49,276 nucleotides of DNA from Candidatus Eiseniibacteriota bacterium (GTDB lineage: Bacteria; Eisenbacteria; RBG-16-71-46): contig JADLGX010000071.1 of assembly GCA_020849095.1 (NCBI GenBank), positions 1 to 49,276 on the forward strand, written 5' to 3'. Positions within the stretch are counted from its first letter, which is position 1; the number at the start of each line of letters is the position of its first letter. Under the pieces are notes generated by a model. The model was not told where the DNA came from and did no database searches. It worked only from the letters and a program-made list of their open reading frames with translations. A program made the position numbers and the translations under genes. Shown here in pieces: positions 1 through 49,276 of the stretch.

Positions 1-5
1 CGACG

Positions 6-40
6 AAGCCGGCGGACCGAACGGGGTCCGCCGGCTTTTC
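6..40 (+). terminator. Rho-independent terminator of a gene left of the window
   Basis: A perfect 11-bp stem (8-18 with 25-35, loop 19-24), extended by two A-T pairs, is followed on the plus strand by TTTTC. The T run lies only on the plus-strand side, so it most likely ends a rightward gene located before position 1. The leftward amidase gene also ends here but has no U tract in its own direction. Confidence 0.75.
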
Positions 41-55
41 GATGGCCCTCGCGGA

Positions 56-1285
56 CTAGCGCCCGCCCGCCGTCGGCGCGGCGGCGCCGCGACTGGAGTC
101 CATGGGAGCTCCCAGCTGCACACCGGCCTTCCCGAAGTACGACACCACGCCGGCCGCGAGCTGCTTGCCCATGGCCTTCTGGAACGCGGGGTCCTTGAGG
201 AGCTTCACTTCGCGCGGGTTGTTGATGAAGGCGGTTTCCACCAGAACGCTGGGGAACTCGACCGACTTGAGCACGGCGAAACCGGCCTGCTTGATGCCGC
301 GCGATTCCACGCGCCGGTCGGCGGCGATGTGGTCGAGCAGCTCCTCGGCGAGCAGCTGGCTGCGCTCGAGCGCCGAGTTGCGCCGCACGTTGTAGAGCAC
401 ACCCACCACGTCGTCCTCGGCCTGCGCCGGGACACCGCCCACGAGGTCCGCCGCGTTCTCGATGTCGGCCAGGTCGCGGTCGGCGGCGTCGCTGGCACCC
501 TTGAGCGACAGGAAGAACACCTCGGTTCCGCTGCCGGCGCCACGGCGGCGGCTGGAGTTGCAGTGAATGCTGATGAACAGGTCGGCGCGCGACTGTTCCG
601 CGATCTTGAACCGGGTGCGCAGCGGAATGAAGAAGTCGCCGTCCCGCGTGAGCATGGCGCGCACGCCCGGCACCTTGTTGAGCTCGTCCGCGAGATTGCG
701 CGCCACGGCCAGCGTGACGTTCTTCTCGAGCACGCCGCCCGGACCGCGGGCGCCGGAGTCGTCGCCGCCGTGGCCGGCGTCGATGTAGACGAGCCGCACG
801 CGATCGCGGCGCTTGGCGGCGGCGATGGCGGCCAGACGGCGCGACTCGGCCGCCTGCGCGTTCGCGCCCGTCACGTCCACGACGATGCGGTAGGGCTTGT
901 CCTCGGACGGCGGCAGCGCGAATGCGCGAAAAGTGCCGCCGGGAGGCATGACGATGGTGAAGCGCACACCCGTGGGATCGAACTCGACGTGGACGGAATC
1001 CACGGCGCTGTCGCGAACCGCCAGCGAGAGCGGCACGCCCGCGGCCGGAACGATGCCGGGCGCGCTGACGCGGACGACCATCTGCGCCGCGCTGCCCGAA
1101 TCCGGCATGACCGGCGCGACGGTCTCGGAGAAGTCGAAGACGATGCGCGTGCTCGCCGGGGCGGACCAGCTGCGCACGCCGGTGACGGCCAGCCCCGCGG
1201 GCGCGTCGGCGCGGGCGTCACGCGGCGCCGCCGCGAACACCGTGGCCATGAGGAGAACCAGGATCAGCCGTCCGATGCGCATCAT
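56..1285 (-). CDS. N-acetylmuramoyl-L-alanine amidase, AMIN + Amidase_3
   Basis: A secreted zinc amidase of the AmiC type that cleaves the amide bond between N-acetylmuramic acid and the stem peptide, used in cell separation and wall turnover. It has an N-terminal signal peptide (to about residue 26), an AMIN-like beta domain (about 35-130) and a C-terminal Amidase_3 domain. Zinc and catalytic residues are visible as DAGHGGDDSGA (near 172), VLEKN (near 186), SIHCNSS (near 240) and VETAFINNP (near 350). The start at 1285 (MMRIGRL) follows a GGAGTGGAG Shine-Dalgarno stretch; a start 18 bp upstream (MEGGVEMM) would spoil the signal peptide. It lies 85 bp downstream of the htrA-like gene on the same strand. 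Family assignment is secure; which amidase subtype it is remains unproven. Confidence 0.93.
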   Translation of the reverse strand: MMRIGRLILVLLMATVFAAAPRDARADAPAGLAVTGVRSWSAPASTRIVFDFSETVAPVMPDSGSAAQMVVRVSAPGIVPAAGVPLSLAVRDSAVDSVHVEFDPTGVRFTIVMPPGGTFRAFALPPSEDKPYRIVVDVTGANAQAAESRRLAAIAAAKRRDRVRLVYIDAGHGGDDSGARGPGGVLEKNVTLAVARNLADELNKVPGVRAMLTRDGDFFIPLRTRFKIAEQSRADLFISIHCNSSRRRGAGSGTEVFFLSLKGASDAADRDLADIENAADLVGGVPAQAEDDVVGVLYNVRRNSALERSQLLAEELLDHIAADRRVESRGIKQAGFAVLKSVEFPSVLVETAFINNPREVKLLKDPAFQKAMGKQLAAGVVSYFGKAGVQLGAPMDSSRGAAAPTAGGR

Positions 1286-1310
1286 CTCCACTCCGCCTTC
1301 CATGGCGTGA

Positions 1311-1337
1311 CGGGAGGCGGCCCTTGGCCACCTCCCG
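1311..1337 (-). terminator. Hairpin between the htrA-like and amidase genes
   Basis: Seven GC-rich pairs, one C.A position, then four pairs and a 3-nt loop. The C.A position reads as a G.U wobble only in minus-strand RNA, supporting function in the leftward transcript. No U tract follows, so it may be an RNA-stabilising or partial terminator element rather than a strong terminator. Confidence 0.4.
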
Positions 1338-1370
1338 CCCGATCGCCTGCTTCTTGTACCGTCGCGACTG

Positions 1371-2849
1371 CTACTTGTCGAGGCGGAACGTGATGTACTG
1401 GCCGCTGCCGTTGCGGTTGAGGAACAGAACGGCCGGCCGGCCCGCGCGCTTCTGGGCGTTCATCAAGCGCGCGAACGTCTCGCTGTCCTTCACGGGAGTC
1501 TGGCCCACCTGCTCGATCACGTCGCCGGGCTGGATGCCGCGCTCGTCCGCGGGGCTTCCCTCCTCGACATCCGTCACGATCACTCCGGACTCGAGCTTGA
1601 GCTTGCTCAGTTCGAGCTCGCGCAGGTCGCGGACGGTGAGACCGCCGAGCGCCGCCTTGTCGTCCGCCGCTTCGGCCGGCTCCGCCGCGGCCGTGTTGTC
1701 GGCGCGGTCCTTGAGCGTGACCGAGAACGGCATGCGCTTGCCGCCGCGCAGCACGACCAGGTTGACCTTCGTCCCGGCAGGGGTATCGGCCACCTTGAGG
1801 CGCAGCTTCTGCATGTCGGCGACCGCCTGCCCCTCGTACTCCACGATGATGTCGTTGCGCTGCAGCCCGGCGCGGGCGGCCGGCGTGTCGTCCATGACGC
1901 GCTGGATGAGCACGCCCTGCTGGCCGGCAAGGCCGAAGCCGTCCGCCATCTCGGGGGTCATCTCGGCCAGGAGCACGCCCAACATGGCGCGCTTGACCGT
2001 GCCGTGCGCCACCAGCTGCTCGGCGACGTGCTTGGCCAGGTTGATGGGCACCGCGAAGCCGATGCCCTGGCCGCTGGTGTTGATGGCGGTGTTGATGCCG
2101 ATGACCTCGCCGCGGATGTTGCAGAGCGGGCCGCCGGAGTTGCCGAAGTTGATGGACGCATCCGTCTGGATGAAGTCCTGGTACTCCGGCGTGCCGCCGA
2201 AGATGTTGAGGTTCGTGCGCCCCTGCGCGCTCACGATGCCCACGGTGACCGAGCCGCGAAGCTCGCCCAGCGGGTTGCCGATCGCGATGGCCCAGTCGCC
2301 CACGCGCAACCGCTCGGAGTCGCCCAGCGGCAGGTAGGGAAGCCCCTTGCCCTCGATCTTGATGACGGCCACGTCGGTCTCGGGATCGGCGCCCACGACG
2401 CGCGCCTTGAACGTGCGGCGGTCGTTGAGCGTGACGTTGATCTCGTCGGCGTCACGAACGACGTGGTTGTTCGTCATGATGTTGCCGCTGGGATCGATCA
2501 GGAAACCCGAGCCCGAGGACGGGACACGCTGCTGGCGCCGGCCGCCACCGTTCTCACCGAAGAAGCGGCGCATGAACTCGTCGTTCGGATCGTCGGACGC
2601 CGCGCTCTTCTTGCGGACGTCGATGAAGACCACGGCGGGCAGCGCCTTTTCGACGACGCCCACGAACGGACTCTCGGGCAGCGGTGCCGTGTTCGTGACG
2701 GCCGCCAGCTGGGCGCTCGTCGCATTCGAGTTGCGCTGCAAGCCGAGCCCGGCGCTGAGGCCGAGGCCGAGAACGACACCCGCCATGATCAGTGCAGCAG
2801 CGCCGATGAAATAGCTGCGGGGACGAACTACCGACCTTCCGTCCATCAT
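1371..2849 (-). CDS. HtrA/DegP-family periplasmic serine protease with two PDZ domains
   Basis: An envelope quality-control protease/chaperone. The 492-residue product begins with an uncleaved-type membrane segment (about residues 12-32), followed by a trypsin-like domain with the full triad: His in NNHVVRDADE (near 126), Asp in DPETDVAVIK (near 158) and Ser in FGNSGGPLCN (near 237). Two PDZ domains follow (about 285-375 and 410-490). Length and order match DegP/DegQ/MucD. The Shine-Dalgarno GGGAGGAG sits 3 nt before the first ATG and 6 nt before the second (2846), so 2846 is an equally good start. A short ORF ends with an ATGA overlap at the start codon. The N-terminal anchor suggests a membrane-tethered rather than freely periplasmic enzyme. 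Confidence 0.95.
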   Translation of the reverse strand: MMDGRSVVRPRSYFIGAAALIMAGVVLGLGLSAGLGLQRNSNATSAQLAAVTNTAPLPESPFVGVVEKALPAVVFIDVRKKSAASDDPNDEFMRRFFGENGGGRRQQRVPSSGSGFLIDPSGNIMTNNHVVRDADEINVTLNDRRTFKARVVGADPETDVAVIKIEGKGLPYLPLGDSERLRVGDWAIAIGNPLGELRGSVTVGIVSAQGRTNLNIFGGTPEYQDFIQTDASINFGNSGGPLCNIRGEVIGINTAINTSGQGIGFAVPINLAKHVAEQLVAHGTVKRAMLGVLLAEMTPEMADGFGLAGQQGVLIQRVMDDTPAARAGLQRNDIIVEYEGQAVADMQKLRLKVADTPAGTKVNLVVLRGGKRMPFSVTLKDRADNTAAAEPAEAADDKAALGGLTVRDLRELELSKLKLESGVIVTDVEEGSPADERGIQPGDVIEQVGQTPVKDSETFARLMNAQKRAGRPAVLFLNRNGSGQYITFRLDK

Positions 2850-3125
2850 GCTCCTCCCAAGGGTGGGTTCTTCCTGCCAGTCAACCGCGCGCTCCGCGGG
2901 GGAGGCATCGCGATCCGGATGGGCCGGCGAGAGTAGGGCGTCCCGACTCCGCCGGTAGTCACACTGCGGTAAAACTTCGTGCGAGGGCGATGCCCTCGCA
3001 CGTTCAGACGAACGATCGCTCCCGTGAGTGCGTTCGAAGCGTCAGACGCGGCGAATGCCGGGATGGTTGCGCCCGGGGGCGCGAACCTTGAGAAGCCTTG
3101 ACGGTGGGCCACCGGCGAAGGCGGG
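2850..3125. other. Divergent intergenic region, htrA-like and lpxH
   Basis: No convincing independent gene. It holds a perfect 11-bp hairpin at 2978-3002 (loop GAT), followed in the minus direction by GAAGTTTT, so it could attenuate leftward transcription into the protease gene. A 20-codon minus-strand ORF (2846-2908) beginning MPPPRSAR contains the protease gene's Shine-Dalgarno and its stop overlaps the start as ATGA. I could not place a convincing promoter for the protease. Confidence 0.45.
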
Positions 3126-3156
3126 TTGGCGCCGGTACGGCGCCTCGCCTTAGACT
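3126..3156 (+). promoter_or_regulatory. Promoter of lpxH, predicted leaderless
   Basis: TTGGCG (3126-3131), a 19-nt spacer and TAGACT (3151-3156). The -10 ends 8 nt before the ATG at 3165, so transcription should begin at or within a base or two of the start codon. No Shine-Dalgarno is present. Confidence 0.5.
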
Positions 3157-3164
3157 GCCCGCCC

Positions 3165-3905
3165 ATGCCTGCCGGTTCGATCATCTTCCTGTCGGATGCC
3201 CATCTCGGAGCGGAGCCGCCGGAGCGCGAGGCGGCACGGACCGCCCGCCTGCACGGACTCCTCGAGTCCCTGCCCGGCCGGGCTTCCTCCCTCTTTATCG
3301 TCGGGGACCTCTTCGATTTTTGGTTCGAATATGGGACCGCCATCCCGCGCCGGCTTTTTCCCACCCTGGCGGCGCTGGACCGGGTCCGCCGGGCCGGGAT
3401 CCCGATCACCTACCTGAACGGCAATCACGACTTCTACCTGGGCACGTTCCTGCACGAAACACTGGGAATCCGCACGGTGGATGGGGCCGTGACCGTGGAG
3501 GAGCAGGGCCGCCGGTTGTGGCTTCACCACGGGGACGGCCTGATCGGCGGCGACAACGGCTACAAGTTCCTGCGCGGGATCCTGCGCCATCCGGCCAGCA
3601 TTCGAATGTACGGCTGGCTGCATCCGGACCTGGGTATTCCGCTGGCGCTGGGCGTCTCGGGCCTGTCGCGCCATTCGCGCGAAGACCGGCCGCCCGACAC
3701 CGGACGGCTGTGGCGCGAGATCGCCGAGCCGCGCTTCCGGGAGGGCTACGACGGTGTGCTCATCGGTCACTTTCACCAGGCCGTGGACCGCTCCGAAGGC
3801 GGCAGGCAGTTCCTGGTGCTGGGCGACTGGATCGAGCACTTCACGTACGCCGAGCTGAAGGACGGCCGGCTGTCGCTGAAAGTCTGGCCCGAGGGCGGCG
3901 AATAG
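3165..3905 (+). CDS. lpxH: UDP-2,3-diacylglucosamine diphosphatase
   Basis: A calcineurin-like metallophosphoesterase that hydrolyses UDP-2,3-diacylglucosamine to lipid X at the cytoplasmic face of the inner membrane, in lipid A synthesis. The 246-residue product carries the LpxH metal motifs in order: FLSDAHLG, FIVGDLFDFWFEYG, YLNGNHDFYLG, WLHHGDGL and GHFHQAV near the end. Length matches E. coli LpxH (about 240). The ATG at 3165 was chosen because the protein should begin just before IIFLSDAHLG and a TAGACT -10 lies 8 nt upstream; an ATG-initiated extension would add 13 uncharacteristic residues. It converges with the PorV-like gene across 17 bp. Its presence supports a diderm making lipid A. 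Confidence 0.93.
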   Translation: MPAGSIIFLSDAHLGAEPPEREAARTARLHGLLESLPGRASSLFIVGDLFDFWFEYGTAIPRRLFPTLAALDRVRRAGIPITYLNGNHDFYLGTFLHETLGIRTVDGAVTVEEQGRRLWLHHGDGLIGGDNGYKFLRGILRHPASIRMYGWLHPDLGIPLALGVSGLSRHSREDRPPDTGRLWREIAEPRFREGYDGVLIGHFHQAVDRSEGGRQFLVLGDWIEHFTYAELKDGRLSLKVWPEGGE

Positions 3906-3922
3906 CGGCCCCTCGCGAAGGC

Positions 3923-4840
3923 TCAGAACTGGGCGCCGAACGAGAAGCGGTGCGTGTCGCCCAGGTCGAGCTTGGACGGGACCCACGCGTAGTCCACGTT
4001 CGTGAGCCGGAAGCGATAGCCGACGCCCATGCTGAAGTTGGCGATGTCGTCACCCTGGCGCAGTCCCATGCGCAACGATGCGCCCGTGCTCGAGCGCAGT
4101 TCGCCGCCCATCGCGACGACGCCCTGCCGGCCGCGCGTGAAGCGCGTGTCGAGCGCCAGGGCGGCGCCGAGCCCGCGCGCGAGCGTGCGATCCCACGCGA
4201 CACCGCCCTGCACCGCCGCCGGCAGCGAGACGTCCGCGCCGCGCTGGCCGTCGATGACGTAGTTGGCCGCGGGGCCGAGATGCTGCGCCATGAGCGCGAG
4301 CCGCACACCGGGCAGGCGAAGCGGGTTCCAGGTGACGCCGGCGCCGCCGCTCCACGTGGTCGCGGCCTCGCTGGCGATGCGCTCGCGCACGGCCTGCGCG
4401 CCGAATCCGACGCGGACGCGCTCGCCGACCGCGCGGCCGTAGCCGAGCATGAACTCGAGGTCGTGCGAGCCGAACGAGCCGATCAGGTTGCCGAGTTCGT
4501 CGCGCTCCTCGATGGGCTGCGAGTACATGGTGCGCACCGAACCCGAGAGCCCGCCGCCCATGAGCTGGCCGGCCATCGCGAACTGGTCGTGCTTGAGTCC
4601 CTCGAAGCTCTCGACGTGCGTGGCGCTGATCTGGGTGCCGCGCACGCCCGCCAGCCCGGCCGGATTCCAGAATGCCGCCTCGGCGCCGTCCGCCACCGCG
4701 CTGTAGGCGCCGCCCATCGCGGCCGCGCGCGCGCCCGCGGGAACCTCGAGGAACGCGAAACCCGAAGGGGTGGCGTGACCGGCGGAACCGGTGAGGGCGA
4801 TCGCGAGTGCGAGGCACGCGGCGAGGCGGAGTCGGGACAC
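3923..4840 (-). CDS. PorV/UPF0164-family outer-membrane beta-barrel protein
   Basis: A 305-residue exported protein with a signal peptide (residues 1-23, ending in GHA) and the family signature GARAAAMGGAYSAVADGAEAAFWNPAGLA near the mature N-terminus, followed by alternating amphipathic strands and a C-terminal Phe (FSFGAQF), as expected for a Bam-inserted barrel. In Bacteroidetes, PorV relatives act in type IX secretion; many FCB genomes carry UPF0164 members of unknown role, so a secretion function is only inferred here. The start is GTG at 4840, with AGGAGA 8-9 nt upstream; longer reading frames upstream lack coding character. It lies downstream of the DUF4384 gene, separated by a terminator. 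Confidence 0.82.
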   Translation of the reverse strand: MSRLRLAACLALAIALTGSAGHATPSGFAFLEVPAGARAAAMGGAYSAVADGAEAAFWNPAGLAGVRGTQISATHVESFEGLKHDQFAMAGQLMGGGLSGSVRTMYSQPIEERDELGNLIGSFGSHDLEFMLGYGRAVGERVRVGFGAQAVRERIASEAATTWSGGAGVTWNPLRLPGVRLALMAQHLGPAANYVIDGQRGADVSLPAAVQGGVAWDRTLARGLGAALALDTRFTRGRQGVVAMGGELRSSTGASLRMGLRQGDDIANFSMGVGYRFRLTNVDYAWVPSKLDLGDTHRFSFGAQF

Positions 4841-4874
4841 GCGGGGAGTCTCCTGCAGGCTCGTGGCACAAAGG

Positions 4875-4903
4875 CGACGGGGCCGGTCGCTCCGACCCCG
4901 TCG
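4875..4903 (-). terminator. Terminator after the DUF4384 gene
   Basis: Outer 8-bp GC stem (4875-4882 with 4896-4903), one mismatch, and 3 inner pairs around a 5-nt loop. In the minus direction it is followed by GCCTTTGTG. It sits between the DUF4384 gene and the PorV-like gene, both leftward. Confidence 0.5.
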
Positions 4904-4949
4904 TCCGTTCATTCGGCAGGCGGCAGTATAACCATCAGCCGCCCGCGGT

Positions 4950-6347
4950 TCAGTTGCCGCCGCGATTCGATCCCTTGCCCTCGGAGGACTTGGACGGCCT
5001 GGAGGGCGCCGGCGCAGGCGGTGCGGGCGCGGGATCGGCACGGCGTTCTTCCTTCTTGGGCGGATCGACGCGCGGCGGCTCGGAGCGGCGCTCCTCGCGC
5101 GCGGGCGGCGGCGAACTGGGCTGCTGCGGCTTGGACCTCTCCCCACCCTGCTCACGCGGAGGAGGGGAATAGTCCGGCTTGGAACGGCCGCGGTCGCCCG
5201 ACGAGCCTCCCTGTGCCGGGTTGTAGGGCTTGCGAGGCGCGGGCGCGACTTCGCGCGCGGGCTTTCCGACCGGCGTGGCCGTTCCCTTACCCCCGCCGTT
5301 GAGCACGGGCTTGCCCGTTCCGTCGGGCCGGGTCACCCGGCCGACCGGCATGGGGCGCGTGTCGGAATACTTTCCTCCGCTCGGGGCGATGTAGCCCGGA
5401 GGAGGAGACAGCGCGGGGTTCCACGGCTTCTCGGAGGGCGGCACGTAGCCCGGAGGCGGCGGCGTCTTGTAGCGGGTCGGAGGACCGCCCCACAGGTTCT
5501 CGCGATCGCGATGACCGTCCCACGAGGACCAGCGCGAGTGGTCGTCGTACCAGGGCTGCCAGTGCGGCGGGCAGTCGTGGCGGACGACGTAGTAGTAGTA
5601 AGGAACGTGGCCGCTCCACATGGTCGGGCCCCACGCCCAGTTCCAGTTGACGCGGAAGTCGAACACGCTGCACTGCGAGTAGTAAGGGTCGAACCCGTCC
5701 CACCAGGCCCACTGGCCGCTGCGGTGGCAGTCCGAGCACAGGTAGCGCGGATAGCGCACCTCGTGCCCCACGTAGTACGAGGCGTATGACGTGGCGAACA
5801 GGTCGGGATCGGAAGTGCTCGCGAGCACGCGGCGGCGGATGCGCTCCATGGCGACCATCGGGTCGCCGACCACCGCGCCGTTCTCGTCGAAGCCCTCTTC
5901 CTCGGCGTGGGCGTCTTCGTAGCCGATGCTCTCGCCCTGGGGGTCGAACGGGCGCAGGTACCACGGCAGGTCGCGGAAGGGCTCACGCGATGCGATGGCG
6001 ACCAGGAAACCCTGTCCCACCGTCTTGTCCATCACCAGCTCGTAGCGCGAGCCCTCTTCGGGCAGCCGGTAGGTGCGGCGGCCGTCCACGACCACGGCGC
6101 TGCGTCGCCAGGGATAGAGCACGGAGATACGTCCATCGGCGTCGATTTCGTACACGAGCAGGTAGGCGTCGTCGGTCGTGCGCACCTTCACCTGCAGCGC
6201 TTCGCCGGGCTCGTAGACCGCATCGTCACCGCGGTCGGTCCAGACTTCGACTCCGAGCGCGCGTCCGCGCGCCGAAGCGGGGCCGGACACCACCAGGACT
6301 GCGAGCGCCAGAAGCGCTCCCACCATCCACCTGTGCGTGCGAATCAT
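4950..6347 (-). CDS. Exported DUF4384-domain protein with a proline-rich tail
   Basis: A 465-residue protein: signal peptide (1-27, ends ASA), then a DUF4384-like beta domain (about 30-135; VEVWTDRGDDAVYEPGE and AYLLVYEIDADGRISVLYPW are characteristic). A central Tyr/Trp-rich region follows (about 190-300), containing a CSDCH sequence and a further Cys. The last 160 residues are disordered Pro/Arg/Lys/Ser-rich sequence (PPPPGYVPPSEKPW, PPAREERRSEPP), suggesting a wall- or periplasm-spanning tail. The ATG at 6347 has GGGAGA upstream. DUF4384 proteins are often found with stress or kinase-linked envelope systems; the specific role is unknown. The CSDCH matches a c-type heme motif, but a single occurrence in a non-cytochrome context is weak evidence. 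Confidence 0.75.
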   Translation of the reverse strand: MIRTHRWMVGALLALAVLVVSGPASARGRALGVEVWTDRGDDAVYEPGEALQVKVRTTDDAYLLVYEIDADGRISVLYPWRRSAVVVDGRRTYRLPEEGSRYELVMDKTVGQGFLVAIASREPFRDLPWYLRPFDPQGESIGYEDAHAEEEGFDENGAVVGDPMVAMERIRRRVLASTSDPDLFATSYASYYVGHEVRYPRYLCSDCHRSGQWAWWDGFDPYYSQCSVFDFRVNWNWAWGPTMWSGHVPYYYYVVRHDCPPHWQPWYDDHSRWSSWDGHRDRENLWGGPPTRYKTPPPPGYVPPSEKPWNPALSPPPGYIAPSGGKYSDTRPMPVGRVTRPDGTGKPVLNGGGKGTATPVGKPAREVAPAPRKPYNPAQGGSSGDRGRSKPDYSPPPREQGGERSKPQQPSSPPPAREERRSEPPRVDPPKKEERRADPAPAPPAPAPSRPSKSSEGKGSNRGGN

Positions 6348-6435
6348 GACCCACTCTCCCGTGAGAAGCCCCGAACCGGTGCTGGCCGGGGCGGTCGCCA
6401 TGGGGAAGTACCCCGAACGGCGTCCGGCTATTCCC

Positions 6436-6484
6436 GGGATTTTCGCCCGGCGGCCTGAGCGTAGCGCAGCCGGGCGGAAGTCCC
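6436..6484. repeat. Long imperfect inverted repeat between two leftward genes
   Basis: 16-nt arms (6436-6451 and 6469-6484) pair along their full length if two T-G positions are allowed. Those two positions are wobble pairs in plus-strand RNA and C.A mismatches in minus-strand RNA. No U tract follows in either direction, so this is not an ordinary terminator for the leftward lipoprotein gene. Confidence 0.5.
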
Positions 6485-6498
6485 CATGCTCATCTGGT

Positions 6499-7317
6499 TC
6501 AGCGCAGCCAGGCGATCGGCCGTGCGGCGCCGGCTTCCTCGCCCGCGGCCTGCCGGGCGCGCAGTTCGCCGTTGCCGGCCGCGGTCTGGTAGGCCCAGTC
6601 GAAGACCGCGAACGAACCGGTCAGGCCGGTGACGCGGAACTTGGCGTAGTGATTGTCGCGAGTCCAGACCACGTAGCAGTGGCCGGGGATCAGCTCGACC
6701 GTCCCCGTGGGCGACCAGCCGGCTGCCGGGGCGTAGTCGATCACGTCGAGCGAGCTGGCGTAGCCCATGTCCTGGATGTCGGTCGCCCCGTCGCGGGCGA
6801 ACATCTGGTGCACGCTGCCGTTGTACCCGAAGAAGATGTCAGTCTGCACGTCGTCCGAGTTGCGCGCGATGGCGGACGAGAAGTCCCAGCCCGCGCCGCT
6901 GGTCGAGGTGACGAAGTTGCCGATCGTCGCGCCCGAGCCGGCCGGCCGCGAGGTGTCGAAGATGTCCTCGGGAGTCAGCTGGCTTTCGTTGCCGGCCGCG
7001 TCCACGGCAGCCACGGCGTAGTAACGCGTCGCGCCATTGGTCAGCCCGCTCACCACGAACGCGGTGCCCGTGGCGGTGCCGATGCGGTCGTAGGGGCAGG
7101 TCGCGCCGCTCGCGCACGTGGAGGAGTAGACGCGGTAGCCCACCACGTCGCCTTCGGTGTTGGCGAGCCAGCGGAGCGTGACCTGCGCGTCACCGGTGAC
7201 GCTGTACAGGCCGCGCGGGGCGGCAGGCGGGTGCACGTCGCGAGGAGCGGTGGTGTCTTCGCAGCCGGCGACGGCGAATGCGAGAAGGGCGAGCACTGCG
7301 ATCATCGAGCGACGCAT
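6499..7317 (-). CDS. Lipoprotein with a fibronectin type III domain
   Basis: 272 residues. A lipoprotein signal peptide (MRRSMIAVLALLAFAVAGC, lipobox VAGC, Cys19) is followed by an FN3-like domain (about 32-120; PPAAPRGLYSVTGDAQVTLRW through TRYYAVAAVDAAGNES). The C-terminal domain (about 135-260) contains GHCYVVWTRDNHYAKFRV and FDWAYQTAAGN, loosely reminiscent of HmuY-like lipoproteins; that resemblance is a guess. The ATG has a near-ideal AGGAGGT Shine-Dalgarno. It is the best sigma-54 target in the window, with a consensus site 44-58 bp upstream and a sigma-54 activator as the next upstream protein gene. Its substrate or partner cannot be read from the sequence. Confidence 0.8.
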   Translation of the reverse strand: MRRSMIAVLALLAFAVAGCEDTTAPRDVHPPAAPRGLYSVTGDAQVTLRWLANTEGDVVGYRVYSSTCASGATCPYDRIGTATGTAFVVSGLTNGATRYYAVAAVDAAGNESQLTPEDIFDTSRPAGSGATIGNFVTSTSGAGWDFSSAIARNSDDVQTDIFFGYNGSVHQMFARDGATDIQDMGYASSLDVIDYAPAAGWSPTGTVELIPGHCYVVWTRDNHYAKFRVTGLTGSFAVFDWAYQTAAGNGELRARQAAGEEAGAARPIAWLR

Positions 7318-7360
7318 GGGTTACCTCCTGAGGCCGTGAGGGTGGTCGTCCCAATGAAGG

Positions 7361-7375
7361 GCAACGCGCGTGCCA
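7361..7375 (-). promoter_or_regulatory. Consensus sigma-54 (-24/-12) promoter of the FN3 lipoprotein gene
   Basis: On the minus strand the sequence reads TGGCACG-CGCG-TTGC, identical to the sigma-54 consensus at every conserved position, with GG and GC separated by exactly 10 nt. Predicted transcription start is near 7349, giving a leader of about 30 nt that contains the Shine-Dalgarno. Confidence 0.85.
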
Positions 7376-7456
7376 TTTCCGCCCGCGACGCGATCCACGC
7401 AGGGGCTCACGCACGAAACCCTACGCCAAACGCCCTCTCGCAACGTCCCGGAGTGG

Positions 7457-7494
7457 AAAAGGAACCGCCGCCGGATGGTGTCCGGCGGCGGTTC
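7457..7494 (-). terminator. Strong minus-strand terminator
   Basis: A perfect 14-bp stem (7462-7475 with 7481-7494, 5-nt loop) is followed in the minus direction by C and TTTT. It insulates the lipoprotein promoter from transcription arriving from the structured RNA region upstream. Confidence 0.75.
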
Positions 7495-7546
7495 TGGTGT
7501 GCGTCACGGTCTCAGGTGTGCAAACCGCGCAACACCGGTGCTGCTG

Positions 7547-7834
7547 AAAAAAAACGGACACTGGCCACTTTGAAGCCCCGCCGAAAGCCTGGACATCCCC
7601 CAATGTAGGCCGACGACGTGACGGACCAGTGTCCGAACACCTTCGGCGTCGAATGGAACCCCGCGTTTACGATGGCACTGACCGGGTACTGCTGGTGCCA
7701 CCGAACGAGGCCGTCCCTCCATTCCACTACCGAAGGAATCTCGAGCACTCCAAGCTAGCCGGTCGCAGGGCTGATACGTTGTCGCTTAAGACGGGGCTCG
7801 TACCCTCGACCAGACTCTGCGGAAACCGGCTAGC
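7547..7834 (-). ncRNA. Candidate three-domain structured non-coding RNA ending in U8
   Basis: Reading the minus strand 5' to 3', three hairpin domains follow one another. Domain 1 (7834-7754): 10-bp perfect helix (7754-7763/7825-7834), 5-bp helix (7764-7768/7817-7821) across a 3-nt bulge, and an inner helix 7773-7778/7799-7804. Domain 2 (7736-7640): helices 7730-7736/7640-7646, 7718-7724/7651-7657 and 7695-7703/7670-7678. Domain 3 (7635-7555): a 10-bp perfect helix (7626-7635/7555-7564) enclosing an 8-bp bulged hairpin (7587-7610), followed directly by eight U (7554-7547). Helices 7773/7804 and 7670/7703 contain a pair that is G.U only on the minus strand. G+C is below that of flanking genes and no credible protein is encoded. 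No RNase P, tmRNA or SRP signature was found. Promoter and exact 5' end are unknown. Confidence 0.65.
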
Positions 7835-8049
7835 CCAGATGATGGCCCAGCGATGCTTTGCTGGACGGTTTTGGAGGTCCCCCCCTCCGAGCACTAGACA
7901 TGAGCAGCCCGCGTGCCATGGACCGCACGAAGCCCGAACATTCCCTCAAGCCATTGTGCGACATGACGAACGCAGGCATTCCATGCCCCGGGCGATGGGC
8001 GCCCTTTCCGGTCGAAAGAGAAGAGAATCACGAAAACTTCTTTCATGAA
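7835..8049. other. Non-coding region with small hairpins, 5' side of the candidate RNA
   Basis: No credible gene on either strand. Minus-strand hairpins include CCAGC/GCTGG, GGAGG/CCTCC, CGTGC/GCACG and GGCAT/ATGCC, all with short loops. These could be the 5' portion of the structured RNA or its leader. No strong promoter was recognised. Confidence 0.4.
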
Positions 8050-8085
8050 ATCGCCCCGGGCAGCTAACTCGCTGTCCGGGGCGAT
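8050..8085. terminator. Hairpin downstream of the TPR-GAF activator gene
   Basis: 14-bp stem (8050-8063 with 8072-8085, 8-nt loop) with a single non-Watson-Crick position that is G.U in plus-strand RNA. In the minus direction only TTTC follows. It lies 45 bp after the stop codon of the activator gene and is the likely 3' end of that transcript. A T7 run at 8101-8107 lies on the plus-strand side. Confidence 0.5.
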
Positions 8086-8129
8086 CTTGATGGGGAAAGA
8101 TTTTTTTCTACTCGAACCAGCAAGAAGTT

Positions 8130-11100
8130 TTATGCCTTCTCACTCTCGAGGCCATAGGCGCGGATGCGGCCGAGCAGGGTCGGGTAGCTCAGGTCGAGCT
8201 CGCGCGCTACACGCGCCTTGTTGCCCTTGAGCCGTGCGAGAGCCTCGGCAATCACCTGGCGCTCCAGTTCGGCCACCGAGTCCCGCATCGTGCGCCCCGT
8301 GGAGGTGATGCCATCGACCGGAACGCGCGCGGGCATGGCCGGGGCGCCCGGGGCGGCGAAACGCGCCTCGAGCATTTCGGCGGGAAGCAGCCCCAGGCCG
8401 AGTACGTCGCCCTCGTCCGCGAGCACGACCATGCGCTTGACCGTCTTCTCGAGCTCGCGCACGTTGCCGCGCCATTCGTGGCCGAGGAACGCGCTCATCA
8501 CTTCGGGCGAGAAGCCGCGCAGCGGCTTGTCCATCTGCCGCGAGTACAACGCCAGGAAATGCTGGGCCAGGATCGCGATGTCCTCGCGGCGCTCGCGCAG
8601 CGCGGGCACGCGGACCGTGATGTCGTTGAGGCGGTAGTAGAGATCCTCGAGGAAGCGCCCTTCGCGGATGCGTTCGCGCAGGTCGCTGCTCGTCGCGCAG
8701 ATCACGCGGGCGTCCACCTTGCGGTTGCGCGTGGCGCCGACCGGGCGGATCTCGCCCCGATCGAGCACGTGCAGCAGCTTGGCCTGGACGGCCTCGGGAA
8801 TCTTCTCGATCTCGTCGAGGAAGATCGTGCCGCCGTTCGCCTCTTCGAACAGGCCCGCCTTGTCGCGCGCCGCGCCCGTGAAGGCGCCCTGCACGTAGCC
8901 GAACAGTTCGCTCTCGAGCAGCTGCTCGGGCAGCGCGGCACAGTTGACCTGGACGAAAGGACGGTCGCGGCGATTGGAGATCTCGTGGACGACCTGCGCG
9001 AACAGGCCCTTGCCCGTTCCGGTCTCGCCCATGAAGAGGATTGTCGCGGTGCTGTCCCCCACCTTGCGCAGGAGCTGCATGACCGCTTCGACGTCGCGCG
9101 AGCGCGTGACGACGCGCTCCGAGCCGGGGCTCGGGCGCAGCTGGTCGCGCAGCTGCTGGTTCTCGGCCAGCAGGAGCGAGCGCTGCGCTTCGACGATGGC
9201 GACGGCGGCGCTGTTGGCGAGCACGGCGAGCAGGTTGAGCTCCCGCTGCTTGAAAGCGCCGAGGAGGTTGTCGTTGAGCCGGTCCACGTAGACCAGCCCC
9301 ACCGACTGCGACGGGAAGTTGAGCGGCACGCACACGAGCGAGCCGACGCTCTCGAGCGCCTCGGTCAGCGCGGGCGCGAAACGCGGGTCGGCGGACACGC
9401 GGCTGGAAAACATGGGGCCGTTCTCGGCGAAGCGCGCCCCGGCCGCGGTCTCGAGCACCCGCATGATGCGGCGGGCGCGGTCGCGTCCGAGTCCGTGCTG
9501 CGCGACCACGTCGAGCCGCCCGGCGTTGGAGCTGAACGCGAGGAATCCGCGGTCGCCGCCGGCGTGTTCGACGGCCAGCTTCACGATCTGGGCGAGCAGG
9601 CCGTCCATGTCGCTCGTCTCGCGGAACAGCCGGTTGGCCTCCTCGAGCGCGCGGAACTCGTTGCAGGTGGAGAGCGACACGGCGACGTACTGGCGCTCGA
9701 TCTCGCGGCGCAGCGCGGCGGCGCGCTCCTCGGTTTCGGGATCGCCGCCCTCGGCCAGCCAGCTCTCGGCCTGCTCGAGCAGCGACAGCGCCTGGTCGTA
9801 GTGTTCGCGCTCGGATTCGAGCCGCGCGAGGGTCAGCAGCGCCTCGGCCGCCAGCGGCAGCACACCCAGGTGGCGGAACTGCGCCGCCGCTCGGCGCGAG
9901 CCCTCGGCTGCGGGCTCGAGCGCGACGCGCAGCCGCACGCTGGCCGGCAGGAGCAGCAGGTACTCGCCCCACGCCGAGAGCGTGGTGGCGAGCTCGTAGG
10001 TTTCGCCGAGCTGTTCGAAGATCTGCGCGGCATCGCGCACACGGGCTTCCATCGAGGCGGCCTGGCCCTGCGAGGCATCGAGCCGGGCCAGCGCGCGAAG
10101 CGCGATCGCGTACTCGATACGGTCACCGAGGCGCTCGGCCAGCGCGAGCCCGCGCAGCGCATGCGCGCGCGCCTCGTCGAACCGGCCGAGCAACTGGAGC
10201 GCGAGCCCCATCCGGATCTCGAGCTCCATGACCATGTCGCCCTGCGGCGCACGCGAGCGCGCCTCTTCGAGCGCGGGCTCGATCAGCTGCAGCGCGAGCA
10301 GGCCATTGCCCCGGTCGATCTCGATCTCGGCCAGGAACTCGCGCGCGAGCTGGGATTCACGGGAGGCGTTGGACTGCGTGGCGAGCTCGAGGGCGCGGCG
10401 GAAATGCTCGGTCGCCCGCTCGTACTGGCGGCGCCGGCGGGCGAGCATGCCCGTCGCGAGCAGCGCCTGCGCCTCGGACGTGGTGTGTCCCACCTCGAGG
10501 CTGATGCGCAGCGACTGGCGGAAGTGCTCCTCGGCCATGTCCCACTGGCCCAGCCGGTAGCGGATGAGCCCGAGGTTCTGGTGATGCCCTCGCATGCGCG
10601 CGTAGAGCCCCTTGCGCTCGTCGATGCTGAGCGCCTGCTCGAGGAAGCGGATGGCCTCACGCCACTCGCGCAGGTTCTTGTGGATCATGCCCAGATTGTT
10701 GAGCGCCATGACCAGGCCGTCCGAATCGTCGATCCGTCGGTAGGTCGCGCAGGCGTTCTGGAACCACTCGATCGCGCCGTGCGGGTCGCCCAGTTTCTGG
10801 ATGTTGTTTCCGATCGCCAGCGCCGCGCTGCCCACCGCGCGATGCTCGTCGGTGTCCTTGAGCACCTGATACGCGTAGCGCGCGTAGCGCAGGCTGCGGC
10901 GGTAGCAGGCGGTCTCGTTGAGGATGGCGGCCATGCGCACCGCGATCAGCGCGTTCACGCGAGGATCGGCGAGGAGCCGGGCTTCCTCGCGCGCGGTGCG
11001 CGCGGCGGCGAGCGAAGCCTCGTACGAACCGCGATGGAACTCGGCCTGGGCGATTCGCAGCAGCAGGCGCACACGAGACGGCACGTCGGACGCGACGGTT

Positions 11101-11246
11101 TCCACCAGCGCCTGCTGGTAGGAATCGATCGCGCCCACAAAATTGTCGGCAGCGAGATGGAGATCGCCGACCGCCTCGTTCTGGCTCGTGCCATGCGGCG
11201 ACGCGAGCACTCGAAGAGACGAATCGGGGGGGATCGCTCTCTGCAC
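8130..11246 (-). CDS. TPR-GAF-sigma-54 activator (bacterial enhancer-binding protein)
   Basis: A 1,038-residue transcriptional activator of sigma-54 RNA polymerase. Residues about 25-480 are TPR-like helical repeats (e.g. [28 protein letters not shown]). A GAF domain spans about 530-685, then a short coiled linker. The AAA+ domain spans about 705-940 with Walker A GETGTGKG (near 737), an intact sigma-54 contact loop GAFTGA (near 787), Walker B IFLDEIEK and R-finger region. A Fis-type HTH follows (last 45 residues; [26 protein letters not shown]). There is no receiver domain, so it is probably controlled by TPR/GAF-bound partners or ligands. The GTG at 11246 lacks a clear Shine-Dalgarno, so the start is uncertain. 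A likely target is the sigma-54-driven lipoprotein gene downstream. Confidence 0.93.
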
Positions 11247-11285
11247 TGTTCGAACCCTCGACGGCGGTCAAACCCGGTGGGCCGA

Positions 11286-11306
11286 GCCGGCAATCCTGCC
11301 GGCAGG
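11286..11306. repeat. Palindromic sequence upstream of the activator gene
   Basis: GCCGGC repeats at 11286-11291 and 11298-11303 can form a hairpin with a 6-nt loop. The overlapping 12-bp palindrome CCTGCCGGCAGG occupies 11295-11306. It sits about 40-60 bp upstream of the activator's start codon and could be an operator or part of the termination region of the small secreted protein gene. Confidence 0.35.
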
Positions 11307-11337
11307 CCTGTGCTTCATCGAGAACCTGGGGAGCGCG

Positions 11338-11357
11338 GAGCCGGCGCGAGCCGGCTC
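11338..11357 (-). terminator. Hairpin at the end of the small secreted protein gene
   Basis: 8-bp perfect stem (11338-11345 with 11350-11357, 4-nt loop) overlapping the stop codon of the leftward small secreted protein gene. No U tract follows. Confidence 0.4.
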
Positions 11358-11664
11358 AGCGCACGCGCAGGTGCTTATGATGCGAAACCGTCCACGTCAG
11401 CTGGACCCACTTCGTCACGAGCCATCCGGAACCCGCGGGGCCTGCAACGGTCGGAACTGCGGTCTTCGGCAGACCGTTGTTCCCGTTGTCCGGCTCACCG
11501 CAGCCCGAATATCGCCAGACCGGCGGGCGCACGGAACCCGACGAAGCCTGACGCCATCCGTGCTTGGACAGCGATCTCGCTTCGGCGATTCCGGTCCCGG
11601 CGATCGCGACGAGGGTCGCGACTAGGACCAGCGTGACGAGGAGACTGTTGCGAAACTTGGTCAT
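11356..11664 (-). CDS. Small secreted protein of unknown function
   Basis: 102 residues. The start at 11664 (MTKFRNSLLVTLVLVATLVAIAG) gives a clean Sec signal peptide, with cleavage likely after IAEA, and a weak GGGAG upstream. The mature part is about 75 residues, Gly/Pro/Trp-rich with one Cys (YSGCGEPDNGNNG) and a basic His-rich end (VSHHKHLRVR). No family was recognised. A plausible promoter (11779-11808) lies just after the preceding gene's stop, and a hairpin overlaps its own stop, so it is probably a monocistronic unit. A longer frame starting at 11808 would place the signal peptide internally and is unlikely. Confidence 0.6.
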   Translation of the reverse strand: MTKFRNSLLVTLVLVATLVAIAGTGIAEARSLSKHGWRQASSGSVRPPVWRYSGCGEPDNGNNGLPKTAVPTVAGPAGSGWLVTKWVQLTWTVSHHKHLRVR

Positions 11665-11778
11665 TGCGATGCCCGCTCCCTCCACCACTGGCAAAACGTA
11701 GAGTGTCTGCGCCGCCCAGTGGGGAATCCGGACGGTGGTGCCAAGAAATTTGAGAGGGGACCTGCGGTTGCCGGTGGA

Positions 11779-11808
11779 AGTATCCGGCGAGTGTAAAGGG
11801 CGCGTCAA
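11779..11808 (-). promoter_or_regulatory. Candidate promoter of the small secreted protein gene
   Basis: On the minus strand: TTGACG (11803-11808), an 18-nt spacer and GATACT (11779-11784). It lies immediately downstream of the Ppx/GppA stop codon and would give a leader of about 108 nt. Confidence 0.4.
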
Positions 11809-11821
11809 TGACTAACTCGCG

Positions 11822-12772
11822 TCAGCCCCGGGCAGCCCACTCCTCGGCGGCGAGCCGGACGAGCGCGTAGCGCAACCCCTGGGTCGAGCAGACCAGGCCG
11901 GGAGCCTGGAAACGGTCGAGCAGCGCCTCGACCGCGAGGGCGCCGGCGCCGATGATGTCGGCGCGCCCTTCGCCCATGATGGGAAGCTCGCGGCGCTTCT
12001 GGTGCGAGGAGTGCACGAGCTGCGAGACGATCTCCCGAACGCGCTGCTGGTCGATCCACCACCCCTCGAGCGCGGAGGGATCGTAGTCCGCCAGCCCGCG
12101 GTCGATGGACGCCAGCACGGTCACAGTGCCTCCCACCCCGGCCAGCAGCGTGGTCCGGTCGGGCATAGATGCACAGCCATGCATGATTGTCTCGGCGATC
12201 TGGGCCCTGGCCGACTCGATCGCCTCCTCGGTCGGAGGGTCACCCGGGAGCAGGCGCTCGGTCAGGCTCACGGCCCCGAACGGCAGGCTGTTCCAGCGCC
12301 CCGGCGAGTGCCCGACCCCGCTCACCACCTCGGTGCTGCCCCCGCCCAGGTCGAACACGACGCACTGGCTCTGGCGCGCGCGCTGCCCCAGCCCGAGCAC
12401 GACCGCGCGGTACATGAGCCGGGCTTCGTCGTCGCCGCTCAGGATGCGGATCGGAATCCCCGCGCGCTCCCCGAGCCGCGCGGCGACCAGGTCGCCATTG
12501 CGCGCGCTGCGCAACGCCGCGGTCGCGGCCGCGATCACGTGCACGGCGCCCAGCGAGCGGGCGCGGCGGGCGAACTCATGGGTGAGGCTGGCGGCCCGCT
12601 CGATGAGCTCCTCGGCCACCATGCCGGTCTCGTGCAGTCCGCGCCCCAGCCGGCAGGGCTCCCCGGCGCGAGCCACGGTCTCCAAGGGCGTTCCCCAGCA
12701 ATCCCCCTCGGGCAGTTCGGCCACGAGCAGGCGAATGGAGTTCGATCCGATGTCGATTGCAGCAAAACGCAT
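11822..12772 (-). CDS. Ppx/GppA-family exopolyphosphatase / pppGpp phosphatase
   Basis: 316 residues of the actin-like ATPase fold. Motifs: AAIDIGSNSIRLLVAE at the N-terminus (phosphate-1), VIAAATAALRSARNG, ILSGDDEARLMYRAV, CVVFDLGGGSTEVV (phosphate-2) and LLAGVGGTVTVLASI. The protein is of the short Ppx2/GppA type without the C-terminal HD domain, so it could hydrolyse polyphosphate or pppGpp. The start at 12772 (MRFAAIDIGSNS) was chosen from the family N-terminus; the upstream 29 codons are unlike the family. It follows the ArsR-type regulator gene on the same strand with a 28-bp gap, suggesting co-transcription. Confidence 0.9.
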   Translation of the reverse strand: MRFAAIDIGSNSIRLLVAELPEGDCWGTPLETVARAGEPCRLGRGLHETGMVAEELIERAASLTHEFARRARSLGAVHVIAAATAALRSARNGDLVAARLGERAGIPIRILSGDDEARLMYRAVVLGLGQRARQSQCVVFDLGGGSTEVVSGVGHSPGRWNSLPFGAVSLTERLLPGDPPTEEAIESARAQIAETIMHGCASMPDRTTLLAGVGGTVTVLASIDRGLADYDPSALEGWWIDQQRVREIVSQLVHSSHQKRRELPIMGEGRADIIGAGALAVEALLDRFQAPGLVCSTQGLRYALVRLAAEEWAARG

Positions 12773-12800
12773 AGTTAGTCGGCCGGTTTCGGGGACGTGA

Positions 12801-13295
12801 TCAAAGCAGGAAATCCTCCAGCGCGCGGGAGCGGTTGGGTGCCGCAGGCTGTCGGGCATTCGAGTGGCCGGAAGATGTACCAGAAGCGCCGGGCTCTGCG
12901 GGAGAAAGTTCTTCTCCCCCGCCGTTCTGGGGCCGGGCGGCAGCCGGCCGCGGCCGGCGAGCCCTGGCCACCGCGCTCGAGGCCCGCGCGGGCGATGGGT
13001 CCGGCGCCCGGGCGGGCGCGCTGCCGCCGCTGATCCAGCCCAGAAGCGAGCGCATGACCTCGTCGTCCGTCCGCAGGCTCACCATGACGCGCTTGCCCGT
13101 CCGGCGGCAGTCGACTCCTCCCGCGCGGGCGAGCGCCTGGACATGGCGGGTGGCGCAGGACTGCGAAAGCCCGACCAGCCGCGCCAGGTCCGATACGTGG
13201 CGCGGGCCCTCCGCGAGTTCGCAGAGCATCTGGAATCGCGAGGGGTCGGCGAGAGTGGCCATGAGGGCCTGGATCTGTGCGCGTCGAGCTTTCAT
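12801..13295 (-). CDS. ArsR-family winged-helix regulator with a disordered C-terminal tail
   Basis: 164 residues. The first 90 form an ArsR-like wHTH (LADPSRFQMLCELAEGPRHVSDLARLVGLSQSCATRHVQALARAGGVDCRRTGKRVMVSL). The remainder is low-complexity Ala/Arg/Pro/Ser sequence, longer than usual for the family. No classical CVC metal site is present; Cys residues occur at SQSC and VDC. The start ATG at 13295 lies 10 nt after a TATGCA -10 element and lacks a Shine-Dalgarno; an ATG 15 bp upstream overlaps that -10 and is less likely. It shares a divergent promoter region with rlmN and probably heads an operon with the Ppx/GppA gene. Confidence 0.75.
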   Translation of the reverse strand: MKARRAQIQALMATLADPSRFQMLCELAEGPRHVSDLARLVGLSQSCATRHVQALARAGGVDCRRTGKRVMVSLRTDDEVMRSLLGWISGGSAPARAPDPSPARASSAVARARRPRPAAARPQNGGGEELSPAEPGASGTSSGHSNARQPAAPNRSRALEDFLL

Positions 13296-13305
13296 TGCAT
13301 CGGCA

Positions 13306-13334
13306 TGCATACCACGCCCGAGCGTTGACCACAA
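13306..13334 (-). promoter_or_regulatory. Promoter of the ArsR-ppx unit
   Basis: On the minus strand: TTGTGG (13329-13334), a 17-nt spacer and TATGCA (13306-13311). It overlaps the rlmN promoter, so the regulator could control both directions. Confidence 0.55.
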
Positions 13335-13353
13335 CGGGCCCGACCTATAACTT
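13325..13353 (+). promoter_or_regulatory. Promoter of rlmN
   Basis: TTGACC (13325-13330) with TATAAC (13346-13351, 15-nt spacer) or TAACTT (13348-13353, 17-nt spacer). It gives a leader of about 28 nt containing CGGAG before the ATG. Confidence 0.55.
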
Positions 13354-13385
13354 GCGGCGTTCGCACCCCACCCACCGGAGTCCCG

Positions 13386-14459
13386 ATGACCGACGCCAGC
13401 CTGAACCCCACTCCCGGCCTTCCGAAGTCCCCGAGCTTCTACGGCTTCAGCCGTGGCCGGCTCGCGGATCGCTTCGGTGAACTGGGCGTGCCGCGCTACC
13501 GGGCGGACCAGGTCTTCTCGTGGGTCTACCAGAAGCGCATGCGCGACGCGCTGCAGATGACCAACCTGCCCGCCGCGCTTCGCTCGCAGCTGACGTCGCT
13601 CTGCGACCTCGCGCTGCCGGGTACCCCGAAGGTGTTCGCCAGCTCCGACGGCATGACCCACAAGTTCGTGCTCGACCTGCAGGACGGCGCGCGCGTCGAA
13701 GCCGTGTCCATGCGGACGGAGAAGCGCCTCACGCTTTGCGTGTCGAGCCAGGTGGGCTGCGCGCTCAAGTGCTCGTTCTGCGCCACCGGGCTCATGGGCC
13801 TCAAGCGCAACCTGCGCGCCGAGGAGATCGTGGCGCAGGTGATCGCGATGGGCGACTACAACGACTGGCAGGACGAGCGCTTCAACATCGTGTTCATGGG
13901 CATGGGCGAGCCGCTCGCCAACCTGGACGCCGTCTGCGAGGCGGTGCGCATCCTTCACGACGAGCGCGGGCTCAACCTGGGGGCGCGCCGCATCACGGTC
14001 TCCACGTCGGGGCTGGTGCCGCAGATCCGCGAACTCGCCAAGCTCGACCTGCAGGTCGGGCTCGCGGTTTCACTGCACGCCACCACCGACGAACTGCGCG
14101 ACCAGCTCGTGCCGGTCAACAAGCGCTGGCCCATCGCCGAGTTGCTCGACGCCGCCCGCGAGTATGGCAACACGGTCGGCCGGCGCACGACGCTGGAGTA
14201 CACGCTGCTCGGCGGGGTCAACGACTCCATGGCCGACGCCGACCGTCTGGCGAAGTTCGCGCGCGCGCTGCCGAGCAAGGTGAACCTGATTCCCTACAAC
14301 CCGGTGCCGGGGCTGCAGTGGAAACGCCCCACGCCCGAGGCCGTCGAGGCCTTCGCGCAGCGGCTCTACCCGCACGCCCCCGCCGTCACCATCCGCGACA
14401 CCAAGGGTGGCGACTTGTGGGCCGCCTGCGGACAGCTCGGGGGACTCTCGCCCAGCTGA
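13386..14459 (+). CDS. rlmN: Dual-specificity RNA methyltransferase RlmN
   Basis: A radical-SAM enzyme that methylates C2 of A2503 in 23S rRNA and A37 of some tRNAs. 357 residues. The [4Fe-4S] motif is CALKCSFCATG, the substrate methyl-carrier Cys lies in LWAACGQL near the C-terminus, and family blocks GMGEPLANLD, VSTSGLVPQI, SLHATTDELRD and NLIPYNPVPG are all present. The N-terminal helical domain (SFYGFSRGRLADRFGELGVPRYRADQVFSWVYQK) is typical. CGGAG precedes the ATG. It is followed after 17 bp by the sensor kinase gene, probably in one transcript. Confidence 0.97.
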   Translation: MTDASLNPTPGLPKSPSFYGFSRGRLADRFGELGVPRYRADQVFSWVYQKRMRDALQMTNLPAALRSQLTSLCDLALPGTPKVFASSDGMTHKFVLDLQDGARVEAVSMRTEKRLTLCVSSQVGCALKCSFCATGLMGLKRNLRAEEIVAQVIAMGDYNDWQDERFNIVFMGMGEPLANLDAVCEAVRILHDERGLNLGARRITVSTSGLVPQIRELAKLDLQVGLAVSLHATTDELRDQLVPVNKRWPIAELLDAAREYGNTVGRRTTLEYTLLGGVNDSMADADRLAKFARALPSKVNLIPYNPVPGLQWKRPTPEAVEAFAQRLYPHAPAVTIRDTKGGDLWAACGQLGGLSPS

Positions 14460-14476
14460 CGGCGAGACACGGCGCG

Positions 14477-15976
14477 ATGACCTTTCGGGCCCGGCTGCTG
14501 GTCGCGCTGCTCTCGCTCGCACTGCTGCCCACGCTCGCGCTCACGCTGTTCATGCTCGGCGAGCTCGGGCGATCCACCGAACGCTGGCACCTGCCCGTGG
14601 TGGATCGCGCCCTCGACGCCGCGGTCGAAGTGAGCCGTACGGCGCTCACGCGCGTCGAGGCGACGATGCTGGACCGGGCGGACGAGTGGGCGGCCTCCAC
14701 CGGCGACTCGCCGCTCGACGCGCCGCGACGGGACGCGATGCGCCGGGGACTCCGCGACGCGGGACTCGACTTCGCACAGGTCTACCGGCTCGAGTCGGGC
14801 CACTGGCAGCTGGCCGACCAGGTGGTCCCCGCCGGCGTGCTGTCCGCGGCGCCGCTCGATCTTTCGGAGGAACTCGCCGAAGCGCTCGCGGGGACCCGCC
14901 TGCTCGAGTCCCGGCGCGGCGTGCTCGCCGGAGCCGCGCTGGCCGGCGAGTCGCAGGCCGTGGCGGCGGGCATCCGGCTGACGCCCGACTTCTTCGTCCG
15001 CATGCGCGAGATCGAGCAGGCGCGCACGCAGTACGCGCGGCTGGGCGTGCTGGTGGACGTACAGCGGCGCTACGTGTGGCTGCTGGTGGCCGCCCTCGTC
15101 GGAGCGATCGCGCTGGCGGCGCTGCTGCTGGCCCGCGCGCTCGCCGGCCAGATGACGCGCCCGCTCGTGACCCTCTCGAGCGCCTTCGAGCGCGTCGCCG
15201 CCGGCGACCTGGCCACGCAGGTGCCCGCGGCAGGGGCGAGCGAACTGCGCGCCCTCGCCGGCTCGTTCAACACCATGACCACGCGCCTGGCCGAGGCGCG
15301 CGTGGCCCTGACGCGCGCCGAGCGCGAGGCCACGTGGCGCGACGTGGCGCGACAGCTGGCGCACGAGATCAAGAATCCGCTCACGCCCATGCGGCTGTCT
15401 CTGCACCGGCTGCAGCGCCGCATCGAGCGGGTGCCCGAGTCCGAGCGCACCGCCGTGCGGGACAGCGTCGAGGCGCTGCTGCTCGAGATCGAGCACCTCA
15501 CCCGGCTGGCCGAGCACTTCTCCCAGTACGCGCGGCTGCCCGAGGCGCGCATCGAGGCGCTCGACCTGGCGGCGCTCGCGCGCGATGCCGCGCGGCTGTA
15601 CGAGAGCGACGCGCTCGTCGTGGACGCGCCCGCCGCCGTGCCCGTGCAGGGGGATCGGTTGCTCCTGTCCCGGGCGCTGCATAACCTGCTGCTCAACGCG
15701 CGCGAAGCGGCGGGCGCCGATTCGCCCGTCGAACTGCGCGCCGGCCGCACGGCGCGCGAAGGCTGGATCGAAGTGCTCGATCGCGGCCCCGGACTGTCAG
15801 GCGCCGATGCCGCGCGCGTGTTCGAGCCCTACTTCAGCACCAAGAACCGCGGAAGCGGACTCGGGCTTTCCGTGGTCAAGGACATCGCCGAACGCCACGG
15901 CGGCCGTGTCACGCTTGCGAATCGCGAGGGTGGCGGCGCCGAGGCCCGACTCACGCTTCCCCTGTCGGAAGGATGA
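14477..15976 (+). CDS. NtrY-like membrane sensor histidine kinase
   Basis: 499 residues. TM1 lies at about 8-28, an extracytoplasmic sensor at about 30-195 and TM2 at about 200-222. HAMP follows (QMTRPLVTLSSAFERVAAGDLATQVPA), then the dimerisation/phosphoacceptor helix with RQLAHEIKNPLTPMRLS (His in the H-box, near 296). The HATPase_c domain has N-box LHNLLLNAREA, G1 DRGPGL, and G2 GSGLGLSVVKDIAERHGG. The H-box with KNPLTP is characteristic of the NtrY/NtrB group. The ATG at 14477 gives a proper N-terminal TM; long upstream reading in this frame overlaps rlmN and is not coding. The response regulator gene follows 10 bp downstream, so the two form a cognate pair. Confidence 0.93.
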   Translation: MTFRARLLVALLSLALLPTLALTLFMLGELGRSTERWHLPVVDRALDAAVEVSRTALTRVEATMLDRADEWAASTGDSPLDAPRRDAMRRGLRDAGLDFAQVYRLESGHWQLADQVVPAGVLSAAPLDLSEELAEALAGTRLLESRRGVLAGAALAGESQAVAAGIRLTPDFFVRMREIEQARTQYARLGVLVDVQRRYVWLLVAALVGAIALAALLLARALAGQMTRPLVTLSSAFERVAAGDLATQVPAAGASELRALAGSFNTMTTRLAEARVALTRAEREATWRDVARQLAHEIKNPLTPMRLSLHRLQRRIERVPESERTAVRDSVEALLLEIEHLTRLAEHFSQYARLPEARIEALDLAALARDAARLYESDALVVDAPAAVPVQGDRLLLSRALHNLLLNAREAAGADSPVELRAGRTAREGWIEVLDRGPGLSGADAARVFEPYFSTKNRGSGLGLSVVKDIAERHGGRVTLANREGGGAEARLTLPLSEG

Positions 15977-15986
15977 ACCCATTCCC

Positions 15987-17357
15987 ATGCCGAGCGCCGA
16001 TCGCTTTTCCCTGCTGGTCGTGGACGACGATGCCGCCATTCGCCGCCAGTTGCACGCCGTCCTGGAGGACGAGGGGCACCGCGTCACCGAGGCCGCGAGC
16101 GCGGCCGAAGGATTCGAGGCGCTCGGGCGCGAGCGGTTCGACGCCGTGCTGCTGGACCTGCGCATGCCCGGCGAGCACGGTCTCGACGCGCTGATCCGGT
16201 TTCGCGAGCACTCGCCGGACACGGCGGTGCTGATCGTGTCGGGCGAAGGCACGGTCGAGAACGCGATCAAGGCGGGCCAGCGCGGCGCGTTCGACTTCAT
16301 CGAGAAGCCCATCCGCGACCCCGAGCGCCTGCTCGACACGATCGCCCAGGCGGTGCGCGTCACGCGCCTGCGCCGCAGCGACGGCATCGCCGCCGGCGCG
16401 GGCGCGCCCGAGATCGACGACGGCGATCTCGGCATCGTCGGGCGCAGCGCTCCGGTCGAGAAGCTGCGCGAGCAGGTCCGCCGCATCGCGCCGTCGTCGG
16501 GACGAGTGCTCGTCACCGGAGAGAACGGCGCGGGCAAGGAGCTCGTGGCGCACGCCATCCACCGGCTGTCCAAGCGCGCGAACGGTCCCTTCGTGAAGCT
16601 GAACTGCGCCGCAATCCCGCGCGACCTGCTCGAGAGCGAGCTCTTCGGCTACGAGAAGGGCGCGTTCACCGGCGCGGTGCAGAGCAAGAAGGGGCGTCTC
16701 GAGCAGGCCGACGGCGGCACGCTGTTCCTGGACGAGATCGGCGACCTGGCGATCGAGGCCCAGGCCAAGCTGCTTCGCGCGATCGAGACGGGCGAGATCG
16801 AACGCGTCGGCGGCACGCGCTCCGCGCAGCTCGACGTGCGTTTGGTGGCGGCCACCAACAAGGACCTCGCCGAGGAAGTGAAGGCGGGCGAGTTCCGCGA
16901 GGACCTGTACTTCCGGCTCAACGTGCTGCCGATCGTCGTGCCGCCCCTGCGTGAAAGGCGCGGCGACATCGGCCGGCTGGCGATCCACTTCCTGGCCGCG
17001 TTCTCGGCGGCCGAGGCCCGCGCGAACATGCAGCTGACCCCGGACGCGATCGAGCTTCTCGAGGACTACCACTGGCCCGGCAACGTGAGGGAGCTGCGCA
17101 ACCTGATGGAACGAGCGGTCGTGCTGGCGCCCTCCGAGGCGGTGGATGCCGCCGATCTGCTGCCGTGGCTCGAAGCACGCCCGGAGGATACGGACGATTC
17201 CGGGCTCAAGGGCAAGATCGCGCGCAGCGAAGTGGATTCCATCCGCAGGGCGCTCGAGTCCGCCGACTGGAACGTGACGCAGGCGGCGGCGAGCCTGGGA
17301 ATCGACCGGACCAACCTGCACCGCAAGATGCGCAAGTACGGCATCGCACGGCGATGA
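15987..17357 (+). CDS. NtrX/NtrC-family sigma-54-dependent response regulator
   Basis: 456 residues. The receiver domain (about 8-125) has VVDDDAA acidic residues, phosphoacceptor Asp in LLDLRMPG (near 55) and a conserved Lys in EKPI. The AAA+ domain (about 150-385) has Walker A GENGAGKE (near 178), the NtrX-like variant rather than GETGTGKE, GAFTGA (near 225) and Walker B LFLDEIGD. The Fis-type HTH is at the C-terminus (NVTQAAASLGIDRTNLHRKMRKYGI). It receives phosphate from the adjacent NtrY-like kinase and activates sigma-54 promoters. A good candidate target lies 116 bp downstream, ahead of the Omp85-like gene. GGAAGG lies about 15 nt before the start, so translation may depend partly on coupling to the kinase gene. 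Confidence 0.95.
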   Translation: MPSADRFSLLVVDDDAAIRRQLHAVLEDEGHRVTEAASAAEGFEALGRERFDAVLLDLRMPGEHGLDALIRFREHSPDTAVLIVSGEGTVENAIKAGQRGAFDFIEKPIRDPERLLDTIAQAVRVTRLRRSDGIAAGAGAPEIDDGDLGIVGRSAPVEKLREQVRRIAPSSGRVLVTGENGAGKELVAHAIHRLSKRANGPFVKLNCAAIPRDLLESELFGYEKGAFTGAVQSKKGRLEQADGGTLFLDEIGDLAIEAQAKLLRAIETGEIERVGGTRSAQLDVRLVAATNKDLAEEVKAGEFREDLYFRLNVLPIVVPPLRERRGDIGRLAIHFLAAFSAAEARANMQLTPDAIELLEDYHWPGNVRELRNLMERAVVLAPSEAVDAADLLPWLEARPEDTDDSGLKGKIARSEVDSIRRALESADWNVTQAAASLGIDRTNLHRKMRKYGIARR

Positions 17358-17421
17358 GCGCGGATCGCGACAGCCTGTGGCGCAGCCGCCACACCGCCGG
17401 CGGCGGCGGCCCCGAACGCGG

Positions 17422-17454
17422 CGCGAAAGCGGCGACTGACGCGGCCTTTTCGCG
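17422..17454 (+). promoter_or_regulatory. Candidate upstream activator site for the sigma-54 promoter
   Basis: Inverted arms CGCGAAA (17422-17428) and TTTCGCG (17448-17454) lie 20 bp and more upstream of the -24 element. The geometry is closer than most enhancer sites, so this is tentative. Confidence 0.35.
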
Positions 17455-17472
17455 ACTCGGCGCGCGGCGCGC

Positions 17473-17487
17473 TGGTACGGCCATTGC
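17473..17487 (+). promoter_or_regulatory. Sigma-54 (-24/-12) promoter of the Omp85-like gene
   Basis: TGGTACG-GCCA-TTGC has the invariant GG and GC separated by 10 nt and one deviation (T for C) from the TGGCACG consensus. Predicted start is near 17499, with a leader of about 30 nt that includes GGAG at 17518-17521. Confidence 0.75.
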
Positions 17488-17529
17488 GTTGAAGAAGGGC
17501 GCACCCTACTTCGCCCTGGAGACACCGTC

Positions 17530-18855
17530 ATGGCCCGCATGAAATCGCTTCGCCTCCTTCCCTGCGCCCTGCTCACCGGCGCCCTCGCCATCGGCGCCCT
17601 GTCGCCGGCATCCGCCCAGGCGGAATCCGTTCCGGGCGACACCATGGTGTTCCGCCCGATCGACGAGCCCGCCGACTCCACCGTCCGAGAACTCGGGCTC
17701 TCCGCCACGCTCCGGATCCGGGACGCCTCCGAGGGGGAGTGGCTGCGCGCGCCCATCGGGGACAACCTGCTCACCCATCCGGACCCGTGGCGCGACCGGC
17801 ACGGCACCGACGCCAACGACGTGTCGCTCCTGCTCGACTACAACCGGGTCGATCTGGTGCGCTACGGCCTGTGGTATCAGGCTCAGGCGCCGGCCACGAT
17901 GTTCCCGCGGCTCGGCGGCCGCCTCGAATACGCCACCGGACGCAAGCGCGTGCTCTACGGCGCCCAGCTCGAGCAGCCGCTGCTTCCCACCGCCCGCTTC
18001 GTGGCGGGAGTCAGCATGGTCCGTCGCACGGACCACGGCGACCTTCAGCAGGTGGACGATTTCGAGAACAGCCTCGCGCTGCTGCTCGTGCACGAGGACT
18101 GGCGCGACTACTTCGAGCGCGAGGGGCTCGGCGCTTACCTGTCGTGGCGCGTTCCCGACTTCTCGACGGTCAGCGTTCACCTGCGCCGGGACGACTACCG
18201 CTCGCTCGACGCGTCGTCTCACGTGCGCTCGTGGTTCCGCAGTGATCGCCCCCTGCGCGGCAACCCGGCGATCGACGAGGGGGAATCACACAGCGCACTC
18301 GTGCGGCTCGAACGCCTGACGAAGCGCAGCACCGAGAAGCGCGCGGGGCTCTACCATTGGATCGAGTTCGAGCGCAGTGGCGGGCAGCTGGGCGGCGACT
18401 TCGATTATTCGCGCGCGCTCGCCGACCTGAGAAGCGTGTTCCGGCTCTCGCCCGCGCTCACCATGTCGCTGCGCGGTGTGGCCGGCGCCACGGTGCAGGG
18501 CGACCTGCCGCGCCAGCGCCAGTTCGTCATCGGCGGCGTGGACGGCATGCGCGCGCACTCGTTCGGCGAACTGCGCGGCGACCAGGTGGCGATGGTGCAG
18601 GCCGAGTACGCGGTCGGGCTGTGGCAGTTCCGCTCGAACGGGTTCCAGGAAGGCATGCACGCGTTCGTGTTCGCGGACGCGGGCACCGCGTGGGATGGTG
18701 ACGGCCGGTGGGACGTGGACCGCCAGAAGTTCGCCGTGGACGGCGGCCTCGGGCTCTCGACCTCCGACGATCACCTTCGCGTCACCTTCGCTCGGGACCT
18801 GCAGGATCCGAGCTCCGAGTTCGTCGCCAGCGTGAGGCTGCAGCGCCCCTTCTAG
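17530..18855 (+). CDS. Omp85/BamA-like outer-membrane beta-barrel without POTRA repeats
   Basis: 441 residues. A signal peptide (about 1-30, ending SAQA) is followed by predicted beta strands and a C-terminal Phe (VASVRLQRPF). The segment RQFVIGGVDGMRAHSFGELRGDQ resembles the Omp85 surface-antigen domain, in which (V)RGF/Y-containing loop L6 follows a 'GG..sVRGY' block; here the core is DGMRAH. The N-terminal part is short for POTRA domains, so it resembles the POTRA-less patatin/TamA-like barrels. It is expressed from a sigma-54 promoter and lies directly after the NtrYX-like pair, suggesting envelope-stress control. It is followed 13 bp later by the DUF4390 gene. Confidence 0.72.
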   Translation: MARMKSLRLLPCALLTGALAIGALSPASAQAESVPGDTMVFRPIDEPADSTVRELGLSATLRIRDASEGEWLRAPIGDNLLTHPDPWRDRHGTDANDVSLLLDYNRVDLVRYGLWYQAQAPATMFPRLGGRLEYATGRKRVLYGAQLEQPLLPTARFVAGVSMVRRTDHGDLQQVDDFENSLALLLVHEDWRDYFEREGLGAYLSWRVPDFSTVSVHLRRDDYRSLDASSHVRSWFRSDRPLRGNPAIDEGESHSALVRLERLTKRSTEKRAGLYHWIEFERSGGQLGGDFDYSRALADLRSVFRLSPALTMSLRGVAGATVQGDLPRQRQFVIGGVDGMRAHSFGELRGDQVAMVQAEYAVGLWQFRSNGFQEGMHAFVFADAGTAWDGDGRWDVDRQKFAVDGGLGLSTSDDHLRVTFARDLQDPSSEFVASVRLQRPF

Positions 18856-18868
18856 AAGGCCCCGTTCC

Positions 18869-19555
18869 TTGCCGCCATCGCTCCCCTTCCCCATGGTCGC
18901 ACGTCGTGCGGTCGCCGCGATCCTGCTGTTGATCTCGGCGGCCTCCGTCGCGAGCGCATTCGACTTCTCCTCCGCCGTCCCGTCACGGGACGACGCGGGA
19001 AGGCTGTGGCTCACGGTGCGAATGAACGATCCGCTCGAGGAGCGCGTCGAGAAGAGCCTGCGCCGCGGCATGCCGGCCACTTTGTCGCTGCACGCGGAAC
19101 TCTGGCGCAAGCGCAGCGGTTGGTTCGACCGCATGGAGCGCGCGTTCGATGCCACCGTTCGGCTCCGGTACGGCGTCGGCGAGGAGTCGTGGACGCTCGA
19201 GCGCGGCGGAAGCCCGCCGGTGGTCGCGCGCTCGCTCGACTCGCTCGAGGCGGCGCTCTCCAATCCGATCGCGCTGCCCATCGCGCGCATCGACCGCGCG
19301 GCGCCGGACACGCGCTACTACATCGTGATCACGGGAACCGTCCAGCCGCTCAACGTCCAGGACGTGGCCGAGGTGGAAGGCTGGCTCTCGGGCGAGGTGC
19401 AGGCGCCCGGCGGCGGCGGCTTCGGCATCTTCACCCAGCTGCCATCCTCGGTATTCGACGCGGTGCGGAACTTCGCGGGGTTCGGCGACTCGCGCGCCCG
19501 GGTGATCACTCCCGAGTTCACCCCTGCTTCGCTGCGTCGCGCCTCCACGCCGTAG
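18869..19555 (+). CDS. DUF4390-family exported protein
   Basis: 228 residues from a TTG start at 18869 or 220 from the ATG at 18893. Only the TTG has a suitably spaced GAAGG. A signal peptide ends near VASA. The mature protein shows the DUF4390 pattern: FDFSSAVPSRDDAGRLWLTVRMNDPLEERVEKSLRRGMPATLSLHAELWRKRSGWFDR, then TVRLRYGVGEESWTLE and DTRYYIVITGTVQPLN. From memory, DUF4390 genes in betaproteobacteria neighbour an NtrY-like kinase and NtrX-like regulator; the same association here strengthens both calls. Biochemical function is unknown; it is predicted to be periplasmic. Confidence 0.8.
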   Translation: MPPSLPFPMVARRAVAAILLLISAASVASAFDFSSAVPSRDDAGRLWLTVRMNDPLEERVEKSLRRGMPATLSLHAELWRKRSGWFDRMERAFDATVRLRYGVGEESWTLERGGSPPVVARSLDSLEAALSNPIALPIARIDRAAPDTRYYIVITGTVQPLNVQDVAEVEGWLSGEVQAPGGGGFGIFTQLPSSVFDAVRNFAGFGDSRARVITPEFTPASLRRASTP

Positions 19556-19564
19556 CGCGGGCGG

Positions 19565-20575
19565 TTACTGCAGGCGGGTGATGCGCGCCACGCCGCCCCG
19601 ACCGTCACGAGCGCGGGCGAAGAGCACTTCACCCTTCACGTCGCGGCCCGTCACGTCACGGCCGTCCCAGCTCCAGCTGGCGCCGGACGCGGTGGCGACC
19701 GGCTGAAGCGACGTCAGGTGGCGGCCGGTGACGTCGTACACGTCGAGCGTCGCCGCGCCCATGCCGTCACGCGCGAACTGGACGCTGCCCCGGTAGCCGG
19801 AGCCGACGATGCGGAGCGACGAGACCGCGACCGGCGCGCTGGCCAGTTCGAGCATGAACGTGTGCAGGCCGCCGACCATCGTGGGGTAGGCCAGGTCCGC
19901 GTTCTCGATCGTGCCGGAGTAGTTCGCCAGGGCGTCGCCGAACAGCACCCGGAAGTCCTCGGCGAAGATCTCGTGCGGACGATCGGCGTGAGGGGCGGAG
20001 CCGCCGTAGCCCATCGCGTCGATGCCACGCATGCGGCGGTAGCGGTTCCAGCCGGTGCTGTCCGAGTCGGGAATCAGCGCGTACTGCACCACGTGGCCGA
20101 GTTCGTGAGTGAACTCGGCGTGCTGCTGTTCGCGCGAGAGGGCACGGACGCCGGGTGCCAGCAGGATCAGGCCGGGACCGGCGGCGGATTCCAGCCCGTT
20201 GCGGCGCGGGTAGGGCAGCACGAAGACTTCGGCCGAGACGCGCTCGAGGGGGTAGCGCACGCCGTCGAGGGCGATGCGAACCTCGGACACGTCGTAGGGG
20301 TGGAACGAACCGTCGCCCTTGTTGACGATCGAGGGGTCCGCGGTGGTCGTGACCAGCTCGTAGCTCGCCCCGCCGGGAACCTGGAAGATCAGGCGGCCGG
20401 CTTCCCAGCGGCAGTGGTTCTGGAGCGTCTCTTCGGCGGAGTGGATGACGATGCCGTTCGCGCGCGCCGCGCTGGACAGTTCGTTCGCGAAAGCCGCATC
20501 AGCCGCCAGGAGGGCGGCGGTGGCGAGGCTCAGGAGAGCGAGGGCGCGGGTGCTGTTCGAGGTCGTCATGCTCAT
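19565..20575 (-). CDS. Secreted HELGH metallopeptidase-like protein with FlgD/T9SS-type tail
   Basis: 336 residues. A signal peptide (ends AFANE) is followed by a putative zinc-peptidase domain with HELGHVVQYAL (HExxH, near 181) and, about 45 residues later, HEIFAEDFR, whose Glu could be the third ligand. The C-terminal 80 residues form an FlgD-Ig-like module (ATLDVYDVTGRHLTSL, WSWDGRDVTGRDVKGEVLFARARD), as in cargo of FCB-type secretion. A YPRRNGLESAAGPGLILLAPG segment precedes the active site. The second ATG (20569) has better AGGG spacing and a sigma-54-like site ends just upstream; the true start may be 20569. No exact peptidase family was recognised. Confidence 0.7.
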   Translation of the reverse strand: MSMTTSNSTRALALLSLATAALLAADAAFANELSSAARANGIVIHSAEETLQNHCRWEAGRLIFQVPGGASYELVTTTADPSIVNKGDGSFHPYDVSEVRIALDGVRYPLERVSAEVFVLPYPRRNGLESAAGPGLILLAPGVRALSREQQHAEFTHELGHVVQYALIPDSDSTGWNRYRRMRGIDAMGYGGSAPHADRPHEIFAEDFRVLFGDALANYSGTIENADLAYPTMVGGLHTFMLELASAPVAVSSLRIVGSGYRGSVQFARDGMGAATLDVYDVTGRHLTSLQPVATASGASWSWDGRDVTGRDVKGEVLFARARDGRGGVARITRLQ

Positions 20576-20583
20576 ACCCTAAG

Positions 20584-20598
20584 GCGATGATCGTGCCA
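20584..20598 (-). promoter_or_regulatory. Weak sigma-54-like site before the metallopeptidase gene
   Basis: On the minus strand TGGCACG-ATCA-TCGC keeps GG-N10-GC but has C for T in the -12 TTGC. The predicted start (about 20572) would fall inside the first ATG, allowing only the ATG at 20569. This awkward placement lowers confidence. Confidence 0.3.
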
Positions 20599-20760
20599 CG
20601 CATCGCCAATCCACCCCGCGACTTTCGCATCCTGCACTGAGCCGCCAGATGGCTGTCGGACAACGCCTTCCGCGCGCAGGATAGAGCGTGCCTCGGTCGC
20701 GCCCGGCGCGCGGGGAACGCGGGTCTCCCCGGTTCGGGGGCGAACTCCCCAAACGAAAGG

Positions 20761-20789
20761 CCGCCCCGGGGGAATCCCACCCAGGGCGG
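20761..20789 (-). terminator. Terminator of the ECF sigma operon
   Basis: 10-bp stem with one position that is G.U on the minus strand, followed in the minus direction by CCTTTCGTTTG. It lies 20 bp after the stop codon of the bactofilin-like membrane protein gene. Confidence 0.6.
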
Positions 20790-20808
20790 TCGGTTCGTCG
20801 GCTTGCGG

Positions 20809-22005
20809 TCAGGCGGCCGGCGGGGCGCCGTCGGCCGGGGCCGAGGCCGCGCCGATGTCCCGGGGCAGCACTCCCAACCGGGAGAGCAGGAGCGCCCCCA
20901 CGCCGATGGTGGTGAGTCCCACCTTCATCAGCAGGGCGACCAGGAAGAGGAAGAGGGCGACGGCGGTCGGCAGCCCGGGCAGGGTCCAGAGCAGGGCGCC
21001 GGCCACGAAGAAGAGAGCCAGAAGGGTGGAGCCGGCCATGATCGGGGCCAGGGCGCCCCCCTCACCGAGGCGGCGGCGCAGCAGCTTGCAGCCCAGCACG
21101 TAGGTGGCGGCCAGCTGGCCGGCATACGAGGCGACCGGGAAGAGGATCCACAGCATCACGCCGATCGGCGCGCCGATCAGGGTGAAGATGAGCAGCAGCG
21201 AAACGACCGGCCAGGCCAGCAGGGCGAGCACCGCGACCACGATGGAGAGAAAGGTCCGGCGCGACGAAGTCACCGCGATGCGCTTGAGGCGCTCGGGAAA
21301 GAGCGAGGCGAAGACCCAGCCGAACAACAGGGTCAGCAGCCAGCCCAGGACGATGAAACCGATAACCGTGGGCAGGATGGGCATGCCGAGCGTGAGCGGC
21401 AGGAACTGCAGCGAGACGCTCTGTCCGGCGATGCGCGTGCTGTCGGACTCCTCGACCGCGCCCCCGACCGAGACGGCGTCCCCCCCCACCGTGCCGCCGT
21501 CGTCGAGACGCGCCGAGCCGAGCACCGCGACGGTCGAGCCGGTCACCTGGCCGGCACTGCGCACGCTGCCGAGCACCGCGACGGCATCACCACCGACGAT
21601 GGCGCCGGGCGCCAGCGTGACCCCACCGAAGACCGACACGACGGCGCCGGTGACTTCGCCGGCCACCTTGATGTTGCCGGCGATCGTGACCACGTCGCCG
21701 TCCACGCGCTCACCCGCCTTGACCTCGGCATCCGAGAGGAACCGGACGATCCCGGAGCCCTCGTCCACGAGGATGGACCCCACTCCCAGCGAATCGATGT
21801 CGGCCGCGATCCGGACGCGCGTCCCCTGCCGCGAATCGTCCACCACTTCGACGCCGTCGCCGGAGATGGTGATGCGGCTCACGGCGCGGCCGGAATCGGC
21901 GGCGCTCTTGATCGTGACCTTGGCGAGCGCCGGAACGGCGAACGTCACGAGGAGGAGGGCCGGAAGAACCCGGCGCGCGACGCTAGAAGCCCAGAATGCC
22001 GACAT
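20809..22005 (-). CDS. Membrane protein with bactofilin-like repeats and a polytopic C-terminus
   Basis: 398 residues. A signal peptide or TM at the N-terminus is followed by an exported beta region (about 30-95) and a run of Gly/Val-rich six-strand-type repeats: VDGDVVTIAGNIKVAGEVTGAVVSVFGG, GGDAVAVLGSVRSAGQVTGSTVAVLG, GGDAVSVGGAV (about 100-190). These resemble polymer-forming cytoskeletal (bactofilin) repeats. Four to five TM helices follow (about 210-375). Similar architectures occur in sigma/anti-sigma operons of many phyla with no established role. The start at 22005 (MSAFWASS, GGGAG upstream) overlaps the anti-sigma gene by 23 bp, indicating translational coupling and a shared function in envelope stress sensing or reinforcement. 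Confidence 0.7.
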   Translation of the reverse strand: MSAFWASSVARRVLPALLLVTFAVPALAKVTIKSAADSGRAVSRITISGDGVEVVDDSRQGTRVRIAADIDSLGVGSILVDEGSGIVRFLSDAEVKAGERVDGDVVTIAGNIKVAGEVTGAVVSVFGGVTLAPGAIVGGDAVAVLGSVRSAGQVTGSTVAVLGSARLDDGGTVGGDAVSVGGAVEESDSTRIAGQSVSLQFLPLTLGMPILPTVIGFIVLGWLLTLLFGWVFASLFPERLKRIAVTSSRRTFLSIVVAVLALLAWPVVSLLLIFTLIGAPIGVMLWILFPVASYAGQLAATYVLGCKLLRRRLGEGGALAPIMAGSTLLALFFVAGALLWTLPGLPTAVALFLFLVALLMKVGLTTIGVGALLLSRLGVLPRDIGAASAPADGAPPAA

Positions 22006-22606
22006 GATGCTCTCCCTCTGCTGCAGGTGAGTTCTCACGCGGACGCATCCACCAGAACAGCGCGACGCACACGATCACGGCCGCCGCGACCGTCACGAGG
22101 ACGATCGGCTGGCTGAGGGGCAGCCGCAGCGCGCGCAAGATGGGGCCGATCCGGCCGAGGAACTCGGCCGCCAGCTGGATGAGATCCACGACGCGCAGGG
22201 CAGCCGCGTTCAGGGACTTGAGAACGAACAGGAACGAACCGACGAGGGAGCGCGCGGCGTCGGCCGCGAGCGTGTAGGTCCACTGACGCGGACCGGGCAG
22301 GAAGATCGCGGCGGAAATGGCGGCGACGCTGGCGGCCACCGCGCCGCCGTAGGCCCACATGGCGAACCGGGGCCAGCGCGCCGAATGCGCGGGCATGACC
22401 TCGGCCAGGACGCGATCGGCCAGGTCGGCCGACGGGGACAGCAGCGGCAGCGACTCGAGGTCCGCGAACACCTGCCGGTAGAGCGCGAGTTCGGATTCGC
22501 ATGCGGCGCAGCCCGCGAGGTGAGCCTCGAAGGCCACACGCTCGGCGGGCACCAACTCGTCGTCGAGGTAGTCCTGGATGCGGGTCGAGTCGGGACAGTG
22601 GGTCAT
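21983..22606 (-). CDS. Transmembrane anti-sigma factor with a zf-HC2 (ZAS) domain
   Basis: 207 residues. The N-terminal zinc-binding anti-sigma domain has the order Cys4, His, then HLAGCAACE (HxxxCxxC, residues about 29-36). One TM lies near 85-105 and another near 168-188 (VLVTVAAAVIVCVALFWW). It should bind and hold the ECF sigma factor encoded immediately upstream; the two genes overlap by ATGA at 22603-22606. Release would depend on envelope signals, possibly sensed together with the downstream bactofilin-like protein. The C-terminal tail is short and cytoplasmic or periplasmic depending on topology. Confidence 0.88.
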   Translation of the reverse strand: MTHCPDSTRIQDYLDDELVPAERVAFEAHLAGCAACESELALYRQVFADLESLPLLSPSADLADRVLAEVMPAHSARWPRFAMWAYGGAVAASVAAISAAIFLPGPRQWTYTLAADAARSLVGSFLFVLKSLNAAALRVVDLIQLAAEFLGRIGPILRALRLPLSQPIVLVTVAAAVIVCVALFWWMRPRENSPAAEGEHHVGILGF

Positions 22607-23172
22607 GACTTTTGGCCTTCGATGCGGTCCTTGAGCAGCGCGCGGGCGCGGTGGATTCGAGCTTTCACCGTTCCCAACGGAACTCCCAGCGCTTCCGCGA
22701 TCTCTTCGTATGAAAGGTCCTGCTGGTGCCGGAGCAGGACGACGATTCGGTAGTGTTCCGGGAGCGAGTTGATGAGATCGCTGGCCCGGACTTCTTCCTC
22801 TGCATGCGACGTCACTTCGTCCGGCATCAGGCCGGGGTCCACCACGTCGATCGTGCGTTCTTCGGTCGAACCCGGCTCCGCGATCGAGAGCGATACCGTC
22901 TTCACCTTTCGGCGCCGAAGGTGGTCGATCCCGATTCGGGTCGCGATCGTGAAAAGCCAGGCCGTGAACGGTCTTTCGAGGTCGTACCGGTCGAGGGCCC
23001 GGAACATCCGGACGAACGTTTCCTGCGTCAGGTCCTCGGCGTCCTCAGCGCTTCGGACGACGCGCATGAGCACCGAGAACACCGGGCGCTGGTAACGCTG
23101 CACGAGGTCCCGACAGGCCTTCTGGTCGCCCGCCAGACACCGGCGGATGAGATCCGAGTCTTCCCCGCTCAC
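22603..23172 (-). CDS. ECF (group IV) RNA polymerase sigma factor
   Basis: 189 residues. Sigma region 2 comprises LIRRCLAGDQKACRDLVQRYQRPVFSVLMRVVRSAEDAEDLTQETFVRMFRALDRY and the -10-binding FTAWLFTIATRIGIDHLRRRK. After a linker, region 4 (LPEHYRIVVLLRHQQDLSYEEIAEALGVPLGTVKARIHRARALLKDRI) carries the -35-binding HTH. It is paired with a ZAS anti-sigma factor, as in the RpoE-like group. The start is GTG at 23172 and lacks a Shine-Dalgarno; it overlaps the stop codon of a 6-codon ORF as GTGA, which is itself coupled to a leaderless 12-codon ORF. Translation of the sigma factor is therefore likely to depend on those upstream ORFs. Confidence 0.93.
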   Translation of the reverse strand: MSGEDSDLIRRCLAGDQKACRDLVQRYQRPVFSVLMRVVRSAEDAEDLTQETFVRMFRALDRYDLERPFTAWLFTIATRIGIDHLRRRKVKTVSLSIAEPGSTEERTIDVVDPGLMPDEVTSHAEEEVRASDLINSLPEHYRIVVLLRHQQDLSYEEIAEALGVPLGTVKARIHRARALLKDRIEGQKS

Positions 23173-23189
23173 TTCACCAGCACCATCAT
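23169..23189 (-). CDS. Six-codon upstream ORF overlapping the ECF sigma start
   Basis: MMVLVK-UGA. Its ATG overlaps the stop of the preceding mini-ORF (ATGA, 23186-23189) and its UGA overlaps the sigma factor GTG (GTGA, 23169-23172). Coding is inferred solely from the overlap geometry and from the missing Shine-Dalgarno before the sigma gene. Confidence 0.35.
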   Translation of the reverse strand: MMVLVK

Positions 23190-23224
23190 GGCCGCCTACG
23201 GGGAATCCGGGGGGAAGGTTTCAT
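23186..23224 (-). CDS. Leaderless 12-codon leader ORF of the ECF sigma operon
   Basis: MKPSPRIPRRRP followed by UGA. The ATG lies 8 nt after the -10 hexamer TAAGGT, so the transcript should begin at about the first base of the ORF. The peptide is Arg/Pro-rich and ends Arg-Arg-Arg-Pro-stop, a context known to slow termination (TnaC also ends Arg-Pro-UGA). It is followed by the overlapping 6-codon ORF and the sigma gene. It could act as a translational gate; this is inference from sequence. Confidence 0.45.
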   Translation of the reverse strand: MKPSPRIPRRRP

Positions 23225-23232
23225 GACGGCCG

Positions 23233-24643
<1,411 letters not shown>

Positions 24644-24734
24644 GGAACTGCTTCACTCCGCACCCTCGGCCGGCGCCACGGAACGGCGCCCGGCCGGTGC
24701 GGAACGCACCCGGCATCGCACACACGGAGGTGGG

Positions 24735-25100
24735 ATGAAGCCTCGCGACATCACGCGACGAGTGCTCGGCCGTCCGATCCAGTCGCCGTACGCCCGCGCG
24801 CGCAGCCTGCCCGTCGGCGCCCGGTGGGTGGCCGCGGGGCTCGCGGTCTGGCTCGTGTGGGTGACACTGATCTCGGACCACAGCCTCCTGCGCATCCAGG
24901 GGCTTCGCCACGAGTTGAGTTCCACCGGTGACGATCTCGCGCGCGTCCAGACCAAGAACGCGGCGCTCGAGAACCGGCTCCGCGATCCCGTCGGCCAGGC
25001 CGAGCATGCCGAGGAAATGCTGCGGCGTCAGGGCATGGCCCGGCCGGGCGAGCTCATCTACCGCTTCGACCCCGCCGCCGGCGATTCCACCGCCCGCTGA
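24735..25100 (+). CDS. FtsB/DivIC-family septum formation initiator
   Basis: 121 residues. A basic cytoplasmic N-terminus (about 1-27) is followed by a single TM (about 30-50, WVAAGLAVWLVWVTLIS), a coiled-coil region (LRHELSSTGDDLARVQTKNAALENRLRD) and then the FtsB-like EEMLRRQGMARPGELIYRF, which closely matches the family's 'ARe.lGmvkpGE.vy' pattern. It links FtsL and FtsQ in the divisome. CGGAGG precedes the ATG. It follows enolase, the same order (eno-ftsB) as in E. coli and many other bacteria, which supports the call. Confidence 0.88.
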   Translation: MKPRDITRRVLGRPIQSPYARARSLPVGARWVAAGLAVWLVWVTLISDHSLLRIQGLRHELSSTGDDLARVQTKNAALENRLRDPVGQAEHAEEMLRRQGMARPGELIYRFDPAAGDSTAR

Positions 25101-25120
25101 GCGATCGCGGGCATCAAGAA

Positions 25121-25151
25121 GGGCGGCCGCCTCGAGTGAGGCGGCCGCCCT
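25121..25151. terminator. Bidirectional terminator between ftsB-like and beta-barrel genes
   Basis: Perfect 13-bp stem (25121-25133 with 25138-25150, loop GAGT). CTCTTCGT follows on the plus side and TTCTTGATG on the minus side. It separates two convergent genes 75 bp apart. Confidence 0.7.
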
Positions 25152-25174
25152 CTTCGTGAGACGAAGCCGGCGCG

Positions 25175-25990
25175 TCAGAAGCCGATGCCGACCGCCATCT
25201 TGAATCCCACTCCTCCCACGTCGAGCTTGAGCGGCAGCCCGTCGGGAGTGAGGGCGGGCGAACCCGGGGCCGGGTTCTGGGTGACGCCGTTGTTCACGTT
25301 CTCGGTCACCACCATATTGCGGATCTCGCCGCTGCGGTAGACGACCGCGATCAGCGCAGAGAATCGCGAAGCGAAGAACATGTGGGCGCCGCCCTCGAGG
25401 TAATACCCGGGGGAATCCTGCGTCGCCGAACGGCGGAACGTGCCGCCCATGCGCAGGTCGAGCAGCGAGTCGGCGTTCGAGAGCGTCTGCGTGAAGCTCG
25501 CCTTGGTGTACGTGTACTGGACGAGTCCACCGCCGACGAACGCGCGCGCCTGGAAGTCGCCCTGATTGTAGGGCTGCATGTAGTAGGCGCCGCCCACGTG
25601 CACGGGAACCGTCAGCACTTCGGTGCGGATGTCGATGGCCTGCGAGAGCGCCGGCAGGAACTCCTGATGGTGCCCGGCGCGCAACTGCCCGACGCCGGCG
25701 GTGATGGCGAAGTTCGGACGGACGAAGTAACGCAGTTCGGCGTCGAAGAACCAGGTGAACGAGATGTGAGGCATCGCCTCGTAATGCGGGGCGGGCTCGA
25801 GGGTCACGCGGTTGTAGTGGTCGATCGCGTCGTTGAAGTCGCCGCCGTTCACACCGGTCGGAACACCGGCGAGCACCAGGCTCAACCGGTGAACTTCCGC
25901 TGCGGCATGGGCATCGACGGCCGTGAAGGCCGCGGCGAAAACGCAAAGGAGCGCTGCCGCGACGACGGCTCCGGGCCGGAATCGGGTCAA
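25175..25990 (-). CDS. Outer-membrane beta-barrel protein of unknown function
   Basis: 271 residues. A TTG start at 25990 was chosen because GGAGG lies 6 nt upstream and it yields an ideal signal peptide (MTRFRPGAVVAAALLCVFAAAFTAVDAHA); ATG starts further upstream add an N-terminal extension before the signal peptide. The mature protein alternates hydrophobic residues as strands (YFVRPNFAITAGVGQL, VHVGGAYYMQPYNQGDFQARAFVGGGLVQYTY, GYYLEGGAHMFFASRFSALIAVVYRSGE) and ends GVGFKMAVGIGF with the C-terminal Phe used by the Bam machinery. It resembles OmpW/OmpX-like small barrels of 8-10 strands. No substrate can be assigned. Confidence 0.72.
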   Translation of the reverse strand: MTRFRPGAVVAAALLCVFAAAFTAVDAHAAAEVHRLSLVLAGVPTGVNGGDFNDAIDHYNRVTLEPAPHYEAMPHISFTWFFDAELRYFVRPNFAITAGVGQLRAGHHQEFLPALSQAIDIRTEVLTVPVHVGGAYYMQPYNQGDFQARAFVGGGLVQYTYTKASFTQTLSNADSLLDLRMGGTFRRSATQDSPGYYLEGGAHMFFASRFSALIAVVYRSGEIRNMVVTENVNNGVTQNPAPGSPALTPDGLPLKLDVGGVGFKMAVGIGF

Positions 25991-26130
25991 CGGAAACCTC
26001 CGGAAATAGGTCATCGGATGGGTCATCTGGGTCGTCATGGGGATGCGAGGTCGTGGTACCCGGTCGGAAAGGGCGCAGCATAATGGCGGGCAAGCGGGCA
26101 CGCAACGACCGATCCCACCGGCCCGCGCGC

Positions 26131-26159
26131 TTGACAGGCAAGGGCGTGGCCGTTAGGTT
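26131..26159 (+). promoter_or_regulatory. Promoter of tRNA-fMet
   Basis: TTGACA (26131-26136), a 17-nt spacer and TAGGTT (26154-26159). The -35 is a perfect match. The -10 again has the TAGNNT form seen before other genes in this window. Confidence 0.8.
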
Positions 26160-26171
26160 GCGCCCAGTTGT

Positions 26172-26248
<77 letters not shown>

Positions 26249-26255
26249 CAACAGG

Positions 26256-26285
26256 GCGCCTCGGAGGGGAAACCTTCCGAGGCGC
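26256..26285 (+). terminator. Hairpin after tRNA-fMet
   Basis: 13-bp stem with one G.T pair and a GAAA tetraloop, 7 nt after the tRNA 3' end. No T tract follows, so it may be a processing or stabilising hairpin rather than a strong terminator. Confidence 0.5.
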
Positions 26286-26382
26286 GACCCAATTCCGGGC
26301 CTGAGGCTCGGCCCTCCGGTCCGCCGCCCCCCGCTCACCGCGTCCATCCGCCGAGTTCTCCGCCGGGCTGCCGCGGAACGTC

Positions 26383-26658
26383 TCAGGCGATCGGGTCCGC
26401 TCCGCGCTCGGCCGCCTTGGCCGCCACCTCGTCGCGATCCTCGAACTCGCTGGCCAGGATGTGCCGGGCCTTCCACGCGAGCCAGCCGAACCCGACCGCA
26501 AAGAGCACCAGCGGCAGGAACGTCATGAGCATCGTCATGTCGAAGAAGGCCTGACGGCTCTGGTCGTTGGCGCCGTTCAGGCACACGGCGCAGGCCAGCG
26601 CGCGCGCCGGGGCCAGCAGCAGCGCGAAGAGCGCGGCCGGGGCGACTCCGCGGCGCAT
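26383..26658 (-). CDS. Small CAVC-motif membrane protein of the oxidase cluster
   Basis: 91 residues: a signal-peptide-like N-terminus (MRRGVAPAALFALLLAPARALA) followed directly by CAVCLNGANDQ, then one TM (about 44-65, FLPLVLFAVGFGWLAWKARHI) and an acidic C-terminal tail. Small proteins with a CAVC-type motif just after the signal sequence occur, from memory, at the end of caa3/alternative complex III gene clusters in several phyla. The CxxC could bind metal or act in copper/thiol chemistry for oxidase assembly; not demonstrated. Its ATG overlaps the stop of the preceding subunit III-like gene by one base. Confidence 0.7.
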   Translation of the reverse strand: MRRGVAPAALFALLLAPARALACAVCLNGANDQSRQAFFDMTMLMTFLPLVLFAVGFGWLAWKARHILASEFEDRDEVAAKAAERGADPIA

Positions 26659-27254
26659 CACCGGTACACCAGCAGGTACAGCGCCGGCCACACCAGCACG
26701 ACGAAGTACCAGAACATCTCGACGGCGATCAGGCGCGATTCGGTCAGCTTGCGCGCCATCATCCGCTGCCAGGCAATACCGAGCGCGAGAATCGCCACCA
26801 GGCAGTGCAGGGCGTGCGTCCCGATGATCATGTAGAAAAAGGAACCCAGCTGGCTGGACGTGAGCGTGAGCCCCTGGCCGAGCAGCGCGACCCATTCCCC
26901 GCCCTGCAGCGCCACGAACAGCGCGCCGAGCACCATGGCCGTGGCCATCCACGGCTGGGCCGCGGCGGCGCCGTCACGCCGAAAGCGCCGGCCGGCGACG
27001 AACAGCGCCACCCCGCTGAGCAGCAGCGCCAGCGTGTTGAACGCCGTGCGCTCGAACGGCAGCTGCGGCTGGTCGGGCGGCGGCCACGCGCCCTCGGGCA
27101 CGGCCTTGCGCACGATCACGAACGCCGAGAAGAAGCCGGCGAAGAGCATCACCTCGGTAAAGATGAAGATCGCCATCCCGAGCGCGCTGTGCTCGCCGAA
27201 CGGGCGGCGCGGCGCGACGGATGCCGGCACGGCCGGGTCAGTGGCCGGTCGCAC
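26658..27254 (-). CDS. Heme-copper oxidase subunit III-like protein (second copy)
   Basis: 198 residues with five predicted TMs. Family motifs: ALGMAIFIFTEVMLFAGFFSAFVIVRKAVP, LLLSGVALFVAGRR, LQGGEWVALLGQGLT, SSQLGSFFYMIIGTHALHCLVAI and AVEMFWYFVVLVWPALYLLVYR. The conserved 'F..TG.HG.Hv' element is GTHALHC. It starts at GTG (27254) with GGGAG upstream and overlaps the end of the subunit IV gene by 17 bp. It is a distinct paralogue of the subunit III encoded further upstream in the same operon, so it may replace it in an alternative complex or form a hetero-III assembly. Confidence 0.85.
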   Translation of the reverse strand: MRPATDPAVPASVAPRRPFGEHSALGMAIFIFTEVMLFAGFFSAFVIVRKAVPEGAWPPPDQPQLPFERTAFNTLALLLSGVALFVAGRRFRRDGAAAAQPWMATAMVLGALFVALQGGEWVALLGQGLTLTSSQLGSFFYMIIGTHALHCLVAILALGIAWQRMMARKLTESRLIAVEMFWYFVVLVWPALYLLVYR

Positions 27255-27621
27255 CTTCGGCTCCCTTGTGCGCGCCGCCGTCGTGGTCCGACTGCGGAGG
27301 CAGGTGGTGCCAGCCGTCGGTCTTCTTCCAGCGCTGGCCCGAGTCGCGGCCCACGTCTGGAGCGATACCGGCGTACAGCAGCACCATGAACACCAGAGCC
27401 AGCGCGAGGATCCAGTGCACGATGGGCTTTTCGACGTCGAGGTGCATGAACTTGCGGGCGACGATGTAGGCCTTCACGAGCGCGATACCGAAGGCGGTCA
27501 CCAGAGTGAGCACCTGGATGTGCGCCATCGGGCCGACGACGGAAACGACCAGCAGCGCGAGAAGGATCGCCCAGATCTTCACGTAGTTGGTGTGGTGATG
27601 GGCGCCGGCGTGTGCGGACAT
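27238..27621 (-). CDS. Cytochrome c oxidase subunit IV (caa3/CtaF-like)
   Basis: 127 residues with three TMs: IWAILLALLVVSVVGPMA, VLTLVTAFGIALVKAYIVARKFMHL and IVHWILALALVFMVLLYAGIAPDVG. The prokaryotic subunit IV signature AFGIALVKAYIVARKFMHL is clear. The N-terminus is His-rich (MSAHAGAHHHTNYVK) and the C-terminal 35 residues are hydrophilic and His-rich. Shine-Dalgarno GGAGAGGG immediately precedes the ATG. It lies between the two subunit III genes. Confidence 0.85.
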   Translation of the reverse strand: MSAHAGAHHHTNYVKIWAILLALLVVSVVGPMAHIQVLTLVTAFGIALVKAYIVARKFMHLDVEKPIVHWILALALVFMVLLYAGIAPDVGRDSGQRWKKTDGWHHLPPQSDHDGGAHKGAEGATGH

Positions 27622-27634
27622 GTCCCTCTCCTTC

Positions 27635-28204
27635 CTACTTGGCGATGTACAGCAGGGGGAACAGGAAGATCCAGACGATGTCGACGAAGTGCCAGTACAG
27701 CCCCACGTTTTCCACGCGGTGCAGGTCCTGGTTCTTCTTCGCGCTGGAGGCGACCCAGATCATCACGGCCATGCCGGCGAGCACGTGGAAGCCGTGCAGC
27801 CCCGCGGCCGTGTAGTAGTAGCCCCAGAAGCCGCCGGACTGGATCACGAAACCCGCCTGGATCTCGTGCGCCCACTCGAACCCCTTCACGACGAGGAACA
27901 CGAGGCCGCCCAGGCAGGTCATGTAGAGGAAGCGCGCGGCCTTGGGACCGTCGCCCTTCTCCGCCGCCTGGTGAGCGAGCACCGCGGACAACGAGGACGT
28001 GAGCAGGACGAAGGTGTTGAACGCGCCGGCCCAGGTGTTCGTGTGCGCCGCCTGATCGCCCCACTCGACGTGGGCGAGGCGGTTCATGACGTAGGAGGCC
28101 AGCAGGCCGCCGAAGATGACGATTTCGGAAACCAGCACCCACCACACGGCCAGCTTGCCGGTGGCGATGCCCATCGAGCTGCGAGTCGTTGCGATCGGCT
28201 TCAC
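27635..28204 (-). CDS. ctaE: Cytochrome c oxidase subunit III
   Basis: 189 residues, five TMs, short bacterial form. Motifs: KLAVWWVLVSEIVIFGGLLASYVMNRL, NTWAGAFNTFVLLTSSLSAVLAHQAAEKGD, FLVVKGFEWAHEIQAGF, GYYYTAAGLHGFHVLAGM and ENVGLYWHFVDIVWIFLFPLLYI. The conserved Glu in KGFEW and the TAAGLHGFHV element are present. A GTG start at 28204 (VKPIATTRSS) was preferred over a TTG at 28222 because GAGGGAGG lies 8-9 nt upstream of the GTG in the gap after ctaD. Confidence 0.92.
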   Translation of the reverse strand: MKPIATTRSSMGIATGKLAVWWVLVSEIVIFGGLLASYVMNRLAHVEWGDQAAHTNTWAGAFNTFVLLTSSLSAVLAHQAAEKGDGPKAARFLYMTCLGGLVFLVVKGFEWAHEIQAGFVIQSGGFWGYYYTAAGLHGFHVLAGMAVMIWVASSAKKNQDLHRVENVGLYWHFVDIVWIFLFPLLYIAK

Positions 28205-28218
28205 GCCCGAAACCTCCC

Positions 28219-29925
28219 TCAAGCCTTCTCGTTCTGGGGCCAGTAGTCGAGTTCACGGCCCTCGACGCTGTATTCGTAGGGTCCGCGATAGCAGTTCGGC
28301 AGCTCCGGCCAGTTGCCGTGCGGGGGCGGCGAGTCCGCCGTCCACTCGAGCGTGTTGGCCTTCCACGGGTTCTTGTCCGCCTTCTTGCCGCGGAACATGC
28401 TGACCAGGTAGTTGACGATGAAGACCGGCTGGAACGCGAGCATCACCACGAGCGACACGGTCGCGAACACGCGCATCGCCTGCAGTTCCGGCGTCGCGAG
28501 GTGCGGGAAGCTGTGGTAGTCGAAGATGCGGCGGTGCTCGCCGGCGGCGCCCAGGATGAACAGCGGGATGAAGATGCCGTTGAAGGGAATGATCGTTCCC
28601 CAGAAGTGCACCTTGCCCCAGAACTCGTTCAGGTGACGGCCGAACATCTTGGGGAACCAGTACGTCACGCCCGACATGACCGCGATGATGGCGATCGGGA
28701 AGAACGTGTAGTGGAAGTGCGCCACGACGAAGTAGGTGTCGTGGAAGAAGATGTCGGCGCCGCTCGAGCCCAGGTAGATGCCCGTGACGCCGCCGAGCAT
28801 GAACTCCGCCATGAAGGCGAGCGCCCACAGCATCGGCGTGGTCAGGCGGATCGAGCCGCCATAGAGCGTGGCGATGTACACGAAGCACATCTCGGCGATC
28901 GGAATCGAGATGAGCACCGTGGTCACGGTGAACACGTTGGCCATACGCGGATCGATGCCCGCCACGAACTGGTGGTGCGCCCACACGAAGAAGCTCAGCA
29001 CGCCCGTCGCGATGATCGTGTAGATCACGGTCTTGTAGGCGAACAGCTTCTTGCGCGCGAACACCGTCATGACCTCGGCCACGATGCCCATGGCCGGCAG
29101 CAGCACGACGTACACCTCGGGGTGCCCGAAGAACCAGAAGAGGTGCTGCCAGAGGATCGGGTCGCCGCCCTTGTTCGGGTTGAAGAAGCTCGTGCCCAGC
29201 GTCTGGTCGAACAGCAGCATGACCGCGCCGGCGACGAGCGGACCGACCGACGCCATGAACAGGATGCTGGCGATGACGATCGTCCACACCACGATGGGCA
29301 CGTCGAACGCCTTCATACCCGGCGCGCGCGCGTTCATCGCGGTCACGATGAAGTTGATGCCGCCCAGCAGGAACGCCACGAACTCGACGGCCACCGCGAG
29401 CAGCCACAACGTGGACCCCAACGGTGTGAGGTTGAAGTCCTTGTTGGCCGAGAGCGGCGGATAGGCCGTCCACGCGCCGCCGAAGCCGCCGTTCTGCACC
29501 AGCAGCGACGCGATCAGCAGCAGCACGCTGATGAAGAACAACTGGTAGCTCAGCCGGTTCAGGCGCGGGAACACCATGTCGTCCGCGCCGATCATGAGCG
29601 GAATGATGTAGTTGCCGAAGCCGGCGATCAGCACGGGCATCGCGACCCAGAAGATCATGATGCTGCCGTGGTTCGTGATGAGCATGTTGTACTGGCCCGG
29701 CGACACCAGGCCCCAGCCCGGAACGGCCTGTCCCGGGAAGGCCAGCTGCATGCGGAACACGTACGCCATGAACGCGCCCACGAGGGCGAGCAGCATGCCC
29801 GTGAACATGTACTGGAAGCCGATGATCTTGTGGTCCGTGGACCAGAAGTACTTCTTGAACCACCCCTCGTCGTGATGGGCGTGCGCCCCGGCGTGGTGGT
29901 CGTGCGCGTCGTGCTGGTTGGACAT
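28219..29925 (-). CDS. ctaD: Cytochrome c oxidase subunit I
   Basis: 568 residues, about 12 TMs; catalytic subunit with heme a, heme a3 and CuB that reduces O2 to water and pumps protons. Seen: low-spin heme ligand region TNHGSIMIF, D-channel GFGNYIIPLMIGADDMVFPRLN, CuB/Tyr cross-link WFFGHPEVYVVLLPAMG (near 267), CuB HHQF (near 316) and HDTYFVVAHFHYTFF (heme ligands). The K-channel segment usually reading VPTGIKxFxW is IPIAEMCFVY here (near 342), so the canonical Lys and Thr are absent. The N-terminus is His/Asp-rich (HDAHDHHAGAHAHHDEG). ATG at 29925 follows GGGGAG; an upstream GTG at 29940 overlaps the ctaC stop. Confidence 0.97.
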   Translation of the reverse strand: MSNQHDAHDHHAGAHAHHDEGWFKKYFWSTDHKIIGFQYMFTGMLLALVGAFMAYVFRMQLAFPGQAVPGWGLVSPGQYNMLITNHGSIMIFWVAMPVLIAGFGNYIIPLMIGADDMVFPRLNRLSYQLFFISVLLLIASLLVQNGGFGGAWTAYPPLSANKDFNLTPLGSTLWLLAVAVEFVAFLLGGINFIVTAMNARAPGMKAFDVPIVVWTIVIASILFMASVGPLVAGAVMLLFDQTLGTSFFNPNKGGDPILWQHLFWFFGHPEVYVVLLPAMGIVAEVMTVFARKKLFAYKTVIYTIIATGVLSFFVWAHHQFVAGIDPRMANVFTVTTVLISIPIAEMCFVYIATLYGGSIRLTTPMLWALAFMAEFMLGGVTGIYLGSSGADIFFHDTYFVVAHFHYTFFPIAIIAVMSGVTYWFPKMFGRHLNEFWGKVHFWGTIIPFNGIFIPLFILGAAGEHRRIFDYHSFPHLATPELQAMRVFATVSLVVMLAFQPVFIVNYLVSMFRGKKADKNPWKANTLEWTADSPPPHGNWPELPNCYRGPYEYSVEGRELDYWPQNEKA

Positions 29926-29936
29926 GTCGCTCCCCG

Positions 29937-30686
29937 TCACTGCTGTCCGGCCGCGGCCGAGGTGGAATCCGTGGACGCGCCATCGGTGGCGACGTCTTCC
30001 GTGCTCGCGACTTCTTCGACGACCGGCGCGTGCGCCTGCAACCAGGCCGCGCGCTCCTCGGCGGTCTCGACGACGAGCTTGGCGCCCATGACGCCGTGAC
30101 CGATGCCGCAGATCTCGGCGCAGAGAATGTCGTAGTCACCCGTCTGGGTCGGCTTGAACCAGCCGGTGTAGATGCGCCCCGGCACGGCGTCCTGCTTCAT
30201 GCGGAACGCCGGAATGAAGAAGCTGTGCAGAACGTCCTTGGACTCGAGCTTGAAGTGGTAGGTCTTGTCCACCTCGACGTGCAGCTGGTCGGTGGTGTGG
30301 ACGTCGTCCGCCGTGCCCAGCGAGTCGTCCGCGCCCGGATCCGTGAACGTCCACGCCCACTGCTGCGCGGTCACCTGGATCGTGCGGTCGGGCGGCGGCA
30401 GCGTCTGCTTGATGTGCACCCACACGCGGATGGCCGCGATGATGATGAAGACGTCGAAGAGCAGCACCAGGCCGTGGGGAATGTTGATCCACTGCTTGAG
30501 GTGCTTTTCCTTGCCCGTGATGTACTGGGCCTTGACGCCTTCCTTCGCGCGGAACTTGAAGATGAGCCAGAAGAACATGGCTTCGGCGGCGATGAACCAG
30601 AAGCCGACCAGGATGGTGACCAGCCAGACCAGCTGGTCCACATCGCCGGCATAGCTCGCTGCGGCCGGGAGGAAGCGTTCGAGCAT
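29937..30686 (-). CDS. ctaC: Cytochrome c oxidase subunit II (CuA)
   Basis: 249 residues. Two N-terminal TMs (about 18-45 and 70-92) precede a periplasmic cupredoxin domain. CuA ligands are visible: His in DVLHSFFIPAFRMK, and CAEICGIGHGVM (Cys, Glu, Cys, His, Met, about 190-201). WAWTF, the aromatic electron-entry stretch, is present as QQWAWTFTDPG. It lacks a fused C-terminal cytochrome c domain, so it is an aa3-type subunit II that would take electrons from a separate cytochrome, presumably the diheme lipoprotein encoded upstream. The Ala/Thr/Ser-rich C-terminal tail (about 220-249) is unusual. No cleavable signal peptide is obvious. Confidence 0.95.
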   Translation of the reverse strand: MLERFLPAAASYAGDVDQLVWLVTILVGFWFIAAEAMFFWLIFKFRAKEGVKAQYITGKEKHLKQWINIPHGLVLLFDVFIIIAAIRVWVHIKQTLPPPDRTIQVTAQQWAWTFTDPGADDSLGTADDVHTTDQLHVEVDKTYHFKLESKDVLHSFFIPAFRMKQDAVPGRIYTGWFKPTQTGDYDILCAEICGIGHGVMGAKLVVETAEERAAWLQAHAPVVEEVASTEDVATDGASTDSTSAAAGQQ

Positions 30687-30704
30687 CGGGTCGGTTTCCC
30701 TCTC

Positions 30705-30827
30705 CTAGCGGACGTAGAGGATCACGGCGCCCACGTAGAGCGCCGCGAGAATGACGGTGAGGATGAAGGTCCACTTGCCGACGACATTGCCCCAGTCGTC
30801 GTCCGGACGGTCGCTGTGATCAGCCAT
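30705..30827 (-). CDS. 40-residue single-TM protein in the oxidase operon
   Basis: MADHSDRPDDDWGNVVGKW then a hydrophobic helix (FILTVILAALYVGAVILYV) and terminal Arg. It lies between the diheme cytochrome c gene (18-bp gap) and ctaC (18-bp gap), all leftward, so it is almost certainly co-transcribed. Small single-TM subunits are common in heme-copper oxidases (for example subunit IV of Paracoccus aa3, CcoQ), and this could be an accessory or stabilising subunit. The acidic N-terminus is predicted cytoplasmic. No family was recognised. Confidence 0.65.
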   Translation of the reverse strand: MADHSDRPDDDWGNVVGKWTFILTVILAALYVGAVILYVR

Positions 30828-30845
30828 GCGCGCGGTCTCCCCGGT

Positions 30846-31508
30846 TCACTGAGCCGGAAGGGTTCGGATGTACGCGACCACGTCGTGCATGGCCGTGCTG
30901 TCCTCGAGCGTCATCGACATCGCGCGCATCTGCGCCCCGTACATGTCGTCCGGGTGCGTGCCGCGCATGCCGCTGTGAAACTTCTGCAGCTGGAGGTACA
31001 GGTACCAGTCGGCCTGGCCCGCGAGGCGCGGGGAGCCCACCGCCTCCATGCCCTTGCCGTCCGGCCCGTGGCAGGCGATGCACACCGACGTGTAGCGGGC
31101 CTCACCCGCCACCCGGTCGCCCAGCGTGAGCGACGCGGGCTGCGGCACGATCGGCATGCCGGCGACGTACTTGGAGACGGCCTCGAGGTCACCCGCGCGG
31201 TACAGCGAGCGCGCCATCGGGCGCATGCGGTGCCCTTCCATGTCGTCCGCCTGGGCGCCGCGGACGTCCTTCTGGAAGTTCTGCAGCTGCCGCACCAGGT
31301 ACCACTCGGGCAGCCCGGCGATCGAAGGGGCGCGCAGGCGCGCGTTGCCGCCGCCGTTTTCGCCATGGCAGGGCACACAGGTGTTGTACACCAGCTTGCC
31401 CTGGGCCACGCCCGTCTGCGGCGCCGAGCTGCAACCCGCCAGCGCGGCGGCGAGCACGGCCGCGGTGATCAATCCGAAGTAGGCCTTGTTCAGCAATGCA
31501 TCCTCCAT
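30846..31508 (-). CDS. Diheme c4-type cytochrome c lipoprotein
   Basis: 220 residues from ATG 31508, or 216 from a TTG at 31496 that has GGAGG five bases upstream and gives the better signal peptide. Lipobox is ALAGC. Two heme-binding sites, CVPCHGENGGG and CIACHGPDGKG, each head a class I cytochrome domain with matching distal Met regions (HRMRPMARSL and AQMRAMSMTL). The repeated PSIAGLPEWYLVRQLQNFQKDVRG and PRLAGQADWYLYLQLQKFHSGMRG blocks show c4-like internal duplication. It is the first gene of the oxidase structural operon and the probable electron donor to CuA. Confidence 0.92.
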   Translation of the reverse strand: MEDALLNKAYFGLITAAVLAAALAGCSSAPQTGVAQGKLVYNTCVPCHGENGGGNARLRAPSIAGLPEWYLVRQLQNFQKDVRGAQADDMEGHRMRPMARSLYRAGDLEAVSKYVAGMPIVPQPASLTLGDRVAGEARYTSVCIACHGPDGKGMEAVGSPRLAGQADWYLYLQLQKFHSGMRGTHPDDMYGAQMRAMSMTLEDSTAMHDVVAYIRTLPAQ

Positions 31509-31555
31509 GTCCCGGGGTCGCTTCCGGATGAGGAAACGGGGACGGCTATTCCCTG

Positions 31556-31578
31556 CCAGCGGGTGAGAGACCCGCTGG
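31556..31578. other. Hairpin in the leader of the oxidase operon
   Basis: 9-bp perfect stem (31556-31564 with 31570-31578, loop GAGAG) between the predicted promoter and the cytochrome c start. There is no U tract. It could stabilise the 5' end or regulate translation. Confidence 0.4.
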
Positions 31579-31608
31579 AGAGCCTTTCAGCCATCACACG
31601 GACGGCGC

Positions 31609-31637
31609 GTTATACATGATTCGGGGCGGCTTGACCA
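31609..31637 (-). promoter_or_regulatory. Candidate promoter of the oxidase structural operon
   Basis: On the minus strand: TGGTCA (31632-31637), a 17-nt spacer and TATAAC (31609-31614). Predicted start is near 31602, leaving a leader of about 95-105 nt that contains the 31556-31578 hairpin. Confidence 0.5.
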
Positions 31638-31702
31638 CCCCTTAACTATCTCCACACCGCGCCTGTCTCTCGCGGGAGTCCGGATGGAAGGACCGTCCGC
31701 TC

Positions 31703-32605
31703 CTAGGCGGCACGCAGACCGAGGACGGCGTCCACGGTCATGACCAGGAACAGGACGAACAGGTACGCGATGGAATAGCGGAACAGCTGGACGGCGTGAA
31801 CGGTCTCGGGGCGCCGGTACAGGCGCACCGCACCCGCCACGAACAGAGCCCCGAGCACGGCGGCCGCTCCCATGTAGAGCGGGCCGAATCCCGAGAGCGG
31901 CCCGGCCACCAGCGTGAGCGGCACGAGCACGAGCGTGTACAGCAGGATCTGGCGGCGGGTCTCCGGCTCCCCGTGCGTGACCGGCAGCATGGGGATGCCC
32001 GCGCGCATGTAGTCGTCGCGGCGGTAGAGCGAGAGCGCCCAGAAGTGCGGCGGCGTCCACAGGAACACGATCGCCGCGATCAGGATCGCGGGCAGGTCCA
32101 CCCGGCCTGTCACCGCCAGCCACGCGATGATGGGGGCGGACGCTCCTGCCCCGCCGCCGATCACGATGTTCTGCGGCGTGCGGCGCTTGAGCCAGATGGT
32201 GTAGACGACGGCGTAGTAGAAGATGTTGATCATCGCCGCCATGGCCGCGAGCGGATTGCAGGCGACCGTCAGCACCGTCCACGCCAGCCACGTGAGCAGC
32301 CAGCCCAGCGCGGCGGCCGCGGCCGGCGGCAGCTCGCCGGACGGCAGCGGGCGGGTGCGCGTGCGTACCATCATCGCGTCGATGTCGCGATCGAAGTAGT
32401 GGTTGAACGCGGCGGCCGCGGCGGCCGAGAGCGCGATGCCGATGCCGGCCCCCCAGAACACGCGCGCGGGCGGCATGCCCTTGGCCGCGAGCAACGCGGC
32501 GGGCAGCCCGGTGAAGAGCACCAGGAGCACGATGCGGGGCTTGGTCAGCTCGAGCCACGCGCGCAGCGTGCGCGAGCGGGACGGCGCCACGATCGCGACG
32601 CTCAT
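31703..32605 (-). CDS. ctaB: Protoheme IX farnesyltransferase (heme O synthase)
   Basis: 300 residues, UbiA superfamily, about 9 TMs. It attaches a farnesyl group to heme B to give heme O. The first Asp-rich motif is NHYFDRDIDAMMVRTRTRPLPSG; the second region contains YTIWLKRRTPQNIVIGGGAGASAPIIAWLAVTG and WTPPHFWALSLYRRDDYMRAGIPMLPVTHG, both diagnostic of COX10/CtaB. Start at 32605 (MSVAIVAPS) overlaps the end of ctaA by ATGA, so the two are translated together. Confidence 0.95.
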   Translation of the reverse strand: MSVAIVAPSRSRTLRAWLELTKPRIVLLVLFTGLPAALLAAKGMPPARVFWGAGIGIALSAAAAAAFNHYFDRDIDAMMVRTRTRPLPSGELPPAAAAALGWLLTWLAWTVLTVACNPLAAMAAMINIFYYAVVYTIWLKRRTPQNIVIGGGAGASAPIIAWLAVTGRVDLPAILIAAIVFLWTPPHFWALSLYRRDDYMRAGIPMLPVTHGEPETRRQILLYTLVLVPLTLVAGPLSGFGPLYMGAAAVLGALFVAGAVRLYRRPETVHAVQLFRYSIAYLFVLFLVMTVDAVLGLRAA

Positions 32606-33528
32606 CGCGCCACCATGCCGGCCATGCGGGGCGCCTCGGAGGGAATCGCGGCCAGGCGCAGGGTGGCGACCAGCATCACCGCCATGATCGCCGTCGCGTT
32701 GCCCAGATGCAGCGCCGACACCCAGACGGGCACGCCCAGCAGCACGTTGCCCACGCCGATGGCGATCTGCAGGAGCACGAGGCGCCCGGCGAGCCGGCCC
32801 AGGTAGCGCACCGTGGGATCGGGCACGCGCTCGGCGGCGACCGCCGCGGTCACCAGCACGAGCGTGAGGAGGTAGGCGCCGTAGCGGTGCAGCACCTGGA
32901 GCCCGACCAGCCCTTCGAGGCGGGGAAACCACTGCCCGTTGCACGTGGGCCAGTCGGGGCACGCGAGGCTCGCGTGGTGGGTGCTCACCATGCCGCCGAG
33001 CACGGACTGGAACCACACCAGCACGGTCGCCAGCGCGAACAGCTGCGCCACTCCGGCGGGACGCGACTGGGCGGGAGACGGACTGCCCTCGCCGTGGGCG
33101 AGCGCGGCCAGCGTGACGAAAGTGCCGAAGAGCAGCAGCCCCACCGCGAGATGGCCGCTGACCACGGACGGGTCGAGCAGCTTCCACACCGTGAGCGCGC
33201 CGAGCAGCGCCTGCGAGAAGTACAGCGCCACGCCCAGCGCGGTGAGTCCGCCGTAGCGCGCGCGCGTCTCGCGGTGGCGCACCACCACGGCCACGGTGAC
33301 CGCCAGCAGGATCCCCACGAACAGCGCGATCAGGCGGTGAAACCACTCCATGAAGATGTTGAACTGCATGGGGGGAATCAGCTGCCCATGGCAGAGCGGC
33401 CAGTCGGGGCAGGACAGGCCCGAGCCCGTCGTGCGCACGATGGAGCCCACGACGATCAGCACGAACATGAGAGAGGCGGTGACGGTGGCGACTCGCGCGA
33501 CCACAAGGTGCGCGCGCGGGGACGGCAT
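32602..33528 (-). CDS. ctaA: Heme A synthase (COX15/CtaA family)
   Basis: 308 residues, eight TMs in two four-helix halves. It oxidises the C8 methyl of heme O to give heme A. Each half has the characteristic Cys-pair motif: SCPDWPLCHGQLIPP and ACPDWPTCNGQWFP. Heme-ligand His residues are in EWFHRLIA, SGHLAVG, THH and LHRYGAY/LHLGNA. The CPDWP.C pairs mark the type that also occurs in Bacillus. Together with ctaB it supplies heme A to the downstream oxidase. Confidence 0.94.
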   Translation of the reverse strand: MPSPRAHLVVARVATVTASLMFVLIVVGSIVRTTGSGLSCPDWPLCHGQLIPPMQFNIFMEWFHRLIALFVGILLAVTVAVVVRHRETRARYGGLTALGVALYFSQALLGALTVWKLLDPSVVSGHLAVGLLLFGTFVTLAALAHGEGSPSPAQSRPAGVAQLFALATVLVWFQSVLGGMVSTHHASLACPDWPTCNGQWFPRLEGLVGLQVLHRYGAYLLTLVLVTAAVAAERVPDPTVRYLGRLAGRLVLLQIAIGVGNVLLGVPVWVSALHLGNATAIMAVMLVATLRLAAIPSEAPRMAGMVAR

Positions 33529-33619
33529 GCGAAGCCCTCGGAATGGATCGAAGTGTTTCGGCTTGCCGGGAACCGGGCTGCGGCGGAGGCCACGCTCGCG
33601 TGGGGTCCCGAAACGACTG

Positions 33620-33643
33620 CGCGACCCGGGTGCAGGGGTCGCG
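33620..33643. other. Hairpin in the ctaA upstream region
   Basis: 8-bp perfect stem (33620-33627 with 33636-33643, 8-nt loop). On the minus strand a TGCTAGTTT extended -10-like sequence lies about 10-20 bp further upstream (33654-33662), so the hairpin would fall in the 5' leader of ctaA. Assignment of the promoter is tentative. Confidence 0.35.
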
Positions 33644-33743
33644 ACGCGGGCGAAAAACTAGCACAGCCCGGCGTCCGTGAACGACCGATTTTCACGGCGG
33701 CGCTCGTCAAGAATCACGGGCCTGCCGGAGTGTCAGGACGCGC

Positions 33744-35576
33744 TCAGGGAATGACGCGGACGTCGCCGATCGGGGCCGGAGGAGTGACGTCCGTGGACGT
33801 GGAGAGCAGGAACAGCGCGTCGTTCGGCCGCACCGACACGGTGCTCGACAGCGACCCGTCGTTCACCGCGAGGTCCACGGTCCCGAGAATGCGCCGCCAG
33901 CTCGACCCCATGGGCACCTGCTGCAGGGCGTCGCTCGGGTTCACGAGCACGGCGCCGTGCTGGAAGTCGCGCCTCCAGAGGTTCGTGGCCCCCTGCTGGA
34001 AGTGCACGTCGTCGAACCACACGTCCCCGGCCTGCGTTCCCAGGAAGAACGCCAGAGCGGCCGTGGCCGACTGCGTCGGCTGGAGAATCACCTGGTAATG
34101 CGTCCACTCCGTGCCCAGCGTGACGTTGCGCGTGGCGGCGGCGCCGCCACCGGGCATGGTCGCCGTGATCGGCACCACGCGGGGGGACGAGGCGCGCGCC
34201 CAGAACGTGACCGAGTAGCTCACCCCCACCGAGACCGGGATGAACGTCGTGCTCGTGAGGTTGACGTGCCAGCCCACCGTGCTCGGCGTCGTGATCGAGA
34301 CGCGCGCCGAAGCGCGCCCCAGCGCGGACGTGGTGGTGTCGCGCGTGAGCGTCGCGACGGCCGGGGCGAAGTGCCCGAACGTCCAGCCGGTCGTCGCGCT
34401 CTGCTCGAAGTCGGGGTTCGACACGGCGTCGGGGTTCGTTCCGGCCCAGATCATCTGGTACGGCGCGCCCAGCGGTTCGCCGAGCCAGCCCGTGTGCGCG
34501 AGACTCGCGGAAGCCCGGCCCGAGGCGCGGTCCACGGCGTACTCGTCGTACCACCACGAGTGATAGGGGCCGGACTGCACGCGCCGGTCCGACGGGCCGA
34601 ACACCCCGAAGCCGCTCGCCAGCGCGGCCGTGCCGAGCCCGTAGCGCACCCGGCGCGCGTTCTCGGCGGAGTACTGCGCGCCGTCGCCGCCCAGCAGCGC
34701 GCTGAAGATCCAGTTGTGCACGGGCTGCACGAAGTTCGCCTCGTCCGCGAAGTAGCCGTGCGGCTCCGAGAGCACGTTGTCGTACCAGGTGCCGCCGTTC
34801 TGGAACGGGAAGTTCTCGCGCATCCAGCCGTTGAAGACGGACTGGTGGGCGCTGCCCGCGCAGTTGCCCGCCAGGATCACCGACGGTCCCGAGAGCCGCC
34901 GCAGCCGGTTGGCGAGGGTGTCCGATCCGGCCTGCCACGCGGACTCGAACTGGGCCAGCGACGCGTATCCGGCCCGGGCGTAGTCGATCTGCTGCGAACC
35001 GTCCTGCGTCCACGACATGGTGTAGCAGTACACGTCGAAGAAGATGCCGTCCCATTCGCCGGTGCGCACGATGACGTCGTACATCAGGTCGGCGAGGCCC
35101 TCGGCCACGATGAACCGCCCCTGTGCGTCGCGCCGCGCCAGGTTGACGTTCGCGCCCGGGTACTCCCCGCCGCCGAGGCGGTTGTACAGGAAGCCGTCGA
35201 GATCGCGGACGAGCCGGCGGTAGCGGGTCGGGTAGTGGTTCAGGGAGTCCGCGTCGGCCGCCGGCCAGATGTCGTGGCCGAGCACGTACGCGAGGATCTT
35301 GATGTCGGGGTTGCGCGCGCGCAGCGCGGCGGCGATGTCCGGCCGGTAGGGCGCCAGCGGATTCACGTCGAGGATCACCTCGTCGTACCGGGCCACCTGG
35401 GCGATCGCCGTGGTGTCGAGGTTGCCGCTGCCGTCCACGAACGGCACGCCCGCTCCGGTCACCGAGCCGTACAGCCCGAGCCGGGGGTAGCCGGCGGCCG
35501 CGGCGGGATGGGCATCCGCGCCGCTCAGCAGGGCGGCCGCAACCGCCCACAGGGTCAGAAGTCGACGAGGATTCAT
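33744..35576 (-). CDS. Secreted GHL15-like putative glycosyl hydrolase with C-terminal carbohydrate-binding-like domain
   Basis: 610 residues. A signal peptide (1-28, ends AAAA) is followed by a (beta/alpha)8-like domain (about 30-390): YPRLGLYGSVTG, YDEVILDVNPLAPYRPDIAAALRARNPDIKILAYVLGHDIW, SLNHYPTRYRRLV, EWDGIFFDVYCYTM and VILAGNCAG. The Asp residues in DVNP and FFDV are catalytic candidates. A jelly-roll CBM4/9-like domain follows (about 400-545: NPDFEQSATTGWTF, YSVTFWARASS, DVWFDDVHFQQG) and then a Pro-kinase-like beta tail. Start at 35576 has GGGGAG upstream. Paralogous to the next gene upstream. Substrate unknown. Confidence 0.72.
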   Translation of the reverse strand: MNPRRLLTLWAVAAALLSGADAHPAAAAGYPRLGLYGSVTGAGVPFVDGSGNLDTTAIAQVARYDEVILDVNPLAPYRPDIAAALRARNPDIKILAYVLGHDIWPAADADSLNHYPTRYRRLVRDLDGFLYNRLGGGEYPGANVNLARRDAQGRFIVAEGLADLMYDVIVRTGEWDGIFFDVYCYTMSWTQDGSQQIDYARAGYASLAQFESAWQAGSDTLANRLRRLSGPSVILAGNCAGSAHQSVFNGWMRENFPFQNGGTWYDNVLSEPHGYFADEANFVQPVHNWIFSALLGGDGAQYSAENARRVRYGLGTAALASGFGVFGPSDRRVQSGPYHSWWYDEYAVDRASGRASASLAHTGWLGEPLGAPYQMIWAGTNPDAVSNPDFEQSATTGWTFGHFAPAVATLTRDTTTSALGRASARVSITTPSTVGWHVNLTSTTFIPVSVGVSYSVTFWARASSPRVVPITATMPGGGAAATRNVTLGTEWTHYQVILQPTQSATAALAFFLGTQAGDVWFDDVHFQQGATNLWRRDFQHGAVLVNPSDALQQVPMGSSWRRILGTVDLAVNDGSLSSTVSVRPNDALFLLSTSTDVTPPAPIGDVRVIP

Positions 35577-35639
35577 GGCGAACTCCCCGGCGGTATCGGC
35601 CCGAAACGACCGCCACTTGAGGCACCCGGCCGGAAGCGC

Positions 35640-35676
35640 GCACGGCCGCCGGCGCAAGGGGCGCGGGCGGCCGTGC
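35640..35676. repeat. Inverted repeat between the two GHL15-like genes
   Basis: 11-bp perfect arms (35640-35650 and 35666-35676) with a 15-nt loop, 15 bp after the upstream paralogue's stop. No U tract in the minus direction; probably a weak terminator or transcript-processing hairpin. Confidence 0.45.
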
Positions 35677-35691
35677 TGTTCCGAAAGCCGG

Positions 35692-37545
35692 TCAGGGGCG
35701 AATGCTGACCTGGCGCAGGTCCGTCACCTGGGCCGGCGGGGTGATGTCGTCCCCCAGCAGGAAGAGCGCGGAGGCGATCGGCAGGTACTGGACGGCACTG
35801 ACCGAGCCGTCGTTCACGATCGGGTCGGTTGCCCCGAGAATCCGGCGGTAGGGCCGCTCCAGCGTCACGGTCGCGTCGCTCGTTTCGGAGGGGTTCACGA
35901 GCACGGTGCCGTTCTGGAAGTCGCGCCGATAGACCGTGGACTCGCCCTGCTGCAGGTGCACGTTGTCGAACCACGTGGCCCCCGCCGTCTTGGCGAGATA
36001 GAACTGGAGATTCGTATTGCCTGAGTGGCTCATCGTGTTGAAGGGCACCTGGTAGGAGCGCCAGACCTCGTCCACCCACACGAGACGGGTGTCCCACGGC
36101 CCCTGCCCCGGCGTCCCGATGACCACGGGGATTTCGCGGGGAGGCGAGGCCTTGGCCCAGAAGGACACGGAATAGAGCGTGTTGGGATCCAGGCTCATCG
36201 CGATCGGAGTGCTGTAGTTGACCTTCCACTCGACCGGGTTCGCGGTGGGAACCGTGATGCGCGACGAAGAGCGCCCGTGGCCGGCCGTCGTGGTGTCCCG
36301 CGCGATGGACGCCGGGATCATGCCGCCGAAGCTCCAGTTCTGGGTCACGCTCGTCTCGAAGTCCCAGTTCACGATGCCGTCCGGCACTTCGGGCTTCACC
36401 CACACCACCTGGTACATGTCCGAGAGCGGCTGGCCCAGCCAGCCGATGCCCTCGCGGGCCGTGGTCGTCATGCCGGTCTGGAGGTCCACGCCGTACTCGT
36501 CGAACCACCAGTTCCACCAGTCCGAGTGATAGGCGTCACGATCCTGCCCGCCGAACACGCCGAAGCCGTCGCCCAGCGTCGCGCTGCCCAGCCCCCAGCG
36601 GGCGAGCCGCTGGTTGAGAGGCGACGTCCAGTCGGTGCCGATGTTGAAGGTGAAGATGTAGTTGTGGCGCGGCTCGAGGAAGTTGGCCTCGTCCGTCATG
36701 TAGCCGCCCGGGCGCCAGAACATGTTCGTGTACCACGTGCCGCCGGTCTCGAACGGGAAGCCCTCGCGCATCCAGCCGTTGAACGTGGAGTACTTGGTCC
36801 CGAGCGCGCAGTTTCCGACCAGGATGTAGTCCGGCCCGCCCCAGTTGCGCATGAGCGCGGCGATCGTGTCCGTGGCGGCGTGCCAGCTGTTGTTGAAGTC
36901 GGTGCGGTTCGTGTACCCGGCCTCGGCGAGATTGATGGACTCGCCGTGCACTTCGGACCAGTACATGTCGTCGCAGAGGATGTCGAAGAACAGGCCGTCC
37001 CAAATGCCCGAGTCGATCGCCACGTCCTTCCAGAGCAGGGCGAGAGAATCGGCGATCACCAGACGGCCGTTCGGGTCCCGCTTGGCCAGGTTGACGTTGC
37101 CGGCGTAGTACTTGTTGTTCCGCTGGTTGTAGAGCCAGCCGTTGTTGTGGTCGAGGATGCGCCGATAGCGGGTCGGGTAGTGATTGAGCGAGTCGAAGTC
37201 GTTCGGATCCCACATGTGATGCCCGACCACGTAGGCCAGCATCTTCGCGTCCGGATTCCTCGCGCGCAGCGCAGAGAGCACGTCGGGGCGGTAGGGATAG
37301 ATCGGATTCACGTCGAGGATGATCTCCTCGAAGCGCGCGACCTTGTCGAGAATGGCCGTGTCGAGGTTCGTGTCGATCGGAAAGTTGTAGAACGGAAATC
37401 CGTTGCCGCGGATGGATCCGTAGTAGGCCAGCCGGGGATAGCCGTGCGGCGCGACGGGACCTGCTGCCGTCGCTGCCGTCACGATGAGCGCGCTGATCAC
37501 GCCCAAGGCCGCCAATACCCGGCCGAATCGCTCGGTGAGTCTCAC
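35692..37545 (-). CDS. Secreted GHL15-like putative glycosyl hydrolase (paralogue 2)
   Basis: 617 residues with the same architecture as its downstream neighbour: signal peptide (ends ATAAGPVA), then YPRLAYYGSIRG, FEEIILDVNPIYPYRPDVLSALRARNPDAKMLAYVVGHHMW, SLNHYPTRYRRIL, IWDGLFFDILCDDMYW and ILVGNCALG. The C-terminal CBM4/9-like domain carries NWDFETSVTQNWSFGG, YSVSFWAKASPP and ATWFDNVHLQQGES. The two share motif order and spacing throughout, indicating a tandem duplication. The GTG at 37545 has AGGAG 8 nt upstream; a long extension further upstream is not coding. DVNP/FFD acids are conserved in both copies. Confidence 0.72.
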   Translation of the reverse strand: MRLTERFGRVLAALGVISALIVTAATAAGPVAPHGYPRLAYYGSIRGNGFPFYNFPIDTNLDTAILDKVARFEEIILDVNPIYPYRPDVLSALRARNPDAKMLAYVVGHHMWDPNDFDSLNHYPTRYRRILDHNNGWLYNQRNNKYYAGNVNLAKRDPNGRLVIADSLALLWKDVAIDSGIWDGLFFDILCDDMYWSEVHGESINLAEAGYTNRTDFNNSWHAATDTIAALMRNWGGPDYILVGNCALGTKYSTFNGWMREGFPFETGGTWYTNMFWRPGGYMTDEANFLEPRHNYIFTFNIGTDWTSPLNQRLARWGLGSATLGDGFGVFGGQDRDAYHSDWWNWWFDEYGVDLQTGMTTTAREGIGWLGQPLSDMYQVVWVKPEVPDGIVNWDFETSVTQNWSFGGMIPASIARDTTTAGHGRSSSRITVPTANPVEWKVNYSTPIAMSLDPNTLYSVSFWAKASPPREIPVVIGTPGQGPWDTRLVWVDEVWRSYQVPFNTMSHSGNTNLQFYLAKTAGATWFDNVHLQQGESTVYRRDFQNGTVLVNPSETSDATVTLERPYRRILGATDPIVNDGSVSAVQYLPIASALFLLGDDITPPAQVTDLRQVSIRP

Positions 37546-37570
37546 TGGGGAACTCCTGTCTCGCGGTTGC

Positions 37571-37592
37571 GCCCCGGTGTCGAGACCGGGGC
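37571..37592 (-). other. Leader hairpin of the GHL15-like pair
   Basis: 7-bp stem (GCCCCGGT ... ACCGGGGC region) with a 6-nt loop between the predicted minus-strand promoter and the GTG start. Likely part of the 5' leader; no U tract. Confidence 0.35.
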
Positions 37593-37612
37593 GGCCAAGT
37601 AAGGTGCGGCAG

Positions 37613-37620
37613 AGTATAGT
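37613..37620. promoter_or_regulatory. Overlapping divergent -10 elements
   Basis: AGTATAGT reads as TATAGT on the plus strand (37615-37620, for the squalene/phytoene synthase) and TATACT on the minus strand (37613-37618, for the GHL15-like pair). -35 elements are weak on both sides. The two transcription units probably compete for polymerase. Confidence 0.5.
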
Positions 37621-37657
37621 GAAGCCGACCTGCGACCGGAAAGGGTGAACCTCACGG

Positions 37658-38704
37658 ATGCCCCCTGAAACCAGCGCGCGCGAGGCCCGGGAGTTCTGCC
37701 GTTGGGTGCTTCCGCGCGTTTCGCGCACTTTCGCCATCAACATCGAGTGGCTCGACCCCGGTATGCGGGAATCCGTGCGAACGGCCTACCTGCTCTGCCG
37801 GGCCGCGGACGCTCTCGAGGACTCCTGGCCCGACAGTCCGTCAGGCATCCGGGCGCGTTTTCACGAGTTTCTCGCGGCGCTCGACGGCGATGCGGCGGCG
37901 GCGGCCCGGCTGGCTGAGGGCGCCCGCGCGCGGGCTGACGGCGCCGAGGACCTGGGCCTGCTCGCCCATCTGCCCCTACTCCTGGGAAACCTCGCCACCC
38001 TCTCCTGCGCCGACCAGGCCATCCTGCGCCGCGGGGTCCGCGTCATGTCGGAAGGCATGAGCCGCTACGCCTCGCGTGCCGCCGAGCGCGGGGACGCGGC
38101 CAGCTACCTCGACGACGCCGCGGAGTTGCGGGACTACTGCTTCGTCGTGGCCGGCTGCGTGGGCGTCCTGCTCACCAAACTGATCCACGCCCGGCGCACC
38201 GGCGAGCCCGAGGAAATCCGCCGCCGCCGGCTCGAGCTCGCGCCGCGCGTGGGCGAGGCGCTGCAGCTCACCAACATCCTGCTCGACTGGCCCGCCGACG
38301 TGCGGCGCGGCCGCAGCTATCTGCCGGCCAGCTGGCTCACCGAGCATGGACTGACGGTGGCGGACCTCTCCCGCCCGGACCGCCCGCAGCTGCGCGCGCT
38401 GGCGCTTCGCCTGGAATCGCTCGCGCACGCGGCGCTCGACGAGGTCGCGGACTACATGGACACGATCCCGCGCCGCCAGCTGCGCTACCGGCTCTTCTGC
38501 CTGTGGCCGGCCCTGTGGGCGCGCGCCTCGCTGCGGCTCGTGCACGGCGCGCCGGAGTTTCCCGCGGCGGCGACCCGGCCCAAGCTCTCGCGCCGGCAAC
38601 TGTGGAACCGCGCCGCGGGCTCGCTGCCCGTGGTGTTCAGCCATCGCGGCGTGCGCGCGATGCTCGCCCAGGACGCGCCGCGGCCCGCGCGCCGGGCAGA
38701 CTAA
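37658..38704 (+). CDS. Squalene/phytoene synthase family protein
   Basis: 348 residues, all-alpha trans-isoprenyl diphosphate synthase head-to-head type. First Asp-rich motif is AADALEDSW (DxxED); the second region is LTNILLDWPADVRRGRSYLP, matching the family 'NILrDi.eD...gR.YlP' with Trp/Pro variation. VSRTFAINIEWL near the N-terminus fits the 'SrtF...i..L' pattern of squalene synthases. It condenses two prenyl diphosphates (farnesyl for squalene, geranylgeranyl for phytoene). No carotenoid or hopanoid genes are adjacent, so the product cannot be decided, though the sequence leans to squalene synthase. AAGGGTG lies about 11 nt before the ATG. Confidence 0.88.
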   Translation: MPPETSAREAREFCRWVLPRVSRTFAINIEWLDPGMRESVRTAYLLCRAADALEDSWPDSPSGIRARFHEFLAALDGDAAAAARLAEGARARADGAEDLGLLAHLPLLLGNLATLSCADQAILRRGVRVMSEGMSRYASRAAERGDAASYLDDAAELRDYCFVVAGCVGVLLTKLIHARRTGEPEEIRRRRLELAPRVGEALQLTNILLDWPADVRRGRSYLPASWLTEHGLTVADLSRPDRPQLRALALRLESLAHAALDEVADYMDTIPRRQLRYRLFCLWPALWARASLRLVHGAPEFPAAATRPKLSRRQLWNRAAGSLPVVFSHRGVRAMLAQDAPRPARRAD

Positions 38705-38707
38705 AGC

Positions 38708-39985
38708 TCAGCTCGCGGGCTCGGCTTCCTGCTCGGCGGCCGCCACCTCGGCCTCCCGCGCCGCGATGTCGCGCAGCCGCCTCGACACCCACAGCGCTCC
38801 GCCCAGCAGCAGCACCGCGCACAGGCTGGTGGCGACCGGCGCTCCCATGCGCTGCGCGATCGTGCCCGACAGTAGCGCGCCGTAGGGCGCCGTGCCCACG
38901 AACATGAGCGTGTACAGGCTCATCACGCGGCCGCGGTAGCGGTCCTCGGTGGTCATCTGGATCAGCACGTTCGTGCTCGAGACGTACAGGATGAGCCCGA
39001 AGCCCGTGATCGCGCCCATCACCAGCATGGCCGGGAACCAGTGCCACCACGCGAACCCCACCATGCCGACTCCGCCCAGCACGAGTCCCACGAGCAGGTT
39101 CCGGCGCAGCGCCCAGCGGTCGAGCTTCATGGTCATGCGGAAGGCGGCGGCGAGCGAGCCCGCTCCGAAGGCGGACAGCAGCGCGCCGTAGGCACGAGGG
39201 CCCTCGTGCAGGATGTCGCGCGTGTACACGGGCAGAAGCACGTTGTACTGGAATCCCAGCCCGGCGCACACGGCGAGCAGCAGCAGCAGGTCACGGATGC
39301 CCGGAGTAGCCCACGCGTAGCGCACGCCGTCCTTGAGCGTGGAGCCCACCGACCGCTGCGACGCCGGCTCCACGTGTTCGGGCAGGCGCAGAGACGCCAG
39401 CGCGGCCAGCACCGCGGCGAACGACAGCGCGTTGATCCAGAAGCAGCCGGCCTCGCCGAACGCCGCCAGCAGCATTCCCGCGGCGGCCGGTCCCAGGATG
39501 CGCGCCGCGTTGAAGGCCGCCGAGTTGAGCGCGATGCCGTTCGAGAGATCCTCGCGGCCCGTCAGCTCGATGACGAACGACTGGCGCGCGGGCAGGTCGA
39601 ACGTGTTGATGCAGCCGTAGACCAGCGCGAGCGACAGCACCATCCACGGCTTCACGACTCCGGTCGTCACCGCGAGCGCGATCATCACCGCCTGCACCAG
39701 CAGCAGCCCCTGGGTGATCATCAGCAGCCGGCGCTTGTCGGTGCGGTCCGCCAGCACGCCGGCCCACAGCGCGAGCGGCAGCACCGGGAAGAACTGCGCG
39801 AAGCTCAGCAGCCCCAGCATGAAGGCCGAGCTCGTGAGCCGGTGCATCAGCCAGCCCTGCGCCACGCTCTGCATCCAGGTGCCGACGAGCGAAACCAGCT
39901 GCCCGGACCAGTAGAGCCGGAAGTTGCGGTGCCGAAGGGCGCGCAGGCCCGGGGCGAAGTCGAGGCGAGAGGATTCGGAGGACAT
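38708..39985 (-). CDS. MFS transporter, EntS/MFS_3 family
   Basis: 425 residues, 12 predicted TMs. N-terminus ALRHRNFRLYWSGQLVSLVGTWMQSVAQGWL is typical of MFS_3/EntS-like exporters, with the loop 2-3 motif GVLADRTDKRRLLM, and family blocks SFVIELTGREDLSNGIALNSAAFNAARILGPAAAG and STNVLIQMTTEDRYRGRVMSLYTLMFVGTAPYG. The C-terminal tail is acidic. Probable H+-driven exporter of a small hydrophobic molecule; substrate unknown. ATG at 39985 has no Shine-Dalgarno but lies 11 nt after a TAGCTT -10-like sequence (39997-40002, minus strand). It ends 3 bp from the convergent squalene/phytoene synthase gene. Confidence 0.88.
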   Translation of the reverse strand: MSSESSRLDFAPGLRALRHRNFRLYWSGQLVSLVGTWMQSVAQGWLMHRLTSSAFMLGLLSFAQFFPVLPLALWAGVLADRTDKRRLLMITQGLLLVQAVMIALAVTTGVVKPWMVLSLALVYGCINTFDLPARQSFVIELTGREDLSNGIALNSAAFNAARILGPAAAGMLLAAFGEAGCFWINALSFAAVLAALASLRLPEHVEPASQRSVGSTLKDGVRYAWATPGIRDLLLLLAVCAGLGFQYNVLLPVYTRDILHEGPRAYGALLSAFGAGSLAAAFRMTMKLDRWALRRNLLVGLVLGGVGMVGFAWWHWFPAMLVMGAITGFGLILYVSSTNVLIQMTTEDRYRGRVMSLYTLMFVGTAPYGALLSGTIAQRMGAPVATSLCAVLLLGGALWVSRRLRDIAAREAEVAAAEQEAEPAS

Positions 39986-40051
39986 GGAAGGCGCCCAAGC
40001 TAACACAGGGCGCGGCGCCGGAAGCGGTGGCGGGCGCGCCCCGCGCTGCGC

Positions 40052-40057
40052 TAGCGT
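40052..40057 (+). promoter_or_regulatory. -10 element of the GH1 gene, predicted leaderless
   Basis: TAGCGT ends 7 nt before the GTG start at 40065, the same geometry as in front of enolase. No recognisable -35 at 17 nt, and no Shine-Dalgarno. Confidence 0.45.
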
Positions 40058-40064
40058 CACGCGC

Positions 40065-41414
40065 GTGAACACGACCCGCGAACGCCGCTTTCCCGACAAG
40101 TTCCTGTGGGGCGCCGCCACCTCCGCGCACCAGGTCGAAGGCGGCAATACGCACAACGACTGGTGGCGGTTCGAGCAGCAGCCCGGCGTCATCCGCGGCG
40201 GGCGCGGCAGCGGCGAAGCCTGCCGGCACCACGAGCGCTTCGCGGAGGACTTCGCTCTGGCGGCGGCCGACGGGCACGGCGCGCACCGCCTGTCCCTGGA
40301 GTGGAGCCGGCTCGAGCCCCGGCGCGGACACTTCGACGCGGCGGCCGTCGCGCACTACCACGAGGTGCTCGGCGCGCTGCGCCGGCTGGGCATGACGCCC
40401 ATCGTGACGCTGCACCACTTCACGAACCCGCTGTGGATCGCCGACGCCGGTGGCTGGGAATCGCGCGATACGATCGACCGGTTCGCCGAGTTCGCCACCT
40501 TCTGCGCGCGGGAGTTCGGCGGCGAAGTGGACTGGTGGTGCACGGTCAACGAGCCCGAGGTGTTCGCCTTCCGCGGCTGGTCCGAGGGGATCTGGCCGCC
40601 CGCCGTGCGCGACAACTCGCGCGCACTCGGCGTGATCGCGCACCAGCTCGAGGCGCACGGGCGCGCCTATCACGCCATCCACGAAGCGGACCGCCTCGAC
40701 GCCGACGGCGACGGACATGCCGCCCTCGTGGGCTTCGCCAAGCACCACGTGCAGCTCGAGGCTCTGCGCCCGTGGCACCCGCTCGACCGCCTGGTGGCGC
40801 ACTTCGAGCGCCGCGTGTTCAACGAAGCCGTCGAGCAGGCCACGGTGACGGGACGCATCGACCTGGCCATTCCGGGCGCGCGGCCGGTGCGGCGCGACGT
40901 GCCCGGATTGAAGGGTGCGCTCGACTGGTTCGGGCTCAACTACTACACGCGCTGGCGCGTGAAGTCCCTGGCGCGCGAACCGCACGTGGCCACGCCCGGC
41001 GCGCCGCTCAACGACCTGGGCTGGGAGGTCTGGCCCGAAGGCTTCCGCCGCGCGCTCCACTCCGCGGCGCGCGCGGGCAAGCCCGTGCTCGTCACCGAGA
41101 ACGGCTTCGCCGACGCGGGCGACACGCTCCGTCCGCGCGCGCTGTTCGAGTTCGCGGAGGCCATGCACCGGGCGATCGCCGAAGGCGTGCCGGTCGCGGG
41201 CTACCTGCACTGGTCGCTGCTCGACAACTTCGAGTGGGCGGACGGCTGGCACGGCCGCTTCGGGCTCTACGGCGTGGATCCGGCCGATCCCCGCGGTCCG
41301 CGCCGCCGAACGCGCTCGGCCGAGGTGCTGGCGCGGCTCGCGCGCGCCAACGCGCTCACGCCCGAAGTCGAGGAAGCGGCCGGCCGCGTGGCGCTCGGGG
41401 CGCGGCGCGATTAG
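40065..41414 (+). CDS. Glycoside hydrolase family 1 (beta-glucosidase-like)
   Basis: 449 residues with no signal peptide; cytoplasmic retaining glycosidase. N-terminal FPDKFLWGAATSAHQVEGGNTHNDWW is the GH1 signature. The acid/base Glu lies in WWCTVNEPEVFAF and the nucleophile Glu in PVLVTENGFADAGD; WSLLDNFEWADGWHGRFGLYGVD is the aglycone/glycone subsite block. FWGAATSAHQ, HHFTNP and NYYTRW also match. Substrate is probably a beta-glucoside or beta-galactoside. GTG at 40065 (VNTTRERRFPDKF) was chosen because the upstream 47 codons lack family similarity and a TAGCGT -10 lies 7 nt before. Its stop codon overlaps the -10 of the downstream zinc-ribbon gene. Confidence 0.93.
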   Translation: MNTTRERRFPDKFLWGAATSAHQVEGGNTHNDWWRFEQQPGVIRGGRGSGEACRHHERFAEDFALAAADGHGAHRLSLEWSRLEPRRGHFDAAAVAHYHEVLGALRRLGMTPIVTLHHFTNPLWIADAGGWESRDTIDRFAEFATFCAREFGGEVDWWCTVNEPEVFAFRGWSEGIWPPAVRDNSRALGVIAHQLEAHGRAYHAIHEADRLDADGDGHAALVGFAKHHVQLEALRPWHPLDRLVAHFERRVFNEAVEQATVTGRIDLAIPGARPVRRDVPGLKGALDWFGLNYYTRWRVKSLAREPHVATPGAPLNDLGWEVWPEGFRRALHSAARAGKPVLVTENGFADAGDTLRPRALFEFAEAMHRAIAEGVPVAGYLHWSLLDNFEWADGWHGRFGLYGVDPADPRGPRRRTRSAEVLARLARANALTPEVEEAAGRVALGARRD

Positions 41415-41448
41415 ACTGCGCCCGCCATTTCCAACGGAGGAATCCCCG

Positions 41449-41622
41449 ATGTGCCCGATGTGCAAGGACGAGAAGTGCCAGGTGATCGAGCAGCCCAACG
41501 GCAAGCTGGTTTGTGGGTGCGGCAAGCACTCGTGGCCCAACAGCGCCGTCTACGCCGAAGCCTGCCGCAAGTCGAGCCTCACCGTGGTGAAGACCGTCCA
41601 CAACTGGACGCAGTCCTACTAG
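41449..41622 (+). CDS. 57-residue zinc-ribbon-like protein
   Basis: Begins MCPMCKDEKCQVIEQPNG, then LVCGCGKHSW, and ends VKTVHNWTQSY. Cys pairs CPMC and CGC (plus Cys10 and Cys39) can form a compact zinc ribbon of the rubredoxin-knuckle type. It has a strong Shine-Dalgarno (CGGAGG, 8 nt before the ATG) and its own -10 (TAGACT, 41412-41417) inside the stop of the upstream GH1 gene. It overlaps the end of the convergent TIM-barrel-like gene by 4 bp. Too short for most automatic gene calls. No family was recognised; a nucleic-acid- or metal-binding role is a guess. Confidence 0.75.
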   Translation: MCPMCKDEKCQVIEQPNGKLVCGCGKHSWPNSAVYAEACRKSSLTVVKTVHNWTQSY

Positions 41623-42509
41623 AGCCCGGCCGGGCCTCCGGCGGCGTTCTTCGCGCCGCCGAGCTGGCGCAGCTCCGCCGCCACGTCGTCGAGGTCCACC
41701 AGCTCGGGCACCAGCCCGTGCGCCCCGTGCTCGCGCGCGAACGCCGCGCCCTCTTCCAGCGGCACGACGCCGCCCGCGCGCAGCTCCGTCGCGAGCACCG
41801 GAATGCCGGGCCGCCGCAGGGCGCCGAGAACGCCGGCCGTGTCGGGCCGCATGCCGAACCCGCGCGGATTGACCGGCGCCATCACGAAGTCGGGCTCGAC
41901 TCCCCACTCGTGCAACCGCCGCACGAGCAGCGCGAGGTTCGCGGTTTCGAATCCGGCGAGCCCGCCGAAACGGGCGCGCCCGAACGCGAGAATGCGCTCG
42001 AAGAACCGGGCGTGGCCCGCGGCGAGCGCCAGATCGGTGATCGGGGCGGCCACGGTGAGTCCGCACAGGTCGCGGGGTTCGACGAAGCGCGCCTCCGCTT
42101 CGCAGCGCGACGCCACGCGCGCGGACAGGTCTCCCGTGAGCGCCGCCGGCAGCATGCCGATCGCGCCCGGGCCGCCGCGGAGCGCCCCCCAGCCGGCCGC
42201 GCCCGTGCCGCCCTGCGCCAGCGGGTGCTCGAAGAACAGGTCGTCGGCCGGCGGCGTCCACGGCAGGCGCGCCAGCACCGGGACGCTCCGCCGAAGTTCG
42301 GCGAGCGCCGCGCGCATCGTGGGCGAAGGCACCGCGTAGACCGCCTCGGCGCCGGCGTCGAGCGCCTTCACCAGCGTGACCGCCAGCGACTCGGACTCGC
42401 GAAAGCGCCCGGCCACCTCGAGCGCGCGGTCGCGCGTGGTGCGCGGCGGAAGGTCGATGCACGTGGCGCCCAGCAGCAGGCGCGGCGCCGACAGGCGCGA
42501 CGGGCTCAC
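41619..42509 (-). CDS. Unknown protein, possibly TIM-barrel-like, partner of the Gfo/Idh-like gene
   Basis: 296 residues, soluble, no signal peptide. Alternating hydrophobic strands and helices (SLAVTLVKALDAGAEAVYAVPSPTMRAAL, VPVLARLPW, DFVMAPVNPRGFGMRPD, GIPVLATELRAGGVVPLEEGAAFAREHGAHGLVPELV) suggest a (beta/alpha)8 fold. Features resemble aldo-keto-reductase- or 'aldolase-like' proteins seen beside Gfo/Idh genes, but no catalytic motif was recognised. GTG at 42509 overlaps the upstream gene's stop as GTGA, so the two are translationally coupled and probably act in one pathway. Confidence 0.6.
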   Translation of the reverse strand: MSPSRLSAPRLLLGATCIDLPPRTTRDRALEVAGRFRESESLAVTLVKALDAGAEAVYAVPSPTMRAALAELRRSVPVLARLPWTPPADDLFFEHPLAQGGTGAAGWGALRGGPGAIGMLPAALTGDLSARVASRCEAEARFVEPRDLCGLTVAAPITDLALAAGHARFFERILAFGRARFGGLAGFETANLALLVRRLHEWGVEPDFVMAPVNPRGFGMRPDTAGVLGALRRPGIPVLATELRAGGVVPLEEGAAFAREHGAHGLVPELVDLDDVAAELRQLGGAKNAAGGPAGL

Positions 42510-43567
42510 GCGCTCACCGGCGCGGACGCGCCACCGGCCGCGAGCGAAGCGCGCAGCGCGTCGAGCGTCCGCAGCACGCGCATCGCGCGCTCGCCGTCCA
42601 GGTCGGGGCAGCGCTCACCGGACTCTCGCGCGCGCACGAACGCGTCGAACGCGTGCGACACGTCCCCGGCGTCGAACGCGAGCGGGTCCGGCACGTCGGC
42701 CAGCGACAGCCGCGTCACTCCCTCTTCGAAGCCGCCGCCCGCGACCGTGAGGTCGGCTTCGAGCGCGTCATCGGAAGCGATCATGGTGCCCCGGTCGCCC
42801 TCCACCTCCAGCACCAGCGCCGCGCGCGGATAGCCCGGAACGCTCCACGAAGCGTCGAGTCCCGCTTCGGCGCCGTTGTCGAGCGACAGCATGGCGTGCA
42901 GTTCGTCCACCCGCGCGCCGTAGAGCCGGTGCGCGCTCGCCGTCACCGAGCGCACCGGGCCCAGGCAGCGGTCGAGCAGCAGAAGCAGGTCGCCCACGGC
43001 GAAGTCGAGCACGTCGAGCTCCGCGGGCGGCGCGCCCGGCGCGAACACGCGGGACACGAACACAGAGGCGCGCACCTGGTGCGGCACGCCCAGCGCGCCG
43101 CTCGCGAACAGCTCGATGCCGCGGCGCAGCAGCGGATGAAAGAGCGCCGGCGAGGCGCAGCCCAGGCGGGCGCGGACGTCGGCGGGCAGCGCCGCGAGTC
43201 CTGCCGCCCCGGCGGAGCCGAACGCGGGCAGGCCGTCCACGAGCACGTCGAGTCCGGCGGCGAGCCCCTCGGCGGCGAGCGCCGCGCGCGCCTCGGCGGG
43301 CGCGCAGACGATCAGGGCGTCGAGCGGGCCGCGGGCGAGCAGGCGGGCCAGCGTGGGTTCGGCGGGAGCGGTGAATCCCGCGGCTCGCGCGAAGCGGCGC
43401 AGGTCGGCGCGCGGCTCCACGAATCCCGCCACGGCGCAGCCTTCGTGCTGCGCCGCCGCCATCGCGTGCGCCAGCCCCGCGCGCCCCAGTCCCGCCACCG
43501 CCACGCGGCACGGTGTCGCGATGGCGGCGCCTTCGTCGGGCGCTGTCGAGTCGGCTGGCGAATGCAT
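42506..43567 (-). CDS. Gfo/Idh/MocA-family protein lacking the canonical catalytic Lys
   Basis: 353 residues. The N-terminal Rossmann domain (VAVAGLGRAGLAHAMAA, then VEPRADLRRFARAAGF and PLDALIVCAPAEARAALAAEGLAAGLDVLVDGLPAFG) matches the family except that the usual EKP motif (catalytic Lys) is DGL here. The C-terminal alpha/beta domain (about 135-330) contains VLDFAVGDLLLLLDRCLGPVRSVTASAHRL and a sugar-binding-type sheet. It may bind NAD(P) without classical dehydrogenase activity. A TAGCTT -10-like element (43616-43621, minus strand) precedes it, followed by an inverted GCGAA/TTCGC repeat (43601-43615). It is coupled to the unknown partner downstream. Confidence 0.75.
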   Translation of the reverse strand: MHSPADSTAPDEGAAIATPCRVAVAGLGRAGLAHAMAAAQHEGCAVAGFVEPRADLRRFARAAGFTAPAEPTLARLLARGPLDALIVCAPAEARAALAAEGLAAGLDVLVDGLPAFGSAGAAGLAALPADVRARLGCASPALFHPLLRRGIELFASGALGVPHQVRASVFVSRVFAPGAPPAELDVLDFAVGDLLLLLDRCLGPVRSVTASAHRLYGARVDELHAMLSLDNGAEAGLDASWSVPGYPRAALVLEVEGDRGTMIASDDALEADLTVAGGGFEEGVTRLSLADVPDPLAFDAGDVSHAFDAFVRARESGERCPDLDGERAMRVLRTLDALRASLAAGGASAPVSA

Positions 43568-43661
43568 GCGTCGTGTCCCGGGGAGGGCGCTGGAGAGCTG
43601 GCGAACGAACTTCGCAAGCTACAGGCGCGCTCGCGGCGGAGCAAGACGACGCCGGCCGGGA

Positions 43662-44240
43662 CTACGCCGTCATCTTGAAAGCGATGTCCACGTCCTTGCG
43701 CTCGGACTCGTCGATCTTGAACAGTTCGGCCGGCTGCAGGTTCATGCCGCCCGCCACCCACGAGTCGGGAATCTGCTCGATGCGCGTGTTGAACATGGCG
43801 ACGGTGTCGTTGTAGAACTCGCGCCGGTCCGCGATCGCGTTCTCGAGTTCGCTGATCCGCTGCTGCAGCGACGTGAACGAGTTGTTCGCCTTGAGGTCGG
43901 GGTAGTTCTCGGCGACCGCGAAGAACCCGCCGAGCGCGCGCGTGATGGCGTTTTCGGCGTCGGCGCGCTGGCGCACGCTGGCCGCGCCCGCCAGGGCGGC
44001 GCGAGCCTCGCTCAGCTTGTCGAAGACGCCGCGCTCGTGCTGCATGTAGGCCTCGCACACCTTCACGAGCTTGGGCAGCTCGTCGTGGCGCTGCTTGAGC
44101 AGCACGTCGATGTTCGCCCACGACCGCCCGATGTTGTTCTTCATCTCGATCAGGCTGTTGTAGATCGACAGGAAGTAACCCACCGAGCCGACGAGCACGA
44201 ACCCGATCACGACCGTCCAGAGAATCTCACCGGGATGCAT
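43662..44240 (-). CDS. lemA: LemA family protein
   Basis: 192 residues. One N-terminal TM (about 6-27) followed by a helical bundle. Signature blocks: YNSLIEMKNNIGRSWANIDVLLKQRHDELPKLVKVCEAYMQHERGVFDKLSEAR and the C-terminal FKIDESERKDVDIAFKM. CGAGGAGGTCGAG gives a perfect Shine-Dalgarno before ATG 44240; a much longer frame upstream is the antisense/out-of-frame side of the GIDE gene. LemA proteins are membrane proteins of unclear function often linked to GIDE/BAM-domain or TPM-domain partners. The two upstream genes are GIDE-like, and the order (GIDE, GIDE, LemA) matches that association. Confidence 0.93.
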   Translation of the reverse strand: MHPGEILWTVVIGFVLVGSVGYFLSIYNSLIEMKNNIGRSWANIDVLLKQRHDELPKLVKVCEAYMQHERGVFDKLSEARAALAGAASVRQRADAENAITRALGGFFAVAENYPDLKANNSFTSLQQRISELENAIADRREFYNDTVAMFNTRIEQIPDSWVAGGMNLQPAELFKIDESERKDVDIAFKMTA

Positions 44241-44293
44241 CTCGACCTCCTCGTGCGATGGAACAGGGCCGGTCGCGCCGGCCGGATGAATGC

Positions 44294-45124
44294 CTATCGG
44301 AAAAACGATCCGGTGCGCGCCAGTTCGAGCAGGCACCAGAGGCCGAAGCACGCCAGCAGCGGTCCGCCGATCAGCCCGCCGAACGCGCGCACGCCGTACT
44401 CCAGCGTCATGCCCGCCTCGCTCGTCTGGCTCATCAGGTACGGCTCGCCCTTCTGGCCGCTGCGAATCACACCGCGGACGTCGGGATCCACCTCGCGCAC
44501 GCGCTTGGCGCGCCAGCCGTCGGTGCCCGTTGCCTGCATCTCGATGTCGTCGAACGACACGTCGCGCGCCATCGCCTTGGGGTGCGCGCGGCCGAGCACG
44601 TAGAGGCGAACGCCCGGCTCCAGCGCGCGCTCGCGAAAGCGCATGGCGCCGATCGCCCACATGCGGCGCATGCCGAGCCCCTGCTGCTCCATGTACTGCA
44701 TGTACATCTCGGGCACGCCCAGCCCGTGCGTGGTCTCTTCCGCGCCGAACCCCACCTTCACGTCGGCGCCCTGCGGATAGACCAGGGCCACGCCCGTCTC
44801 GTCGCGCAGGTAGAACGGATTGCCGGAGCGGTTGCGGTGCACGACGTGCCAGTTCGTCCGTCCGCCGCGCGAGCGTCCGGACAGCGTCGAGATCTCGACC
44901 TCCCAGAACACGCAGGACTTGCCGGTGAAGGGCGCGACCGTGTCGCTGCGCGGCTCGACCGTGCCGTTCAGTTCGACCATGCCCATGGCCATCGACCGCA
45001 CGCGCGCGGTCGGCGTGTCGCGAATGACGCGCCACGTGCGCAGCGACCGGAAGCCGTGCAGGAACGCCCACACGCCGAAGCCCAGCGAACCGACGGAAAA
45101 GAGCGTCGCCTGGATCGGGATCAT
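44294..45124 (-). CDS. GIDE/BAM-domain membrane protein (MULAN-like) 1
   Basis: 276 residues, TM at about 5-25 and 250-270. Between them lies a BAM/GIDE-like beta domain: RVRSMAMGMVELNGTVEPRSDTVAPFTGKSCVFWEVEISTL, then NPFYLRDETGVALVYPQGADVKV and ALEPGVRLYVLGRAHPK. This matches the region of eukaryotic MUL1/GIDE that senses or binds at the membrane; the RING E3 part is absent. Bacterial members of this family are commonly encoded beside LemA and are of unknown function. It starts 1 bp after the stop of the paralogue upstream and lies 53 bp before lemA. Confidence 0.82.
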   Translation of the reverse strand: MIPIQATLFSVGSLGFGVWAFLHGFRSLRTWRVIRDTPTARVRSMAMGMVELNGTVEPRSDTVAPFTGKSCVFWEVEISTLSGRSRGGRTNWHVVHRNRSGNPFYLRDETGVALVYPQGADVKVGFGAEETTHGLGVPEMYMQYMEQQGLGMRRMWAIGAMRFRERALEPGVRLYVLGRAHPKAMARDVSFDDIEMQATGTDGWRAKRVREVDPDVRGVIRSGQKGEPYLMSQTSEAGMTLEYGVRAFGGLIGGPLLACFGLWCLLELARTGSFFR

Positions 45125-45125
45125 G

Positions 45126-45947
45126 TCAGCGCCCTCCCGCCATCGTGGCGCCGGCCACGTGCGCCAGGTGCAGCAGCCCGGCCAGCGCCAGCGCGGGGCC
45201 CAGCACGCCGCCCAGCGTGCGCCACGCCGCCGGCAGCGGACGCGAGGCGGAAGCGCCGTCGGCCAGCACCTGCGTGGGAAATCCCTCCGGCGACTCGAGC
45301 CGCCACGCGAACGAAGGCGCGACCGCCGCGGCGACCGCGAACGCGGCGCCGTCGGTGCCCGTGCGCGCCCACTCGATTTCGGGTTCCGCGATCGCTTCGG
45401 CGCCGTGGACGGCCGAGGCGATCACGGTGACGACGGCGCCCGGCAGCAGCGCGCGCTCGACGATCCGCAGCGCCCCGCCCCGGCGGCGCAGCCACGAAAG
45501 CTCCTCGTGCCGTTCGAGCAGCGCCTCGAGCGGCGCGCCCAGCGCTTCGCCCGCGGCGAACTCGCGCTCCTGCGTGACCGGCAGGCTCCATTCGCTGTCG
45601 TCCGGCTCCACCTGCGCGCTGTCGTCGCCGGCACGCAGTTCGAACGGGCGCGTCTCGCGCACCGTTCCGGACAGCGCGGCCGCCGCGTCCGACACCTCAA
45701 GCGAGAAACCCGCGCAGGGCACGCCACCGAGCGGCGAGAACAGCGGGCTCACGAGCGACACGCGGCCCTGCACGCGGACGAGCCCCTCGCGCAGTCCGGC
45801 CAGCGGGCGCTCGCGCAAAGCCGCGAGCGCGCGCCGCAGACGCAGCACGCGATAGCCGTCGGCGAACCACGCCGCACCGCCGATCAGGCAGGCGATCGCG
45901 GCCAGCACCCCGGAGAATCCGAGCGGGATCTGGAAGTCGGGAGACAT
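45126..45947 (-). CDS. GIDE/BAM-domain-like membrane protein 2
   Basis: 273 residues, paralogue of the next gene. TM1 at about 10-30 and TM2 near 240-265, with an intervening beta domain (RVQGRVSLVSPLFSPLGGVPCAGFSLEVSD, and VERALLPGAVVTVIASAVHG). Motif conservation is weaker than in the downstream copy (the 'tPFtGk.cv' segment is SPLFSPLGGVPC), so it has diverged or specialised. The pair is encoded head-to-tail with a 1-bp gap, then LemA, indicating a three-component membrane assembly. The first ATG (45947) is used. Functional role unknown. Confidence 0.72.
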   Translation of the reverse strand: MSPDFQIPLGFSGVLAAIACLIGGAAWFADGYRVLRLRRALAALRERPLAGLREGLVRVQGRVSLVSPLFSPLGGVPCAGFSLEVSDAAAALSGTVRETRPFELRAGDDSAQVEPDDSEWSLPVTQEREFAAGEALGAPLEALLERHEELSWLRRRGGALRIVERALLPGAVVTVIASAVHGAEAIAEPEIEWARTGTDGAAFAVAAAVAPSFAWRLESPEGFPTQVLADGASASRPLPAAWRTLGGVLGPALALAGLLHLAHVAGATMAGGR

Positions 45948-45995
45948 GACGCCGGGGTTATCGGCGCCCCCCCGGCGGCGGCTTAGGGAGATTTC

Positions 45996-46050
45996 CCGGC
46001 CAAGTGGCCGGAAAGGCGGGCCTTCGCGCGGCGGCTGCGCCGCGCGAAGG
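45996..46050 (-). terminator. Tandem hairpins after the SDR gene
   Basis: A perfect 13-bp stem (46021-46033 with 46038-46050, loop GCTG) lies 10 bp after the SDR stop and is followed in the minus direction by CCCGCCTTTCC. A second 6-bp hairpin sits at 45996-46011. Together they separate the SDR gene from the GIDE-LemA operon. Confidence 0.65.
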
Positions 46051-46059
46051 CTTTCGCAC

Positions 46060-46839
46060 TCAGCGGGCGCTCGCCAGCGCCCGGCCGCCGTCGATCGAAA
46101 CGTTGGCTCCGGTCACCCATCCGGCCTCCTCGCTGGCCAGGTAGAGGATGAGCGTGGCCACTTCCTCGGCGTTGCCCACGCGCCCGATCGGATGGGTGGT
46201 CTTGCCGCGCTCCAGGAACGCCGGGTAGTCCGCCACGGCGTTCGTCACCGTGTGCAGCTCGGTGACCACGACGCCCGGCGCGATCGCGTTCACGCGCACG
46301 CCGAACGGCGCGAAGTCGAGCGCCGAGCAGCGCGTGAGCATGTCCACCGCCGCCTTGCTCACGCAGTAGGACGCCAGCCCGGGATACGGGCGCACGCCTC
46401 CGGCCACGCTGGAGACGTTCACGATCGCGCCCTTGCGCTCCTTGAGCGGCTCGGCCGCCGCGCGCGTCATGTGGAGGATGGAGTCCACGTTGCTGCTCAT
46501 CACGTGCTTCCAGGACTCGGCCGTCGTGTCCATCACCGAACCGTTGCCGATCACGCCGGCGGCGTTGACGAGCACGTCGAGCCCGCCGAATGCCGCGACC
46601 GCCTCCTTCACCCACGCCGCGGCCGTCGCCTCGGCACGCACGTCGCCCACGACGACGTGAACGCGCGCGCCCTCGCCCTTCAGCTCGGCCGCGACTTCGT
46701 CGAGACGCTCGCGCCGCCGGCCCGCCAGCACCACCGCCGCGCCTTCCGCCGCCAGCGCTCGCGCGCAGGCGCGTCCGATGCCGCTGCTCGCGCCCGTGAC
46801 GAGCGCCACCTTGCCCGTGAACCGCATCCGCTCCGCCAT
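46060..46839 (-). CDS. Short-chain dehydrogenase/reductase
   Basis: 259 residues, classical SDR. NAD(P)-binding TGASSGIGRACARAL, LVNAAGVIG, active-site Ser in NVSSVAGG and YCVSK (Tyr-x-x-x-Lys). The start at 46839 (MAERMRFTGK) follows GGAGGAAG; the frame continues 18 codons upstream but without coding character. R39-R41 after strand 2 (LAGRRRERLD) suggest NADP(H) preference. Substrate unknown. It is a single-gene unit between hairpins on one side and the divergent Hyf-like operon on the other. Confidence 0.92.
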   Translation of the reverse strand: MAERMRFTGKVALVTGASSGIGRACARALAAEGAAVVLAGRRRERLDEVAAELKGEGARVHVVVGDVRAEATAAAWVKEAVAAFGGLDVLVNAAGVIGNGSVMDTTAESWKHVMSSNVDSILHMTRAAAEPLKERKGAIVNVSSVAGGVRPYPGLASYCVSKAAVDMLTRCSALDFAPFGVRVNAIAPGVVVTELHTVTNAVADYPAFLERGKTTHPIGRVGNAEEVATLILYLASEEAGWVTGANVSIDGGRALASAR

Positions 46840-46910
46840 GACTTCCTCCGTGTGGTCGTGTGCCGCGCAACCGAATGGCGCGCAGGTTAGCAAACGCAGG
46901 CACGCCGGGC

Positions 46911-46939
46911 TTGCCGCGGGGTCCCTCGCGTGGTGTTAT
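46911..46939 (+). promoter_or_regulatory. Promoter before the Hyf-like operon, leaderless geometry
   Basis: TTGCCG (46911-46916), a 17-nt spacer and TGTTAT (46934-46939). The hexamer ends 7 nt before an ATG at 46947, the spacing seen before enolase and the GH1 gene. Confidence 0.5.
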
Positions 46940-46946
46940 CGGGCCG

Positions 46947-47009
46947 ATGTCACGCGGCGCGACTCTCGCGACCCTCACGCGACGGCCCGCCCCAGCACGA
47001 AGACCCTGA
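46947..47009 (+). CDS. Leaderless 20-codon leader ORF of the Hyf-like operon
   Basis: MSRGATLATLTRRPAPARRP followed by UGA. It starts 7 nt after a -10-like TGTTAT and stops 13 nt before the HyfB-like ATG, which has no clear Shine-Dalgarno. The C-terminal Arg/Pro-rich end (ARRP-stop) matches the end of the sigma-operon leader (PRRRP-stop). Arg-Pro at a UGA stop is the terminal arrangement in the TnaC leader. Coding status is inferred. Confidence 0.45.
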   Translation: MSRGATLATLTRRPAPARRP

Positions 47010-47022
47010 CCACGGACGGCTC

Positions 47023-49065
47023 ATGGTTCTCGCCGGACTCGACGGCGCGCTACTTTGCGGCGCGGTGTGGGGACTCGGCTCGGCGTTGCTCCTTCCCGCG
47101 ATCGCCGCGCTGGTTCCGTCATCGCCGGCGCCACTGCGCCATGCGGTACCGCGCGCGCTCGCCGTGCTCTCCTGCCTGCTGGCGGCCGCGCTCGGCGCGC
47201 TCACGCTGGCGGGCCACTCCGGATCGCTGCTGTCGTGGTGGCCCGGACTGCCCGGCGAGCCCTTCACGCTGGCGGCCGACGCGCTTTCGGCGCCGTTCCT
47301 GCTGCTGTTCGGACTCGTCGGCGCGGCGACGTTCGCGGCGCACGGCCCGGACGGCACGCCCGCCGGCGCCGCCGCGCGGCTGTCGCTGCACGCGGCGTTC
47401 GCGCTGGGACTGCTCAGCGTCTTCCTGTCGCGGCACGCGCTGCTGTTCCTGTTCGCGTGGGAGGGCATGACGCTGTGCTCGGCGGCGCTGGTCGCGCACG
47501 ACCTGCACAGCGCGCGCGCGCGCACCGCCACCTACGTGTATCTGGCGCTGTCGCACCTGGGCGCGGCACTCGTGGCGTTCGCGCTGGTCACGCTGGCGGC
47601 GCACGCGGGTTCGTTCCAGTTCGGCGCGCTCGCCGACGCCTTCTCGCACCTGCCGCCCGGCGAGCGCTCGCGACTCTCGTGGCTCTTCACGATCGGCTTC
47701 ATGGTCAAGCTGGGCATCGTGCCCGCGCACGTGTGGCTGCCTATGGCGCACCCGGAAGCGCCGGCGCCGGTGTCCGCGATGCTGTCCGGGGTCATGGTGA
47801 AGGCCGGGCTCTACGGCATGCTGCGCTTTGCTTGGCAGATGCCCGGCGCGCCGCCCGAGAACTGGGGCACCGCGCTGCTCATGCTGGGCGTCACGTCGGC
47901 GGTCGCGGGCGCGCTGTACGCCGCGGTCGAGAGCGACGCCAAGCGCCTGCTCGCCTACTCCACCATCAAGCACGGCGGCATCCTGCTGCTCGCCACCGGA
48001 CTGGCGGCGCTGCTCGCCGCCAACGGCCAGCGCGAGATCGCCGGAGTGGCGCTGGCCGCCGCGCTGTACCACGCCGTCGGGCACGGGCTCGCCAAGGCGC
48101 TCGCCTTCCTGGCCGTGGGCGAGGCGGTGCATGCCGCGGGCACGAGATCGCTGGAGTCGCTGGGCGGGCTCGCGCGCCGCATGCCGCGCACTTCGGTGGC
48201 GGCGCTGTTCGCCACGCTGGCGCTGTGCGGACTGCCGCCCTTCTCCTGCTTCGCCGGCGAGTGGCTGGTGTTCCAGGCGCTCATCCTCGGGTTCTCGTCT
48301 GGCGCCGGCCAGCTGCGGCTGCTCGCGCCGTTCGCGGGCGCCGGCGTGGCACTGGCCAGCGCGCTCGCCGTGGCCGCCATGGTCAAGCTGTACGGCATCG
48401 GTTTTCTCGGCCGCCCGCGCTCGGCGCAGGCCGCCGCCGCGCACGAGGGCTCGCCGCTGCCCGTCGCCGCCATGCTCGCGCTGGCCACGCTGCCCGTGGC
48501 GTGGGGGCTGCTGGCGCCGCAGCTGGCGACGGCGTTGGGAGCGCCGCTCGCCGTGCTGCTGCCCGGCTTCGACGCGGCCCACCTGGCGGAGTCCTCCGGC
48601 TTCCAGATGGTGCCCGCCGGCCTGCAGTCCAGCAGCATCTCGCCGGCCGCCGCCGCGGTGCTGCTGCTGGTGTTCGCCCTGCTCGCGCGCGTCTGGCTGC
48701 GCGGCACGCGCGGCGCGGCGCCGCCGCTGCGCATCGCGCCCTCGTGGGCGTGCGGAGCCAGGCTCGACTCGCGCATGCAGTACTCCTCGCTGGGATTCAC
48801 CAAGCCGCTGCGCCTGATCTTCGAACCCGTGCTGCGCGGCGAGCGTGAGCTCGAGGTGCTCGAGGAAGGCTCGCCCTACTTCGCCAAGAAGTACCGCTAC
48901 CGCGCCGGGCTGCCCGCCGTGTTCGAGAACGCGCTCTACCAGCCGTTCGTGCAGGCGGTGCTGTGGAGCAGCGAACAGGCGCGCCGACTGCAGACCGGCA
49001 GCCTCCACCTCTATCTGGCCTACCTGCTCGCGACGCTGGTCGGCCTGCTGCTGTGGGCGCGCTGA
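47023..49065 (+). CDS. HyfB/HycC-like proton-translocating membrane subunit
   Basis: 680 residues, Mrp antiporter/NuoL-like superfamily with about 16 TMs. Functional residues: LFAWEGMTLCSAALVAHDL (Glu in TM5), FTIGFMVKLGIVPAHVWLPMAHPEAPAPVSAMLSGVMVKAGLYGMLR (Lys in TM7 and TM8 region), ESDAKRLLAYSTIKHGGIL (Lys) and FSCFAGEWLVFQAL. The C-terminal extension, with ENALYQPF and a final TM, is that of HyfB/HycC rather than NuoL. ATG at 47023 (MVLAGLDGALL) is the only start that avoids running back through the promoter. It is followed by a HyfC/HycD-like gene overlapping at TGATG, so this opens a group 4 hydrogenase or formate hydrogenlyase-type operon. Confidence 0.85.
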   Translation: MVLAGLDGALLCGAVWGLGSALLLPAIAALVPSSPAPLRHAVPRALAVLSCLLAAALGALTLAGHSGSLLSWWPGLPGEPFTLAADALSAPFLLLFGLVGAATFAAHGPDGTPAGAAARLSLHAAFALGLLSVFLSRHALLFLFAWEGMTLCSAALVAHDLHSARARTATYVYLALSHLGAALVAFALVTLAAHAGSFQFGALADAFSHLPPGERSRLSWLFTIGFMVKLGIVPAHVWLPMAHPEAPAPVSAMLSGVMVKAGLYGMLRFAWQMPGAPPENWGTALLMLGVTSAVAGALYAAVESDAKRLLAYSTIKHGGILLLATGLAALLAANGQREIAGVALAAALYHAVGHGLAKALAFLAVGEAVHAAGTRSLESLGGLARRMPRTSVAALFATLALCGLPPFSCFAGEWLVFQALILGFSSGAGQLRLLAPFAGAGVALASALAVAAMVKLYGIGFLGRPRSAQAAAAHEGSPLPVAAMLALATLPVAWGLLAPQLATALGAPLAVLLPGFDAAHLAESSGFQMVPAGLQSSSISPAAAAVLLLVFALLARVWLRGTRGAAPPLRIAPSWACGARLDSRMQYSSLGFTKPLRLIFEPVLRGERELEVLEEGSPYFAKKYRYRAGLPAVFENALYQPFVQAVLWSSEQARRLQTGSLHLYLAYLLATLVGLLLWAR

Positions 49066-49276
49066 TGATTCCCGCCCCGGTGCTGGTGATCGCGCAGACC
49101 CTGCTGCTGGTGGCGCTGGCGCCGATGTGGAACGGCGTGGTGGGCGCCCTCAAGGCGCGGCTGCAGATGCGCATCGGCCCGCCCGTCCTGCAGCGCTACC
49201 GCGACCTGTTCAAGCTCTCGGGCAAGGAGACCGTGCTCACCGAGGACGCCTCGCCGCTCGCGCGCGTCTCGCCGTA
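49065..49276 (+). CDS. HyfC/HycD-like membrane subunit (partial, cut by window end)
   Basis: The first 70 residues are visible: a hydrophobic helix (PAPVLVIAQTLLLVALAPMW), then GVVGALKARLQMRIGPPVLQRYRDLFKLSGKETVLTEDAS. This matches the N-terminus of HyfC/HycD/NuoH-type subunits (the 'K.K.A..Q.R.GP.vlqpY.Dl.KL..Ke' segment), which form the membrane arm near the quinone/ferredoxin-linked hydrogenase module. Its ATG overlaps the preceding stop by one base. Which catalytic partner (hydrogenase-like, or none) is present cannot be seen here. Confidence 0.85.
   Translation, partial: MIPAPVLVIAQTLLLVALAPMWNGVVGALKARLQMRIGPPVLQRYRDLFKLSGKETVLTEDASPLARVSP

Follow-up and report, generated by a model that had tools for sequence, protein, structure and literature searches.

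In the window (the whole stretch of DNA that was analyzed, 49,276 nucleotides in length), the minus strand very probably encodes a sigma-54-dependent structured RNA, as judged from its conserved sequence and fold. The explanation that we favor, and that we consider reasonably likely, is a stand-alone regulatory RNA that is activated by the adjacent bEBP and feeds back upon the mRNA of this activator; that grade is a joint one, combining strong confidence in the RNA itself with a far more tentative view of the feedback step. The structure with its covariation, the promoter consensus, the single copy per genome, and the phylum-wide linkage are all well supported by genome comparison, while transcription, the role of the bEBP as activator, the pairing with its mRNA, and the direction of regulation are what we infer. 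According to this model, the RNA would be transcribed from its own sigma-54 promoter under the control of a TPR-GAF-AAA+ bEBP encoded just upstream, and the transcript would end at an intrinsic terminator. It would act post-transcriptionally via an invariant G-rich 5' hairpin, which is partly repeated by GGGGGAUGUCC in domain 3, and the hairpin loop would pair with UCCCCCCC at codons 5 to 7 of the activator mRNA here and, in other families, with its Shine-Dalgarno region. Such pairing would limit activator synthesis and constitute a negative feedback, and further C-rich targets may be regulated as well.

Fold, helices and covariation

An earlier note on positions 7547 to 7834 had described three hairpin domains on the minus strand. 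These are indeed present and fold much above chance, as the minus strand of 7540–7840 has a minimum free energy (MFE) of -142.2 kcal/mol compared with -114.4 ± 5.1 for shuffled sequences (z = -5.4, with 0/100 shuffles matching it), whereas the plus strand of the same segment folds more weakly (MFE -110.6, z = -2.9), which confirms the choice of strand. The locus also differs from its neighbors in composition, as had been remarked, with a G+C content of 0.59–0.63 versus ~0.68–0.71 in both flanks, and the suspected lack of a plausible protein was borne out by the relatives, which share no open reading frame at this locus. The 5' limit of 7834 proved wrong, since homologues conserve a sigma-54 promoter (7918–7904) and two further helices (P1 and P2) upstream of this position, moving the start of the RNA to ~7892. 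This start is predicted from the promoter (12 nt past the -12 C at 7904) and falls 3–4 nt before the P1 hairpin. With the U8 tract as its end, the predicted RNA spans 7547..7892 on the minus strand and measures 346 nt, with lengths of ~135–400 nt among the relatives.

All of the following elements are read on the minus strand. At the 5' end, P1 (7873..7888) is an invariant hairpin, GGAGG-GGGGGA-CCUCC, which is present once per genome and is the proposed seed against the activator mRNA. It is followed by P2 (7840..7866), a short covarying hairpin (CCAGC...GCUGG) in which 4/6 pairs have changes on both sides. Domain 1 (7749..7839) comprises a 15-bp P3 stem (CUGGGCUAGCCGG/CCGGCUAGCUUGG), P4, and an internal three-way junction with P5 (GGGU-ACGA-GCCC) and P6 (GUC..GAC). 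Its core, CGAGGGTACGAGCCC, is invariant across 20 genomes with the exception of one inserted A in G016, and most of the 20 sequences of f1 (f1, f2, and so forth are the family labels of the genome set searched) individually fold to the domain 1 plan, with P3 and P5 forming in nearly all of them. A sequence in the activator leader, CGAGGGTTCGA (~11249–11262, minus strand), resembles the invariant RNA core CGAGGGTACGA at P5 (~7796–7810, minus strand) in the same sense, possibly as a shared binding site or by chance. Domain 2 (7638..7745) had been treated like the other domains and is actually the variable part of the RNA. In the relative G016 (L100), it is replaced by an insert of ~600 bp between domains 1 and 3, which contains an ORF for a 125-aa Cys-rich lipoprotein. 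Relatives carry members of this protein family at other loci, with as many as four copies in tandem (G007 contig 142), and no RNA pieces were found beside the copies that were inspected.

Domain 3 (7547..7637) consists of a GGACACYGG..CCRGUGUCC stem around the core UGGGGGAUGUCCAGGCU and continues straight into eight U at 7554–7547, such that it would also serve as an intrinsic terminator here. Its core shares GGGGGAYSUCC with P1. The terminal U8 of the earlier description is therefore present in this genome, but it is not conserved among relatives: the domain 3 tail is U-rich in some of them, and those with a poor tail (G001–G004, G008, G015, G018, and G019) carry a second GC-rich terminator ~60 nt further. 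In the window, this second hairpin (GAACCGCCGCCG..CGGCGGCGGUUC, followed by CUUUUCC) lies at 7463..7495 and offers an alternative 3' end. A simple terminator scan returned no hit and missed domain 3 because its inner part exceeds the permitted loop. Past the U8 tract, there is also a conserved block at 7463–7521 (minus strand) with inverted repeats (GGTGTNGCGC..GCACACCTGAGTC..GCGCACACC), located ~100–150 bp ahead of the sigma-54 promoter of the lipoprotein gene; this block may bind the activator or belong to a longer RNA.

Covariation among homologues was strong in both parts of the RNA for which it was scored. In domain 3, compensatory changes were found in 13/25 pairs, and 91.8% of cells pair versus 31–45% after sliding, with 0 shuffles reaching the observed value. 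Pairing in the 5' half holds for 90% of cells versus ≤46.5% after sliding, two-sided changes occur in 9/42 pairs, and the covariation score exceeds that of all shuffles. In an alignment-free control, the 5' arms of each genome were paired with the 3' arms of other genomes, and its own arms were matched or beaten in 0 (P2), 0 (P4), 1 (domain 2), and 0 (domain 3) of 20,000 permutations; for domain 3, the cutting of a few arms was imprecise and one genome was left out. These compensatory changes support the predicted helices, and the absence of covariation that could have counted against a structured RNA was not encountered. It is extremely improbable that the locus is instead a structured DNA element, such as a repeat or an integration or recombination site, or a chance fold. 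The P3 stem does contain the palindromic GGCTAGCC, so DNA hairpins could form, but the element occurs as a single copy at a fixed locus in each genome and has a sigma-54 promoter at fixed spacing as well as intrinsic terminators, its covariation tolerates G-U pairs, and its fold is better on one strand. A repeat or mobile element was rejected on account of the single copy and the fixed locus.

Promoter, distribution and neighboring genes

The putative promoter of the RNA, TGGCACGCGGGCTGC (7904..7918, minus strand), has the -24 GG and -12 GC of a sigma-54 promoter and stands at fixed spacing to the 5' hairpin. Its consensus in the relatives is TGGCAC-N6-TGC (-24/-12 TGGCAC-N-TTGC) with variable flanking bases, and every f1 and f5 copy opens with TGGCA[CT]-N6-TGC, followed by 14–15 nt and then the invariant hairpin GGAGGGGGGGACCUCC, the G run of which contains six to eight G. 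The genome encodes the sigma-54 factor RpoN, and a sigma-70 promoter scan of the locus gave no match. Further upstream, tandem half sites resembling CAACG-NN-TTG (approximately 7932..7980, minus strand) are candidate activator sites; they show weak, partial conservation in f1 only, at a constant distance from the -24 element on its 5' side. Dyad counting for a palindromic activator site at the RNA promoter yielded nothing above shuffles, and there was no obvious upstream site common to the RNA and lipoprotein promoters. From the sequence of the promoter and its surroundings, it appears that the RNA promoter is sigma-54-dependent and that the activator beside the RNA most likely switches it on.

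The combination of promoter and hairpin was found in exactly one copy in 40/47 genomes of the phylum using a slightly relaxed pattern, for which the reversed-pattern control gave 0. Among the others, G028 has the hairpin next to the activator and a promoter that has decayed, and in the f8 genomes G026 and G032 the promoter and a body resembling domain 1 are kept and the hairpin is changed; this assignment covers all genomes except G029, G040, G042, and G043. Scanning 84,980 species with a stricter pattern returned 23 contigs, all of which are Candidatus Eisenbacteria MAGs, one of them labeled Latescibacterota. By blastn, the locus was located in all 19 genomes of the same family, with similarity beginning near 7918, and a covariance model of the 5' half gave one match per f1 and f2 genome and 0 in the other 269 of 290 genomes. 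More distant copies differ in their bodies. The f5 copies are ~135 nt long and combine the promoter and P1 with a body of another kind and a strong terminator, while the domain 3 core UGGGGGAUGUCCAGGCU also occurs in f3, f4, and f10 and in part in f6. The predicted RNA is accordingly a single-copy element of nearly all members of a phylum known here only from metagenome-assembled genomes. Its promoter, 5' hairpin, and link to the activator have been kept, while the bodies have otherwise been completely replaced, and with the covariance models it can be annotated in Eisenbacteria MAGs.

The activator gene (bEBP; 8130..11246, minus strand, with a GTG start codon at 11246) encodes TPR, GAF, Sigma54_activat, and HTH_8 domains and a GAFTGA motif, and no receiver domain was matched in it. 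The order of activator followed by RNA is identical in every locus that reaches the activator gene, and wherever the contig does so, this gene ends ~210–280 bp before the RNA promoter (~211 bp here). Between its stop codon and the RNA promoter, there is a GC-rich inverted repeat at 8053–8085 (CCCCGGGCAG..CTGTCCGGGG), at which transcription of the activator gene probably terminates. The link to a sigma-54 circuit had been guessed from the order of the genes and gains support from the promoter in at least 40 genomes and from this activator linkage.

On the other side, a gene for a 272-aa lipoprotein (6499..7317, minus strand), FN3-like by eye and lacking a Pfam match, is preceded by a second sigma-54 promoter (TGGCACGCGCGTTGC; 7361..7375, minus strand), which is present in 20/20 f1 genomes, in f2, f4, f8, and most of f5, and is absent in f10. 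Since a sigma-54 promoter, the RNA, and the lipoprotein gene follow one another on a single strand, the RNA might be read as a cis-acting 5' leader of the lipoprotein operon, similar to an attenuator or riboswitch. We consider this very improbable and largely refuted, as the lipoprotein has its own promoter, terminators separate its gene from the RNA, and in G027 and G037 the RNA has remained beside the activator, with the lipoprotein gene at another place. The RNA would therefore form a unit with the activator, and of the setting that had been proposed for it, the activator linkage holds in every readable locus, whereas the lipoprotein, having its own sigma-54 promoter, would probably be a sigma-54 target alongside the RNA and not one that the RNA regulates.

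Complementarity to the activator mRNA

The proposed feedback concerns the loop of P1. In the window, GGGGGGGA of P1 is complementary over 8 bp to UCCCCCCC (11226..11233, minus strand), corresponding to codons 5–7 of the activator mRNA. In f1, UCCCCCCC lies within a near-invariant stretch at the activator start, GTGCAGNGAGCGATCCCCCCCGAT, and the synonymous sites of codons 4–8 are themselves nearly invariant (CCC CCC in 13–14/15), while the residues that follow are not conserved. In f4 (GAGGUCCCCC) and f6 (GGUCCCCCCU), the complement of P1 overlaps or abuts the Shine-Dalgarno region. P1 and the activator start region share maximal Watson-Crick runs of 7–8 nt in 16/17 f1 genomes, 7 in f2 and f3 (the weaker cases), and 10 in f4 and f6, compared with mostly 4–6 against the start regions of four neighboring genes, apart from single cases (an LpxH value of 22 was ignored, as this perfect match is the RNA locus itself, reached from a misplaced start). 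Control windows of the same locus reach the activator run length in 0.4–2% of cases in most f1 genomes and in ≤0.5% in f4 and f6, for a complementarity that was found post hoc by scanning the loci for C runs, the complements of the P1 loop. A duplex-energy version of the test gave a far weaker result than run length, since every C-rich window obtains a good score. In f8 (L150 and L151), differences from the other families are seen both in the 5' hairpin and in the Shine-Dalgarno region of the activator, and a duplex of 11 bp (one of them G-U) can still be drawn between the two by eye. From these comparisons, P1 may pair with the activator translation start over 8–10 nt in several families and exert negative feedback there; we regard this proposal as tentative, and the specific pairing that it names would be easy to test.

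In f5 (4–6 nt), f10 (5–6), f9 (5), and genome G003, there is little or no such complementarity, yet P1 itself is invariant in all of them, which indicates that pairing with the bEBP mRNA cannot be the sole constraint upon P1. This would suit the same sigma-54-dependent RNA if it paired with trans targets and exerted no feedback on the activator, and the two G-rich motifs would likewise fit a class of C-rich targets. We still regard trans action alone as rather unlikely, because it leaves unexplained both the UC7 of f1 with its synonymous conservation and the 10-nt Shine-Dalgarno matches of f4 and f6. C-rich stretches are common in this G+C-rich genome, near-perfect complements of the hairpin within it showed no excess over control, and the complementarity of P1 to the lipoprotein start was nothing beyond background. 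Returning to feedback, the UC7 of f1, the Shine-Dalgarno matches of f4 and f6, and the changes on both sides in f8 suggest a fuller version, namely a phylum-wide single-copy RNA with an invariant G-rich seed hairpin at its 5' end and exchangeable bodies, which feeds back negatively on its own activator by pairing with the translation start of the latter, and in which the seed and the activator ribosome-binding site have co-evolved. We consider this version plausible, albeit somewhat short of probable.

Comparison with known RNAs

No Rfam (release 15) family reached its gathering score at the locus, and in a permissive scan the best weak matches fell upon the downstream terminator. Together with the strong covariation and the absence of coding, this upholds the earlier proposal of a previously undescribed structured RNA. 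The stated lack of RNase P, tmRNA, SRP, or 6S signatures likewise stands: neither Rfam models nor ARAGORN matched RNase P, tmRNA, or SRP RNA at the locus, and 6S RNA (RF00013) has no match in the window and a match on another contig of the genome. Elsewhere in the window, ARAGORN reports tRNA-His at 733–823 and tRNA-Met at 26172–26248 (+). The RNA is a new family, absent from Rfam, of the already known kind composed of sigma-54, an activator, and an sRNA. Features of this kind that are found here include the -24/-12 promoter, the adjacent activator gene, the sigma-54 factor, a non-coding conserved structure, and a terminator. In the literature on Eisenbacteria, a search with non-coding RNA returned only a metagenome paper, and one with RpoN found nothing.

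As a multi-hairpin RNA with GGA in loops and CsrA in most of the genomes, the RNA bears some likeness to CsrB and RsmZ, and the same sigma-54-dependent RNA could use its G-rich hairpins to bind protein instead of mRNA, for instance by titrating CsrA or another RNA-binding protein. The consensus bound by CsrA is RGGAUGU. The domain 3 core contains the similar GGGAUGU, the GGGGGAYSUCC motif is common to P1 and this core, CsrA is encoded in 34/47 genomes including this one, and three f8 genomes lack CsrA, with the two f8 RNA copies that were inspected lacking the GGGGGA motifs. Nevertheless, we find this unlikely, given that the GGA count is near the shuffled level (8 versus 7 here), that the f5 forms have only 2–3 GGA with one or two in a loop, unlike CsrB/RsmZ sponges, and that no CsrA was matched in the RNA-bearing genomes G014, G030, and G035, each of which is ≥94% complete. 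A CsrA sponge in particular was rejected, as there are 1–5 loop GGA and a total near the shuffled expectation in most copies; compared with CsrB and RsmZ, GGA is not enriched and GGA loops are too few.

Two known systems are closest. By layout, it is Pxr of Myxococcus, which is likewise encoded just 3' of a sigma-54 activator gene and has a predicted sigma-54 promoter and three stem-loops. Pxr is 108 nt long and lies downstream of nla19 in a 262-nt intergenic region, its neighbor is a response regulator, and its targets are unknown (PMC5568312). The RNA described here differs from it in length, in host phylum, and in the type of neighbor, which is a TPR-GAF activator, the two being compared by description with no sequence relation known. 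By proposed action, the closest are the Qrr sRNAs of Vibrio, which are made under the sigma-54 activator LuxO and repress luxO translation (PMC8043402, PMC3262071), and thus likewise repress their own activator. This feedback is proven for Qrr and inferred for the present RNA, which has no sequence or structural relation to them. The Qrr sRNAs are also shorter, multi-copy, and Hfq-dependent. If the predicted RNA is made as proposed, modules of the Pxr and Qrr type, each joining sigma-54, an activator, and an sRNA, would extend outside of the Proteobacteria and Myxobacteria.
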